From the NCBI RefSeq assembly GCF_916700565.1, contig NZ_CAKAKO010000002.1, forward strand, positions 434,001-498,000: a stretch of DNA of 64,000 bases. The letters are read 5' to 3'. The translations under genes and the position numbers were made by a program. The notes under the pieces were generated by a model. It had not been told where the DNA came from and made no database searches. It saw only the letters and a list, made by a program, of their open reading frames with translations. This document shows, in pieces, positions 1 to 64,000 of this stretch. How positions within the stretch are numbered: the first letter of the stretch is position 1; each line of letters starts with the position of its first letter. The DNA comes from Xenophilus sp. Marseille-Q4582. Lineage in GTDB: Bacteria > Pseudomonadota > Gammaproteobacteria > Burkholderiales > Burkholderiaceae_C.

Positions 1-1
1 C

Positions 2-877
2 GGCGGCACCAACCTGCTGGACCTGATGAAGCTGCGCGTGGAAGCGCCCACGCACCTCATCGACATCAACGCCGTCGGCCTGGACCGCATCACGCCCACC
101 GACGAAGGCGGGCTGCGCATCGGCGCGCTGGTGCGCAACACCGACCTGGCGGCCGACGCGCGCGTGCGGCGCGACTACGGCGTGCTCGCACGCGCGCTGC
201 TGGCCGGTGCGTCGGGGCAGCTGCGCAACAAGGCCACGACGGCCGGCAACCTGCTGCAGCGCACGCGCTGCCCTTACTTCTACGACACCGACATGCCCTG
301 CAACAAGCGCGAGCCCGGCAGCGGATGCGGCGCACTGCAGGGCGGCCACAGCCGGCCGCTCGCGGTGGTCGGCGGCAGCGACCAGTGCATCGCCACGCAC
401 CCGAGCGACATGGCGGTGGCCCTGCGCGTGCTGGACGCCACCGTGGAAACGCTGCAGCCCGACGGCGCGCGGCGCTTCATCCCCCTGGCCGATTTCCACC
501 GCCTGCCCGGCGACACGCCGCGGCACGACACCACGCTGGCGCCGGCCGAGCTGATCACCGCCGTGACGCTGCCGGCGCCCGTGGGCGGCATGCAGGTCTA
601 CCGCAAGGTGCGCGACCGCGCCTCCTACGCCTTCGCGCTGGTGTCGGTGGCGGCCATCGTGCAGCCCGACGGCAGCGGCCGCGTGGCCCTGGGCGGCGTG
701 GCGCACAAACCCTGGCGCATGGAAGAGGCCGACGCCGAACTGCCGCGCGGCCCGCAGGCCGTGGTCGACCGCCTGCTGGCCGACGCGAAGCCGCGGCCCG
801 ACAACGCGTTCAAGCTGCCGCTCGCGCAGCGCACGCTGGCCGCGGCCCTGGCCGATGCGAAGGAGCTGCAGGCATGA
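2..877 (+). CDS. paoB: FAD-binding subunit of PaoABC-type aldehyde/xanthine dehydrogenase (5' end cut)
   Basis: The open frame runs off the left edge: the residues before the first Met read [10 protein letters not shown], the usual FAD-site motif, so the true start lies outside the window. This is the medium FAD subunit (CO dehydrogenase flavoprotein family) that passes electrons between the molybdenum and iron-sulfur subunits. Counting from the Met at base 26, cysteines 82, 92, 101 and 121 (RC-PYFYD, PC-NKRE, GC-GALQ, QC-IATHP) match the four that hold the extra [4Fe-4S] cluster of E. coli PaoB. That favours a PaoB-like enzyme over ordinary XdhB. The stop overlaps the next start (ATGA at 874-877), indicating translational coupling. 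The iron-sulfur subunit gene should lie just upstream. The substrate cannot be read from the sequence. Confidence 0.88.
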
Positions 878-3114
878 AGTTCGATCCCTCCAGCACCGTG
901 GTGCCCGACGAGGCCCTGCGCCAAGTGGGCCAGCCCACGCCGCGCGTGGACGGCCCGCGCAAGACCACCGGCACGGCACCCTACGCCGGCGAATGGACCC
1001 GTGAATGGGCCGGCGAATCGGCCGGCGGATGGCAGGACGAGGCGCCCGGCGCCGCCTACGGCTGGGTGCGCGGCGCCGGCATCGCCAAGGGCCGCATCGC
1101 CGCCCTGGACCTGTCGGCCGCGCGTGCCGCGCCGGGCGTGCTGGCCATCGTCACGGCCGACAACGCCGGCGCGCTGGACCAGGCCCCGCGCAACACCGCC
1201 CGGCTGCTCGGCGGACCGGCCATCGACCACTACCACCAGGCCATCGCCGTGGTGGTCGCCACCACGCTGGAGCAGGCGCGCGAGGCCGCGGCGCTGATCG
1301 ACGTGCGCTACGAAGAAAGCGAGGCGGGCCGCTTCGACCTGGCGGCCGAGCGCACGAAGGCCCCGCTGGCCGGCGAGGACGCATGCACGCAGGCGGGCGA
1401 CTTCGACGCCGCCTTCGCCGCCGCGCCCGTGCAGCTGGACGCCACCTACACCACGCCCGACGAAACGCACGCCATGATGGAGCCGCATGCGACGCTGGCG
1501 GCCTGGGACGGCGACCGGCTCACGGTGTGGACCTCCACCCAGATGGTCGACTGGTGCCGCACCGACCTGGCCAGGACGCTGAAGATGCCCAAAGAGAAGG
1601 TGCGCGTGCGCTCGCCCTTCATCGGCGGCGGCTTCGGCGGCAAGCTGTTCCTGCGCGCCGACACCCTGCTCGCGGCCCTGGCCGCGCGCGCGGCCGGACG
1701 GCCCGTGCGCGTGGCGCTGCACCGGCCGCTCATGGCCAACAACACCACGCACCGCCCGGCCACGATCCAGCGCATCCGCCTGGGGGCCGGGCGCGACGGC
1801 CGCCTCACGGCCATCGCGCATGAGAGCTGGTCTGGCGACCAGCCGGGCGGCCAGCCCGAAACCGCAGTCAACCAGACGCGGCTGCTCTATGCCGGGGCGA
1901 ACCGGCGCACCGCCATGTACCTGGCCGAGATGGACCTGCCCGAAGGCAATTCCATGCGCGCGCCGGGCGAGGCGCCGGGCATGATGGCGCTGGAGATCGC
2001 CATGGACGAGCTGGCCGAGCGGCTGGGCATGGACCCGGTCGCGCTGCGGCTGGCGAACGACACCGAGGTGGACCCGGAGCACCCCGAGCGGCGCTTCACG
2101 CAGCGCCGGCTGGCGAATTGCCTGCGCGAGGGCGCGCAGCGCTTCGGCTGGGCGCAGCGCCCGGCGCAGCCGGGTCTGCGGCGCGAGGGCCGCTGGGCCA
2201 TCGGCTGGGGCATGGCGGCGGCCTTTCGCAACCACCTGCTCATGAAGTCGGCCGCGCGCGTGCGCCTGGACGCCCAGGGCCGCCTCACGGTCGAGACCGA
2301 CATGACCGACATCGGCACCGGCAGCTACACCATCGTGGCGCAGACCGCGGCCGACCTGCTGGGCCTGCCGCTGTCGCAGGTGGACGTGCGGCTGGGCGAT
2401 TCCGACTGGCCGGTCTCGGCCGGCTCGGGCGGGCAGTTCGGGGCCGCCAACGCCACGGGCGGCGTGTACGCGGCCTGCATGAAGCTGCGTGACATGATCG
2501 CGCGCAGGCTGGGCGTGGAGCCCGTGCGTGCCGAGTTCGACGGCGGATGCGTGCGCGCCGACGGGCGCCGCTTCACCCTCACCGAGGCCGTCGGCGAAGA
2601 CGGCCCGCTGGTGGCCGAGGATGGCATCGACTACGACGAAAAGCTGTCCGCGCAGTGGCAGCACTCCACCTACGGCGCGCATTTCGTCGAAGTGGCGGTG
2701 CACGTGGACACGGCCGAGATCCGCGTGCGCCGCATGCTGGCCGTGTGCGCGGCCGGCCGCATCCTCAACCCCATCACGGCGCGCAGCCAGGTGATCGGCG
2801 CCATGACCATGGGCGTGGGCGCGGCGCTCATGGAAGAGCTGGCGGTGGACACGCGCCGGGGCCTGTTCATCAACCACGACCTGGCCGGCTACGAAGTGCC
2901 CGTGCATGCGGACATCCCGGCGCAGGAGGTGGTCTTCCTCGACGAGCCCGACACGCTGGCCTCGCCCCTGGCCGCCAAGGGCCTTGCCGAGCTGGGCCTG
3001 TGCGGCGCGGCGGCGGCTGTGGCCAATGCCGTCTGCCACGCCACCGGCGTGCGCGTGCGCGACTACCCGGTCACGCTGGACAAGCTGATCGCGCAGGAGC
3101 CGCACGCCGCCTGA
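874..3114 (+). CDS. paoC: Molybdopterin-binding catalytic subunit of PaoABC-type aldehyde/xanthine dehydrogenase
   Basis: Predicted 746 residues, starting at the ATG that overlaps the stop of the FAD subunit; the open frame extends further upstream but that part only shadows paoB. The protein has the two domains of the large molybdenum hydroxylase subunit. A GGGFGGK motif near residue 251 contacts the molybdenum cofactor, a GEAPG segment lies near residue 365, and the C-terminal GLAELGLCG segment near residue 705 carries the expected catalytic Glu. No signal peptide is visible. In E. coli PaoABC the large subunit is exported together with the Tat-signal-bearing iron-sulfur subunit, and the same may hold here. 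It should oxidise aldehydes or N-heterocycles by hydroxylation; aromatic aldehydes are plausible given the nearby aromatic catabolic genes, but that is inference. Confidence 0.9.
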
Positions 3115-3159
3115 GCCGGGCGCGCACCGGGCCGTGCTGCGGGCCGGCGCGCCGCGCGC

Positions 3160-4517
<1,358 letters not shown>

Positions 4518-4521
<4 letters not shown>

Positions 4522-6419
4522 TCGGGGGCGTGTGCGGGGGCAGGGGAGGGCGCCGGCGCGGGTGCGAGTGGCAGGTCGACGACGAAGGCCACGGGCAGGC
4601 CGGCGGGCCGCTCATTGTCGGCGGCCAGGCGCAGGCTGCCGCCAAAGCTGCTCACCAGGTGCGAGGAGATCATCAGCCCCAGGCCCAGCCCCTGGCCGGC
4701 GGGCTTGGTGGTGAAGAAGGGCTCGAACAGGCGCGCCGCGACCTCGGGCGTGATGGGCGCGCCGCTGTTGGCCACGGAGATGCGGGCCGTGCCTCCGTCT
4801 TTCAGCGGTGCCGCCTCGATCCTCAACTGGCGCAGGGGCGCCTCCAGGCCCGCCATCGCATCGAGCGCATTGCCCACCAGGTTGGACAGCACCTGCACCA
4901 GCCGCACTTCCTCGGCCAGCAGCGCCAGCGTGGGCGGTGTGATCTGCACTTGCGGCACCAGGGCGGCTTCGCGCAGGCGCGGCGCGTGCAGGGCCAGCGC
5001 TTCCTGCACGGCCGTGGCCACGCCCACGGGCGTGGGCGGCTCGGTGCGCTTGTGGGCAAAGGCCTTGAGCTGCCCCGTGAGCTTGCCCAGCCGCGCCACC
5101 AGCTGCGCGATGCGCGAGAGGTTGGCGCGCGCGTCCTCGGTGCGGCCGCGCTCCAGCAGCAGGGCCGCGTTGTCCGACAGCGTGTGCAGCGCGGCCAGCG
5201 GCTGGTTCAGTTCGTGCACCATGCCGGCCGACATCTGGCCCAGCACGGCGAGCTGGCCCGCGTGCACCAGATCGGCCTGGGCGGCGCGCAGCTCGGCCGT
5301 GCGGGCCTGCACGCGCTGCTCCAGCGAATCGTGCGCGGCCTGCAGTGCGGCGCGGCTGGCCAGCTGCTGGCGCACGATGCGCCGGCGCTGGCGCCACACC
5401 AGTGCGGCCAGCAGCAGCGCGGTGGCGGCCAGGGCGGCGCTGGCCGCGGCCCAGCGCGCGGTGGCCCGCACGGGCGCCTCCTCGCTCAGCAGCACCAGGC
5501 GCCAGCGCCCTTCGTCCACCGTGCGTTCGGTGGCAACGAAGGCCTCGCCTTCCACGCGCACGCGTCGGGCGCTCAGGGCACTGTCCGCATCGGGCAAGGG
5601 TTCGCCTTCGCGCCAGGCCAGCGGCGTGAGGTGCGCCGTGCCGTAGCGGCGCGCCTCGGTGGCCTCGCGCTGCGCGGCGGCATCCAGCGCTTCCCGTGGG
5701 CGGTACTTCCAGTCCTCGCGCGAAGCGAGCACCACCACGCCGTGCACGTCCAGCGCCAGCATCTGGCCGGGCATCTGGCGCCAGGCGTGCTCGGCCGGAC
5801 GCAGGTCGATCTTGACCGTGGCCACGCCCTGCGTGGGCCCGCCGCGTGGCAGCGCATAGGCCAGGTAGTAGCCGGGCACGCCGCTGGTCACGCCGATGCC
5901 GTAGAAGCGCCCGCGGCCGCCGGCCAGCGCCTGCTGCAGATAGGGTCGGTACGACAGATCGCGCCCGGCTGGGCTGCTCGGCTGGCCGTCGTCGCTGGCG
6001 GCCGCGGCCAAGCCGTCGGGCGCCAGCACGTAGAGCATTTCGGCGCCCGCGATGGCGTTGAGCGCGTGAAGGTAGCTGCTGGCCTGGGCACGCAGCAGCG
6101 GGTCGCGCGGCTGGGCCAGCAGCGTCTGCACGGGCGGCGCGGTTTCCAGCAGCGCGGGCAGGTAGTCGAAGCGCGCCAGCTCGCCCTGCAGCCGCGTGGC
6201 TTCCACCTCCAGCCGGTGGCCGGCGGCCTCGGTCAGCCGCTGCAGGCCTTGGCGCAGCACCCAGGTGTGCGCGCCCCAGGCTGCCAGCGCGACGAGGGCG
6301 AGCATGCCCAGCGCGTCGCGCAGCAGGCGCGGGCGGCGCCAGCGGGGCGTGCCCGAGGGCGACTTGGGCGCAGCGGCAGAAGGGGGTGGCGCCGGCAGGG
6401 CGCCCGGGGAGGTCGGCAC
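4518..6419 (-). CDS. dctB: C4-dicarboxylate sensor histidine kinase DctB
   Basis: Membrane sensor kinase of about 633 residues. It has an N-terminal transmembrane helix (LGMLALVALAAWGAH), a periplasmic sensor region of about 250 residues containing the paired RPYLQQAL / GRGRFYGIGVTSGVPGYYL segments typical of DctB PAS-like sensors, a second transmembrane helix, and a long coiled coil (ALQAAHDSLEQRVQARTAELR). The dimerisation/phosphoacceptor motif is MVHELNQPLAAL, followed by the ATPase motifs NALDA and GLGLGLMIS. The frame is open up to an ATG at 6473, but that ATG lies inside the perfect hairpin at 6465-6490. The GTG at 6419 is therefore preferred; this start is uncertain. It pairs with dctD through a 4-bp overlap and should sense succinate, fumarate or malate. 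Confidence 0.85.
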
Positions 6420-6464
6420 GGTCCAAGTATGGCGCGCACAGTGATCGCGTGCCGCCCCAATGAG

Positions 6465-6490
6465 AAGGGCCACCCCGGAGGGTGGCCCTT
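6465..6490 (-). terminator. Perfect 10-bp stem between dctA and dctB
   Basis: AAGGGCCACC (6465-6474) pairs perfectly with GGTGGCCCTT (6481-6490) around a 6-base loop. It lies 60 bp downstream of the dctA stop on the minus strand and just ahead of dctB. There is no long U-run after it on the minus strand, so it may attenuate or stabilise the dctA message rather than terminate it fully. This would let dctA be made in excess over dctBD. Confidence 0.6.
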
Positions 6491-6549
6491 GGCCAGGGTG
6501 CCGAGCGGGTGAGGGAGGCTGTCCGCGCGGCGAATCGGGCCGCGCCGCG

Positions 6550-7926
6550 TCAGGCCGACGACGCCTTGCCGGCCGCCGCGGTCGCCGGGAAGGATTGATT
6601 CACCCCATCCAGCACGGCTTCGGGCTCCTGTGCTTCGGCGGGCGTCTCGTTGTTCAGCACCTGGTGCATGCGGCTGGCGTCCAGGTCGCCCGTCCACTTG
6701 CCCACCACCACAGTGGCCACGCCGTTGCCGATTAGGTTGGTCAGCGCGCGCGCCTCGGACATGAAGCGGTCGATGCCCAGGATCAGCGCCAGGCCGGCCA
6801 CCGGCACATGGCCCACGGCCGACAGCGTGGCCGCCAGCACGATGAAGCCCGAACCCGTGACGCCGGCGGCGCCCTTGCTCGTGAGCAGCAGCACCAAGAG
6901 CAGCGTGATCTGGTGCGTGATGTCCAGCGGCGTGTTGGTGGCCTGGGCGATGAACACGGCGGCCATGGTCAGGTAGATCGAGGTGCCGTCCAGGTTGAAG
7001 GAGTAGCCGGTCGGGATCACCAGGCCCACGGTGGACTTCTTGACGCCCAGGTTCTCCAGCTTCGCCATCATGCGCGGCAGCACCGATTCGCTGGACGAGG
7101 TGCCCAGCACGATCAGCAGTTCTTCCTTGATGTACTTGATGAATTTCCACACCGAGAAGCCGTGCGCGCGCGCGATGGCGCCCAGCACCACGAAGATGAA
7201 CAGCAGGCAGGTGACGTAGAAGGTGGCCATGAGCTGGCCCAGCTGCACCAGCGAACTGACGCCGTACTTGCCGATGGTGAAGGCCATGGCACCGAAGGCG
7301 CCGATGGGCGCGACCTTCATGATGTAGCCCACGATCACGAAGAGAACGTGCGAAAACTTCTCGATGAAGTCGAACACCAGCGTGCCGCGACCGCCGAACT
7401 TGTGCAGCGCGAAGCCGAACATCACCGAGAACAGCAGCACCTGCAGGATCTCGCCCTTGGCGAAGGCGTCCACCACGGTGCTCGGGATCACGTGCAGGAT
7501 GAAGTCCACCGTGCCCTGCATCTGGCCGGGTTGGGTGTAGGCCGCAATGGCCTTGGTGTCCAGCTGGCTCGCGTCCACGTTCATGCCGGCGCCGGGCTTG
7601 ACGATGTTGATGATGACCAGGCCGACCACGAGCGCGATGGAACTGACGATCTCGAAGTACAGCAGCGCATAGCCGCCGGTCTTGCCGACGCGCTTCATGT
7701 CCTCCATGCCCGCGATGCCCACCACCACCGTACAGAAGATGATGGGCGCGATGATCATCTTGATCAGCTTGATGAAGCCGTCGCCCAGCGGTTTCATGGC
7801 GGCGCCGGTGTCGGGATAGAAGTGCCCGAGCAGCACGCCGATCACGATGGCCGTGATGACCTGAAAGTACAGCGACTTGTAGAAGGGTTGGGCGCGCGGG
7901 GGCGCGGTGTGTTCCGTGTGTTCCAT
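6550..7926 (-). CDS. dctA: C4-dicarboxylate/proton symporter DctA
   Basis: This 458-residue dicarboxylate/amino acid:cation symporter has the full family length and eight or so hydrophobic segments. The DctA signatures are present: the start [20 protein letters not shown], the serine-rich re-entrant motif ([12 protein letters not shown]), the [13 protein letters not shown] motif, and the [19 protein letters not shown] loop. It imports succinate, fumarate and malate across the inner membrane. The reading starts at the ATG at 7926. Upstream lies a TGGCAC-N5-TTGC sigma-54 promoter, and the DctB/DctD pair lies downstream, so induction by dicarboxylates through phospho-DctD is expected. Confidence 0.96.
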
Positions 7927-8090
7927 GCGGGTGTCCTAAAGGCGTCTCCGGGGTGGGGCGCCGGAAGGCATGGAGCGGCGACCGGGCCGCCGCGCCGAGG
8001 GGGCGACGGCGCGGGCGAGGGACTTTGTCTCCAGAGGCGGCGCGGGTGCGAGCGCTGAACCCGCTGCCGTGCTTCCAGCTGCGCTTTCAG

Positions 8091-8107
8091 CGCAAGGACG
8101 GTGCCAG
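8091..8107 (-). promoter_or_regulatory. Sigma-54 (-24/-12) promoter of dctA
   Basis: On the minus strand TGGCAC (8106-8101) is followed after five bases by TTGC (8095-8092). This gives the diagnostic GG and GC dinucleotides separated by exactly 10 bases. Transcription should begin near 8080, giving a leader of about 150 bases before the dctA ATG at 7926. A sigma-54 activator of the DctD type is encoded next door. Confidence 0.85.
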
Positions 8108-8190
8108 CGATTCGGGGCGCCCGGATGCGCGCAAGCGGCTGATATGCAAAGGGTTTTTCTCATGCACCGGCGCTGGCCGCCGGGAAACCC

Positions 8191-8228
8191 GGAATGGGCC
8201 GCCGCAGGGCATTCCGATGTCCCGGAAT
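8191..8228. promoter_or_regulatory. Candidate DctD upstream activating region
   Basis: The sequence holds overlapping inverted repeats built on GGAAT/ATTCC: GGAAT (8191-8195) with ATTCC (8211-8215), and TTCCG (8212-8216) with CGGAA (8223-8227). They lie 85-135 bp upstream of the sigma-54 promoter, the usual place for an enhancer site. The rest of the 314-bp gap between dctA and the LysR gene (7927-8240) shows only the sigma-54 promoter and a short A/T-rich patch at 8141-8160. The link to DctD is inference. Confidence 0.4.
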
Positions 8229-8240
8229 CGAAGCAAAGGG

Positions 8241-9173
8241 TTAACCCTGAGCCATGGGGCCACTCCGGCCCGGCGGATGGGGGCCCGAGAACAGCTGTGC
8301 CACCGTGCGCCGCAGCCAGACGTTGCCCGCGTCGGCATGGAAGCGGGTGTGCCAGTGCTGCTTGACCGCGTAAGAGGGCATCGGAAACGGCAGGGCCAGC
8401 AGCTTCACCGGCTCCTGCGTGGCCAGGATCTCACCCAGCACGCGCGGCACCATCACCACCAGCTCGGTGCGCGCCACGATGCGCGCCACGCTCAGGAAGC
8501 TGGACAGCCGCACCACCACCTGCCGCTGCACGCCCAGGCGTGCGAGCGTCTTGTCGATGATCGCGTGGCCCGTGCCCGAGGACGCGATCACCGCATGCGA
8601 CTCGGCCTCGAATCGCTTGCGCGTGAGCCGGGTGCCGATGCGCGGATGCTCGCGCGCGGCCAGGCACACGAAGTTCTGCATGAACAGCTTCTGCTGGTAG
8701 AAGCCCGCGTCCAGCTGCGGCATGAAGCCCACGGCCAGGTCCAGCGCGCCTTCCTCCAGCCGGCGTGCGCTGGCGGTGGAGACGATCTCGGTCTCGATGT
8801 GCACGCCCGGCGCCCGCTGGCGCAGGTGCCCCAGCAGCATGGGCAGCAGCACCACCTCGCTGATGTCCGTCATGCAGATGCGAAAGCTGCGCTCGGCGCG
8901 CGCCGGGTCGAAGCCGCGCTGGCTGCCGCGCGCCTGTTCCAGCTGCGCCAGCACCTCGCGCAGGTGCGGGTGGATGCGCTGCGCATGCGGCGTGGGCAGC
9001 ATGCCCTGGGCGGTGCGCGTGAACAGCCGGTCGTCGAAATGCGCGCGCAGCTTGTTGAGCATGGTGCTGGCGGCCGCCTGCGCGATGCCCAGCTTGTCGG
9101 CCGCGCGCGAAACGCTGCCCGTGCGGTAGATCTCGTCGAACACCGCGAGCCATGCCAGATCCAGAGTTGCCAT
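8241..9173 (-). CDS. LysR-family regulator divergent from gentisate genes
   Basis: This 310-residue LysR-type activator has its winged helix-turn-helix in residues 1-65 (LAWLAVFDEIYRTGSVSRAA, DKLGIAQAAASTMLNKLRAHF) and a periplasmic-binding-protein-like effector domain after that. The frame is open far upstream to 10550 but that stretch only mirrors the dioxygenase gene. The ATG at 9173 gives a standard LysR length. It is divergent from gtdA with 180 bp between the starts, the classical arrangement in which a LysR protein controls the neighbouring operon in response to a pathway intermediate, probably 3-hydroxybenzoate or gentisate. The helix begins LDLAWLAVFDEI as in NodD/NahR-like members. 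Confidence 0.85.
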   Translation of the reverse strand: MATLDLAWLAVFDEIYRTGSVSRAADKLGIAQAAASTMLNKLRAHFDDRLFTRTAQGMLPTPHAQRIHPHLREVLAQLEQARGSQRGFDPARAERSFRICMTDISEVVLLPMLLGHLRQRAPGVHIETEIVSTASARRLEEGALDLAVGFMPQLDAGFYQQKLFMQNFVCLAAREHPRIGTRLTRKRFEAESHAVIASSGTGHAIIDKTLARLGVQRQVVVRLSSFLSVARIVARTELVVMVPRVLGEILATQEPVKLLALPFPMPSYAVKQHWHTRFHADAGNVWLRRTVAQLFSGPHPPGRSGPMAQG

Positions 9174-9353
9174 CCTGGGCCTCCTGCAGCCGAACGCCGC
9201 GTGCCGGGCACCGACCATTATTTCGTTTTGGAATGACAAGTATCGTGCAGCGTGCTTGATCGGATAGTGGTGCGGCCGAACAATGCGTGCCAGCCCCGGA
9301 TGGGCGTGCATCCCATGCCCGCCGCCCGGCGGCCCTGCCCCGGAGACATCGCC
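9174..9353. promoter_or_regulatory. Divergent LysR-gtdA control region
   Basis: This 180-bp gap separates the divergent LysR and gentisate dioxygenase genes and contains an A/T-richer patch at 9216-9245. Within it CATT (9216-9219) and AATG (9232-9235) form a small inverted repeat with 12 bases between, loosely like a LysR box. A ribosome binding site GGAGA at 9342-9346 sits 7 bases before the gtdA ATG. The operator assignment is tentative. Confidence 0.4.
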
Positions 9354-10427
9354 ATGAACACCGCCCTGCCCCAGGATGCCGGCCAAGCCGCTGCGCGGGC
9401 CGAACGCCGCGCCTACTACGAGCGCATCCGCGCGCTGCATCTCTCGCCCCTGTGGGAGTCGCTGCATGCGCTGGTGCCGCGCGAGCCGCAGAGCCCCTGC
9501 GTGCCGGCGCTGTGGCGCTATGCGGACATCCGGCCCTTCCTCATGGAGTCGGCCACGCTGATCACGGCCGAAGAAGCGGTGCGCCGCGTGCTGGTGCTCG
9601 AGAACCCGGCCCTCCACGGCCGCGCCTCCATCACGCAGTCGCTGTACGCGGGCCTGCAGTTGATCATGCCGGGCGAAGTGGCGCCCGCACACCGGCACAC
9701 GCAGTCGGCGCTGCGCTTCATCGTCGACGGCCAAGGGGCGTACACCACCGTGGGCGGCGAGCGCACCACCATGTTCCCGGGCGACTTCATCATCACGCCC
9801 TCGTGGGCCTGGCACGACCACGGCAACGAGGGCATCGCCGGCACGAGCGAGCCGGTGGTGTGGCTCGACGGTCTGGACATTCCCATGCTGCGCTTCTTCG
9901 ACGCCGGCTTCGCCGAGAACGACGACGTGAAGGTCCAGCGCGTGGCACGGCCGGAAGGGCACAGCTTCGCGCGCTTCGGCCACAACATGGTGCCGGTGCG
10001 GCATGACCATGCGAGCGCCACCTCGCCCATCTTCAGCTACCCCTATGCGCGCAGCCGCGAGGCGCTGGCGCAGCTGGCGAAGCAGGAAGCGCCCGACGCC
10101 TGGACCGGCCACAAGCTGCGCTACGTCAACCCGCTGACCGGCGGCTCGCCCATGCCCACGATCCAGCCCTTCCTGCAGTTGCTGCCGGCGGGCTTCTCGG
10201 GCGGCGCGCACCGCAGCACCGACGGCACGGTCTACAGCGTGGTCGAAGGCCGGGGCCAGGCCGAGATCGCGGGGCAGCGCTTCGACTTCGCTCCCAAGGA
10301 CACCTTCGTCGTGCCTTCGTGGGCGCCGCTGCGCCTCGTCGCGCAGGACGAGGTGGTGCTGTTCAGCTTCTCCGACCGCCCCGTGCAGCAGGCCATGGAC
10401 GTGCTGCGCGAGCACTTCGAGCGGTGA
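9354..10427 (+). CDS. gtdA: Gentisate 1,2-dioxygenase
   Basis: This 357-residue bicupin opens the aromatic ring of gentisate with O2 to give maleylpyruvate (EC 1.13.11.4). The start at 9354 is chosen because GGAGA lies 7 bases before it; the frame is open to 9252 but without a good ribosome site. The N-terminal cupin holds the probable iron ligands His113 and His115 (PAHRHTQ) and a later His154/His156 pair (WAWHDHGN). The C-terminal cupin (HRSTDGTVYSVVEGRG) lacks a full metal set, as is usual in the family. It is the first gene of a run that includes a fumarylpyruvate-hydrolase-like enzyme and a 3-hydroxybenzoate 6-hydroxylase-like enzyme. A 173-bp gap with a GC-rich repeat separates it from the next gene. 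Confidence 0.93.
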   Translation: MNTALPQDAGQAAARAERRAYYERIRALHLSPLWESLHALVPREPQSPCVPALWRYADIRPFLMESATLITAEEAVRRVLVLENPALHGRASITQSLYAGLQLIMPGEVAPAHRHTQSALRFIVDGQGAYTTVGGERTTMFPGDFIITPSWAWHDHGNEGIAGTSEPVVWLDGLDIPMLRFFDAGFAENDDVKVQRVARPEGHSFARFGHNMVPVRHDHASATSPIFSYPYARSREALAQLAKQEAPDAWTGHKLRYVNPLTGGSPMPTIQPFLQLLPAGFSGGAHRSTDGTVYSVVEGRGQAEIAGQRFDFAPKDTFVVPSWAPLRLVAQDEVVLFSFSDRPVQQAMDVLREHFER

Positions 10428-10434
10428 TGTCGGC

Positions 10435-10525
10435 CCCCACGCTCCCCCGCTTCGCGCGGTCCGCTGCCCCCCGAGAGGGCGCCGCCCGCCTTGGGGCGGC
10501 CCGGTGGCGGGCGAGCCGCTGCCAC
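10435..10525. repeat. GC-rich intergenic repeat-like segment
   Basis: The gap between gtdA and the next gene holds short stem-forming blocks in a row: CCGCTTCGCGCGG, then a C-run and a G-run around CCGAGAGG, then GCCGCCC-GCCTTG-GGGCGGC. The blocks resemble the stems of the repeat pair at 33766 and 55801 but are not the same element. This looks like a dispersed intergenic element, which only a genome-wide comparison would settle. It may lower expression of the genes downstream of gtdA. Confidence 0.4.
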
Positions 10526-10600
10526 CGCCAGGTGCGGGCGCCGCACACACGCTTTTTCTGACCCTTCAACGCCGCACCGCGCGGCAGGAGCTTTTTTCTA

Positions 10601-11305
10601 ATGTCCTTCGTCTTCGACCCCGCACCGGTGGTGGGCCTGCCCGTGGTGGGCACCGACGCGCGCTTTCCGGTGCGCCGCGTGTACTGCGTGGGCCGCAACT
10701 ACGCGGCGCACGCGCGCGAGATGGGCTTCGACCCCGACCGCGAGCCGCCCTTCTTCTTCTGCAAGCCGGGTGACGACGCGTCCATCGTGCCGGTGGCCGC
10801 AGGCAGCACCGCCACCCTTCCCTATCCACCGCAGACCGCCAACTACCACTACGAAGCCGAGCTCGTCGTGGCCATTGGCCAGGGCGGGCGCGACATTCCG
10901 GTCGAGCAGGCCGCGCAGCACATCTTCGGCTACGCACCGGGCCTGGACATGACGCGCCGCGACCTGCAGATCGCCGCACGCGAGAAGGGCCGTCCGTGGG
11001 AGGTGGGCAAGGCCTTCGACTTCTCGGCGCCCGTGGGTCCGCTGCGCCCGCTCGCCCAGGGCGGCGAATACAACGCGGGCGCCATCGTGCTGGAGGTGGA
11101 CGGCCAAGTGCGCCAGAAGAGCGACGTCTCGCACCTGATCTGGTCCGTCAACGAGGTGATCGCCAACCTGTCGACCCTGTTCGCGCTGCAGCCCGGCGAC
11201 CTGATCTTCACCGGCACGCCCGAAGGCGTGGGCGCGGTGCAGCGCGGCCAGACGATGACGCTGCGCCTGGATGGCTTCGCGCCGCTGGTGGTGCGCGTCG
11301 CCTGA
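10601..11305 (+). CDS. nagK: Fumarylpyruvate hydrolase-like FAH-family enzyme
   Basis: This 234-residue protein of the fumarylacetoacetate hydrolase family has the family landmarks: the N-terminal VGRNYAAHAREMG, the metal-binding acidic cluster YHYEAELVVAIG, the segment GYAPGLDMTRRDLQ, and the C-terminal LIFTGTPEGVG. It should split fumarylpyruvate (or maleylpyruvate) into a C4 acid and pyruvate, the last step of the gentisate pathway. A GGAG lies upstream of the ATG. It is 27 bp from the hydroxylase gene and probably cotranscribed. No maleylpyruvate isomerase is encoded nearby, so the substrate could be maleylpyruvate directly, as in hydrolases of the HbzF kind. Confidence 0.88.
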   Translation: MSFVFDPAPVVGLPVVGTDARFPVRRVYCVGRNYAAHAREMGFDPDREPPFFFCKPGDDASIVPVAAGSTATLPYPPQTANYHYEAELVVAIGQGGRDIPVEQAAQHIFGYAPGLDMTRRDLQIAAREKGRPWEVGKAFDFSAPVGPLRPLAQGGEYNAGAIVLEVDGQVRQKSDVSHLIWSVNEVIANLSTLFALQPGDLIFTGTPEGVGAVQRGQTMTLRLDGFAPLVVRVA

Positions 11306-11332
11306 GGGCGGCGCCACGCGGGAGCAATCTCC

Positions 11333-12529
11333 ATGAGCGACAGCCAACAACTTCCCGTGCTGGTGGCCGGCGGCGGCATTGGCGGCGTGGCCGCGGCACT
11401 GGCCCTGGTGCGGCGCGGCTTCGACGTGCAGGTGCTGGAGCAGGCGGCGCAGCTGGGCGAGATCGGCGCCGGCATCCAGCTCGGCCCCAACGCCTTCGCG
11501 GCCTTCGACGCGCTGGGCATCGGCGAGATCGCCCGGGCCCGCGCCGTCTACACCGACGAGATGGTGATGCATGACGCGCTGGACGAAACCCTGGTCGGCC
11601 GCATTCCCACGGGCGAGGCCTTCCGCCGGCGCTTCGGCAACCCGTACGCGGTGATCCACCGCGCCGACGTGCACGGCTCGCTGCTCGAAGGCGCGCAGGC
11701 CACGGGCCGCATCGAGATCGCGACCGGCACGCAGGTGCAAGGCGTCGAACAGGACGCAAGCGGCGTCACTGTGCTGACGGCCGATGGCCAGCGTTACCGG
11801 GGCCAGGCCCTGATCGGCGCCGACGGCGTGAAGTCGGCCGTGCGCCGTCAGTACGTGGGGGACGAGGCCCGCGTGTCCGGCCACGTGGTCTACCGCGCTG
11901 TGGTGGACCGTGCCGACTTTCCGGCCGACCTGCGATGGAACGCGGCCAGCATCTGGGTCGGCCCCCACTGCCACCTGGTGCACTACCCGCTGCGCGGCGG
12001 CGAGCAGTACAACGTCGTCGTCACCTTCCACAGCCGCGAGCAGGAAGAGTGGAGCGTGCGCGAAGGCAGCCGCGAAGAGGTGCTGAGCTACTTCGAGGGC
12101 ATCTGCCCGCGCGCGCGCCAGTTGATCGAGCTGCCCAAGGACTGGAAGCGCTGGGCCACGGCCGACCGCGAGCCCATCGGGCAGTGGGTGTTCGACCGCG
12201 CGGCGCTGCTGGGCGATGCCGCGCACCCCACGCTGCAGTACCTGGCGCAAGGGGCCTGCATGGCGATGGAAGACGCCGTGACCCTGGGCGAGGCATTGCG
12301 GGTGCACGGCAACCGCTTCGACGCGGCCTTCGCGCTGTACCAGAAATCGCGCGTGGCGCGCACCGCGCGCGTGGTGCTGTCGGCGCGCGAGATGGGCCGG
12401 ATCTTCCACGCCCAGGGCGTGGAGCGCCTGGTGCGCAACGACCTCTGGAAGGGCCGCACGCCCGAGCGCTTCTACGATGCCATGGAATGGCTGTACGGCT
12501 GGACGGTGGACCACTGCCTGGCCGAATAG
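11333..12529 (+). CDS. 3-hydroxybenzoate 6-monooxygenase-like FAD hydroxylase
   Basis: This 398-residue flavoprotein belongs to the single-component aromatic hydroxylases. Dinucleotide motif GGGIGG is at residues 13-18, the DG motif at 164-165 (IGADGVKS), and the FAD-ribityl GD motif at 294-295 (LLGDAAHP). The family includes salicylate 1-hydroxylase and 3-hydroxybenzoate 6-hydroxylase. Position directly after a fumarylpyruvate hydrolase and gentisate dioxygenase favours 3-hydroxybenzoate 6-hydroxylation, which makes gentisate from 3-hydroxybenzoate, NAD(P)H and O2. A salicylate 5-hydroxylase is unlikely because those are multicomponent Rieske enzymes. The start is the ATG at 11333. Together with gtdA and nagK it forms a nearly complete 3-hydroxybenzoate route. 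Confidence 0.87.
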   Translation: MSDSQQLPVLVAGGGIGGVAAALALVRRGFDVQVLEQAAQLGEIGAGIQLGPNAFAAFDALGIGEIARARAVYTDEMVMHDALDETLVGRIPTGEAFRRRFGNPYAVIHRADVHGSLLEGAQATGRIEIATGTQVQGVEQDASGVTVLTADGQRYRGQALIGADGVKSAVRRQYVGDEARVSGHVVYRAVVDRADFPADLRWNAASIWVGPHCHLVHYPLRGGEQYNVVVTFHSREQEEWSVREGSREEVLSYFEGICPRARQLIELPKDWKRWATADREPIGQWVFDRAALLGDAAHPTLQYLAQGACMAMEDAVTLGEALRVHGNRFDAAFALYQKSRVARTARVVLSAREMGRIFHAQGVERLVRNDLWKGRTPERFYDAMEWLYGWTVDHCLAE

Positions 12530-12589
12530 ACGCGACAGAAGAACACGACACGCGCACCGATCATCATCACCCACAAGGAGACAAGAACC

Positions 12590-13579
12590 ATGAACCGACT
12601 CCCCCGCCGCAGCGCCCTGGCGCTGGGCCTCGCGCTGCTGGGCGGCGCGGCCTTCGCGCAGCCACCCGCTGCTGCCGACTTCCCGGCCAGGCCCGTCACG
12701 CTGATCACGCCTTTCGCGGCCGGCAGCGGGCCCGACGCCGTGCTGCGCCTCGTCTCCGACAAGCTGGGGCGCCTGTGGAACCAGCGCGTGGTGGTGGAGA
12801 ACAAGCCCGGCGGCGGCGGCTTCATCGCCATCGACCAGGCGCGCCGCGCCGCGCCCGACGGCTACACCCTGCTGCAGCTGGACAGCGAGCACATCGCCGC
12901 GCTGCCGCATCTGTACAAGTCGCGCAACTTCCAGACGCTGCAGCATTTCGACCCGGTGGCCTCGCTGTTTCGCACGCCCTTCTTCGTGGCTGTGGGCACC
13001 GAGTCCAAGTGGAAGACCATGGGAGAGCTGATCGCCGACGCCAAGGCGCGCCCGGGCCAGATCGTCTACGGCTCCTGGGGCGTGGGCAGCCCGGGGCACC
13101 TGGGCGGCCAGCAGGTCGATGCGCTGGCAGGCACCCAGATGCAGCATGCGCCCTACCGCGAGGTGTCGCAGCTGTACGCCAACGTGGGCACGGGCGAGGT
13201 GCCCTGGGCCTTCGCCAGCCTCCCGTCGAGCCAGGGCATCTACAAGGCCGGCAAGCTGCGCTACATCGCTGTGGCCGCCGCCAGGCGCATTCCGCAGATG
13301 CCCGACGTGCCCACCATGGGCGAGGCCGGCGGCCCGCCCGGGCTGGAAGTGAACTCCTTCGTGTCCCTCGTGGCGCCCAAGGGCGTGCCGCCGGCCGTGC
13401 AGGCGAAGATCAACGCCGACGTGGCCAAGGTCATCGCCGACCCCGAGATCCGCGCGCGCTTCGACACCTTCGCCTTCGAGCCGCTGGCCTGGTCGCCCGA
13501 GCAGATCCGCCGCGAGGCCGAGGCCAAGTCGCGCACCTACGGCGAGCTGGTGCAACGCGGCAACATCAGCCTGGAATAG
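12590..13579 (+). CDS. Bug-type (tripartite tricarboxylate family) solute receptor
   Basis: This 329-residue periplasmic binding protein begins with a signal peptide (RRSALALGLALLGGAAFAQ, cleaved near residue 22). It has the Bug family motifs PARPVTLITPFAAGSGPDAV, VVENKPGGGGFIA, APDGYTLL and a central VYGSWGVGSPGHL. A strong AGGAGA ribosome site precedes the ATG. It lies 60 bp after the hydroxylase gene and probably captures an aromatic or carboxylic substrate of the pathway. No TctA/TctB membrane partners are seen in the window, as is common for the many orphan Bug genes of Burkholderiales. Confidence 0.9.
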   Translation: MNRLPRRSALALGLALLGGAAFAQPPAAADFPARPVTLITPFAAGSGPDAVLRLVSDKLGRLWNQRVVVENKPGGGGFIAIDQARRAAPDGYTLLQLDSEHIAALPHLYKSRNFQTLQHFDPVASLFRTPFFVAVGTESKWKTMGELIADAKARPGQIVYGSWGVGSPGHLGGQQVDALAGTQMQHAPYREVSQLYANVGTGEVPWAFASLPSSQGIYKAGKLRYIAVAAARRIPQMPDVPTMGEAGGPPGLEVNSFVSLVAPKGVPPAVQAKINADVAKVIADPEIRARFDTFAFEPLAWSPEQIRREAEAKSRTYGELVQRGNISLE

Positions 13580-13586
13580 GGTCCAC

Positions 13587-13612
13587 GGCCGGCGCGTCCT
13601 TTCGCGTCGGCC
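13587..13612 (+). terminator. Possible hairpin after the first Bug receptor gene
   Basis: GGCCGGCGCG (13587-13596) pairs with CGCGTCGGCC (13603-13612), with one G-T pair, around a loop of TCCTTT. No clear U-run follows, so it may be a weak terminator or a message-stabilising stem between the two receptor genes. Confidence 0.35.
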
Positions 13613-13653
13613 GATAGACTGTGACTTTTTGCAATCCCGCTTCTCTACCGACC

Positions 13654-14616
13654 ATGATTCAGCGCCGCAAAGCCCTTCTGCTCTCCGCCTTTGCCCTCGC
13701 CGCAGCCGGCGTGGCCCATGCCCAGGCCTGGCCCACCAAGCCCGTGCGGCTGGTGGTGGGCTTCCCGGGCGGCTCCACGCCCGACATCGCGGCGCGCGTG
13801 ATCGCCGAGCCGCTGGCCAAGGCCCTGGGCCAGCCCGTGGTGGTGGACAACCGCGCGGGCGCCTCGGGCAACATCGCGGCCGACATCGTGGCCAAGTCCA
13901 CCGACGACCACACGCTGGGCATCGTCATCAACGGCAACCTCACGTCGTCGAAGATGCTCTATCCCAAGCTGCCCTACGACCCGGCCAAGGATTTCAGCTA
14001 CCTGTCGCTGATCGCCACCGCGCCGCTGGTGCTGGTGGCCACGAATGATCTGCCCGAGGGCAAGGCCTTCCTCGACGCCGCCAAGGCTTCGGGCAACAAG
14101 TGGAACTACGGCTCGGTGGGCGTGGGCTCGGTGGGCCACCTGGGCATGGAACTGCTCAAGAGCCGCATCCCCGGCTTCCAGGCCGAGCATGTGCCCTACC
14201 AGGGCAACCCGCAGGTCGTGACCGGCATGCTGGGCGGCCAGGTGCAGATGGCGCTGGTGCCGCCGGGCATCGCGCTGCCGCAGGCGCAGTCGGGCAAACT
14301 CAAGGCCGTGGGCCTGACCAGCGGCCGCAGCACGCTGGCACCGCAGATCGCCCCGCTGGCCGACCTGGGCGTGCGCGACTTCAACCTCGAGGTGTGGACG
14401 GCGCTGCTGGGCCCGGCCAACCTGTCGCAGGCTGCCAAGACCCGCATCGGCGACGAGCTGGCGCGCATCATGCGCACGCCCGAAGTGCGCCAGTCGCTGT
14501 TCGACAAGGGCTGGCAGCCTGTGGGCACCTCGCCCGAAGGCATGCGCCTGCGCGTGCAGGAAGAGGCGGCGATCATGACCAAGATCATCCAGACCCGCGG
14601 CATCAAGATCCAGTAA
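13654..14616 (+). CDS. Second Bug-type solute receptor
   Basis: A 320-residue periplasmic binding protein of the Bug/TctC family. The frame is open to a GTG at 13621, but the ATG at 13654 gives a clean signal peptide (IQRRKALLLSAFALAAAGVAHA, cleavage after about residue 23) and is preferred. Family motifs include WPTKPVRLVVGFPGGSTPDI, VVDNRAGASGNIAADIV and NYGSVGVGSVGHLG. It differs clearly from the Bug protein just upstream, so the pair is not a recent duplication and the two may bind different acids. It is followed by a strong hairpin, so it probably ends the gentisate transcript. Confidence 0.9.
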   Translation: MIQRRKALLLSAFALAAAGVAHAQAWPTKPVRLVVGFPGGSTPDIAARVIAEPLAKALGQPVVVDNRAGASGNIAADIVAKSTDDHTLGIVINGNLTSSKMLYPKLPYDPAKDFSYLSLIATAPLVLVATNDLPEGKAFLDAAKASGNKWNYGSVGVGSVGHLGMELLKSRIPGFQAEHVPYQGNPQVVTGMLGGQVQMALVPPGIALPQAQSGKLKAVGLTSGRSTLAPQIAPLADLGVRDFNLEVWTALLGPANLSQAAKTRIGDELARIMRTPEVRQSLFDKGWQPVGTSPEGMRLRVQEEAAIMTKIIQTRGIKIQ

Positions 14617-14637
14617 GGGGCCTGCGCCCTGTGAGAG

Positions 14638-14686
14638 GGGCTTCGCGGCACCTGCCCGGGCAGGTGTGCGAAGCCCTTTGCATTTT
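14638..14686 (+). terminator. Strong rho-independent-type terminator
   Basis: GGGCTTCGC (14638-14646) pairs perfectly with GCGAAGCCC (14668-14676). A second perfect palindrome, CACCTGCCC/GGGCAGGTG (14649-14666), is nested inside, and the stem is followed by TTTGCATTTTT. It separates the receptor gene from the FAD oxidoreductase gene whose start is only 15 bases beyond the U-run. Confidence 0.75.
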
Positions 14687-14701
14687 TCGGAGTGAACAAC
14701 G

Positions 14702-16069
14702 ATGACTTCTTCCCTGCATGAGCCGGCGCGTGAACTGCCGGTCTTCGGTGAATACGACGTGGTGGTGGTGGGCGGCGGCCCGGCCGGCATCGCGGCAGCC
14801 GTGAGTGCGGCGCGCCACGGCGCGCGCACGCTGCTGGTGGAGCGCTACGGCTTCCTGGGCGGCATGGGCACGGCCGGCGGCGTGACCAATTTCGCGGGCC
14901 TGTACGGCAAGCGCGGCGGCGAAATGCAGCTGCTGGTGCGCGGCGTGGCCGACGAGTTGCTCGCGCGCATAGCCGCGCTGGGCGGCCTGAACAAGCCCCA
15001 GGACGGCATGGGCGGGCGCATCCGCGTGCGTTCCTACGACACCTCGGTCTACAAGATCGCGGCCGACCAGTTCGCGATCGACGCCGGCGTGGACCTGCTG
15101 TTCCATGCCTGGGCGGCGGCCGTGCTGCTCGAAGGCGAGCCCGGCGCGCAGCGCATCGCCGCGCTGGTGGTCGAGACCAAGTCCGGCCGCCAGGCCATCC
15201 GCGCCAAGGCCTTCATCGACTGCAGCGGCGACGCCGACCTGGCCGCCTTCGCCGGCGCGCCCTTCGAGCTGGGCGACGGCGCGGGCAGCGGCCTGTTCCC
15301 CACCACCATGTTCCGCGTCGGCCAGGTCGATGCGCCCGCCGCCCTCGCGGCCGTGGGCGAGTTCAAGGCCATCAACGACGTGATGGCGCGCGTGCAGGCG
15401 GCCAAGCCGGGCGCGTACCGCTTCCCGCGCGAGGGCGCGATCCTGCGGCCCAACATCGACCCGCGCGAATGGCGCGCCAACGTCACGCAGATCCGCAACG
15501 AACGCGGCACGGCGATGAACGGCGTGGACGCGCGCGAGTTCAGCGCCGGCGAGGTCGAGGGCCGGCGCCAGATCGCCGAGTACTTCCGCTTCCTCCAGGC
15601 CGAGGTGCCGGGCTTCGAGAAGGCCGCCATCGTCGAGATTGCGCCGCAGGTGGGCCTGCGCGAGACGCGCCGCATCACGGGGCTCTATGCCCTCTCGGGC
15701 GAGGACATCCTGTCCTCGGCGCGCTTCGACGACAGCATCGGCCTGAACGCCTGGCCGATGGAGCTGCATGCCGATGGCGGCGTGCAGTGGGCCTTCCCGC
15801 GCGACGAAGCCAACGCCTACAACCACCTGCCGTGGCGCATGCTGGTGCCGCAAGGGGTGGCCAACCTGCTGGTGGCGGGCCGCTGCGCGAGCATGACGCA
15901 CGAAGGCCAGTCGGCCGCGCGCGCCAGCGGCGGCTGCTTCGTGATGGGGCAGGCGGCCGGCACCGCCGCCGCGCATCTGGGCGAGCAGGGCCATTTCGCG
16001 CGCATCGACGTCGCCGCGCTGCAGCGGCGGCTGAAGGCCGACGGCGCCGACCTGGACGGCGTGGCCTGA
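14702..16069 (+). CDS. FAD-dependent oxidoreductase of unknown substrate
   Basis: This 455-residue flavoprotein of the FAD_oxidored/FAD-dependent dehydrogenase group has an N-terminal Rossmann motif (YDVVVVGGGPAGIAAAVSAA) followed by LLVERYGFLGGMGTAGGV. A central FIDCSGDADLAAFAGAPFE segment and a C-terminal nucleotide motif (NLLVAGRCASMTHEGQSAAR) are also present. Such proteins are frequent beside Bug receptor genes in Burkholderiales but few have known substrates. A strong terminator precedes it, so it may have its own promoter in the short gap. It could act on the compound captured by the neighbouring receptor; that is inference only. Confidence 0.85.
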   Translation: MTSSLHEPARELPVFGEYDVVVVGGGPAGIAAAVSAARHGARTLLVERYGFLGGMGTAGGVTNFAGLYGKRGGEMQLLVRGVADELLARIAALGGLNKPQDGMGGRIRVRSYDTSVYKIAADQFAIDAGVDLLFHAWAAAVLLEGEPGAQRIAALVVETKSGRQAIRAKAFIDCSGDADLAAFAGAPFELGDGAGSGLFPTTMFRVGQVDAPAALAAVGEFKAINDVMARVQAAKPGAYRFPREGAILRPNIDPREWRANVTQIRNERGTAMNGVDAREFSAGEVEGRRQIAEYFRFLQAEVPGFEKAAIVEIAPQVGLRETRRITGLYALSGEDILSSARFDDSIGLNAWPMELHADGGVQWAFPRDEANAYNHLPWRMLVPQGVANLLVAGRCASMTHEGQSAARASGGCFVMGQAAGTAAAHLGEQGHFARIDVAALQRRLKADGADLDGVA

Positions 16070-16124
16070 GCCTCCTTCTTCAAACTGGAACACGTCGCGC
16101 GGCAACCAGGCGCGCGACGCGGCC

Positions 16125-16583
16125 TCAACCGGCGTCGGCCGCGTTCTGCAACTGTGCCGCCGCAGACGCCTTGGTCAGCACGCGCACGGCCACCAGCTTC
16201 TTGAGTTGCTCCGGCCGTGGCCGCGCCTGGCCCTGTTCCCAGTTGTAGATGGTCTGACCCGACACGCCCACCAGCTGCCCATAGGCCGCGGCCGACAGGC
16301 CGAGCTTGCTGCGGTGGCTGGCCAGCCGCTGGGCGCTGAAGCGGCGCTGCGGCTCGCTGTCGAGCGCCGAGCCTGCCGCGGGCGGGCCGGCCGTCCCGTG
16401 CGCCGGGGCGCTGCGGGCGGCGCGGCGCAGCGCGCGCTCCAGGTCCTGGATCTGTCGCCGCAGCGCGGCGATGTGGCCGCGCTGTTGCGCGCTGGCCTTG
16501 CGCAGCGATTCGATTTCGGCCCGGACTTCCTTGCGCGCGACGCGGGAAATCTCGGCCTTCAGCAGGGAGGCGAAGTTGCTCAT
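16125..16583 (-). CDS. Small XRE-type DNA-binding protein with coiled coil
   Basis: About 152 residues, read from the second of two close ATG codons (16583, giving MSNFASLL). Residues about 15-60 form a basic coiled coil (EISRVARKEVRAEIESLRK, IAALRRQIQDLERALRRA). The C-terminal half holds a Cro/CI helix-turn-helix (LASHRSKLGLSAAAYGQLVG followed by VSGQTIYNWEQGQARP), ending with a short Ala-rich tail. The order coiled coil then HTH is typical of small Burkholderiales DNA-binding proteins of unknown target. It lies between a convergent oxidoreductase gene and the SmpA-like lipoprotein gene on the same strand. Confidence 0.8.
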   Translation of the reverse strand: MSNFASLLKAEISRVARKEVRAEIESLRKASAQQRGHIAALRRQIQDLERALRRAARSAPAHGTAGPPAAGSALDSEPQRRFSAQRLASHRSKLGLSAAAYGQLVGVSGQTIYNWEQGQARPRPEQLKKLVAVRVLTKASAAAQLQNAADAG

Positions 16584-16666
16584 GCGCGTCATTCTGCAAC
16601 GCCGGGCCGGTGGGGCCTGTCGGCGGCTTGCCCCGGCATCGTGCCGGGGCGTTGCCGCATCCGGCC

Positions 16667-17650
16667 TCAGCGGTAGCCGCTCTCGTTGGCGTTGTGGATG
16701 ATCCAGATCAGGTTGCCGCTGGTGTAGTCGCCCATGCCGCCGCCGGCGAAGATCAGGCGGCCCTGGCCCTTGTAGGTCATCTCGTAGCGGTGGCGGTCGC
16801 CGCCGAAATAGAAGGGGATGAAGGCCTTGCCCGTCACGTAGGCGCCCTGGTCGGTGGGCGGGCCGATCAGGTCGGTGACCTGGCGCACGGGCATGCCGAT
16901 CTGCAGGCGCGTGAACTTGCTGCCCGGGGCGGGGTTGCCGGTGATCTCGCCTTCGTAGTCGTTCAGGCCCTTCACGGTGCGGCCGCTGCCGGCTTCCACC
17001 TTGGACGAATCCACCACGTTGCCGCGCGCGTCCATGCCCGGCTTGCCGGCGCCCACGGTGCCGGCGCCGCCCGAAGCGGCCGGGGCCGGTGCGGCCGCCG
17101 CAGGCGCGGGCGCCGGTGCCGGCGCTGCAGCGCGCGGGGCGGGTGCCGCAGCCGGTGCGGGGGCGGCCGCGCCGGCGCCGGCCTCGCAGCGGGCCAGCTC
17201 CACCGTGCGCGTCGCGCCGCTGGCTGGCATGCGCACGGCGCGCACTTCGGCGCTCACCGGGCCGCCCTGGAAGCCGCGCTCCGTGCTCAGGCAGCGGAAG
17301 AACACGTTGTCGCCCGCCTGCACCATGTATGTGCCTGCGGCGGCGCCGCGGCCCGTGGCGCGCTGCAGGTCGACCGACACCGTCTGGCCGATCAGTTCCT
17401 GGCGGGCCTTGGTGATCGGACCCTTGAGGGTGGCGGCCACCTCGGCATAGCCCAGGCCCGCGGGTGCGGCGGGTTCGGGCGCCGGCGCAGGTGCCGGGGC
17501 CGGCGCGGCGGCCGGTGGAGCCGCAGCAGCTGCGCCCGCGGAGCCGGCGCTACCGCCCGAGCCCGAGGCGCACCCCGCCAACGCCATCACGCTGGCGGCC
17601 GCCAGGCCCAGAGCGGACAGGGAGAAGAGATCGAATCGGTTTTTTTGCAT
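16667..17650 (-). CDS. SmpA/BamE-domain outer membrane lipoprotein with Ala/Pro-rich linkers
   Basis: A 327-residue predicted lipoprotein read from the ATG at 17650; the open frame reaches 17776 but the later start places the signal peptide correctly. The signal ends in the lipobox LAGC (ASVMALAGCASG). Two low-complexity Ala-Pro stretches, roughly residues 40-60 and 160-195, flank a middle domain (GYAEVAATLKGPITKARQEL) with two Cys. The C-terminal 80 residues (FTRLQIGMPVRQVTDLIGPP, then the FYFGGDRHRYEMTYKG core) resemble the SmpA/OmlA (BamE) fold. The exact role is unknown. It is transcribed divergently from the giant adhesin, whose downstream partner carries a related fold, so a role in adhesin assembly or cell-wall attachment is possible. 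Confidence 0.75.
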   Translation of the reverse strand: MQKNRFDLFSLSALGLAAASVMALAGCASGSGGSAGSAGAAAAAPPAAAPAPAPAPAPEPAAPAGLGYAEVAATLKGPITKARQELIGQTVSVDLQRATGRGAAAGTYMVQAGDNVFFRCLSTERGFQGGPVSAEVRAVRMPASGATRTVELARCEAGAGAAAPAPAAAPAPRAAAPAPAPAPAAAAPAPAASGGAGTVGAGKPGMDARGNVVDSSKVEAGSGRTVKGLNDYEGEITGNPAPGSKFTRLQIGMPVRQVTDLIGPPTDQGAYVTGKAFIPFYFGGDRHRYEMTYKGQGRLIFAGGGMGDYTSGNLIWIIHNANESGYR

Positions 17651-17977
17651 GGTGTCGTTTTTGGATGAGAAAGATGCGGCTCGACGCCGCGTGACTGAGC
17701 ACCGCCGCCATTGTGGCTGAGGGGCCCGTGGCGGTAATGCGACGCTTTCATATTCAGAGCAAAGAGCTGAGTGCATTCACATTTGGAATCAATCGTTGTT
17801 CTTTGTGATTGATTTCACGCAATCATGGTATGTCGCACTTGCGTGCCACGTTTTGCCAACCTGATCACACCACAAACGACGGCGACCTTTCTACAGTCGC
17901 CCATCCTAGACCCGTGGCCGCTGGATGCGAGGCCGCTTCGTAGGCTGTCCCTTCGTCAAATTATCGAGGTAAGAGTC
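17651..17977. promoter_or_regulatory. Divergent control region of the adhesin and SmpA lipoprotein genes
   Basis: This 327-bp gap is clearly richer in A/T than its surroundings, especially 17745-17900, and must hold promoters for both directions. It contains a perfect 8-bp inverted repeat, AATCAATC (17787-17794) and GATTGATT (17807-17814), overlapping a CRP-like site TGTGA-N6-TCACG (17804-17819). A GAGG ribosome site lies at 17966-17969 before the adhesin ATG. Confidence 0.6.
17804..17819. promoter_or_regulatory. CRP/FNR-family-like operator
   Basis: TGTGA (17804-17808), six bases, then TCACG (17815-17819) matches the CRP consensus half-sites at nine of ten positions. It lies 160 bp upstream of the adhesin ATG and overlaps the right arm of an 8-bp inverted repeat. 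Binding by a CRP-type regulator is inference. Confidence 0.45.
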
Positions 17978-20900
17978 ATGAACAAGAGCTACCGGAGCAT
18001 TTGGAACGAGTCGCTGGGCGCGTGGGTGGCGGCCAGCGAAATCACCTCGGCACGCGGCAAGCGCAGCAGCGCAGGGACATCCACAGCGGCACCCGTGTGG
18101 CGCCTGCGCGGCCTGGTGGGCGGCATGCTGGTGGCCCTGGGGGCGCTGAGCACGCCGGCGGGCGCACAGACCTTTGACCCGACGACAGGGGCTTCCTGCT
18201 CGCGTCCCGCAGGAGCCACCACCGCGGCCTGGGTCTGCCAGGTGCCCACGGGCAACGGCGGCTTTGCCACCGTGACCGGCGCAGCCGGCGTGGGCGCGAG
18301 CCCGAACTTCACGACCTTGGCGAACTGGGTGAGCACCAACCTCACCGGTGCCAACGCCATCGTGCTGGGCACCGCGTCCACCAAGGCCTTGGGTCAGAAC
18401 GGCATTGCCATCGGAGCCGGTGCCCAGTCCGCCGCGGGGACCGTGGACTCGCTGTCTTACAACGTCGCCATCGGCAACGGGGCCGAGGCCAGCACCGCGG
18501 CCTCCACCTTCACCACAGGATCCGGCGGTGCGGTGGCCGTCGGGCACGGCCAGAAGGCCAACGGCGTCGGCGCGGTGGCCATCGGCTCGAGCAACACCGC
18601 GACCGGTGATGGCGCCGTGGCGGTGGGGCGCATCAACCAGGCCACGGCACCAGGTGCCGTGGCGCTCGGTGACTCGGCCGAAGCGACGGGCTCGCGCGCG
18701 GTGGCGATGGGGACGACGACCGACGCCACGGCGGATTCGACCGTGGCCATCGGCAACGGCTCCGAAGCTACTGCCACAAGCGCCATTTCCATCGGCCGCA
18801 TTGCGAAGGCAACGGGCACGAATGCGATCGCGATGAGCGGCAGCGCGGTGGCCAGCGGGACCAGTGCATTGGCCATGGGGCGCTCGGCAGACGCGACCCA
18901 GGACTACGCGATTGCCATTGGCGATGACGCGCAGGGCACCGGATTGCGCGGTCTGGCGGTGGGGCGCAGTGCGCAGGCCACTGGAACGGACGCAACGGCC
19001 CTGGGCACGCGCGCAGTGGCTTCGGGGGCCAATGCCGTGGCCATGGGCGGCAGCGACACAGCCGCCAACGCGGCGCAGGCGACGGGCGCACGTGCCACGG
19101 CGATGGGCTACGGCAGCCTGGCGAGTCAGACGGACACTATCGCCATCGGCGATGCAGAGGCATCTGGCCTGCAGGCCATTGCGATCGGCAAGGGCGCTGT
19201 GGCCTCGGGTGCAAGCAGCATAAGCATCGGTGTCGGCAATGTGGTGGCCGGTGCACGCTCGGGCGCCTTGGGCGACCCCAGCGTCATCAATGGCGCCGAC
19301 AGCTACAGCGTCGGCAACAACAACAAGATCAGTGCTGCCACCAGCAACGCGTTCGCGTTGGGCAACAACGTCTATCTGGGCACCGACGCCACGGGCACGC
19401 CCAACAACAACGTCAGTGGCGCCGTGGCGTTGGGCAGCAATAGCAGCGTGACCCAGGCGGGCGGTGTGGCGCTGGGGCAGAACTCGGTGGCCAGCACCGC
19501 AGCAGGTGTTGCCGGCTATGACCCGACGACCGGCGCGCTCACCAAGCAAAGCGGCGCCACCTGGAACAGCACCCTGGCGGCCGTGAGCGTGGGCAGCGGC
19601 ACGGCCGGCAGCGCGGCCACCGCCACGCGCCAGATCACGGGTGTAGCGGCTGGGTCGACGGCGACCGATGCCGTGAACGTGGCGCAGCTGAAGGCCGCGC
19701 AGACGCACTACTACAGCGTCAACGACAACGGCAAGCAGTTGGCCAACTATGCTAACGACGGCGCCACCAGCACTGGCATCAACGCGTTGGCAGCGGGCAC
19801 ACGGGCAACGGCCACCACCGAGTCGGCGACGGCCGTGGGTGACAAAGCCGCCGCAACCGGCCTCACGGCAACCGCAGTGGGCTATGCCACAGAAGCAGAG
19901 GGCTCGTACAGCGTTGCCATTGGTTCTGGTGCGCAGGCGCTTGGAGATCTTTCTTATGCCTTGGGCAACAACGCGTTGGCCCGGGCCTATGACGTGGCCG
20001 TGGGCGCAGGTGCCTTGGGCACGTCCACAGGGTCCACGATGACGACCGCCGTGGGTTTGCAGGCGGGTGCCGAATCGGTCAATGCCGCCAAGTCGACTTT
20101 TGTGGGTGCCGGTTCGGGCAACAAGAGTGCGGGGGCGCTCAATACCTACGCTGGGTATGCCGCTGGCGCACTCGCATCAGGCTCCAACAATGTGGCTTCA
20201 GGCTTGGGTGCCGGTGTAGCCGTGATAGGCAGCGGCAACGTGGCCATCGGAAGTGAAGCGGGCACCGCTGTTCCGTTTGATGCGAGCGGCAATTCCCCGA
20301 CGGTCATCACGCCCGGTATGAAGTCCACCTATAGCAACGCGGTCTCCATTGGCAACCGTGCGCTGGCTGGCATGGACCGCGCTGTTGCCCTGGGCGCCAA
20401 CACCAATGTGTATGTGGATGATGGCGTGGCGCTGGGTGCGGGCAGCGTGGCCTACACATCTGGCGGCAATCCGGGGTACATCCCGGGAGGCGCATCGGCC
20501 TCGCAAGTTACCAACATCGAGAACACCAACAGCACCACATTGGGGGCGGTGAGTGTGGGCGGTGGGTTGGGGGGCAACCGTCAGATCACCAATCTGGCGG
20601 CGGGCACTTATGACAGCGATGCGGTCAACGTGGCGCAACTGCAAGCCGCGCAGACGCGCTACTACAGCGTCAACTCCAACGCCACCGGCCCCAATAGCAA
20701 CTACGACAACGATGGCGCCAAAGCCCCGGGCGCGCTGGCAGCAGGCTCGGGTGCACAGGCGGAGGGTACGAACTCGACCGCGATCAATGGAATCGTTGAA
20801 CCCGGCGCGGACTACGCAGTTTCGGTTGGCGGGATCGCAAGGGGCTACAGCTCTGTGGCAATCGGCGTCTACGGGCCAAGCTCCACGGTGGCTGAGGGCG

Positions 20901-23900
20901 CACGTTCCGTCGCGCTGGGCGCCAGTGCCTATGCCGAAACGGAAGACAGTGTTGCGCTGGGCAGCTTATCAAGGGCCAGCAGGGCACCGGGCATGCCCGG
21001 CTACAACCCGGCGGGTGGCGCAGCGCCTGCCGGTGGTGTGTGGAACAGCACACACGGAGAGGTAAGCGTGGGCTCCGGTGAGTATGTCACCCGTCAGATC
21101 ACCGGTGTGGCTGCGGGTTCGGAGGATTCCGACGCGGTGAATGTGGCGCAGCTCAAGGCAGTACAGCAGCACTACTACAGTGTCAATGACACGGGCGCCG
21201 TGCGCCTGCCGGGCGACGGCACCAACTACAAGAACGATGGCGCCACGGGCATCCAGGCCCTGGCTGCCGGCATCGGCGCCAGTGCCGGCTCGAACGGCAG
21301 CGTGGCCATCGGCACGAACGCCGCGGTTCCTCTGGACGCTTCGTCGCCCGAGGTGTTCGAAAACAGTGTGGCCATCGGCACCAATGCCAAGGTGGGTACC
21401 GTGGGGTCGGTCAGTCCCACGGGAGGGACGATGTTTGGGGCCACGGCAGTGGGCCACGATGCGCAGACTGCCTACGGTGGCTCAGTGGCCATCGGTGCGG
21501 CCCGAGCCAACGAAATCAATAGCATTGCCATTGGCGCCCAATCGCCTTACTACGCCCTGGCGGACAGCGATGGTTCCCTGGCCATCGGCAATGCCGCTCA
21601 CGTCACGCTCGACAGCCCCGGCGGGCAGGCCATCGGTCGGGGTGCCGAGGTGACCGGCGCTGGCGCACAGGCCATGGGCCAGTCGGCCAAGGCCAGCGGC
21701 CTGGGCGCGGTGGCGATCGGCGGCTCCTCGGCCCTCAGCACCGATCCAACGGTGCCGTTCGGCCCGGCCGCCAATGCGCTGGCCGACTATGCGGTGGCCA
21801 TTGGCGGGACGGCCAAGGTGGAAACCGGTGCAGAGGGGGGTATCAGCCTGGGCAACGAGTCCGTGGTGGCCGCCGGCGCGACGGGCGCACTGGCCTTGGG
21901 CACCAGTGCCAAGAGCACGGTGGCTGGCGCTGTGGCGCTGGGCAGTGGCTCGGTGGCCAGCACGGCCGCCGGCATCGTGGGCTATGACCCGAGCACCGGC
22001 ACCACGGCGCTGGCCGGCACGGCCATCGCCAACACCAAGAGCACCTTGGGCGCGGTGAGCGTGGGCGATGTGGCGAACAACCAGTACCGCCAGATCACGG
22101 GCGTGGCAGCGGGTACCAATGACAGTGACGCAGTGAATGTGAGCCAGCTCAAGGCGGTGGGCAACCTGCCGTTGAGCTTCACGGGCGACAGCGGCACCAA
22201 GGTGGATCGCAAGCTGGGCGAGACGCTGAGCGTGGTGGGCGGGGCCACGGGCAAGCTGACCGACAACAACATCGGTGTGGTGGCCAACGGCACCGACACA
22301 TTGACGGTGAAGCTGGCCGAGCAGATCGACCTGGGCGCAGCCGGCAGTGTGACCACGGGCGGTACGAAGATGGACACCACGGGCGTGGTCATCACCGGTG
22401 GCCCGAGCATGACCACCACCGGTATCAATGCCGGCAATCTGGCGATCACCAACGTGGCGCCAGGCACCATCAGCAGCACGAGCAAGGAGGCGGTCAACGG
22501 CAGCCAGTTGAATGGCCTGGGCACGACCATCGCCAACTCGATCGGCGGCACCACCACCTACAACGGGGCCACGAACACGCTGACCACGGGCCTGACCGTC
22601 AACGGCAACAGCTACACCACGGTGCAGGACGCGCTGGGCTACGCCGGCCAGGGCTGGAAGGTGACGACCGCGCAGACCGGCACGGGCACGGCGACGGGCA
22701 CGACGGTGACGCCTGTGCAGCCGGGCGACACGGCCACCTTCACGGCAGGTGACAACATCGCGATCACGCAGGCAGGCCAGAACCTGACCATTGCCACCAG
22801 TGCGACGCCGAGCTTCACCAGCGTGACCACGGGCAACACCGTGATGGACAACACGGGTGTGACCATCATCGGTGGCACGAACGGCCCCGTCTCACTGACC
22901 AACACGGGACTGAACAACGGCGGCAACACCATCACCAACGTGGCGGCAGGGTCGAACCCGACCGATGCGGTCAACGTGAGCCAGCTGACCACGCTGGCCA
23001 ACAGCCCGCTGAGCTTCGTGGGCGACAGCGGCGCGAAGGTGGACCGCAAGCTGGGCGAGACCCTGAACGTGGTGGGCGGCGCCAGCGGCACGCTGACCGA
23101 CGGCAACATCGGCGTGGTGGCCAACGGCACGGATACACTGACGGTGAAGCTGGCCGAGCAGATCGACCTGGGCGCCGCCGGCAGCGTGACCACGGGCCAG
23201 GGCAAGCTGGACAACAGCGGGCTGACGGTCGCCGACGGCGCGGGCAACACCACCACCACCGGCGTGGCGGGCACCACCGTGACCAACGCAGGCGGCAGCA
23301 CCACCAACGTGGGCGCAGGCGTGGTGAGCGTGGGCGACGGCACCTACACCACCACCCTGAATCCGACCAGCGTGGCGGTGGGCGGGGCCAACCCGATCAA
23401 CATCAGCGGCGCGACGGGCCAGATCACGGGCCTGACCAACACGACGCTGACCGAGCCGGGCTTTGCCACGGTGGGCCGCGCGGCCACCGAGGAGCAGCTG
23501 AGCCTGGTCAACACCACGGCCAACAAGGGCTGGAACGTGACCACGGCGGCGGCCGCGGGCGGCAGCGTCAGCGGCACCAGCGTGGCCAATGTGGCGCCTG
23601 GCGACACCGTGACCTTCACGGCCGGCAAGAACGTGGCCATTACGCAAAGCGGCAAGGACGTGCAGGTGGCGGTGTCTGACACGCCCAACTTCACCAGCGT
23701 GACCACGGGCAACACCGTGATGGACAACACGGGTGTGACCATCACTGGTGGCACGAATGGCCCCGTCTCGCTGACCAACACGGGGTTGAACAACGGCGGC
23801 AACACCATCACCAACGTGGCGGCGGGATCGAACCCGACGGATGCGGTCAATGTGAGCCAGCTGACCACGCTGGCCAACAGCCCGCTGAGCTTCGTGGGCG

Positions 23901-26900
23901 ACAGCGGCGCGAAGGTGGACCGCAAGCTGGGCGAGACCCTGAACGTGGTGGGCGGCGCCAGCGGCACGCTGACCGACGGCAACATCGGCGTGGTGGCCAA
24001 CGGCACGGATACACTGACGGTGAAGCTGGCCGAGCAGATCGACCTGGGCGCCGCCGGCAGCGTGACCACGGGCCAGGGCAAGCTGGACAACAGCGGGCTG
24101 ACGGTCGCCGACGGCGCGGGCAACACCACCACCACCGGCGTGGCGGGCACCACCGTGACCAACGCAGGCGGCAGCACCACCAACGTGGGCGCAGGCGTGG
24201 TGAGCGTGGGCGACGGCACCTACACCACCACCCTGAACCCGACCAGCGTGGCGGTGGGTGGCGCCAACCCGATCAACATCAGCGGCGCGGCCGGCCAGAT
24301 CACGGGCTTGACCAACACGACGCTGACCGAGCCGGGCTTTGCCACGGTGGGCCGCGCGGCCACCGAGGAGCAGCTGAGCCTGGTCAACACCACGGCCAAC
24401 AAGGGCTGGAACGTGACCACGGCGGCGGCCGCGGGCGGCAGCGTCAGCGGCACCAGCGTGGCCAATGTGGCGCCTGGCGACACCGTGACCTTCACGGCCG
24501 GCAAGAACGTGGCCATCACGCAAAGCGGCAAGGACGTGCAGCTGGCGGTGTCCGACACCCCCAGCTTCACCAGCGTGACCACCGGCAACACGGTGATGAA
24601 CAACACGGGCATCAGCATCACGGGCGGCCCCAACAGCCCCGTCTCGCTGACCAACACGGGGTTGAACAACGGCGGCAACACGATCACCAACGTGGCAGCG
24701 GGCGTGAACCCGACGGATGCGGTGAACGTGAGCCAGCTCGATGGGGCACGCACGCGCTACTACAGCGTCAACAGCACCGACAAGACGGCGGGCAGCAATT
24801 ACGACAACGATGGGGCCACGGGTGCGGACGCGATGGCGGCGGGCAGGGGCGCCTCGGCTGCGGGCGCCTACGACGTGGCGATGGGCTCGGGCGCCAGCAC
24901 GACCGGTGCCTATGGTGGCACGGCCATCGGTGGCGGCGACGGCACCGCAGCCAAGAGCACGACGGCGGGTCAGTTCGGCAGTGCCGTGGGCTTCGCGGCG
25001 CAGGCCAAGGGCGTGGGCGACACCGCGGTGGGTACCTATGCCAATACGGGGGCGACCAACCCTGCGGGTGCCACCGACGACAGCGCCAATTCGTACCGCA
25101 CGGCCATTGGCTACAAGGCCAGCACCACGGGCATTGCCTCCACGGCCGTCGGCAGCTTCAACCGAGCCGTGGGTGAGCGCAGTTTTGCGGGCGGCTATGA
25201 AGCCTCGGCCTTGGCCGACGACAGCGTGGCCATTGGCAGCAAGGCGCAATCCACCCAAGGGGGCGGCGTGGCGCTGGGCAGCGGCGCGGTGGCCAGCACG
25301 GCGGGGGGCATCGTGGGGTACGACGCGAGCACCGGCACCACCGCCGCCGCAGGCACGGCCATTGCCAACACCAAGAGCACCCTGGGCGCCGTGAGCGTGG
25401 GCGATGCGGCCAATGGCCAGTTCCGCCAGATCACGGGTGTGGCAGCGGGCAGCGAAGACAGCGACGCCGTCAACGTGAGCCAGCTCAAGGCCGTGGCCGA
25501 CAGTGCGGCGGCGGGCGCCACCCACTTCTACAGCGTGGGCAGCACCGACGCCAAGGCCGGCAACTACAACAACGACGGCGCGCAGGGCAGCAACAGCATC
25601 GCGGCCGGCGTGGGGGCCAGCACCACCGCTGCGGCCACCGGTTCGGTGGCGCTGGGCGAGAACGCCACGGCCAGCCATGCCAACAGCGTGGCGCTGGGCA
25701 GTGGCTCGGTGACGGGGGCCTCGGCCGCGGTGACCACGGCGTCCATCACCACCACCGGCGCCAACGGAGGCACCTACAACTACGGCGGCTTTGCCGGTGC
25801 GAGCAACGTGGTCGGCGTGGTGAGCGTGGGCGGTGCCAATGGCGCCACACGCCAGATCACCAACGTGGCGCCCGGTGCCATCACGGCGACCAGCACCGAT
25901 GCGATCAACGGCAGCCAGCTGTACGCCGTGGCGCAGGGGCTGAACGAGCGCATCGACAACATCCCGACGCAGACGGGGCCGCAGGGGCCGGAAGGTCCGG
26001 CCGGTCCGCAAGGGCCTGCGGGTCCCGCCGGTCCGCAGGGGCCGCAAGGGCAGCCGGGCGCGCAAGGTCCGCAAGGTGCCAAGGGGGACAAGGGCGACAC
26101 CGGAGCCACCGGAGCCACCGGAGCCACCGGAGCCAAGGGCGACACCGGAGCCACGGGCGCTGCAGGCCAGAACGGTCTGAATGGCAAGGACGGCAAGGAT
26201 GGCAAGAACGGCATCGATGCCGACGTGGCGGGCGTGGTGCAGTACACGAAGAATGTGGACGGCACCTACAACAAGAACGAGGTCCACCTGAACCCGAACG
26301 GCAACGGTCCGACCACGATCACCAACGTGGCCAACGGCGTGAACGGCAGCGATGCGGTGAACGTCAACCAGCTGAACACGGCGGCCAACAAGTGGGTCAC
26401 GGCCAACGTGACCGACTACAAGGCGCCGAGCGCCGTGGGCGTGAACGCCACCGCCATCGGCAGTGGCTCGATCGCCGTCGGCACCAACTCCATCGCGATC
26501 GGCACCGGCTCCTTCGACGATGGCCGCGCCAACGTGATGTCGGTGGGCTCGGCGGGCAACGAACGGCAGATCACCAACGTGGCGGCTGGCACGCAGGGCA
26601 CCGACGCGGTGAACGTGAACCAGCTCAACCACATGGGCAACAGCGTGCTGGGCGTGGTGAACAACCAGCTCAACGACCTGCGCAACCAGATCGACGTGAA
26701 CCGTCGCGACGGCAACGCGGGCACGGCCGGCGCCATGGCCATGGCCGGCATGCCGCAGGCCTATCTGCCGGGCAAGAGCATGCTGGCGGCCGGCGTGGGC
26801 TACTACGAAGGCCAGAGCGCGATCGCCATCGGCCTGTCGAAGATTTCCGACAACGGCAAGTGGGTGACCAAGATCACCGGTTCCGCCAACACGCGGGGCA

Positions 26901-26938
26901 AGGTGGGTGCGTCGGTGGGTGTGGGCTACCAGTGGTGA
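17978..26938 (+). CDS. Giant trimeric autotransporter adhesin (YadA/Hia class)
   Basis: Predicted 2986 residues. The start at 17978 begins an extended signal peptide ([20 protein letters not shown]), followed by a hydrophobic core and cleavage near residue 63 (STPAGA-Q). Residues about 110-900 and 2220-2600 are rich in YadA-like head repeats (AIG/ALG-x-A pattern), separated by eleven or so neck motifs (DAVNVAQL or DAVNVSQL). Five YYSVN...NDGA modules follow such necks. Residues 1613-2196 are two tandem 292-residue stalk units. Residues 2667-2745 are collagen-like Gly-X-Y. The last roughly 90 residues (from [17 protein letters not shown] to the terminal GVGYQW) are the YadA membrane anchor forming a 12-strand barrel as a trimer. 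The reading frame is intact. A TpgA-like gene follows after 17 bp. Roles in attachment, autoaggregation or biofilm are expected. Confidence 0.95.
22814..24565 (+). repeat. Two tandem 876-bp repeats inside the adhesin gene
   Basis: Copies at 22814-23689 and 23690-24565 are nearly identical in DNA, each 292 codons, and both start at the phrase [12 protein letters not shown] partial third copy begins at 24566 and fades by about 24740. The unit holds a neck motif ([18 protein letters not shown]) and a stalk segment. Identity at silent positions shows a recent duplication or ongoing gene conversion. The unit length is divisible by three, so copy number can change without frameshift. Confidence 0.95.
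25976..26212 (+). other. Collagen-like Gly-X-Y segment coding region
   Basis: Twenty-six uninterrupted Gly-X-Y triplets (residues 2667-2745) run from GPQGPEGPA through GDKGDTGAT to [10 protein letters not shown]. Pro/Gln-rich triplets come first and Lys/Asp-rich triplets last. Such sequences form triple helices in bacterial surface proteins and suit a trimeric stalk. The segment sits just before the last neck and the membrane anchor region. Confidence 0.9.
26099..26134 (+). repeat. Four tandem copies of a 9-bp unit in the collagen-like segment
   Basis: ACCGGAGCC is repeated four times without change (26099-26134), coding for Thr-Gly-Ala, with a further copy about 10 bases on. The repeat can expand or contract by slippage while keeping frame. 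Confidence 0.9.
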
Positions 26939-26955
26939 GCCGCAAGGAGAAGACC

Positions 26956-27834
26956 ATGAAGAAGCAAGAAAGCAACAAGCTGTCGCGCCGGCCTTCTGCC
27001 GTGCTGTCCTGGGTGGCCGCTGGCTGTGCGGCGCTGCTGCTGGCCGGCTGCGGCACCTCCGTCGTGAGCAAGGGGCTCAATGCCGAGGGCGTGGCGTCGG
27101 AAGTGGTGTTCCCGGACATCGCGAACCGCGCCACCTTGCCCGAGGGCACCTTCGTCAATCGGGACAACCTGCGCGCCGTCGGCGCCGGCCTGAGCAAGGA
27201 CCAGCTGTACGACCTGCTGGGCACCCCGCACTTCCAGGAAGGCATGTTCGGCGTGCGCGAGTGGGACTATGTCTTCAACTTCCGCAGCGGCGGCGGCGTG
27301 ACCACCTGCCAGTACAAGGTGCTGTTCGACAAGGACTATCTGGCGCGCAACTTCCACTGGAAGCCCGACAGCTGCGCGGCCCTGCTGGCGGACACCCCGG
27401 TGCCGGCGCCTGCCGTGGCCGTGGCCGCGCCGACGGTGCCGGCCGCGGCCACGCGCAACTTCCGGCTGACGGCGGATGCCCTCTTTCCCTTCGACCGCTC
27501 AGGTGTGTCCGACCTGAAGCCTGAAGGGCGACGCGCCCTGGACCGGCTGGCGGCCGAGCTGAAGGGCGCGCAGTACGAGCGCGTGGAGGTGGTGGGCCAC
27601 ACCGACCGCCTGGGCTCGGCCGAGTACAACCTGCGCCTGTCGCAGCAGCGCGCGAACACGGTGCGTGCGGTGCTGGTCGAAGGCGGCGTGGCCGCGTCGC
27701 GCATCGACGCGCGCGGCCGGGGCGCCGCCGAGCCCGTGGTGCAGTGCAGCCAGAGTGCGCGCGCTGCGCTGATCGATTGCCTGGCACCCAACCGGCGCGT
27801 GGACGTCAGCGCGCAGGCCAGCGGCAGCCGCTGA
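26956..27834 (+). CDS. TpgA-like lipoprotein: SmpA/BamE-like plus OmpA peptidoglycan-binding domains
   Basis: This 292-residue protein is read from the ATG after AAGGAGA (26944-26950), 17 bp beyond the adhesin stop, so it is almost surely in the same operon. A lipoprotein signal ends in LLAGC (residue about 31). Residues about 70-140 form an SmpA/OmlA-like domain (VGAGLSKDQLYDLLGTPHF ... WDYVFNFRSGG). After an Ala/Pro linker, residues about 175-290 form an OmpA C-terminal domain (FPFDRSGVSDLKPEGRRALD, VVGHTDRLGSAEYNLRLSQQ, RRVDV) that binds diaminopimelate in peptidoglycan. This is the architecture described for TpgA of Acinetobacter, which joins a trimeric autotransporter to the cell wall. 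Two Cys in CSQSARAALIDC may form a disulfide. The function here is inferred from architecture and position. Confidence 0.88.
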   Translation: MKKQESNKLSRRPSAVLSWVAAGCAALLLAGCGTSVVSKGLNAEGVASEVVFPDIANRATLPEGTFVNRDNLRAVGAGLSKDQLYDLLGTPHFQEGMFGVREWDYVFNFRSGGGVTTCQYKVLFDKDYLARNFHWKPDSCAALLADTPVPAPAVAVAAPTVPAAATRNFRLTADALFPFDRSGVSDLKPEGRRALDRLAAELKGAQYERVEVVGHTDRLGSAEYNLRLSQQRANTVRAVLVEGGVAASRIDARGRGAAEPVVQCSQSARAALIDCLAPNRRVDVSAQASGSR

Positions 27835-27924
27835 GCGCGCGGGCGCACCGCCCGGCTTCCCGACACCTGCGCGACAGCGCCAGGGGCTCGAAGGGCTCCT
27901 GCAGACCCTGAAACGCGCATCTCC

Positions 27925-27957
27925 AAAGCCCGGGCGGCGCGCAGCGGCCCGGGCTTT
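27925..27957 (+). terminator. Terminator after the adhesin operon
   Basis: AAAGCCCGGGC (27925-27935) pairs perfectly with GCCCGGGCTTT (27947-27957) around an 11-base loop. It lies about 90 bp beyond the TpgA-like stop and 38 bp before tesB, closing the adhesin operon. Confidence 0.75.
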
Positions 27958-27994
27958 GCTATGTTCAGGGCTTTTCCTGATTGCCTGCGACACG

Positions 27995-28882
27995 ATGACC
28001 GAAATTCCCGCCACCGCCTGCCTCGTCGAGGACCTGGTCGCCCTGATGCGGCTGGAGAAGGTGGACGACAACCGCTTCCGCGCCCAGAGCGAAGACATCG
28101 GCACCCCGGCGGTCTTCGGCGGCCAGGTGCTGGGGCAGGCCCTGATGGCCGCCAGCCTGACGGTCGAGCCCGACCGCCCCGTGCATTCGATGCATGCCTA
28201 CTTCCTGCTGCCCGGCGAACACGCGCCCATCGACTACAGCGTGGACCGCGTGCGCGACGGCCGCAGCTTCACCACGCGCCACGTGCTGGCGCGCCAGCAG
28301 GGCCGCATCATCTTCGAGATGGCCGCCTCCTTCCAGACCGTGGACCAGGGCCTGGAGCACCAATTGCCCATGCCCGGGCTGCCCGGCCCCGAAGGCCTGC
28401 CCAGCGAGCTGGAGCAGCGCCAGGCCCTGGGCGAGCGCCTGCCCGCGCGCTGGCGCGTCAAGGGCGTGCAGCCGCACGGCATCGAATACCGCCGCGTGGA
28501 AGACGACGACCTGCTGGCGCCGAAGCCGCGCGAGGGCGGCAGCGCCATCTGGATGCGCGCCGTGGCGCCGCTGCCCGACGACCCCATGGTGCATCGCGCG
28601 CTGCTGGCCTACGCCTCCGACCACGGCCTGCTGCGCGCGGCGATGGTGCCGCACGGCTACAGCTTCATGTCCGGGCGGGTGCGCGCGGCCAGCCTGGACC
28701 ATGCGATGTGGTTCCACCGCGACTTCCGTTTCGACGACTGGCTGCTCTACGTCATCGACTCGCCCAGTGCCAGCGGTGCGCGCGGCCTGTGCCGCGGCAG
28801 CGTGTTCACGCGCGACGGCCGCCTGGTCGCCTCCACGGCGCAGGAGGGCATGCTGCGCATCCTCGAAAAGCCCATGCCCTGA
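27995..28882 (+). CDS. tesB: Acyl-CoA thioesterase II
   Basis: A 295-residue double hot-dog thioesterase that hydrolyses medium and long acyl-CoA in the cytoplasm. The ATG at 27995 is preferred over an upstream one at 27956 that lies inside the preceding terminator. The first hot dog holds the FGGQVLGQALMAASLTV motif and the HSMHAYFLLPG segment; the second holds the conserved YASDHGLLRAAMVPHG acidic region and SLDHAMWFHRDFRFDDWLLY. The C-terminal RGLCRGSVFTRDGRLVASTA matches family members. It stands alone after a terminator and is followed by a 202-bp gap in which only a ribosome site for the next gene is visible. Confidence 0.94.
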   Translation: MTEIPATACLVEDLVALMRLEKVDDNRFRAQSEDIGTPAVFGGQVLGQALMAASLTVEPDRPVHSMHAYFLLPGEHAPIDYSVDRVRDGRSFTTRHVLARQQGRIIFEMAASFQTVDQGLEHQLPMPGLPGPEGLPSELEQRQALGERLPARWRVKGVQPHGIEYRRVEDDDLLAPKPREGGSAIWMRAVAPLPDDPMVHRALLAYASDHGLLRAAMVPHGYSFMSGRVRAASLDHAMWFHRDFRFDDWLLYVIDSPSASGARGLCRGSVFTRDGRLVASTAQEGMLRILEKPMP

Positions 28883-29084
28883 CGTTCGGGCGGCTTTCCC
28901 GCGCCTGGCGCCGCGGCCGCGGGGCACGCGCGGCGAATGGCCGACCATGCACCGAATGAATGGCCGCGCGCCTTCCAAGTCGCGTGGATGACTCGGCGCC
29001 GCGGACCTGCGGTGATGTACTGCCGGCGGCGGCACAGGCCGTGCCGTCGCCCGCAAGAAGATTCATCGCAGGAGACAAGAACCC

Positions 29085-30317
29085 ATGTTCAAGCGCGCAA
29101 GCCGCGCGGCCCTGGCCGCCGCACTGACCACCTTCCTCGCCGCCCCGGCGCTGGCCCAGATCAAGGTGGCCTACATCGACCCGCTGTCGGGCCCCTTCGC
29201 CAACGTGGGCGAGCTGCAGCTGCAGCATTTCCAGGCCGCGGCCGCGCAGATCAACGCCAAGGGCGGCGTGCTGGGGCAGAAGATCGAGATCCTGCCTTTC
29301 GACGGCAAGTCCAGCGCCAACGAGAGCGCCAGCGCGCTGCGCGCCGCCTACGACAAGGGCGCGCGCTACGTGTTCCAGGGCAACGGCTCCAACGTCACGG
29401 CCGCGCTGGTGGACGCGGTGCAGAAGATGGTCGCGCGCGGCGAGGAGCCGATGCTGGTCATGAACTACTCGGCCTTCGACCCCGACATGACGGGCCCGAA
29501 GTGCACCTTCTGGCATTTCCGCTTCATCCAGAACGTGGACATGAGCATGAACGCGATCACGTCGGCGATCGCGGCGCGCCCCGAGATCAAGAAGGTGCAC
29601 CAGATCAACCAGGACTACGTGGCCGGCTACCAGGCGCAGAAGGCCTTCCGCGAGATGCTGCCCAAGAAGCGCGCCGACCTGGAGCTGGTGGGCGACGACC
29701 TGCATCCGCTGGGCCGCGTGAAGGACTTCGCGCCCTATGCCGCCAAGATCAAGGCTTCGGGCGCGGACACGGTGATGACCACCAACTGGGGCAACGACCT
29801 CACGCTGCTCATCAAGGCCATCAAGGAAGCGGGCCTGAAGGTCAACATCTACACGCTGTACGCCAACACCGTCGGCGTGCCCACCGTGCTGCAGGACAGC
29901 GGCATCGGCACCGTGTTCAGCCTGTCCGAATGGCATGCCAACGTCGAGAACAACGGCGCCGAAGCCTTCGCCAACGACTTCAAGAAGCAGTTCAAGAGCG
30001 ACTTTCTGCTGCTGCGCGCCAAGACCTCGCTCGAGATGCTGGCCGAGGCCATGCGCCAGTCCAAGTCCACCAAGGCCATTGACGTGGCGCGCAAGCTGGA
30101 GAACATGCGCTACAAGAGCGACGTGGGCGAGGTGTGGATGCGCCCGGACGACCACCAGCTGCAGCAGGACCTGTACGTGCAGACCTTTGCCAAGGTGGGC
30201 GACAAGGGCGTGAAGTACGACCTGGAGAACACCGGGGTGGGCGTGTACACGGCCAAGAAGATCGACGCCAAGGACGCGATGCTGCCCAACACCTGCACGG
30301 ACATGAAGCGGCCATAA
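29085..30317 (+). CDS. Branched-chain amino acid ABC transporter receptor (LivK type)
   Basis: A 410-residue periplasmic binding protein with signal peptide (ASRAALAAALTTFLAAPALA, cleaved near 24). The mature part begins IKVAYIDPLSGPFANVGELQ, the usual start of type I periplasmic receptors, and contains INAKGGVLGQKIEILPFDGK and HQINQDYVAGYQAQKAF. A GGAGA site lies about 10 bases before the ATG. It faces the livFGMH genes tail to tail, while those genes have another receptor of the same class at their upstream end. The two are quite different in sequence. Ligand unknown: amino acids, aromatic acids or amides are all possible in this family. Confidence 0.9.
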   Translation: MFKRASRAALAAALTTFLAAPALAQIKVAYIDPLSGPFANVGELQLQHFQAAAAQINAKGGVLGQKIEILPFDGKSSANESASALRAAYDKGARYVFQGNGSNVTAALVDAVQKMVARGEEPMLVMNYSAFDPDMTGPKCTFWHFRFIQNVDMSMNAITSAIAARPEIKKVHQINQDYVAGYQAQKAFREMLPKKRADLELVGDDLHPLGRVKDFAPYAAKIKASGADTVMTTNWGNDLTLLIKAIKEAGLKVNIYTLYANTVGVPTVLQDSGIGTVFSLSEWHANVENNGAEAFANDFKKQFKSDFLLLRAKTSLEMLAEAMRQSKSTKAIDVARKLENMRYKSDVGEVWMRPDDHQLQQDLYVQTFAKVGDKGVKYDLENTGVGVYTAKKIDAKDAMLPNTCTDMKRP

Positions 30318-30333
30318 GCGGGCCCGCGCATCG

Positions 30334-30358
30334 CGGCCGGCTTTTTCATTACCGGCCG
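30334..30358. terminator. Weak bidirectional hairpin between convergent genes
   Basis: CGGCCGG (30334-30340) and CCGGCCG (30352-30358) form a 7-bp stem with an 11-base loop containing a T-run, between the receptor gene and livF which converge here. Its role as a terminator is only likely from position. Confidence 0.4.
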
Positions 30359-30392
30359 TCCTTGCGGCGTGGCGTCGGCGCGCGGGCGGCCG

Positions 30393-31099
<707 letters not shown>

Positions 31100-31103
<4 letters not shown>

Positions 31104-31885
31104 GGCGCGGGCTCCGTGGCGATGTCTTCGGCGCCCAGATAGACGGCCTGCACGCGCGCATCGGCGCGCACGGCGTCGACCGTGCCGGTGGTCAGCACAC
31201 GCCCCTGCACCAGCACCGTCACGCGGTCGGCCAGGCGGAACACGGCGTCCATGTCGTGCTCCACCAGCAGCACGGCGCACCTTTCGCCATCATTGCCGCG
31301 CAGCGATTCGATCAGTTCGACCATGCGGGCCGATTCCTCCGGCCCCATGCCCGCCATGGGTTCGTCGAGCAGCAGCAGGCGCGGCTTGGCGGCCAGGGCC
31401 AGCGCCACGTCGAGCGTGCGCTGCGCGCCGTGCGGCAGGGTCCCGGCTTCGCGTGACAGCACCTGGTCCAGGCCCACGCGCGCCGCGAGCTCGCGCGCCT
31501 GCGCGTACAGGCCGGCTTCCCGCGTGCGCGGGGCGAAGAAGCGCAGGCTCGACCCGGCATGCGCCTGCAGCGCGAGCACCAGGTTGTCCTGCACCGTGTT
31601 GCGCGCGAACACGCGCGTGACCTGGAAGCAGCGCGACAGGCCCGCCGCCACGCGCTGGTGGTCGGCCAGCGCCGTGATGTCGCGGCCGGCCAGCCACAGC
31701 CGGCCGGCGTCGGGCTTGAGCAGGCCGGTGATCTGGTGGATGAGCGTGGTCTTGCCCGCGCCGTTGGGGCCGATCAGCGCATGCACCTCGCCGGGCGCGA
31801 TGGCGAGCGTGACATGGTCGGTCGCCAGCAGGCCGCCGAAGCGCTTGACCAGGCCGTCGATGCGAAAGAGCGCATCGGTGGTCAT
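31100..31885 (-). CDS. livG: ABC transporter ATPase LivG type
   Basis: A 261-residue ATPase with Walker A IGPNGAGKTT, the Q-loop region GLSRCFQVTRVF, a slightly altered signature (LPHGAQRTLDVALALA in place of the usual SGGQ), Walker B LLLLDEPMAGMGP and switch VEHDMDAVFRLADRV. The segment ARNTVQDNLVLALQAH matches LivG proteins. It pairs with LivF to power a branched-chain amino acid type importer. It overlaps livM by 4 bp and livF by 4 bp, indicating a tightly coupled operon. The loss of the canonical SGG in the signature is worth noting, since LSGG-type motifs complete the ATP site; here HGAQ replaces it. Confidence 0.9.
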
Positions 31886-32838
31886 GGCGCAGGCTCCGTG
31901 TCATGGGCAGGCCTCCGACGCCCGGCCAGCGCCGCGAGGCCCCGCGGTGCCCACAGCGCGACGGCCACCAGCAACACGCCCAGCGGCAGGTGCCAGTACT
32001 CGGCATGCAGCTTCAGCACTTCCTCCAGCAGCAGCCACACGGCGGCACCCACGGGGCCGCCCCAGCTGCGGCCCAGGCCGCCGATCACCACCATGACCAC
32101 CAGCGTGGCCGATTGCGTCCAGTGCAGGGTGGCGGGGCTCACGAAGTTGTTGCCGGCGGCCAGCAGCGCGCCCGCCAGCCCGGCGATGGCGCCGGCCAGC
32201 ACGAAGGCCACCCATTGCAGCCGCAACACCGGGTAGCCCAGCGCGCGCATGCGCGTCTCGTTGTCGCGGATGCCCCTCAGCGCATGGCCGAAGCGCGCGC
32301 GTGTGGCGCGATGCAGGAGCCACAGCAGCGGCACCACGAGCGTCAGCACCACCCAGTAGAAGGTGGGCTCGTGGCCCAGGTCCAGGCCGGGCAGCAAGGT
32401 GGGGCGGCTCGTCAGCGTGTAGCCGTCGTCGCCGCCATAGGCGCGCAGCGCCACGGCGCAGAAGTACAGCATCTGCGCGAAAGCCAGCGTGCTCATGATG
32501 AAGTACACGCCGCGCGTGCGCAGCACCACGAGCGCGATGAGGCCGCTGATGGTGGCGGCCACCGCCATCGCGGCCGGCCACAGCAGCCAGGCCGAAGCGA
32601 TGCCCGCCTCGGTCAGCGCCACCACCGTGTACGCACCCACGCCGATGAAGCCCGCATGCCCCAGCGCCACCATGCCGCCGAAACCGAGGATGAAGTTGAG
32701 GCTGGCCGCGGCCAGCGCCACGATCAGCACGCGTCGCACGAAGTTCACGTAGAACTCCAGGCCCAGCAGCGGCGCGAGGAGCGGGAAGGCGGCCAGCGCG
32801 GCGAGCAGCGCGAGGCACAGCAGGGTCGAGCGCTTCAT
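31882..32838 (-). CDS. livM: ABC transporter permease LivM type
   Basis: A 318-residue inner-membrane permease read from the ATG at 32838 (MKRSTLLCLALLAALAAFPL). It has eight or nine hydrophobic helices. The LivM hallmarks are FILGFGGMVALGHAGFIGVGAY near residues 50-70, the RTRGVYFIMSTLAFAQMLYF segment, and the coupling region GHALRGIRDNETRMRALGYP that docks on the ATPases. It overlaps livH by 4 bp and livG by 4 bp. Confidence 0.94.
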   Translation of the reverse strand: MKRSTLLCLALLAALAAFPLLAPLLGLEFYVNFVRRVLIVALAAASLNFILGFGGMVALGHAGFIGVGAYTVVALTEAGIASAWLLWPAAMAVAATISGLIALVVLRTRGVYFIMSTLAFAQMLYFCAVALRAYGGDDGYTLTSRPTLLPGLDLGHEPTFYWVVLTLVVPLLWLLHRATRARFGHALRGIRDNETRMRALGYPVLRLQWVAFVLAGAIAGLAGALLAAGNNFVSPATLHWTQSATLVVMVVIGGLGRSWGGPVGAAVWLLLEEVLKLHAEYWHLPLGVLLVAVALWAPRGLAALAGRRRPAHDTEPAP

Positions 32839-33755
32839 GTCCGGGGGGAGAACAGGCCCGCGGGCCGGAAGATCAGCACGCCCACCATCAGCGCGTACAT
32901 GGCCAGTTCGGCGAACAGCGGACCCAGGTCGGCCGCCGTGGCGGGCGGCAGGGTGGCGCGCAGCGCCATGGGCAGGAAGGCGCGGCCGATGGTGTCCACC
33001 ACGCCCACCAGCAGCGCGGCCACGAAAGCGCCGCGCACCGAGCCGATGCCGCCGATCACCAGCACCACCAGCGCCGGGATCAGGATCTGCTCGCCCATGC
33101 CCACCTGCACCGCCACCAGCGGCCCCATCAGCGCGCCGGCCAGCGCCGCCAGCGCAGCGCCGAGCAGGAACACGCCGTTGAAGATGCGGCCCACGCGCAC
33201 GCCCATCCATTCGGCCATGGGCCGGTCCGACGCGCCCGCGCGCACGCGCATGCCGATGCGCGTGTGGTTCACCAGCCACCACAGGCCCAGCGCCACGGCC
33301 ACGCCGGCGCCGAGGATCAGCAGCCGGTAGGCCGGGTAGGGCAGGCCGGGAAGGATCTCGATCGGGCCGCTGAGTGCGGGCGGCGTGGGCGCCATCACGG
33401 GCGAGGGGCCCCAGGCCATCTTCACCAGGTCGTCGGCGATCAGGATCACGCCGAAAGTGGCCAGCACCTGCGCCAGGTGGTCGCGCGCATACAGGCGGCG
33501 CATCAGCAGCACCTCGAGCAGCAGCGCCAGCGCCATAGTGGCCAGCACGGCGAACACGATGGCGGCCGTGAAGGAGCCGGTGCGCGTGTGCGCCTCGGCC
33601 GCCAGGTAGGCGCCGGCCATGAACAGCGAGCCGTGCGCGAGGTTCAGCACGTCCATGATGCCGAACACCAGCGTCAGGCCGGCGGCCAGCAGGAACAGCA
33701 TCAGGCCGTAGCCGATGCCGTTGAGCAGTTGCTCAAGAACGAGCGTGCCGGTCAT
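32835..33755 (-). CDS. livH: ABC transporter permease LivH type
   Basis: A 306-residue inner-membrane permease, the first of the four overlapping transporter genes. It begins LLNGIGYGLMLFLLAAGLTL and contains VFGIMDVLNLAHGSLFMAGAY, the LivH signature, and the coupling helix RVRAGASDRPMAEWMGVRVG. It pairs with LivM to form the channel. Between its start and the upstream receptor gene lies a 145-bp gap holding a cloverleaf-type repeat (33766-33858), which could lower readthrough so that the receptor is made in larger amounts than the channel. Confidence 0.94.
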   Translation of the reverse strand: MTGTLVLEQLLNGIGYGLMLFLLAAGLTLVFGIMDVLNLAHGSLFMAGAYLAAEAHTRTGSFTAAIVFAVLATMALALLLEVLLMRRLYARDHLAQVLATFGVILIADDLVKMAWGPSPVMAPTPPALSGPIEILPGLPYPAYRLLILGAGVAVALGLWWLVNHTRIGMRVRAGASDRPMAEWMGVRVGRIFNGVFLLGAALAALAGALMGPLVAVQVGMGEQILIPALVVLVIGGIGSVRGAFVAALLVGVVDTIGRAFLPMALRATLPPATAADLGPLFAELAMYALMVGVLIFRPAGLFSPRT

Positions 33756-33765
33756 TGGCGAGACA

Positions 33766-33858
33766 CCCCCCAGGCCGCTTCGCGGCTCCCCCCTCCGCTG
33801 CGCGAGGGGGGCGCACCCAGTGGCCGGGCAAAGCCCGTTCCACGGGTGCCCTGGAGGC
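33766..33858. repeat. Cloverleaf-forming intergenic repeat, copy A
   Basis: An approximately 93-bp element between receptor gene and livH. Outer stem CCCCCAGG (33767-33774) with CCTGGAGG (33850-33857), one mismatch. Arm 1 is GCCGC-TTC-GCGGC, arm 2 is CCCCCCTC with GAGGGGGG, and arm 3 is GCACCC-A-GTGG with CCAC-GGGTGC, enclosing CGGGC-AAA-GCCCG. A second copy with the same fold lies at 55801-55889. Confidence 0.85.
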
Positions 33859-33900
33859 TTCGCTGCGCTCGCCGACTTGGAAGGCGTTTCATGCCGTGGC

Positions 33901-35109
33901 TTACTTCATCCCACACTTGCTGGCGTAGCTGTCGCCGTAGTTCGTCAGCAGCGTGCTCACCGTCTTGTTGGTGATCCTGCCCTGCGCGTCCTTGCCGATC
34001 ACGCGCAGGTAGAAGTTCTCTACGGGAAAGTGGTTGTTGGCGTACTTGAAGGCGCCGCGCGTGGAGGCGTAGTTGGCCTTCTTCAGCGCGGCGATCACCG
34101 CCTCGCGGTTGGCGGCGTTGCCGCCGGCCTGCTTGACGGCCGCGTCCATGGCCAGGATCACGTCGTAGGCCTGCGCGGCGTACAGCGAGGGGTACCGGCC
34201 GTTGTATTCCTTGCGGAAGGCCTCCACGAAGGCCTTGTTGGCCGCGTTGTCCAGGTCGTGTGCCCAGTGCGAGGTGTTGAACAGGCCCAGCATCGGGTCC
34301 CCCACGGCGCCGATCACGTCCTCGTCGGCCGAGAAGCCGCTGGTGACCAGCGTGATGTCCTTGGACAGGCCCGCGCCCACGAACTGCTTGACGAAGTTGA
34401 TGCCCATCGCGCCGGGCAGGAAGAAGTAGACCGAATCGGGCTTGGCCGCGCGCAGCTGCGCGAGCTCGGCCGCGTAGTCGATCTGGCCCAGCTTGGTGTA
34501 GAGCTCGTCGGCCACCTGGCCCTTGAACTGTCGCTTGAAGCCGCCCAGCGCGTCCTTGCCCGCGGGGTAGTTGGGCGCGATCAGCACGGCCTTCTTGAAG
34601 CCCTTGTCCTGCGCGAACTTGCCGGCCGCTTCATGGAACTGGTCGTTCTGGTAGGCCGTGCCGAAGAAGTAGGCATTGCACTGCGCGCCCGCGAACTGGC
34701 TGGGGCCGGCGTTGGACGACAGGTAGGGCACCTTGGCCTGGAACAGCGTGGGGCCCACGGCCAGCGCCACGTTGGAGCCGATGGGGCCGGTGAACAGGTC
34801 GATCTTCTCGCGCTGGATCATGCGGTCCACCAGCTGCTTGGCCTGGTCGGGGCTGCCGGCCATGTCGGCCTGCACGTACTCCACCGGCTGGCCGCCGAGC
34901 TGGCCGCCCATCTGCTTGATCGCCAGGTTGAAGCCGTCGCGCGCCTCGGCGCCCAGCGCGGCGAAGGGGCCGGAAATGTCCAGCGCGATGCCAACCTTGA
35001 CCGGCGCCGCCAGGGCTGCGCCCGCGGCCAGGGCGGCGGCCGTCAGCATGAAGGTGCGCAGCGTGCGCGAAAGGAGGGGACGCGAAGGCAGCGAAGAAGG
35101 GGCACGCAT
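33901..35109 (-). CDS. ABC transporter receptor of LivK type heading the liv cluster
   Basis: A 402-residue periplasmic receptor read from the ATG at 35109, which gives a signal peptide (SRTLRTFMLTAAALAAGAALA); the frame remains open to 35211. The mature part starts PVKVGIALDISGPFAALGAE and contains the ligand-cleft segment VPYLSSNAGPSQFAGAQCNA. Type I receptors of this class, with ADMAGSPDQAKQLVDRMI, often bind amino acids, amides or aromatic acids. It is the first gene on the strand leading into livHMGF and probably supplies this transporter. The other receptor at the far end (29085-30317) may be an alternative partner. Confidence 0.92.
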   Translation of the reverse strand: MRAPSSLPSRPLLSRTLRTFMLTAAALAAGAALAAPVKVGIALDISGPFAALGAEARDGFNLAIKQMGGQLGGQPVEYVQADMAGSPDQAKQLVDRMIQREKIDLFTGPIGSNVALAVGPTLFQAKVPYLSSNAGPSQFAGAQCNAYFFGTAYQNDQFHEAAGKFAQDKGFKKAVLIAPNYPAGKDALGGFKRQFKGQVADELYTKLGQIDYAAELAQLRAAKPDSVYFFLPGAMGINFVKQFVGAGLSKDITLVTSGFSADEDVIGAVGDPMLGLFNTSHWAHDLDNAANKAFVEAFRKEYNGRYPSLYAAQAYDVILAMDAAVKQAGGNAANREAVIAALKKANYASTRGAFKYANNHFPVENFYLRVIGKDAQGRITNKTVSTLLTNYGDSYASKCGMK

Positions 35110-35221
35110 GGACGGACAGGCTCCTGGTGGGACGAAAGGGGTGCCGACGCGGGCCGGCACGCGACTGTAGCCGCCCCGTGGGCCATGCACGATCAGTGCC
35201 CGCCCGAACACGGCCAGGTGC

Positions 35222-36115
35222 CTACTCCGCCGGCACCGCCTGCCGCGTGGGCCACAGCACGGCCGCGATGGCCAGCACCATCAGCAGGACTGCCGCCCAG
35301 TCCTGCCAGTGAATCACCTCACGCAGCCACAGCGCGCCGCTGAACACGCCCAGCACCGGGATGAACATGACGCTGAGCGTGGACGCGATGGGCGGCAGCC
35401 CCCGCGCGAGCGCGAACCAGGCCGCGTGCGCGAAGCCGAAGATCAGCACGGCGTTGTAGGCCACGGCGCCCCAAGTGGCGGCGCTGGGCGCCTTCCACTG
35501 CGGGCGCTCCAGCAAGGCCGACAGGGCCGTGAGCACCACGGCGGTGAGCACGGTCATCCAGAAGGACAGCGTGAGCGTGGGCACCGGCATCGCCGTGCGC
35601 CGCAGCAGCTGCGTGCCCACGGCCCAGGTGGCAGCCGCCACCAGCGCCAGCAGCACGAAGGCGGGCTTGCCGGCCAAGCCCGTCAACTCGTGCCACAGCA
35701 GCAGCGCCACACCCAGCCCGGCCGCGCCCACGCCCAGCCAGGCGCGCGCCGACAGCCGGGTGGAAAAGAGCAGCGCGCCGATCAGCGCCGAGAAGATGGG
35801 CATGGTGTAGCCCAGGATGGCGGCGCGCCCGCTCGACAGCTCCTTGAGCGCCACGATCATGCAGGCGTGCCAGACGAACATGTTGGTGGCGGCCAGCCAC
35901 AGCACTTCGGGCCAGTGCCGGCGCGGCACCTGGAAGGGCACCTTCATCACCACCAGCGCCAGGCCCAGCACCGGCACGCCCAGCCAGAGCGAGAGCATGC
36001 GGAAGGTGAGCGGCGGGAAGTCCATCACCCCCAGCTTCATCACGGGCCAGTTCAGGCCCCAGACCAGGGTGAGCGGAATGAGCAGGGCGAACTGGCGCGG
36101 CGTGAGGGTGGGCAT
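35222..36115 (-). CDS. EamA-family (DMT) transporter
   Basis: A 297-residue inner-membrane protein with ten hydrophobic segments in two EamA repeats, each of five helices (first beginning FALLIPLTLVWGLNWPVMKL, second FVLLALVAAATWAVGTQLLR). The motif NMFVWHACMIVALKELSSGR AAILGYTMP of the fourth helix region is typical of the family. These act as exporters or importers of metabolites such as amino acids; the substrate cannot be told. It is monocistronic, with about 110 bp to the receptor gene downstream and 142 bp to the cupin gene upstream. That latter gap contains a CCGCCC/GGGCGG hairpin at 36216-36233. Confidence 0.9.
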   Translation of the reverse strand: MPTLTPRQFALLIPLTLVWGLNWPVMKLGVMDFPPLTFRMLSLWLGVPVLGLALVVMKVPFQVPRRHWPEVLWLAATNMFVWHACMIVALKELSSGRAAILGYTMPIFSALIGALLFSTRLSARAWLGVGAAGLGVALLLWHELTGLAGKPAFVLLALVAAATWAVGTQLLRRTAMPVPTLTLSFWMTVLTAVVLTALSALLERPQWKAPSAATWGAVAYNAVLIFGFAHAAWFALARGLPPIASTLSVMFIPVLGVFSGALWLREVIHWQDWAAVLLMVLAIAAVLWPTRQAVPAE

Positions 36116-36257
36116 GGCGCCGATTGTGGCCAGCCGCGCGCCGGCCCGCTGGCCCCGGGGTGACGCGCCGAGCGAGAAGCTGTGCTTCGCCCCGGCCAGG
36201 CGAGACGGGCCGGCTCCGCCCTTCGAGGGGCGGTGCGCGGCCCGGCCCGGGCCGGCT

Positions 36258-36659
36258 TCAGAAGCCGGCGCTTTCGCCCTTGGTGGCGTGGAAGAAGATG
36301 TTGGGCTTGCGGTAGACCGCGAGCACGACCGCGCCGGTGTCGGACTTGTTGTCGTGGAAGGAGCCGGGCTTGCGCCAGATGTAGTCGCCTTGCAGCGCGA
36401 TGCCGTCGTGGTCCTCCACCGAGCCGCTGAGCACGAAGGTCTGCTCCAGCTCCGGGTGCTTGTGGAAGGGAATGAAGGCGCCGGGTTCCAGCTTGAGCAG
36501 GCAGGTCATCTCGCCCTCGCCGGCGTTCTCGTACAGCACCTTGATGGAGACCTTCTCGAAGCGCGTGGGCTTCCATTCCATCGTGTCGGGCTTGATGTAG
36601 ATCGATCCGCCGATCGTGGGCTGCGCCTTGCGCGGCCGGTCCAGGGTGCTTGCGTCCAT
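36258..36659 (-). CDS. ChrR-like single cupin protein
   Basis: A 133-residue one-domain cupin. The metal-site motif is PFHKHPELEQTFVLSGSVED, supplying His66, His68 and Glu72, with the later His in PGSFHDNKSD as the fourth ligand. Small cupins of this class include ChrR-like anti-sigma modules and dioxygenases such as the 2,4'-dihydroxyacetophenone enzyme. It is the last gene of an apparent operon: receptor, ATPase, permease, cupin, with 54 bp separating it from the permease gene. It may act on the imported compound, for example as a small metal-dependent dioxygenase. That is inference. Confidence 0.8.
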   Translation of the reverse strand: MDASTLDRPRKAQPTIGGSIYIKPDTMEWKPTRFEKVSIKVLYENAGEGEMTCLLKLEPGAFIPFHKHPELEQTFVLSGSVEDHDGIALQGDYIWRKPGSFHDNKSDTGAVVLAVYRKPNIFFHATKGESAGF

Positions 36660-36713
36660 GGTGACTCCTTTGTGTGTGGGGGGACGGGAATGCGGAAAGC
36701 GGAACGGGCGCGG

Positions 36714-37616
36714 CTATTGCCCTTCCCGGAACTCAGGCGTCCAGCGCATCAGGCGGCTTTCGCACTGCCGGATGGCGGCCACCAGGGCCACGCCCAGCAC
36801 CGACAGCACGGTGATGGTGGCGAACATGTCGGTCGCGTTGAGCGTGGATAGCGAGGTGATGATCAGGTAGCCCATGCCGCGGTCGGAGCCGACGAACTCG
36901 GAGATCACCACCCCGACCAGCGAGAAGGCCACGGCGTTGGGCAGGGCCGCGAACATCCAGCCCATCACGTAGGGCACCCGCACGCTCCACAGCAGATGCG
37001 TGCGCGAGGCGCCGAGCGTGCGGCAGAAATTGATGATGTGCGGCTCGATGCTCTGTCCGCCCTTGAAGGTGTTGAAGAACACCAGGAAGAACACGAGGAA
37101 CCAGGCCGTCACCACTTTGGACAGCAGCCCCAGGCCGAAGATCATGGTGATCAGCGGCACGAAGGCGATGCGGGGCAGCGAGTTGGCCGCCGTGATGAAG
37201 GGGCCGAGCACGCGGGCCAGCCGCGGGCTTTGCGACAGGCTCAAACCCGCCACGAAGCCGGTCGCGACCGACACCACCAGCCCCAGCATCGTCGCGACCA
37301 CCGTGGAGCTCAGGTGCGGCAGCACGAAGCCGGCCTGGCTGCCCAGCGTCCAGTCGTAGATGCGCTGGATCACGAGCGAGGGGCGGCTGACGAAGAAGGG
37401 ATCGATGAAGGTGTTCTCCACGAACCAGGGCACGCGCGTCAGGCTCTCCCACAGGGCCAGCAGGCCGCCGAAGAGGGCCAACTGCCAGCCCAGCACGATC
37501 AGCGCTTCGCGCCGCGCGGCCTGGCGCGCGCTGGCCGCGAACTGCTGGATGCGCTGCGACGACGCCTGTTGGGTGGCCTGCGCGAGGGCCGGTGCGGCCA
37601 GGGTCTCAGGCGACAT
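36714..37616 (-). CDS. ABC transporter permease, taurine/nitrate/sulfonate type
   Basis: A 300-residue permease read from the ATG at 37616, overlapping the ATPase stop by 11 bp. It has about six transmembrane helices and an unusually long N-terminal cytoplasmic tail (residues 1-35, rich in Gln and Ala). The EAA loop reads FCRTLGASRTHLLWSVRVPYV, which contacts the ATPase. The family (SsuC/TauC/ThiX) imports sulfonates, nitrate, pyrimidine precursors or aromatic acids. Its partner ATPase and receptor lie directly upstream. Confidence 0.92.
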   Translation of the reverse strand: MSPETLAAPALAQATQQASSQRIQQFAASARQAARREALIVLGWQLALFGGLLALWESLTRVPWFVENTFIDPFFVSRPSLVIQRIYDWTLGSQAGFVLPHLSSTVVATMLGLVVSVATGFVAGLSLSQSPRLARVLGPFITAANSLPRIAFVPLITMIFGLGLLSKVVTAWFLVFFLVFFNTFKGGQSIEPHIINFCRTLGASRTHLLWSVRVPYVMGWMFAALPNAVAFSLVGVVISEFVGSDRGMGYLIITSLSTLNATDMFATITVLSVLGVALVAAIRQCESRLMRWTPEFREGQ

Positions 37617-38409
37617 GGGACACCTCCCGGCTCGCACCCTGGGCGGCCTGGAACTCGCGGCCCAGCACGCTCCAGATGGCGCGCACGTTGCGCCCGAAGG
37701 CCTCGGAGTCGCGCAGCGCGAACACGTCGCGCGGGCGCGGCAGGTCGACGTGATGGTCCAGCACCACACGGCTGGGCGGGGCCGACAGCACGATCACGCG
37801 GTCGGCCAGGGTCACGGCCTCGTCCAGGTCGTGCGTCACCATCATCACGGTCTGGCTCAGCTTCTGCCAGATGTCCAGCAGCTCGTGGTGCAGCGTCATC
37901 TTGGTGTTGCTGTCCAGCGCGCCGAAGGGCTCGTCCAGCAGCAGCACATCGGGTTCGCAGGCCAGCGTCATCAGCAGCGCCACGCGCTGGCGCATGCCGC
38001 CCGAAAGCTGGTGCGGCAGCATGTCCTCGCAGCCCGACAGGTTGGCCAGTGCCAGCAGGCGCCTGACCTTCTCGGCGATCTTCTGCTCCGGATGGCCGCG
38101 GAACTTCAGCCCCAGCCCGATGTTGCGGCCCACCGTGTACCAGGGCAGCACGGTGTCCTTCTGGAAGATGTAGCCCAGCCGGTGCGGAATGGTGCCCGGC
38201 ACCACCGGAATGCGGTCGATGGCGATGCTGCCCGCGCTGGGCGCCATGAAGCTGCCCACCATGTTCAGCAGCGTGCTCTTGCCGCAGCCGCTGGGGCCGA
38301 CGATGCAGACGAACTCGCCCTTGCGCACGGTGAAGGACACGTCGCCGATGGCCCAGGTCTCGCGCGTGGCGCTGAGGTAGGCCTTGCTGATGTGCTGGAT
38401 GTCGATCAT
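37606..38409 (-). CDS. ABC transporter ATPase, taurine/nitrate/sulfonate type
   Basis: A 267-residue ATPase read from the ATG at 38409, overlapping the receptor stop by 4 bp. Walker A is VGPSGCGKST, the signature is HQLSGGMRQRVALLMTLA, Walker B is LLLDEPFGALD, and the switch is MVTHDLDEAVTLADRVIVL. The phrase HDLDEAVTLADR is diagnostic of the SsuB/TauB group. The C-terminal tail after residue 220 is longer than the bare ATPase and ends in a His/Ala stretch overlapping the permease start. Confidence 0.93.
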   Translation of the reverse strand: MIDIQHISKAYLSATRETWAIGDVSFTVRKGEFVCIVGPSGCGKSTLLNMVGSFMAPSAGSIAIDRIPVVPGTIPHRLGYIFQKDTVLPWYTVGRNIGLGLKFRGHPEQKIAEKVRRLLALANLSGCEDMLPHQLSGGMRQRVALLMTLACEPDVLLLDEPFGALDSNTKMTLHHELLDIWQKLSQTVMMVTHDLDEAVTLADRVIVLSAPPSRVVLDHHVDLPRPRDVFALRDSEAFGRNVRAIWSVLGREFQAAQGASREVSHVA

Positions 38410-39479
38410 GCGAGCCCCCGCGCGGCCTTGACGAAGCGCATGTCGACCATGTTCGCGTAGGGCACCCGGGCCGCGTCTTCGGCGCTCATCTGGCGGCCGT
38501 CGCCCATCACGGCCATCAGCCGCTCGTAGTGCTGCGGGCCGATCAGGTTGTCGGGGCTCCACACCTTCTTGAAGTTGGTCACGGCGTCGATGGACAGCTG
38601 GCGCTCGTAGCCCTGCAGGTACTCGGCACCGATCAGCGCGACCACCTCCTCGGCGGAGGTCTTGTGCAGGTAGTCGGTGGCCCTGGACAGCCCGGTCACC
38701 AGCGCCTGCACGGCCTCGGGTCGCTTGTCGATGCTGTCCTTCATCACGTAGATGCCCACGCCCGGGATGTCGCCGCCGAAGGCCGTGTTCCATTTGGCGG
38801 TGTCGGTCACGTCGAACAGCGGCACGCCCCAGCCTTCGGCCTGCGCCTTGTTGAGCATGGAGTAGGTGGCGGTGCAGCAGTCCACCGAGCCGCTCTTGAC
38901 GGCGCCGAGCATGGTGGCGAAGTCGCCCAGCGGGCGGATCTGCACCTTGTCCTTGATGCCGGCGCGGTCGCTGAGGTACACGGCCATCAGCCAGGTGGCC
39001 GACTGCGGCTGCGTGATGCCGATGGAGCGGCCGGCCAGGCCCTGGATGTCACGCACGCCGCTGTCGTAGAGCTTCTTGCTGATCAGGATGTTGGCGAAGG
39101 GGATGCGCGTGTCGAAGCCTCCCACCAGCACGGCCTGCTTGCCGGCCAGCGTGAGCGACACCGCGTCGTTGACGCCCGAGACGGCCGCGAAGATCTGGCC
39201 GGCTGCCAGCATCTGCTTGGCGCGCGGGCCGCTCTGCGCGTTCATGGGCTTGAGGTTCAGCCCCGCATCGGCGAAGTAACCGTTCTTCGCGCCCACGTAG
39301 ACCATGGCGTAGAGCGGGTCGATGCTGGCGATGCCGCACTCGGCATTGCCGAACTTGCCGCGCTGGGCCCAGGCGGGCGCGAAGGGCCAGGCACCGGCCA
39401 GGGCCGTGGCGCCCAGGCCGGCCATGAGCTGGCGGCGGCGAAGGACGGGCATGGGCTGCGTGGGGGACGGAAGGGTCAT
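38406..39479 (-). CDS. ABC transporter receptor of NMT1/SsuA-like family
   Basis: A 357-residue periplasmic receptor with a twin-arginine-like signal (RRRQLMAGLGATALAGAWPFA, cleaved after about residue 38 at PAWA-Q). It has the NMT1/THI5-like fold: FGNAECGIASIDPLYAMVYV, then YFADAGLNLKPMNAQSG, and the VGGFDTRIPFANILISKKLY segment. It leads the transporter operon, with 4-bp overlap to the ATPase. Substrates in this family include taurine, nitrate, riboflavin and pyrimidine precursors, and aromatic acids; the sequence does not decide. The LysR gene upstream on the same strand probably controls it. Confidence 0.9.
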   Translation of the reverse strand: MTLPSPTQPMPVLRRRQLMAGLGATALAGAWPFAPAWAQRGKFGNAECGIASIDPLYAMVYVGAKNGYFADAGLNLKPMNAQSGPRAKQMLAAGQIFAAVSGVNDAVSLTLAGKQAVLVGGFDTRIPFANILISKKLYDSGVRDIQGLAGRSIGITQPQSATWLMAVYLSDRAGIKDKVQIRPLGDFATMLGAVKSGSVDCCTATYSMLNKAQAEGWGVPLFDVTDTAKWNTAFGGDIPGVGIYVMKDSIDKRPEAVQALVTGLSRATDYLHKTSAEEVVALIGAEYLQGYERQLSIDAVTNFKKVWSPDNLIGPQHYERLMAVMGDGRQMSAEDAARVPYANMVDMRFVKAARGLA

Positions 39480-39616
39480 GGGGCGCTCCTGCGAGGGTGG
39501 GGAAAGGCGGAGGTGTCGCGGCGGCATGGCGATGCGGCCTGCTGCGGATGCAGTGTGAAAGGCGCCCGCCGAATGGGCCAATACCGTTTGAAGCGGCCTG
39601 TGATGCCGCGGCGGCA

Positions 39617-40543
39617 TCAGGCGCAGAGCGCGGGCTGGCGGGACGGGGCGCGGGCTGGCCCGGGAAAGGCCTGCGTGGCCGCCACGGAGAAGGGCTCGAT
39701 CAGCGGATTGCTGCTGTCGCTGCGCCAGGCGAGTGCGATGTCGGCGCGCTGTGTCAGGTCGGACAGGCGCCGGTACTCCACGCCGGCCGTGCGCAGGTGG
39801 CGCACGGGCTCGGGCACGATGGCCACGCCCATGCCGGCGCCCACCATCCCCATCATTGCCTGCGAGTCGCCCACCTCGCGAAGCACCGACGGGCAGAAGC
39901 CCGCCGCGCGGCAGAAGCCGAGGATCTGGGCCTGAAAGCTGGGGCCATGGGCCGCGCGCGGCAGCGAGATGAATTCTTCGTTCGCGAGGTCGCCCACCCG
40001 CAGCTGCGCACGGCTGCACAGCGGGTGATGGGCCGGCAGCGCCACCACGAAGCGGGCGTGGTCGATGACCTGCAGCGCGATCAGCGGATCGGGCACCAGT
40101 GGCCGCAGGATCAGCACGTCGAAGCGGTCCTCCAGCAGCGGCGCGTACTGCTCCATCACCGGGAACTCGTGCATGCGCACGTCCACCTGCGGCAGGTGCG
40201 CACGGAAGGCGCGCACCAGCGCCGGCAGGTACTCGTACGCGACCAGGCTGATGAAGCCGATGCGCAGGCGCCCGCTCTGCCCCTGCGCGGCGCGTTGCGC
40301 GATGGCGGGCAGGCCGTGCACCTGCGACAGCAGCCCCTTCGCGTGTTCCAGCACCGCCAGGCCGGCGGCCGTGAGGCTGACGGAACGCTTGTCGCGCTCG
40401 AACAGGCGCGCGCCCAGCTGCTGCTCGAACTGCTGGATCTGCCGGCTCAGCGCCGGCTGCGCGATGTGCAACTGCTCGGACGCGCGGCGGAAGCTGAGCG
40501 TGTCCGCGACCGCCACGAAGTAGCGCAATTGACGAAGGTCCAT
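39617..40543 (-). CDS. LysR-family regulator of the taurine-type ABC cluster
   Basis: A 308-residue LysR protein read from the ATG at 40543 (MDLRQLRYFVAVADTLSFRR); five upstream codons are also open. The winged helix-turn-helix covers residues 1-60 (ASEQLHIAQPALSRQIQQFE, LGARLFERD) and the effector domain follows. Helix sequences are close to the CbnR/BenM-type group that respond to aromatic acids (FISLVAYEYLPALVRAFRAH). It sits 137 bp before the receptor gene on the same strand and back to back with the Fur-controlled sigma factor gene. Confidence 0.88.
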   Translation of the reverse strand: MDLRQLRYFVAVADTLSFRRASEQLHIAQPALSRQIQQFEQQLGARLFERDKRSVSLTAAGLAVLEHAKGLLSQVHGLPAIAQRAAQGQSGRLRIGFISLVAYEYLPALVRAFRAHLPQVDVRMHEFPVMEQYAPLLEDRFDVLILRPLVPDPLIALQVIDHARFVVALPAHHPLCSRAQLRVGDLANEEFISLPRAAHGPSFQAQILGFCRAAGFCPSVLREVGDSQAMMGMVGAGMGVAIVPEPVRHLRTAGVEYRRLSDLTQRADIALAWRSDSSNPLIEPFSVAATQAFPGPARAPSRQPALCA

Positions 40544-40599
40544 TCCGCGCCCACGCAAGATCCATGCGCGACGCGCGGGTATGGCCTCAGGCTAAAATT

Positions 40600-40618
40600 G
40601 ATAACAATTCTTATTTGC
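40600..40618. promoter_or_regulatory. Fur box upstream of the FecI-like sigma gene
   Basis: The 19 bases starting at 40600 (GATAACAATTCTTATTTGC) match the classical Fur consensus at 12 of 19 positions. They sit in a sharply A/T-rich patch, 14 bases before the sigma gene ATG. Iron repression of the locus follows from this. Confidence 0.75.
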
Positions 40619-40631
40619 AGTGAAGAGTCCG

Positions 40632-41138
40632 ATGTCTCTGACGCCCGCGGACGCTGCGGCCGCCGGCGTCCTCTTCCAAGATCACCATTCCTGGTTGCTG
40701 GGCCGCCTGCAGCAGCGGCTGCGCAACCGCGCCGAGGCGGAAGACGTGGCCTCCGAGACCTTCGTGCGCGTGATCGGCTACGAGCGCGTGCGCGGCCTGG
40801 ACGAGCCGCGCGCCTACCTGACCACGGTGGCCAAGAGCGTGCTCGTGCGGCAGTGGCGCCGGCGCGAGCTGGAGCGCGCCTACCTCGACAGCCTGGCCGC
40901 GCTGCCGGAAGCGGTGGCGCCGTCGGCCGAGGAGCGCGTGGCGCTGCTGCATCAGCTGGAGCGCATCGCGCAGGCGCTGGACACGCTGTCGCCACGCGCG
41001 CGGCGCGCCTTTTTGCTGAGCCAGCTCGACGGCCTGACCTACGCCGAGATCGCCCTGGAAGTGGGCGTGTCGGTCAGTTCGGTGCGCCAGTACATGGCGC
41101 AGGGGCTGCGCGCCTGCCTGCTGGCCACGCAGGCATGA
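40632..41138 (+). CDS. fecI: FecI-type ECF sigma factor for iron uptake
   Basis: A 168-residue ECF sigma factor with region 2 (FQDHHSWLLGRLQQRLRNRA EAEDVASETFVRV) and region 4 (LDTLSPRARRAFLLSQLDGL, then TYAEIALEVGVSVSSVRQYM). These are typical of FecI-like members. A Fur box lies 14 bp upstream. The stop overlaps the anti-sigma gene start by four bases (ATGA). It should direct RNA polymerase to the receptor gene promoter when the anti-sigma partner signals that a siderophore is bound. Confidence 0.92.
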   Translation: MSLTPADAAAAGVLFQDHHSWLLGRLQQRLRNRAEAEDVASETFVRVIGYERVRGLDEPRAYLTTVAKSVLVRQWRRRELERAYLDSLAALPEAVAPSAEERVALLHQLERIAQALDTLSPRARRAFLLSQLDGLTYAEIALEVGVSVSSVRQYMAQGLRACLLATQA

Positions 41139-42190
41139 GCGCCCGCCCGACCTCGGCGACCTCCCCGGCGCGCGCGGCGCCGTCCCCCTTGCACACGCGT
41201 CTGTCGGTCGCCGATGCCACCGAAGCGGCGGTCGACTGGTGGGTGGAACTGCGCTCGGGCGAGGTCGGCCCCGACATGCGCGTCGCCTTCGCGCGCTGGC
41301 TGGCCGCCGATGAGCGGCATGTGCAGGCCTGGGCCGGCCTGCAGGCTTCGGTGGGGCAGGTGTTCGACGGTGGCGCGGCCCCCGAACGCGGCCAGGCGGA
41401 CTGGATGGATGGCCTGATGAACCGCGCGCAGCGCGCCACGCAGCAGCGCCGCCGCCTGCTGCAGGGCGCCCTGGCACTCACGGGCGTCGGCGTGGGGGCG
41501 GGGCTGATGGTGTCGGGCTCACGCGTGGGCTGGGTGCCCGACGTGATGGCCGATCTGCGCACCGGCATCGGCGAGCGCCAGCGCTTCGCGCTCGACGACG
41601 GCAGTTCGCCGCTGCTGGACGCCGACAGCGCGGTGGACGTGGACTTCCGGGCGCGCCGCTGGGTGCGGCTGCGGCGCGGCCAGCTGATCGTGCAGGTGCA
41701 TCCCGCGGGCGCGGATGCACCGCCCTTCGTCGTCGAAAGCGCGCATGGCCAGGTGCAGGCGCTGGGCACGCGCTTCCTGGTGCGGCAGGACGCGCACGAC
41801 AGCCTGGCGTTGGTGCTGGAACATGCGGTCGAACTGCGCACGCCGACGGCAGGTGCGGTGGCCGAACGCCTGGATGAGGGCCAGGCCGCCCGCTTTGACG
41901 GTCAGCGCATCGTGCGCGAAGCCGCCGACGGCCCGGCCAGCTTTGCCGCCGCCTGGTCGCGTGGCATGTTCGAGGCGCTGGACACGTCGCTGGGCGAGGT
42001 GGTGGCCGCGCTGCGCCACTACCGGCGCGGCCTGATCCGTGTCGCGCCCGAGGCGGCGCGCCTGCGCGTGACCGGCGCCTTCCCGCTCGACGATGTGGAT
42101 GCCGCGCTCACGGCGCTGGCGGAGACCATGCCCATCGAGGTGTACCGCCACGCGGCGGACTGGCTGGTGCGCATCGAGCCGCAACGCTGA
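41135..42190 (+). CDS. fecR: FecR-type membrane anti-sigma factor / regulator
   Basis: A 351-residue inner membrane regulator. The N-terminal cytoplasmic FecR domain contains AAVDWWVELRSGEVGPDMRV and FARWLAADERHVQAWAGLQA. A single membrane helix lies near residues 112-130 (LLQGALALTGVGVGAGLMV), followed by a periplasmic FecR domain (GERQRFALDDGSSPLLDADS, VDVDFRARRWVRLRRGQLIV) and a C-terminal STN-like region (FPLDDVDAALTALAETMPIE). It carries the signal from the outer membrane receptor to FecI. Translational coupling to fecI is shown by the ATGA overlap. Confidence 0.92.
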   Translation: MSARPTSATSPARAAPSPLHTRLSVADATEAAVDWWVELRSGEVGPDMRVAFARWLAADERHVQAWAGLQASVGQVFDGGAAPERGQADWMDGLMNRAQRATQQRRRLLQGALALTGVGVGAGLMVSGSRVGWVPDVMADLRTGIGERQRFALDDGSSPLLDADSAVDVDFRARRWVRLRRGQLIVQVHPAGADAPPFVVESAHGQVQALGTRFLVRQDAHDSLALVLEHAVELRTPTAGAVAERLDEGQAARFDGQRIVREAADGPASFAAAWSRGMFEALDTSLGEVVAALRHYRRGLIRVAPEAARLRVTGAFPLDDVDAALTALAETMPIEVYRHAADWLVRIEPQR

Positions 42191-42395
42191 TCGCCGCGCG
42201 CCTGTTGCGAGGTCAGGGAGGAGGTATGGCCGAGCCGCCGTGTCTGCGCGTCTCTTCGGCCTCCTTCATTTCTCCAGAATATTCGAAGCGCAGCCTGTCA
42301 CTTTTTCGCGCTCGTGGCTCATGCAAGGGAAGAGGCGCTCCCAACGCGCCCTGAACCCCTTCCTTCGTCCACCCGCATTCCCGGATTTCCTTCAC
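42191..42395 (+). promoter_or_regulatory. Gap before the siderophore receptor, expected FecI-dependent promoter
   Basis: This 205-bp gap between fecR and the receptor holds a pyrimidine-rich A/T-richer stretch at 42240-42310. A promoter read by the neighbouring FecI-like sigma factor is expected here, but I could not identify a convincing -35/-10 pair by eye. Nothing else is seen. Confidence 0.3.
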
Positions 42396-44891
42396 ATGTC
42401 TGCGCTCTTCCCGCCACGCTGCGCCCCCCTGGCCCTCGCGATGGCCCTGGCTTTCGCCAGCCTGCCGGCCCTGTCCCAGACGGCCGCGCCCGTGTTGGCC
42501 ACCCAGGCCTACAACCTGCCGGCCCAGCCGCTCAACATCACGCTGGCGCGCATCGCCAGCAGCAGCGGCGTGCGCGTGTCGGTCGATTCCGAACTGGTGC
42601 GCGGCCTGCAGGCGCACGCCGTACAGGGCCAGCTGACGCCCGAAGCCGCGCTGCAGCAGGCGCTGGTCGGCAGCGGCCTGGAGCTGGTGCGCACCGGCAG
42701 CGGCGTGCTCACGCTGCGCCGCGCGGCCGGGGTCGAGGCGGCCACGACCGTCGTCACGCCAGAGGGCTCGGCGCCGGTGCTGGCCACCACGCATGTGCAG
42801 GCCACGGCCGAGCGCAACGCCTCTACCGAGGGCTCGGGCAGCTGGTCCGGCCGCTCGGCCACCATTGGCAAGAGCACGCAATCGCTGCGCGAGATCCCGC
42901 AGTCGGTCAGCGTGATCACGCGCGAGCGCATGGACGCGCAGGGCCTGCGCACGCTGGACCAGGCGCTGGGTGCCAGCACCGGCGTCACCATCACCATGGG
43001 CGACCCGGACCGCATGAGCTACAACGTGCGCGGCCACAGCGTGGACACGCTGCAGTTCGACGGCATGGCCTTCCAGCCTTCGCCCGACACGGGCGGCATG
43101 CTGGTGCAGACGGACATGCTGCTGCTCGACCGCATCGAGGTGCTGCGCGGCTCGGCCGGCCTGCTGCAGGGCTCGGGCAACCCCTCGGCGTCCATCAACA
43201 TGGTGCGCAAGCGCCCGCTGGCCGAATTCGCCGGCAGCGCGGCTCTCACCGTGGGTCGCTGGGACCAGTACCGCGCCGAGGCTGACATCTCCGCGCCCCT
43301 GGTCGCCTCGGGCAAGGTGCGCGGCCGTTTGGTGGTCGCCAACGACGACAAGAAGACCTTTCAGGACTATTACTTCGACGACCGCAAGACGGTGTACGGT
43401 GTGGTCGAGGCGGACCTCACGCCCAGCACCCGCCTGACCGTGGGTGCCACCTGGCAGGACCAGAAGACCACCGGCTCCTGGTACGGCCTGCCGGCCAGCC
43501 CGCGCGGTGACCTGCCCTGGTACCTGCCGCGCTCCACCAAGCTGGGCGGCGCCTGGAACCGCTGGAGCCGCGACAACACCAGCTACTTCGCCGAGCTGGA
43601 GCACAGCTTCGACAACGAGTGGAAGCTCAAGGCCAACCTGACCTACGCGGAGATGCACCTGTACGACTTCCGGCAGTCCTACTACACGGGCAACTACGAC
43701 CCGCTGACCGGCCGCGGCCTGAACATCTCGACCGGCTCCGAGTACGACTACATGGACAAGCAGAAGGGCCTGGAGCTGACGGCGTCCGGTCCGGTTCAGC
43801 TGTTCGGCCGCAAGCATGAACTGGTGTTCGGGGCCAGCCAGCGCGATGGTGACGTGCGTACCGACGGTGGCGGCCTGATCGGGCCGAACTACAACAATGC
43901 GAACCCCTATGTGTGGAACCCGGCGGCGATGTACGACCCGCCGCGGGGCATCTACAACAGCGCTTACAACAACCGCACGCGCTTCGACCAGAAGGCGATC
44001 TATGGCATGGCACGCCTGCATGTGACCGATCCGCTCAAGGTCATCCTGGGTGCCCGCGTGAGTTGGTACGACTACGACAAGCGGGTCTACAACGCCCAGT
44101 GGCTGCAGACCTCGCGCGCCGGCTACAAGATCGACCGCGAAGTGACGCCCTATGCCGGCGTGGTGTACGAGCTGGACAAGGCCACGAGCCTGTACGCCAG
44201 CTATGCGGACATCTTCCAGCCGCAGAACAACATCGACCGCTATGGCGAGATCATCGATCCGCGCCAGGGCGCCAGCTACGAGATCGGCATCAAGCGCGAC
44301 CTGTTCGAGGGCCGCGCCATGGCCTCGCTGGCCATCTTCCGTATCGACGAGAAGAACCGCGCGCAGAACGACGTGGACGGCCCCAGCCCCTGCCCGCACA
44401 CCACTGGGGGCACGCCGGGCACCTACTGCTCCATCGCCACGGGCGAGACGCGCAGCGAAGGCTTCGAGCTGGAACTGTCGGGCGAGCTGATGAAGGGCCT
44501 GCAGGCCTTTGCCGGCTACACCTACAACAGCACCACCATGGTCCGCGACCGCAACACCCAGGGCCAGCCCCTGAGCAGCCGCACGCCGCGCCACCTGCTG
44601 CGCGTGGCGGCCAACTACCGCCTGCCCGGCGAGCTGGGCCGCTGGAGCGTGGGCGGCGGCGTGAACGTGCAGAGCCGCACCTACAACACGGGCTCCGGCC
44701 GCGTGGTGATGCAGGGCGGCTATGCCGTCACCGACCTGCATGCGCAGTACCGCATCACGCCCTCGACCTCGGTGTCGATGAACGTGAGCAACCTGTTCGA
44801 CCGCACCTACTTCCGCGCCATCGCCACCGGTGCCGGCAACTTCTACGGCGAGCCGCGCAAGGTGTCGGTCACGCTGCGTTCGACCTTCTGA
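42396..44891 (+). CDS. TonB-dependent siderophore receptor with STN signalling domain
   Basis: An 831-residue outer membrane receptor read from the ATG at 42396. The signal peptide (APLALAMALAFASLPALSQ) is followed by an STN domain, residues about 38-105 (YNLPAQPLNITLARIASSSG, GQLTPEAALQQALVGSGLEL). Such domains contact FecR. The plug domain holds SLREIPQSVSVITRERMDAQ and NVRGHSVDTLQFDGM; the barrel ends in the terminal RKVSVTLRSTF with Phe. The plug and barrel resemble FpvA/FoxA-type ferric hydroxamate or pyoverdine receptors. The two Cys in DGPSPCPHTTG and TYCSIATG may form a loop disulfide. No siderophore biosynthesis gene is present, so it may use siderophores made by others. Confidence 0.94.
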   Translation: MSALFPPRCAPLALAMALAFASLPALSQTAAPVLATQAYNLPAQPLNITLARIASSSGVRVSVDSELVRGLQAHAVQGQLTPEAALQQALVGSGLELVRTGSGVLTLRRAAGVEAATTVVTPEGSAPVLATTHVQATAERNASTEGSGSWSGRSATIGKSTQSLREIPQSVSVITRERMDAQGLRTLDQALGASTGVTITMGDPDRMSYNVRGHSVDTLQFDGMAFQPSPDTGGMLVQTDMLLLDRIEVLRGSAGLLQGSGNPSASINMVRKRPLAEFAGSAALTVGRWDQYRAEADISAPLVASGKVRGRLVVANDDKKTFQDYYFDDRKTVYGVVEADLTPSTRLTVGATWQDQKTTGSWYGLPASPRGDLPWYLPRSTKLGGAWNRWSRDNTSYFAELEHSFDNEWKLKANLTYAEMHLYDFRQSYYTGNYDPLTGRGLNISTGSEYDYMDKQKGLELTASGPVQLFGRKHELVFGASQRDGDVRTDGGGLIGPNYNNANPYVWNPAAMYDPPRGIYNSAYNNRTRFDQKAIYGMARLHVTDPLKVILGARVSWYDYDKRVYNAQWLQTSRAGYKIDREVTPYAGVVYELDKATSLYASYADIFQPQNNIDRYGEIIDPRQGASYEIGIKRDLFEGRAMASLAIFRIDEKNRAQNDVDGPSPCPHTTGGTPGTYCSIATGETRSEGFELELSGELMKGLQAFAGYTYNSTTMVRDRNTQGQPLSSRTPRHLLRVAANYRLPGELGRWSVGGGVNVQSRTYNTGSGRVVMQGGYAVTDLHAQYRITPSTSVSMNVSNLFDRTYFRAIATGAGNFYGEPRKVSVTLRSTF

Positions 44892-44977
44892 CGCCGCCAC
44901 CCGTGCGCCGCGCGTGACAGCGTTGCGCGCGGGCTTGGGCCAACATGCGCGCTGTTCCTGAATCCGGAGACCCGCGC

Positions 44978-45934
44978 ATGTCCGCTGACCCCTTCGCCCA
45001 GACGGCGACCTTTTTGTGCGGCGCGCTGCGCCAGCCGCGCCAGATGCTGGCCGACCAGAAGTACGACGGCCACAAGTCCATCCATGACGACGCGATGGCC
45101 GAGGGCCTGGGCTTGCGCGCCGGCCCCATCGAAGGGCCCACGCATTTCAGCCAGTTCGATCCCCTGCTGTTCCAGACCTTCGGCGAGGAATGGCTGCGCA
45201 CCGGCTGCATCAGCGCCCATTACCAGAACATGGTGGTGGAAGGCGAATCGGTACGCGCCTTCGTCGAGCGGCCTGCGCCGGGCGCGACCTTCGTGCGCCT
45301 GTTCGCCGAGAAGGCCGACGGCACGCCCGTGCTCACGGGCAGCGCCTCCATTGGCGACGCGAATGCGCATCCGCACGAGCTGCAGCAGCGCATCGCCAGG
45401 CTGCGCCCGGCCACCGGGCTGGTGATCAACCGCGACCTGAAGGTGGGCCAGCGCGGCGCGAAGCCTGAGTCGATCCGCATGGGCTTCGACCAGCACATGG
45501 GCGACCACTACCCCTTCACGCTGAACGACAAGCTCAAGGTCATCACCGAGCCCAGCGCCTGGTACACGGCCGAGGGCGCGAAGACCTCGCCCTGGGGCCG
45601 CCCCATCATCCCCACCGAGATGATCAGCGTGCTGCTGGGCTCGACCATCGCCGAAGCCGGACTCAGTGGCCGCAAGCCGGCCGTGGGCCTGTTCGCGGGG
45701 CAGGAGATCCGCCTGATCGACGGCCCTTTGTTCGTCGACCAGGACTATGCGCTGGAGCGCGAGATCATCGCCCTGTCCGAAAGCGCGCGCACCGAGTCGG
45801 TGTGGGTGCGCACGAAGGTCTACGAGCTGCCCACACGCAAGCTCGTGGCCGAGATGATCCTCAACGGCGCGACCATGAAGGCCTCGTACCCGCGTTACGA
45901 GGAAGAGGCCAAGGCGCTGGGCCTGAAAGCCTGA
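44978..45934 (+). CDS. Conserved protein, probably hot-dog (MaoC-like) fold
   Basis: A 318-residue cytoplasmic protein read from the ATG at 44978 (MSADPFAQTATF); eleven further codons upstream are open. I do not recognise a named family. The segment RAGPIEGPTHFSQFDPLLFQ, then CISAHYQNMVVEGESVRAFV, looks like the hot-dog helix and strand of MaoC-type dehydratases, and a second similar fold could occupy residues 160-310. It lies 109 bp before an enoyl-CoA hydratase gene on the same strand, so a role in acyl-CoA metabolism is plausible. This assignment is tentative. Confidence 0.6.
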   Translation: MSADPFAQTATFLCGALRQPRQMLADQKYDGHKSIHDDAMAEGLGLRAGPIEGPTHFSQFDPLLFQTFGEEWLRTGCISAHYQNMVVEGESVRAFVERPAPGATFVRLFAEKADGTPVLTGSASIGDANAHPHELQQRIARLRPATGLVINRDLKVGQRGAKPESIRMGFDQHMGDHYPFTLNDKLKVITEPSAWYTAEGAKTSPWGRPIIPTEMISVLLGSTIAEAGLSGRKPAVGLFAGQEIRLIDGPLFVDQDYALEREIIALSESARTESVWVRTKVYELPTRKLVAEMILNGATMKASYPRYEEEAKALGLKA

Positions 45935-46043
45935 GCGCTGCCTGGGGCGGATCCCCGCTGCTGCTCGCGAAGGCGCTGTCGCCTTTGCCACCGGGCGCCG
46001 GCGTGCGCCCGGCCGCTTCCCTTTCTTGACGGAGACATGACGA

Positions 46044-46874
46044 ATGACTGCCACTGCGCTGGACACCGGCACCCCTGAACTGCTCGCCTCGCTGGAAGCG
46101 GGCGTGCTGACGCTGACCCTGAACCGCCCCGAGGCGCGCAACGCCATGACGCGCGCGATGAACCAGGCCCTGGCGCAGCAGCTGGCGCAGGCCGAGCTGA
46201 ATCCCGCCGTCAAGTGCGTGGTGCTGACCGGCGCCGGCGACGGCTTCTGCGCGGGCGGCGACGTCAAGGGCATGGCCGCCTCGGGCGACGGCACGGTGGG
46301 CCCGCGCACCATCGACGAGGCCATCCACCTGCAGCGCGTGAACCAGCGCGAAACGGCCGGCCGCCTGTTCAAGATGCCCAAGCCCACGCTGGCCGTGCTG
46401 CCCGGGGCCGCGGCCGGGGCCGGCCTGGCGCTGGCGCTGGCCTGCGACCTGCGCCTGATGAGCAGCAAGGCCATCATGACCACGGCCTTCGCGCGCGTGG
46501 GCTTCTCGGGCGACTACGGCGGCACCTACTTCATGACGCAGCTGGTGGGCGCGGCCAAGGCGCGCGAGCTGTACTTCCTGAGCGAGCGCGTGAGCGCCGA
46601 CGAGGCCGTGCGGCTGGGCCTGGCCAACTGGTCCTGTGCGCCTGAGGAATTGGCCGAGCGAACCCTGCAGATCACGCAGCGCCTGGCCAACGGCCCGACG
46701 GTGGCGTACCGCTACATGAAGGAAAACCTCAACCGTGCGCTGGCCGGCGGGGAGCTGCACGACTGCCTGGACCTGGAAGCCACGCACCACATCCACTGCG
46801 GCCAGACCGAGGACCACCGCGAGGCCGCCAGGGCCTTCGTGGAAAAGCGCGAGCCGGTGTTCCAGGGGCGCTGA
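46044..46874 (+). CDS. Enoyl-CoA hydratase/isomerase family protein
   Basis: A 276-residue crotonase-fold enzyme. It has the oxyanion-hole segments GAGDGFCAGGDVKGM (residues about 64-78) and LPGAAAGAGLALALACDLRL. The catalytic region shows GFSGDYGGTYFMTQLVG; classic hydratases have two Glu, one near 144 and one near 164, and here the first is replaced by Asp/Tyr-Gly, so it may be an isomerase or a specialised hydratase. The C-terminal helix ends EAARAFVEKREPVF. It probably works with the protein encoded just upstream. Confidence 0.9.
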   Translation: MTATALDTGTPELLASLEAGVLTLTLNRPEARNAMTRAMNQALAQQLAQAELNPAVKCVVLTGAGDGFCAGGDVKGMAASGDGTVGPRTIDEAIHLQRVNQRETAGRLFKMPKPTLAVLPGAAAGAGLALALACDLRLMSSKAIMTTAFARVGFSGDYGGTYFMTQLVGAAKARELYFLSERVSADEAVRLGLANWSCAPEELAERTLQITQRLANGPTVAYRYMKENLNRALAGGELHDCLDLEATHHIHCGQTEDHREAARAFVEKREPVFQGR

Positions 46875-46946
46875 GCGGCCGCGCGCCGCCCGCCGCAGCG
46901 CCGCCCCTTCATCGGGGCATCGCGGCGGCGGTGACACAATGCGCGG

Positions 46947-47120
46947 ATGATCCTGCGTGCCCTCTTCGCCGTGCTCGTGCTGGCCAACGTCGGCTACTTC
47001 CTCTGGTCGCGCGCCGACGAATCGGCGCGCCAGGCCGCCGAACGCGAGCCGCAGCGGCTCACGCAGCAGATCCAGCCGCAATGGCTGAAGGTGGAGCCAG
47101 CCGCCGCGCCCGCGCGCTGA
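46947..47120 (+). CDS. Small single-pass membrane protein
   Basis: This 57-residue reading frame begins MILRALFAVLVLANVGYFLW, one hydrophobic helix, followed by a charged tail with REPQRLTQQIQPQWLKV. The same pattern (hydrophobic start, then an REPxR-Q segment) is found at the N-terminus of SPOR-containing proteins and short homologues in Burkholderiales. It lies 72 bp after the hydratase gene and ends 13 bp from the convergent kinase gene. A real gene is likely because the composition and codon third positions match neighbours. Function unknown. Confidence 0.7.
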   Translation: MILRALFAVLVLANVGYFLWSRADESARQAAEREPQRLTQQIQPQWLKVEPAAAPAR

Positions 47121-47132
47121 GGCGCCCCGCCG

Positions 47133-48677
47133 TCAAGGCGGCGCCGTGTCGAAGCGCACCGTGAAGCGCGTCCCCGGCGGCGTCTGGCCCGGGTGCGCAT
47201 CCTCCAGCAGCACCTGCGCCCGGTGCTGGTGGGCGATCTCGCGCACGATGGGCAGGCCGAGGCCCGAGCCGTCGGCCTCGTTGCCCAGCACGCGGTAGAA
47301 GGGCTCGAAGACCAGTTCGCGCTCGGACTCGGGAATGCCCGCCCCGCTGTCCTCCACCTGCAGCAGCAGCACGTGGCCGAAAGGGTCGGCCAGCACGCGC
47401 GCCGTGATCACGCCGGGCTGGGTGGCCGAAGAGGGCGTGTAGTTGATCGCGTTGTCCAGCAGGTTGTGGATCAGCTCGCGCAGCAGCGCCGCATTGCCTT
47501 CCACCACCACGCCGGCCGAGCCCGGCTCAGCGCCGTCGTAGCCCAGGTCCAGCGACTTGTCCATGGCGCGCGGCAGCATCTCGCGCACCACTTCCATCGT
47601 CAGCTTGGCCAGATCGCAGGGGTGGCGCGCCAGGGTGCCGATGCCGCCTTCGGCGCGTGCCAGCGCCAGCAACTGGTTCACGGTGTGCGTGGCGCGCACG
47701 CTGGAGCGGCCGATCTGCTTGAGCGACTGCTTGAGCGCCTGCGCGTCGGCTGCTTCGCGCAGTGCCAGGTCGGCCTGCATGCGCAGGCCCGCCAGCGGCG
47801 TCTTCAGCTGGTGCGCCGCATCGGCCAGGAAGCGCTTCTGCGTCGCCATCGAGTCGCTGAGCTTGCCCAGCAGCACGTTGAGCGCCGACACCAGCGGCGC
47901 CACTTCCAGCGGCACGGTGGATTCGTCGATCGGGCTCAGGTCGTCGGGCCGGCGCTCGCGCAGGCGCTCTTCCACCACCGACAGCGGCTTGATGCCGCGC
48001 GCCAGCGCGATCCATAGCAGCATCACGGCCAGCGGCAGCAGCGCGAACTGCGGCAGCAGCACGCCGGTGATGATCTCGCTGGCATGGCTGGCCTGCTTGA
48101 TGCGCGTTTCGGCCAATTGCACGAGCAGGGTGCGCTCCGTGGCCGCGGCGGGCGGCGCGGCTTCCTGCAGTGCCAAGCCGTCGGGGCCGAAGCGCAGCGG
48201 CGGGGCTTCCTCGCTGCGCAGTTCCCCCGGCGCGGCGGGCGCCTTGGCGTCGACGCGCACGCGCAGCTGGGCGATGCGCACCGCCATGCCGTTGATCTGC
48301 GCGTCGCTGAGGTAGACCACGCCGGGCATGGGCGTGTCGGACCACTGCGGCGCGGGCATCTGGGTGTCGCCGGCCAGGCGGCGGCCGTCGTCGTCCAGCA
48401 CCTGCAGCCAGATGTGGTCCGACTCGTCGCCGCGCAGCGCGGCCAGCAGCGTGGGCGTGACGTGCAGCGTGGTGCCGCGGTCGTGCGCGCGCATCGCGTC
48501 CTCGGCCAGGGCGCGCACGTTGTGCGTGAGGATGCGGTCATATGGCGCGTTGGCGATGCCGCGCGCCACCAGCCAGGTCACGCCGATGCTCATCAGCACC
48601 ACCAGCAGCGCGGGCGCGAGCAGGGAATCGAGGATCTCGCCGAACAGCGAGTTCTGGGCGCGCTGGAAGAGTTTCAT
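47133..48677 (-). CDS. TctE-like sensor histidine kinase
   Basis: A 514-residue membrane kinase. It has an N-terminal helix (LLAPALLVVLMSIGVTWLVA), a periplasmic two-component sensor domain of about 130 residues (LAEDAMRAHDRGTTLHVTPT ... DHIWLQVLDDDGR), and a second helix (LPLAVMLLWIALARG). A HAMP-like linker follows, then the phosphoacceptor motif FLADAAHQLKTPLAGLRMQA with His near 290. The ATPase domain has NLLDNAINYTP, DSGAGIP and GLGLPIVREIAHQH. The PgtB/TctE-type N-domain suggests carboxylic acid sensing. Its response regulator lies 91 bp upstream on the same strand. Confidence 0.92.
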   Translation of the reverse strand: MKLFQRAQNSLFGEILDSLLAPALLVVLMSIGVTWLVARGIANAPYDRILTHNVRALAEDAMRAHDRGTTLHVTPTLLAALRGDESDHIWLQVLDDDGRRLAGDTQMPAPQWSDTPMPGVVYLSDAQINGMAVRIAQLRVRVDAKAPAAPGELRSEEAPPLRFGPDGLALQEAAPPAAATERTLLVQLAETRIKQASHASEIITGVLLPQFALLPLAVMLLWIALARGIKPLSVVEERLRERRPDDLSPIDESTVPLEVAPLVSALNVLLGKLSDSMATQKRFLADAAHQLKTPLAGLRMQADLALREAADAQALKQSLKQIGRSSVRATHTVNQLLALARAEGGIGTLARHPCDLAKLTMEVVREMLPRAMDKSLDLGYDGAEPGSAGVVVEGNAALLRELIHNLLDNAINYTPSSATQPGVITARVLADPFGHVLLLQVEDSGAGIPESERELVFEPFYRVLGNEADGSGLGLPIVREIAHQHRAQVLLEDAHPGQTPPGTRFTVRFDTAPP

Positions 48678-48768
48678 CGGCGATGGAGTGCGTCAGGGCC
48701 CAGGGCCGCAGGCGGGTGGCACGCGCGGCGCCCAGCCGTGCCTTCTGCGCGACGCCGGGCGCACGCCA

Positions 48769-49443
48769 TCAACCCTGGATCTTTTCGAGGCAATAGCCCA
48801 GCCCGCGCACGGTGGCGATGCGGATCGGTCCCTTCTCGATCTTCTTGCGCAGGCGGTGGATGTAGACCTCGATGGCGTTGAGGCTCACTTCCTCGCCCCA
48901 TTCGCACAGGCGTTCCACGAGCTGGTCCTTGCTGACCAGGCGGCCCACGCGCTGCAGCAGCACTTCGAGCAGGCCCAGCTCACGCGCCGACAGTTCGACC
49001 ATCTTGCCGTCGATGGTCGCCACGCGGCCGGCCTGGTCGTACACCAGCGGGCCGTGCCGGATGGCATTGCTGGTGGCGCCCATGCCGCGGCGCGTGAGGG
49101 CGCGCACGCGCGCTTCGAGCTCCTGCAGCGAAAAGGGCTTGGCCATGTAGTCGTCGGCGCCATGGTCCAGGCCTTTCACGCGCTCTTCCACCGAATCGGC
49201 TGCGGTGAGCACCAGCACCGGCATCTGCGAGCCGCGCGCGCGCAGGCGCTTGAGGATCTCCAGGCCGTGCAGCTGCGGCAGGCCCAGGTCCAGGATCAGC
49301 AGGTCGAATTCGCTGTTGGTCAGCAGGGCCGTGTCGGCCTGCGAGCCGCTGGCCACATGGTCGACCGCGGCGCCGCCTGCCCGCAGGCTGCGCAGCAGCG
49401 CATCGGCCAGCACCTGATCGTCTTCGGCAATGAGGATGCGCAT
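48769..49443 (-). CDS. OmpR-family response regulator (TctD/QseB-like)
   Basis: A 224-residue response regulator read from the ATG at 49443 (MRILIAEDDQVLADAL); fifteen more codons are open upstream. The receiver domain carries the Asp in LLILDLGLPQLHGLE near residue 51. The C-terminal winged helix (VELSARELGLLEVLLQRVGR, VYIHRLRKKIEKGPIRIATV, RGLGYCLEK) binds DNA. It precedes the TctE-like kinase gene with a 91-bp spacing. The targets cannot be read; tricarboxylate transport genes or efflux genes are common targets for the family. Confidence 0.93.
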   Translation of the reverse strand: MRILIAEDDQVLADALLRSLRAGGAAVDHVASGSQADTALLTNSEFDLLILDLGLPQLHGLEILKRLRARGSQMPVLVLTAADSVEERVKGLDHGADDYMAKPFSLQELEARVRALTRRGMGATSNAIRHGPLVYDQAGRVATIDGKMVELSARELGLLEVLLQRVGRLVSKDQLVERLCEWGEEVSLNAIEVYIHRLRKKIEKGPIRIATVRGLGYCLEKIQG

Positions 49444-49475
49444 GGACCGGCGGGGTGTGAAAGAGTGCGCGGATT

Positions 49476-49970
49476 CTAGGAGCCGCAATAGGCTTCCAGC
49501 CCTAGGGACACCACCGTCGCCACCTCGTCGCCCACGCTGGCGCGGAACTCGGCCTCGGCCTGCGCCACGCTGCGGCGGAAGGCGTCCAGCCAGGCCAGCC
49601 CGTCGATCGTGAAGCGCACGATGCGCGCGCGGGCGTCATGGGGGTCGGCCTCGCGCGTGACCAGGCCCCAGGCGGCGCACTGGTCCACCAGGGTGCCCAT
49701 GGCCTGCTTGCTCATGCCGGCGCGTTGCGCGAGGTCGGTGAGCCGCGAGCCGCCGCGCGCCAGGTGCCGTGTGATGTGGATGTGGGCGGCCGTCACCTGC
49801 TCGCGCGCCGCCAGGTTCGACAGGGCCAGCGGCACTTCCACGTCATGCGCCATCAGGGTGTAGACCCGGGCGTCGAAGCGGCGCATGGCCTCGCCCAGCA
49901 GGCGGCCCAGGTGGGTCTGGCGCCAGGCGTCGGCCGGGTCGTCGGCGGGTTGCAGGGCGGGCACTTTCAT
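49476..49970 (-). CDS. MarR-family transcriptional regulator
   Basis: A 164-residue regulator read from the ATG at 49970 (MKVPALQPADD). The winged helix-turn-helix (REQVTAAHIHITRHLARGGS, LTDLAQRAGMSKQAMGTLVD, CAAWGLVTREADPHDARAR) is typical of MarR. The D-x-R motif of the wing (DPHDARARIV) is intact. It lies 32 bp upstream of the response regulator start on the same strand and divergent from recA, sharing the 146-bp region that holds the LexA box. Ligand unknown. Confidence 0.88.
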   Translation of the reverse strand: MKVPALQPADDPADAWRQTHLGRLLGEAMRRFDARVYTLMAHDVEVPLALSNLAAREQVTAAHIHITRHLARGGSRLTDLAQRAGMSKQAMGTLVDQCAAWGLVTREADPHDARARIVRFTIDGLAWLDAFRRSVAQAEAEFRASVGDEVATVVSLGLEAYCGS

Positions 49971-50034
49971 GGCGACAGATGGTAAGCCAAACTGACCAAA
50001 TAACGCGTTGCGATGCATTCGATCGCCCCTAAAC

Positions 50035-50054
50035 TACTGTTCAAGCATCCAGTC
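50035..50054. promoter_or_regulatory. LexA (SOS) box of recA
   Basis: TACTGT (50035-50040), eight bases, then CCAGTC (50049-50054) matches the LexA consensus CTGT-N8-ACAG with one change (CCAG for ACAG). It lies 63 bp before the recA ATG. Repression of recA by LexA and induction on DNA damage follow. Confidence 0.75.
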
Positions 50055-50116
50055 TGTGATGAACGGCAGGTGCTTCAGATCCACCTCCATCTCATTGATC
50101 CACCGGGAGTTTTCAC

Positions 50117-51235
<1,119 letters not shown>

Positions 51236-51255
51236 CCGGCGCCGCAGCGCGGAGC

Positions 51256-51753
51256 GTGTCCTTGGCTTTTGCCGCCCCCTCGCTCAAGGGCCGTGCGCTG
51301 CGCCTGCTGAGCCAGCGCGAGCATTCGCGCGCCGAGCTGATGCGCAAGCTCGCGGCCTACGAGGAAGAGCCCGGCAGCCTGGCGCGCGCCCTCGACGAAC
51401 TCGAGGCGCGCGGCTTCATCAGCGAGGCGCGCGTGGTGCAGTCCGTGCTGCACCAGCGTGCCGCGCGCCTGGGCAGCGCGCGCATCCGCCAGGAGTTGCA
51501 GGCCAAGGGCATCGACGCCCAGGCGGTAGCCCAGGCCGTGCAGAGCCTGCAGGACACGGAGCTGGCGCGGGCCCAGGCCGTGTGGCAGCGGCGCTTCGGC
51601 CAGCCGCCTGCAGACGCGAAGGCGCATGCGCGGCAGATGCGCTTCCTGCTCACGCGGGGTTTCTCGGCCGAGGTCGTCGCGCGGGTGCTGCGTGCCGCGC
51701 GCACGCAGGTCCGGGCGGCGGGCCGGGCGCCCGCGACCGACTCCGACGACTGA
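51256..51753 (+). CDS. recX: RecA regulator RecX
   Basis: A 165-residue RecX with three-helix repeats (LSQREHSRAELMRKLAAYEE, ALDELEARGFISEARVVQSV, MRFLLTRGFSAEVVARVLRA). It starts at a GTG 20 bp after recA, and inhibits RecA filament growth. The gene is likely translated from the recA message and therefore SOS-controlled. Confidence 0.95.
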   Translation: MSLAFAAPSLKGRALRLLSQREHSRAELMRKLAAYEEEPGSLARALDELEARGFISEARVVQSVLHQRAARLGSARIRQELQAKGIDAQAVAQAVQSLQDTELARAQAVWQRRFGQPPADAKAHARQMRFLLTRGFSAEVVARVLRAARTQVRAAGRAPATDSDD

Positions 51754-51866
51754 CTCCGACGACTGACGCCGGCACTGGGGCGATCCGGTCCGCCGTCCGC
51801 CGCTGCCGGGCTGCGGGCAGGAAATGCTTCGGCTTGCGCCGCCTCCCCCGCGGCGCGGGGCGGATC

Positions 51867-52586
51867 TCAGCGGCCCGGCATGCCCGGCCATGCGCCCTGC
51901 CGCGCCACATCTGCCAGCAGCGGCGCCAGTCCGTCCCAGAGGATCTGGATGCCCAGGCACAGCAGGATAAAGGCCGACAGCCGCATGAAGACCAGCGTGC
52001 CGGTCTCGCCCAGCGGCCGCAGGATGGCCTGGGCGTAGCGGTAGCACATCAGGATGGTCAGCGCGACGACCGCCAGGCCCACGATGGCGCCCAACGTGCG
52101 CGCGGTGGCGGTGGCCAGCGCGGGGTCGGCCAGGCTGGCGCCCACGGTGATGGTGGCCGCCACGGTGCCCGGGCCGCAGGTGATCGGGAAGGACAGGGGG
52201 TAGAAATGCGTCTTGCGCACCATCTCGGGCGTGTAGGCCTCGGCCAGTCGGGCGGCGCGGGCCGACTCGGCCTCCTGGGCGTCGAGCAGGCGCCAGCCGA
52301 TGTTGACCACCAGCAGGCCGCCGGCCACGCGCACGATCTCCAGCGAGATGCCGAAGAACTCCAGCACGAAGGAGCCGACCAGCGTGCAGGCCAGCATCAG
52401 CAAGAAGACGTTGCGCGCGATGCGGCGCGACAGTTCGCGCCGCGTGGCTTCGGATGCACCCTCGGTCAGCGACAGGAAGATGGTCGCCGTGCTGGGCGGA
52501 TTGATGATGGGAAGCAGCGTGGCGATGACCAGCAGCGCACCCTTGCCCAGCGTCAGCGCATGGCCGACCAGATCCCCCCAGCCCAT
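51867..52586 (-). CDS. marC: MarC-family integral membrane protein
   Basis: A 239-residue membrane protein of the MarC/NAAT family with six hydrophobic helices. Family motifs include ATLLPIINPPSTATIFLSLT near the start and FYPLSFPITCGPGTVAATIT in the middle. Transport function is not firmly known for this family despite the antibiotic-resistance name. It is convergent with recX and lies 20 bp from argC on the same strand. Confidence 0.93.
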   Translation of the reverse strand: MGWGDLVGHALTLGKGALLVIATLLPIINPPSTATIFLSLTEGASEATRRELSRRIARNVFLLMLACTLVGSFVLEFFGISLEIVRVAGGLLVVNIGWRLLDAQEAESARAARLAEAYTPEMVRKTHFYPLSFPITCGPGTVAATITVGASLADPALATATARTLGAIVGLAVVALTILMCYRYAQAILRPLGETGTLVFMRLSAFILLCLGIQILWDGLAPLLADVARQGAWPGMPGR

Positions 52587-52605
52587 CGCAGGTGGACTGC
52601 CGGGG

Positions 52606-53529
52606 TCACAGCCCCAGCATCAGCTTGAGGTTCTGCACGGCGGCGCCGCTGGCGCCCTTGCCCAGGTTGTCCAGGCGCGCGATCGCGACCGCGTGGCGGT
52701 GGTCCTCGTTCGGGAAGACGCGGATTTCCAGCGCGTTGGTGTCGTTGAGCGCCAGCGCGTCCAGCTTGCCGTCCTCGGTGGGCGGCAGCACGCGCACGAA
52801 ATTCTCGGCCGTGTTGCTCCTGGCGTAATGCGCTTCATAGGCAGCCTGCAGGTCCTGCGTGCGCGGCTTGCCGGGCAGCTGGTCCAGGTGCAACGGCAGC
52901 TGCACCAGCATGCCCTGGCGGAAGTTGCCCACCGAGGGGATGAAGATCGGCCGCGTGGCGAGGCCCGTGTACCTCATGATCTCGGGGATGTGCTTGTGCT
53001 TGAGGCCCAGCGCATAGGTCTCGAACAGCGGCGCGCTGCCGGCTTCGTAGGCCTCGATCATGGTGCGCCCGCCGCCCGAATAGCCGCTCACCGAAGGCAG
53101 CGCGACTGGGAAGTCGGCCGGCAGCAGGCCGGCGTCGACCAGCGGGCGCAGCAGGGCGATGGCGCCCGTGGCGTAGCAGCCCGGGTTGGCCACGCGGTCG
53201 GCCGCGGCCACCGCCTGGGCCTGGCCGGGGGCCAGCTCAGGAAAGCCGTAGACCCAGCCGGGCGCCACGCGGTGCGCGGTGGACGCATCGATGATGCGCG
53301 GCTTGCGGCCGGCCAGGCCGTCGATCAGCGCCACGGACTCGCGCGCCGCATCGTCGTGCAGGCACAGCACGACCAGGTCCACGCCCGCCATCAGTTCGCG
53401 CTTGGCGTTCACGTCCTTGCGCAACTCGGGCGCGATGCTCACGAGCTCGACCTCGGGCATGAGCGCGAGCCGCTCGCGGATCTGCAGGCCGGTGGTGCCG
53501 GCTTCGCCGTCGATGAAAACCTTGGACAT
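52606..53529 (-). CDS. argC: N-acetyl-gamma-glutamyl-phosphate reductase, short type
   Basis: A 307-residue dehydrogenase that converts N-acetylglutamyl phosphate to the semialdehyde in arginine synthesis. The NADP motif is [14 protein letters not shown] near the start. The active-site Cys118 lies in [13 protein letters not shown]. The protein has the short type-2 form (about 310 residues rather than 345), which is the second ArgC class. Transcription from the minus strand starts about 200 bp before sucC, with divergent promoters in the gap. Confidence 0.96.
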
Positions 53530-53728
53530 GGGCGCGTGCCTCGGAAAACGGTGGGGTGACCGGGTGGGAATGCTGGCGAAACCACGTATTGACCGCGGTC
53601 ACGCATCAGGGGGCGAAATGCCGCCCCATGATACAGTCGACGGCTGCTGTGCCGGCCCCGGCCTGAGCAGGCCGCCGTCGCCTTCGGACAACAGCACCCC
53701 CCAAATCCCCCGCTCCGAGAGACACCTC
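53530..53728. promoter_or_regulatory. Divergent argC-sucC control region
   Basis: This 199-bp gap separates argC and sucC. A run of C-rich sequence lies at 53693-53712 and a GAGAGA element (53716-53721) precedes the sucC ATG by 8 bp. No operator is recognised. Confidence 0.35.
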
Positions 53729-54889
<1,161 letters not shown>

Positions 54890-54901
54890 GGAACATTCGC
54901 C

Positions 54902-55795
54902 ATGTCGATCTACATCAACAAGGACACCAAGGTCATCACCCAGGGCATCACGGGCAAGACCGGCCAGTTCCACACCGAGAAGTGCCAGGAATACGCGAAC
55001 GGCAAGAACTGCTTCGTGGCTGGCGTGAACCCGAAGAAGGCCGGCGAGTCGATCTTCAATATCCCGATCTACGCCTCGGTGAAGGAAGCCGCCCAGCAGA
55101 CCGGCGCCACCGTGTCGGTGATCTACGTGCCGCCGGCCGGCGCCGCCGCCGCCATCTGGGAAGCCGTCGAGGCCGACCTGGACCTGGCCATCTGCATCAC
55201 CGAAGGCATCCCGGTCAAGGACATGCTCGAAGTGCGCAACAAGATGAAGGCCAAGGAAGCCAAGGGCGGCAAGAAGACGCTGCTGCTGGGCCCCAACTGC
55301 CCCGGCCTCATCACGCCCGACGAGATCAAGATCGGCATCATGCCGGGCCACATCCACAAGAAGGGCCGCGTCGGCGTGGTCAGCCGCTCCGGCACGCTGA
55401 CCTATGAAGCCGTGGCGCAGCTGACCGAACTGGGCATCGGCCAGTCGTCGGCCGTGGGCATCGGCGGCGACCCGATCAACGGCCTCAAGCACATCGACGT
55501 GATGAAGGCCTTCAACGACGACCCGGACACCGACGCCGTGATCATGATCGGCGAGATCGGCGGCCCCGACGAGGCGGACGCTGCCCGCTGGTGCAAGGAC
55601 CACATGAAGAAGCCGATCGTCGGCTTCATCGCCGGCGTCACGGCGCCTCCCGGCAAGCGCATGGGCCACGCCGGCGCGCTGATCTCCGGCGGTGCCGACA
55701 CGGCCGACGCCAAGCTGGCCATCATGGAAGAGTGCGGCTTCAAGGTCACGCGCAACCCGTCCGAGATGGGCCGCATCCTCAAATCGCTGATCTGA
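54902..55795 (+). CDS. sucD: Succinyl-CoA synthetase alpha subunit
   Basis: A 297-residue alpha subunit. The CoA-binding N-domain begins [20 protein letters not shown], and the phosphohistidine lies in the conserved [14 protein letters not shown] segment near residue 245. The dimer interface holds [20 protein letters not shown]. With sucC it forms a two-gene operon closed downstream by terminator hairpins and a cloverleaf repeat. Confidence 0.99.
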
Positions 55796-55800
55796 AGCCA

Positions 55801-55889
55801 CCCCCAGGCCGCTTCGCGGCTCCCCCTTTCCTTCGGGAAGGGGCGCACCCAGAGGCCTGGCAAAGCCGGTTCCTCGGGTGCTCTGGGGG
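55801..55889. repeat. Cloverleaf-forming intergenic repeat, copy B
   Basis: An 89-bp element 5 bp after sucD. Outer stem CCCCCAG (55801-55807) with CTGGGGG (55883-55889) is perfect. Arm 1 is GCCGC-TTC-GCGGC as in copy A. Arm 2 is CCCCTTTCC with GGGAAGGGG, and arm 3 is GCACCC-A-GAGG with CCTC-GGGTGC, enclosing CTGGC-AAA-GCCGG. Compared with copy A (33766-33858) the paired bases differ on both sides of stems, so folding is conserved while sequence drifts. Confidence 0.85.
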
Positions 55890-55929
55890 CTTCGCCGTGC
55901 GCGCCTGAACACAGCTTCAATGAACAAGA

Positions 55930-55959
55930 CGCCTGTCACTTTTCCGTGATGGGCGTTTT
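55930..55959 (+). terminator. Terminator of the sucCD operon, first hairpin
   Basis: CGCCTGTCAC (55930-55939) pairs with GTGATGGGCG (55946-55955), with two G-T pairs, around TTTTCC, followed by TTTT (55956-55959). It is a classic terminator form. A second hairpin follows within 6 bases. Confidence 0.75.
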
Positions 55960-55964
55960 ACGTT

Positions 55965-55989
55965 CCGGCCCCTGACAAGGGCCGGTTTC
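55965..55989 (+). terminator. Second hairpin, tandem with the sucCD terminator
   Basis: CCGGCCC (55965-55971) pairs perfectly with GGGCCGG (55979-55985) around CTGACAA, followed by TTTCCTT. It may be a backup terminator or the leader hairpin of terC, whose ATG is at 56022. Confidence 0.6.
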
Positions 55990-56021
55990 CTTCACCCACG
56001 AACGCCGATGACAACTAGGAG

Positions 56022-56723
56022 ATGAGCACCGTGGAATTCCTTCAAAGCCCCCTTTTCTGGCTGGCTCTGGCCAAGATCGTCTGGATCAACATCCTGCTCT
56101 CGGGCGACAACGCGGTCGTGATCGCGCTGGCCGCCCGCGCGCTGCCCCCTGATCAGCAGAAGAAGGCCGTGCTGTTCGGCTCCGGCGCCGCCGTCGTGCT
56201 GCGCGTGGTGCTGACCGTGGTGGCGGCCAAGCTGCTGTCGCTGCGCTTCCTGCAGATCATCGGCGGGCTGCTGCTGCTGTGGATCGGCGTGCAGCTGCTG
56301 GGCGATGAGGGCGGGGACGAAGGCCCCGCCGAAGCCGGCGGTGGTCTCATGACGGCCATCCGCACCATCCTGATCGCCGACCTCGTGATGAGCCTGGACA
56401 ACGTGATCGCCGTGGCCGCCGCCGCGCATGGCGACACGCTGCTGCTCATCCTGGGCCTGGCCCTGAGCATTCCGCTCGTGATCTTCGGCAGCACGCTGAT
56501 GATCAAGGTTATGGAACGCTTCCCGCTGATCATCCTGGCGGGTGCTGCGCTGATCGGCTGGGTGGGCGGTGAAACGGTGGCTGGCGACCTGTCGCTGCAT
56601 GCGCTGGTGCAGGCCCAGCCCTGGCTGCACCACGGCTTGGCCGCCGCCGGCGCCGCACTGGTGCTGCTGATCGGCCTGTGGATGAGGCGGCGCGGCGCGG
56701 CCCGCGCCGAAGGCGCGCACTGA
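56022..56723 (+). CDS. TerC-family membrane protein (YjbE subfamily)
   Basis: A 233-residue integral membrane protein with seven or so hydrophobic helices. It has two characteristic metal-binding segments: VWINILLSGDNAVVIALAAR near residue 21 and LIADLVMSLDNVIAVAAAAH near residue 117. This subfamily is linked to manganese export and extracytoplasmic metalation. A TAGGAG ribosome site precedes the ATG. Downstream is a strong terminator at 56750. Confidence 0.93.
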   Translation: MSTVEFLQSPLFWLALAKIVWINILLSGDNAVVIALAARALPPDQQKKAVLFGSGAAVVLRVVLTVVAAKLLSLRFLQIIGGLLLLWIGVQLLGDEGGDEGPAEAGGGLMTAIRTILIADLVMSLDNVIAVAAAAHGDTLLLILGLALSIPLVIFGSTLMIKVMERFPLIILAGAALIGWVGGETVAGDLSLHALVQAQPWLHHGLAAAGAALVLLIGLWMRRRGAARAEGAH

Positions 56724-56749
56724 GCGCCGCGCATCACGCGACAGACGAC

Positions 56750-56778
56750 AAAACGGGTGGCCAGGGCCACCCGTTTTT
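56750..56778. terminator. Bidirectional terminator
   Basis: AAAACGGGTGGC (56750-56761) pairs perfectly with GCCACCCGTTTT (56766-56777) around CAGG, with T after it. It separates convergent terC and the broken patatin gene and serves both strands. Confidence 0.85.
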
Positions 56779-56873
56779 CTTGGGCGGTCCCTGTTCCATG
56801 CACAGCGCGCGACTCAGCCTCCCTTCCGTGAAACTTGGCGCCACGCAGGGCGTGGCTTGCGTGAGGTGACAGC

Positions 56874-57612
56874 TCAGGCCGCGTCCGGCGCACCGGGGTC
56901 CTGGGCCAGGGCCGACGGCCCTCCCACCGGGCCGGGTTCGCCCAGCGCATCCGCCAGCAGCGGCAGCGCGCGGAGCACCGCCGCCTCGCCCTGCGCGATG
57001 GCCAGCGCGGCGCGGTGGAAATCCATGGCCGCGATGTCCGACAGGCGCGGGCGGATCACCACGTCGGCCGGTTCCCCGGCCAACCACCTCGGCGCCCATG
57101 GCCCGGCACAGCGACACCGGCACCGGGTTCACCAGCCCGCCGTCGACCAGCAGCCGATCATGGAGCTGCGCCGGCGTGAACAGGCCCGGCAGCGCGATGG
57201 AGGCACGCACGGCCTCGATCACCGGGCCCTCGCGCAGCCACACCTCGCGGCCCGTGCCCAGTTCGGTCGCCACGCAGGCGAAGGGGCGCGCCAGGCCTTC
57301 GATGCCGCGGTCTTCGAAATGCCGGCGAAAGAAGCCCGTGAGCTTGGCGCCTTCGATGAGCCCACCGCCCATCCTGAAATCCATCAGCGACACGACGCCC
57401 TGCCAGCTGAGCTGGCGCACCCAGCCATCGAGCCAGTCCAGGCGCCCTGCGGCATGCACCGCACCCACCAGCGCGCCGATGGAGGTGCCGCACACCACGT
57501 CGGGCGCATAGCCCGCCTGCTCCAGCGCGCGGATCACGCCGATGTGCGACCAGCCGCGGGCCGAGCCGCTGCCCAGGGCCAGGCCGATGCGAGGGCGGCG
57601 CGGCGCAGGCAT
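56874..57612 (-). pseudogene. Broken RssA-like patatin-family gene with internal deletion
   Basis: The N-terminal half, read from 57612, is a good RssA-type patatin: GLALGSGSARGWSHIGVIRA (oxyanion region), GTSIGALVGA with the nucleophile Ser, and DGGLVNPVPVSLCRAMGAEVV with the catalytic Asp. In E. coli RssA the residues corresponding to MGAxVV are followed by about 85 residues and then by M-A-G-D-P-P-D. Here VV is followed at once, in another frame, by AGEPADVVIRPRLSDIAAMD FHRAALAIAQG, the family C-terminus (stop at 56874). The junction is at 57081-57084. Roughly 250 bases are missing and the frame is broken, so reading on gives 110 residues of unrelated Arg/Gly-rich tail to 56734. The catalytic dyad remains, but the protein would lack its proper C-terminal part. 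A sequencing or assembly fault is possible. Confidence 0.85.
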
Positions 57613-57625
57613 GGTCCGCCGCTCG

Positions 57626-60676
<3,051 letters not shown>

Positions 60677-60866
60677 GGGCAGGGACGGCGTGGGGGCGTG
60701 GGAAGGCAACCGGGCATGATAAGGGGGGCGAGCGCGAACCGCAGGCAGGTGCGCACGGCCCGCCTGCCCAGGGGGGCGGACCACGCCAGGCAGTCGAGGG
60801 CGGCGGCTTCGGGCACAATGCCCGGCTCGCTTTTTTCTTCCATCCACGTCATCAGGGGCAGCGCAC
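60677..60866. promoter_or_regulatory. Divergent uvrA-ssb promoter region
   Basis: The 190-bp gap between uvrA and ssb contains no CTGT-N8-ACAG site that I can find, unlike the shared LexA operator in E. coli. A CACAAT at 60814-60819 could be part of the ssb -10 element. A T-run lies at 60831-60836 before the ssb leader. Confidence 0.35.
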
Positions 60867-61406
60867 ATGGCATCCGTCAACAAGGTCATTCTGGTCGGCA
60901 ATCTGGGCCGCGACCCCGAGTCGCGCACCTTCCCCAGCGGTGGCCAGGTGTGCAACGTGCGCATCGCCACCACCGACCGCTGGAAGGACAAGCAAAGCGG
61001 CGAGATGCGCGAAGTGACCGAATGGCACAACGTGGTCTTCAACGACCGCCTGGCCGAGATCGCCGCGCAATACCTGCGCAAGGGCTCGCAGATCTACGTC
61101 GAAGGCCAGTTGCGCACGCGCAAGTGGACCGACAAGGACGGCAACGAGCGCTACACCACCGAAATCCGCGCCGACCAGATGCAGATGCTGGGCAGCCGCC
61201 AGGGCCAGGGCGGCCCTTCGGGCGGCGGCGACGACGAGGGCTACGGCGGCGGGGGCCGCGGCGGTTATGGCGAGGGCGGCGGCGGTTACTCGCGCGCGCC
61301 GGCCGCGGCGCCGCGGGCGCCGGCACCGCGCCCCGCACCGGCTCCGGCGCCCGCGTCGCGCTCGGCCACCGGCTTCGACGACATGGACGACGACATTCCG
61401 TTCTGA
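60867..61406 (+). CDS. ssb: Single-stranded DNA-binding protein
   Basis: A 179-residue SSB. The N-terminal OB fold ([60 protein letters not shown]) fills about residues 1-110. A Gly-rich linker and an Ala/Pro-rich linker follow, and the protein ends in the acidic tip DDDIPF that recruits repair partners. It binds single-stranded DNA as a tetramer. Confidence 0.98.
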
Positions 61407-61454
61407 ATCTGGGGCCTTGGCAGCCGCCCGGCTGCCCGCCCGTCCAAGAAGAAC

Positions 61455-61487
61455 AAAGGCCTGCGCGTCATGTACGCGCAGGCCTTT
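61455..61487. terminator. Bidirectional terminator between ssb and the Fur-family gene
   Basis: AAAGGCCTGCGCG (61455-61467) pairs perfectly with CGCGCAGGCCTTT (61475-61487) around TCATGTA. It stops transcription from both convergent genes. Confidence 0.85.
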
Positions 61488-61518
61488 CGTTTGGAAGAGC
61501 CCGGCCGCTGCGGGCGTC

Positions 61519-61929
61519 TCAGCGCCGCGCCGCCTGGCGCGCGCAGTCGGCGCAGCGGCCGTAGAGCGTGAGTTCGTGCCCGTCCACCGCGAAGCCCGGT
61601 GGCGCCCAGCGCGCGAAGTCCTCGTGGCAGCCGTGCACGTCGAACACGCGCTGGCAGCTGCGGCACTGGAAGTGGTGGTGGTGCCCGTGGTGGGCCGATT
61701 CGAAGCGCGGCGCCTCGCCGGGCAGTTCCACGGCGCGGATCTCACCGGCTTCCTGCAGCAGCTTGATGTTGCGGTAGACCGTGGCGATGCCCAGCTCGGC
61801 CACCTGGCGCTGCGCCAGCTCCAGGATTTCCTGCGGCAGCAGCGGGCGCTTGGCGGCGTCGATGGCATGGCGGATGGCGGCGCGCTGGCGCGTGCCGCGC
61901 TGGAAGGTGCTGGGCGCGTCGGGGGACAT
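61519..61929 (-). CDS. Fur-family metal-dependent regulator (Zur/PerR-like possible)
   Basis: A 136-residue regulator read from the ATG at 61929. The winged helix (TRQRAAIRHAIDAAKRPLLP, QEILELAQRQVAELGIATVY, RNIKLLQEAGEIRAVEL) is typical of Fur. The metal site contains HHGHHHHFQCRSCQRVFDV and the C-terminal YGRCADCARQAARR, giving two CxxC pairs, the structural zinc site. The His-rich stretch and the two CxxC pairs suggest a Zur-type or PerR-type member rather than classical iron Fur, which this genome probably carries elsewhere. Likely ligand: zinc. Confidence 0.88.
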   Translation of the reverse strand: MSPDAPSTFQRGTRQRAAIRHAIDAAKRPLLPQEILELAQRQVAELGIATVYRNIKLLQEAGEIRAVELPGEAPRFESAHHGHHHHFQCRSCQRVFDVHGCHEDFARWAPPGFAVDGHELTLYGRCADCARQAARR

Positions 61930-62006
61930 GCGGTGACTATAGAAGCAAGCGGCTTGGGCCGCGGAGCGAAGGGCGAAGCCCGTGGGCCGAACCGGGCCGG
62001 TCGCCT

Positions 62007-62873
62007 TCAGCCGAAGAAGTCCGCGAACCCGCCCGCCGGCTCCATGCGCACGCCGCGCTGCAGCAGCCGCAGCGGGCCCGGCATCACGCGTTCGCGCTCG
62101 GGGTGCAGCGGGTCGCCGGGGTAGGCGATGGCGCGTGCGCCTTCGTGGTCGAAGACCTCGGGCCGCACGCAATGCGGCTGGCGTTGTGCGGCGGCGGCGA
62201 GCAAGGTGGCGGTGTCCGCGTAGGCGGCCAGATGCACCAGGCTCATGAGCTGGGGTGGCACCAGCACGATCCTGCCGTCCCAGTACTGCGCCAGCGCGTC
62301 GCGCGGCGCGAACCAGCGGCCGTCGACGGCCTCGTGCGCATCGGGCACGGCCTGCTGGCCTTCGGGCAGGGCGGCGATGAAGAAGCGGGTGTCGAAGCGC
62401 CGCGCCTTCACGAACAGCGCCTGCACGGGCGTGACCCAGCGCGACCAGGGCCGCAGGGTGCCGGTGCTCAGATGCAGGCCGTGCGTGCGCAGCAGGCTGC
62501 CGAAGTCGCCGTCGCGCGCGGCCTGCAGGGGCAGGGCCTGCGCAGGGCCATGGGCGAAGAGCACACCGCATTCCTCGAACACCTCGCGCGCAGCGGCCAC
62601 ATGCAGGGCCACGGCGGTCGTGCTGTCGAGCCCGGCCTCGCCCAGCCGCGCCTGCAGCGCATCGGCGGGCAGGTCGATGTGCGCCTGCAGCGCCGGGTCG
62701 GCATCGGCCGCATCCACCTTGCCGCCGGGAAAGACCCACGCACCGCCCAGCACGCTGGACTGCTCGTGGCGGCGCAGCAGGTAGACCTCCAGCCCGGCCT
62801 GGCCGTCGCGCACCATGAGCACCGAGGCGGCAGCCTGCGGGGCGACCGGGGGCGGTGGCGTGGGGTCGGACAT
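62007..62873 (-). CDS. Nudix hydrolase (NUDT19/YfcD-like long form)
   Basis: A 288-residue Nudix protein read from the ATG at 62873. A central region reads VYLLRRHEQSSVLGGAWVFP GGKVDAADADPALQAHID. The Nudix box is split: GGK at the front and, about 60 residues later, the catalytic AAREVFEECGVLF helix with its Glu pair. Such long forms with an insertion inside the box (as in NUDT19-type CoA or nucleotide diphosphatases) differ from small Nudix proteins. It lies 177 bp from the divergent esterase gene. The substrate is unknown. Confidence 0.88.
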   Translation of the reverse strand: MSDPTPPPPVAPQAAASVLMVRDGQAGLEVYLLRRHEQSSVLGGAWVFPGGKVDAADADPALQAHIDLPADALQARLGEAGLDSTTAVALHVAAAREVFEECGVLFAHGPAQALPLQAARDGDFGSLLRTHGLHLSTGTLRPWSRWVTPVQALFVKARRFDTRFFIAALPEGQQAVPDAHEAVDGRWFAPRDALAQYWDGRIVLVPPQLMSLVHLAAYADTATLLAAAAQRQPHCVRPEVFDHEGARAIAYPGDPLHPERERVMPGPLRLLQRGVRMEPAGGFADFFG

Positions 62874-63049
62874 GGGATTTCCAGGCTGGTTGTCGTGGCG
62901 CGGACATTCTGCGCCCGGCCCCGCGGCGCGCGGCTGTCGCCAGCGCGGCAGCCTCGGGTTGATCCCGGGGCGCGGACGAAGCCCGGCGGCCCCTGGGCGA
63001 AGGTGCGACGGCGCGATAGGCTCGGGGGCTCCGCAGCCCTGCCGCTCCC

Positions 63050-63919
63050 ATGACTTCTTTTGCCTTCCCCCACGGCTTCGACAGCCAGGCCGCCATCGAC
63101 GCCGCCTACAACCCCGCGTTCGCGGTGGCCGACGAAGAGGCCGAACTGGCGCATTTCGGCGCGCGCAGCGCCGAGGCGCGCCGCACGCTGCCGGGCCGGT
63201 TCGACGTGCCCTTCGGTCCCACGCTGGCCGAGTCGCTGGACATCTTCCCGGCCGCGCAGCCGAACGCACCGGTCTTCGTCTTCATCCACGGCGGCTACTG
63301 GCGCGCCGGCCTCGCCTCGCACTTCAGCAGCGTGGCGCTGGGCCTGCAGCCGCTGGGCATCACCACCGTGGTGCTCAACTACGCGCTGTGCCCCCAGGTG
63401 CGGCTGGACGAGATCGTGCGCCAGGTGCGCGCGGGCCTGGCCTGGGTGCTGCGCCACATCGGCGAGCAGGGCGGCGACCCGGCGCGCGTGGCCATCGGCG
63501 GCCATTCGGCGGGCGGCCACCTGGGCGCCATGGCGCTGCTGGCCGACTGGGCCGGCGACTACGGGCTGCCGGCCGATCCCTTCGTGGGCGCATTGCTGGT
63601 CAGCGGCCTGTACGACCTGGCGCCGCTGCGCTACAGCTACCTGCAGCCCATGATCCAGCTCGACGAGGGGCTGGTGCAGCGCCAGTCGCCGGTGCGCCGC
63701 GTGCGGGCCAGCGCCACGCCGCTGGTGCTGACCTGGGGAGACCGGGAGCAGGACGCCTTCGCGCAGCAGTCGCAGGCCTTCCACGCCGCCTGGACGCAGG
63801 CCGGCAACCGCGCCGAGCTGATGCCGCAGGCCGGCGCCAACCACTACTCGGCCATCCACGGTTTCGAGCACGCGGACAGCGCGCTGGCACGCACCGTGCA
63901 GCGCCTGCTGAAGGCCTGA
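63050..63919 (+). CDS. Alpha/beta hydrolase (kynurenine formamidase/esterase-like)
   Basis: A 289-residue alpha/beta hydrolase. The oxyanion loop is VFIHGGYWRAGLASHFSS (HGGYW), and the nucleophile elbow is IGGHSAGGHLGAM with Ser. The acid is likely in LTWGDREQDAF and the His in GANHYSAIHGFEH. The HGGYW signature is characteristic of arylformamidase and related esterases; an N-formylkynurenine formamidase activity is possible but not shown. The N-terminal 60 residues form a lid. It is followed by 63 bp to the next start. Confidence 0.88.
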   Translation: MTSFAFPHGFDSQAAIDAAYNPAFAVADEEAELAHFGARSAEARRTLPGRFDVPFGPTLAESLDIFPAAQPNAPVFVFIHGGYWRAGLASHFSSVALGLQPLGITTVVLNYALCPQVRLDEIVRQVRAGLAWVLRHIGEQGGDPARVAIGGHSAGGHLGAMALLADWAGDYGLPADPFVGALLVSGLYDLAPLRYSYLQPMIQLDEGLVQRQSPVRRVRASATPLVLTWGDREQDAFAQQSQAFHAAWTQAGNRAELMPQAGANHYSAIHGFEHADSALARTVQRLLKA

Positions 63920-63982
63920 TCCCTGCTGGCGTATGCTGCCCGCGCCTTTCCCCCGCACCCCCCCTTCGAGGAGAGAACCGAA

Positions 63983-64000
63983 ATGAACGTCACCCGCCGC
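63983..64000 (+). CDS. Start of a gene cut by the window edge
   Basis: GAGGAGAG at 63968-63975 followed by an ATG at 63983 reads MNVTRR to the edge of the window. Only six codons are visible, so the product cannot be named, though two Arg in a row near the start would suit an export signal. Confidence 0.5.

Follow-up and report, generated by a model that had tools for sequence, protein, structure and literature searches.

A gene for a giant adhesin lies between two lipoprotein genes in the window analysed here, a stretch of 64,000 nucleotides (contig C2, positions 434001-498000) from the 5.5 Mb genome of Xenophilus sp. Marseille-Q4582. The locus raises the question of which of the two lipoproteins serves the adhesin, and whether that service ties its trimeric anchor to the cell wall. 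The features concerned are these:

16667..17650, minus strand: divergent lipoprotein of 327 amino acids whose C-terminal domain is probably BamE/OsmE/BLIP-like; judged a neighbour that stands outside the adhesin system
17978..26938, plus strand: trimeric autotransporter adhesin (TAA) of the YadA/Hia/AtaA type, 2986 amino acids, assigned from its reading frame and Pfam domains
26753..26935, plus strand: YadA-type trimeric anchor, the C-terminal transmembrane domain of the adhesin (PF03895, 76.8 bits)
26774..26776, plus strand: codon of Lys2933, equivalent of AtaA K3576 (anchor profile aligned to 9vnj_A)
26849..26851, plus strand: codon of Asp2958, equivalent of AtaA D3601 (same alignment)
26956..27834, plus strand: TpgA-like lipoprotein of 292 amino acids, with a lipobox-like Cys32, a BamE domain (64-132), a linker and an OmpA domain (183-269) carrying D217 and R232
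27196..27201, plus strand: codons of Lys81-Asp82, equivalents of TpgA K64-D65 (alignment to 9vnj_B, whose residue numbers fit the offset)

The adhesin gene encodes a member of the trimeric autotransporter adhesins (type Vc), since it has the anchor, the head and stalk repeats and the ESPR. The ESPR, a long signal at the start of the protein (55.4 bits in hmmscan), is followed by YadA heads (179.3 bits) and stalks (341.7 bits), a collagen-like segment (45.5 bits) and the C-terminal YadA anchor. The anchor call rests on a PF03895 cut-off of 22.7 bits; the anchor is absent from the hmmscan lists for the whole protein and for its last 109 residues. Because a phmmer search of the single anchor against the PDB gave no match, a profile was used instead, made from this anchor and five related ones, and it matches the anchors of Hia (2gr8_A, E 6.3e-29) and AtaA (9vnj_A, E 4.7e-20). 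Two long, near-identical stalk stretches can be seen by eye in the translation of the adhesin (17978-26938); a tandem repeat finder run with periods up to 500 bases reported nothing at score 200.

The partner gene follows directly downstream on the same strand after 17 bp. The earlier note had read here a 2986-residue adhesin, a 17 bp gap and a lipoprotein joining a BamE to an OmpA domain, and the reading frames and Pfam bear this out, with 64.8 bits for the BamE domain (PF04355) and 77 bits for the OmpA domain (PF00691), both above the Pfam cut-offs. The architecture of TpgA, also claimed there, was recovered as well. The best NCBIfam match is TpgA itself (NF047726, E 1.6e-50, residues 37-285); as its 171.8 bits lie below the curated cut-off of 350 and the equivalog test thus fails, we call the protein TpgA-like and not TpgA. 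In the PDB the N-terminal domain matches 9vnj_B best (E 3.8e-17), which is the chain of TpgA in its co-crystal with the transmembrane domain of AtaA; housekeeping BamE structures rank behind it (E 7.7e-5 and weaker). In the OmpA half, D217 and R232 stand 15 residues apart, a spacing kept in 68/68 OmpA-bearing relatives and characteristic of the pair with which OmpA binds peptidoglycan. Ahead of the N-terminal domain, 74 of 86 relatives match a strict lipobox pattern; the other 12 escape the pattern but have a cysteine at that place. On the coding strand no terminator-like site was found between 26800 and 28050, which is weak evidence since none appears after the second gene either. The pair thus has what defines a TAA-TpgA-like cassette: a downstream partner on the same strand, a BamE domain related to the N-terminal domain of TpgA (TpgA-N), and an OmpA domain with its D/R pair.

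Such a cassette is not new to betaproteobacteria, pairs having been published for Burkholderia and Neisseria. A 2007 paper tabulates a gene of the OmpA/SmpA/OmlA family beside a haemagglutinin-family gene in a Burkholderia species, and the four antigens of that haemagglutinin kind have a YadA domain (PMC1847439), so that the combination of a TAA with an OmpA/SmpA protein was already known in a betaproteobacterium. TAA-TpgA-like pairs are named in Burkholderia, Neisseria, Stenotrophomonas and others (PMC13082670), and operons like ataA-tpgA are said to occur in various Gram-negative bacteria (PMC8151025). For Xenophilus, a literature search on trimeric autotransporters yielded no paper. The closest known system is AtaA-TpgA of Acinetobacter sp. 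Tol 5 (PDB 9VNJ; PMC13082670), which likewise consists of a TAA gene and a periplasmic partner with BamE-like and OmpA-like halves. The window's pair shares with it the four reported interface residues and the OmpA D/R pair, and differs from it in the organism, in the stalk and in the sub-threshold score of its partner. The lipobox-like cysteine of the window's partner may be a further difference. On the oligomeric state of TpgA the sources disagree, with a monomer in PMC8151025 and a trimer in PMC6604945 and PMC13082670. SadA-SadB of Salmonella is similar in that a trimeric autotransporter has a lipoprotein helper of its own (PMC3953254; PMC8151025), but SadB is a trimeric lipoprotein of the inner membrane, and TpgA is described as having no similarity to it (PMC8151025).

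Scanning genome contigs with a TpgA-N profile gave 306 relatives, of which the best 80 were kept. Among these best 80 of 306, 75 have a YadA-type anchor whose end lies at most 1000 bp upstream, in the same order and at close spacing, as in the pairs of Burkholderia, Neisseria and Stenotrophomonas; 63 of the 75 anchor-linked partners have the OmpA half and 12 lack it. For the remaining five of the 80 no upstream anchor was found (four without OmpA, one with it). Sampling from the side of the adhesins gives a different proportion. The family scan found 24 YadA anchors in 14/160 genomes, and a scan of the class found anchors in 17/369 genomes, the window's own included. The two scans supplied 57 anchors, of which 54 were counted (L263, L266 and L278 gave no anchor match) and a few distant ones, such as L054 and L280, were retained despite poor alignment. 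A TpgA-N partner lies within 1200 bp of nine of the 54 alignable anchors; judging from this sample, a minority of TAAs is served by a TpgA-like protein. The scan with PF03895 on which this count depends is incomplete, having missed the anchor of a second cassette in the window's own genome. One record titled Bacillus subtilis (L133) carries a Stenotrophomonas-like TAA-TpgA pair, likely by contamination of the assembly.

The aligned residues suggest how the two proteins may meet. The AtaA-TpgA complex is reported to contain two salt bridges, K3576-D65 and D3601-K64 (PMC13082670). The PGK lysine of AtaA and the aspartate 25 residues further on align with Lys2933 and Asp2958, and by alignment all four of the residues given in PMC13082670 are present in the window's pair (K2933, D2958, K81 and D82). 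The position of D3601 is acidic in 81/81 partnered anchors against 4/18 unpartnered ones in the family scan. In the anchor-first set it is acidic in 9/9 partnered and 15/45 unpartnered anchors (Fisher p 2.5e-4, kinship ignored), the wider sampling having raised the unpartnered share from 4/18; in the TpgA-first set, drawn from the best 80 of 306 relatives, the count is 75/75. One place is apparently common to both sets (L046 in the first, L095 in the second, on contigs of equal length). The acid is also found at this position in Hia structures. An acid there looks required for partnering and not sufficient for it. On the side of the partner, Lys81 is invariant in 86/86 TpgA-N domains and Asp82 occurs in 43/86. 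Housekeeping BamE proteins, of which 21 were compared, have arginine (16), lysine (4) or proline (1) in the Lys81 column; a basic residue is thus a trait of the family, its value as a mark of the adhesin partner is weakened, and the strict lysine alone is special. The K3576 site is K or R in 66/81 partnered anchors. In this sample the D3601-K64 contact would be conserved, whereas K3576-D65 would vary.

The lipoprotein on the other side of the adhesin gene tells a different story. The earlier note had given it, too, a BamE-like C-terminal domain. The fold stands as probable, BamE/OsmE/BLIP being the closest known fold for this domain; membership of the Pfam family does not, as the domain scores 12 bits against 23.2 and the PF04355 cut-off is not reached. 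A fold search with the whole protein, whose model is mostly of low confidence, was uninformative, and the C-terminal domain alone did better; NCBIfam matches of the protein were disregarded because they fall mostly on an Ala/Pro-rich linker. Aligned by hhalign, the profiles of this domain and of TpgA-N match with 29% probability over 28 columns. In the register of that alignment the family has no lysine at the position of the TpgA interface lysine in 15/15 rows: arginine stands in one row and V, A, T, M, Q, L or Y in the others.

The distribution of the upstream gene is likewise its own. Its C-terminal domain was found in 8/160 genomes of the family, 9/300 of the order and 14/15 of the genus. 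Thirteen congener loci were examined, and neither a TAA nor a TpgA match was seen in any of them; one (L247), cut off by a contig edge at its start, is not assessable, and two of the 12 assessable congeners (G071 and G463) look like one strain. In 12/12 assessable congeners the gene stands beside the same acyl-CoA thioesterase gene that, by Pfam, follows the tpgA-like gene in the window, with 291-1435 bp between the tblastn matches and no TAA or TpgA in between. The boundaries of the difference are clear in one of them:

17612..27938, no strand: interval that finds no counterpart in congener G454 (L236), where homology breaks off at 17611 and resumes at 27939

The 10.3 kb cassette is present at this site in one of 13 assessable genomes, that of the window, which points to insertion at the site rather than to many losses. 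TpgA-N matches of at least 116 bits occur in 7/15 genomes of the genus, at 12 places, none of them at this site in the 12 assessable congeners. At six homologue loci outside the genus there was no TAA or TpgA match above 70 bits within the stretches, that of L071 extending no further than about 800 bp on its 5' side. Two congeners have other small reading frames at the cassette site (L246, about 8822-10224; L239, about 8593-10024), which read to us like VOC and GNAT proteins. The site may be a variable spot.

Three other readings of the locus have to be weighed. In the first of them, which was the earlier note's own suggestion, the upstream lipoprotein would also aid assembly or attachment of the adhesin in a three-part system. 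Its immediate divergent position and its probable BamE-like fold speak for it, as does the family scan, in which the upstream gene occurs in 8 of the 160 genomes, a YadA anchor in 14 and both in 4, where simple multiplication that ignores kinship predicts 0.7. Two of these four genomes are congeners, and in those other than the window's own the gene shares no contig with an anchor. Against it stand the missing interface lysine, the spread of the gene through 14/15 genomes of a genus where only 7/15 have a TpgA-N match, and the 7/8 order-level carriers in which no YadA anchor was found. Linkage to a TAA or TpgA is 0/12 at the congener loci and, above 70 bits, 0/6 elsewhere, and with this the three-part system, which we hold to be highly improbable, was rejected; the lipoprotein is very likely a neighbour unrelated to the adhesin system. 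Co-occurrence across genomes, the check that the earlier note had proposed, comes out in favour of the TpgA-like partner and against the upstream gene, for which the lack of co-occurrence named there as the contrary outcome is what was found. In another reading the downstream protein would itself be a coincidental neighbour, a stand-alone envelope protein of the OmpA family. Such proteins are common, as some part of the partner has a match in 160/160 genomes of the family, but 75 of the best 80 of 306 relatives of its N-terminal domain follow a YadA-type anchor and three such cassettes occur in the window's genome; coincidence was rejected on the anchor linkage and appears extremely improbable.

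The third reading shifts the weight between the two halves of the partner: it would be mainly a helper in secretion or assembly of the barrel, with wall tethering secondary. Among the 86 TpgA-N proteins compared, the BamE half is common to all by selection, and the OmpA half is present in 68 and absent in 18 (no upstream anchor was found for four of these). At 16/16 BamE-only loci of the named set, no OmpA domain is encoded in the three plus-strand frames. Less AtaA is reported at the surface when TpgA is missing (PMC8151025), and reinforcement was seen in a simulation that included no coupling to the wall (PMC13082670). On the other side, the window's partner does have an OmpA domain with its D/R pair. 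The two roles are compatible with each other, and we regard a mainly assisting role as quite possible while falling short of probable.

A TAA-TpgA-like operon whose partner would bind both anchor and wall, with the upstream lipoprotein separate, is the reading that we consider very probable. That the trimeric anchor is tied to the wall, as the earlier note had supposed, is made probable by the anchor linkage and by the D/R pair. In the model, the adhesin would be exported and its C-terminus would trimerise into an outer-membrane barrel, as in its families. The BamE-like half of the partner would bind this barrel on its periplasmic face through contacts like those of the AtaA-TpgA crystal (Lys81 to Asp2958, Asp82 to Lys2933), and the OmpA half would bind peptidoglycan. 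The pair would help surface display and hold the long fibre in the membrane when it is pulled. The lipoprotein encoded divergently at 16667-17650 would be an older resident of the locus with an envelope function of its own.

The wall-binding half is not a fixed part of such partners even within one genome: three TAA cassettes were found in that of the window, two with both halves and one with BamE only. Besides the cassette described, they are:

C2:964000-975000 (L023): second cassette, both halves, with the TAA up to local position 6643 and the partner downstream
C4:138000-152000 (L024): third cassette, local 8622-9890 and 9841-10371, with a partner of BamE only (Pfam BamE 47.8 bits, no OmpA)

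The TAA of the second cassette shares near-identical stalk stretches with that of the window, as if domains had been exchanged between paralogues. A further BamE-like domain (C4:170283-170567, L233; 48 bits to the TpgA-N profile), in a frame of 257 residues, lies some 22 kb away from the third cassette. In Xenophilus aerolatus E41 a BamE-only TpgA-like gene (L025, 7547-8143, minus strand; also L083 and L087, which look like one strain) has no TAA anchor that we could find upstream; a fragment beside it reads, in our judgement, like an integrase, and the gene is perhaps a remnant. Elsewhere (L049, genome G065) the TpgA-like N-terminal domain is kept and the OmpA domain is replaced by a repetitive tail rich in Pro and Gln. 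The OmpA half is also lacking in relatives from Burkholderia (L105, L114, L120) and Neisseria (L144), unlike the partner in the window. On a quick tree, built from few columns and with many weak forks, the OmpA half changes state at least seven times, a rough figure. We propose tentatively, with close to an even chance of being right, that TpgA-like partners are modular, a constant BamE-like core being matched to the acid in the periplasmic turn of the barrel (AtaA D3601), with an optional wall-binding half that was gained or lost several times.

A known kind of cassette is found here in one more genus, and the value of the case is comparative; the analysis also removes a tempting but wrong story of three genes. 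If the modular reading is true, the ancestral job of these partners would be capping the barrel and not tying it to the wall. With partners that have and lack the wall-binding half in one genome, the role of that half for a giant adhesin can be compared in a single background.
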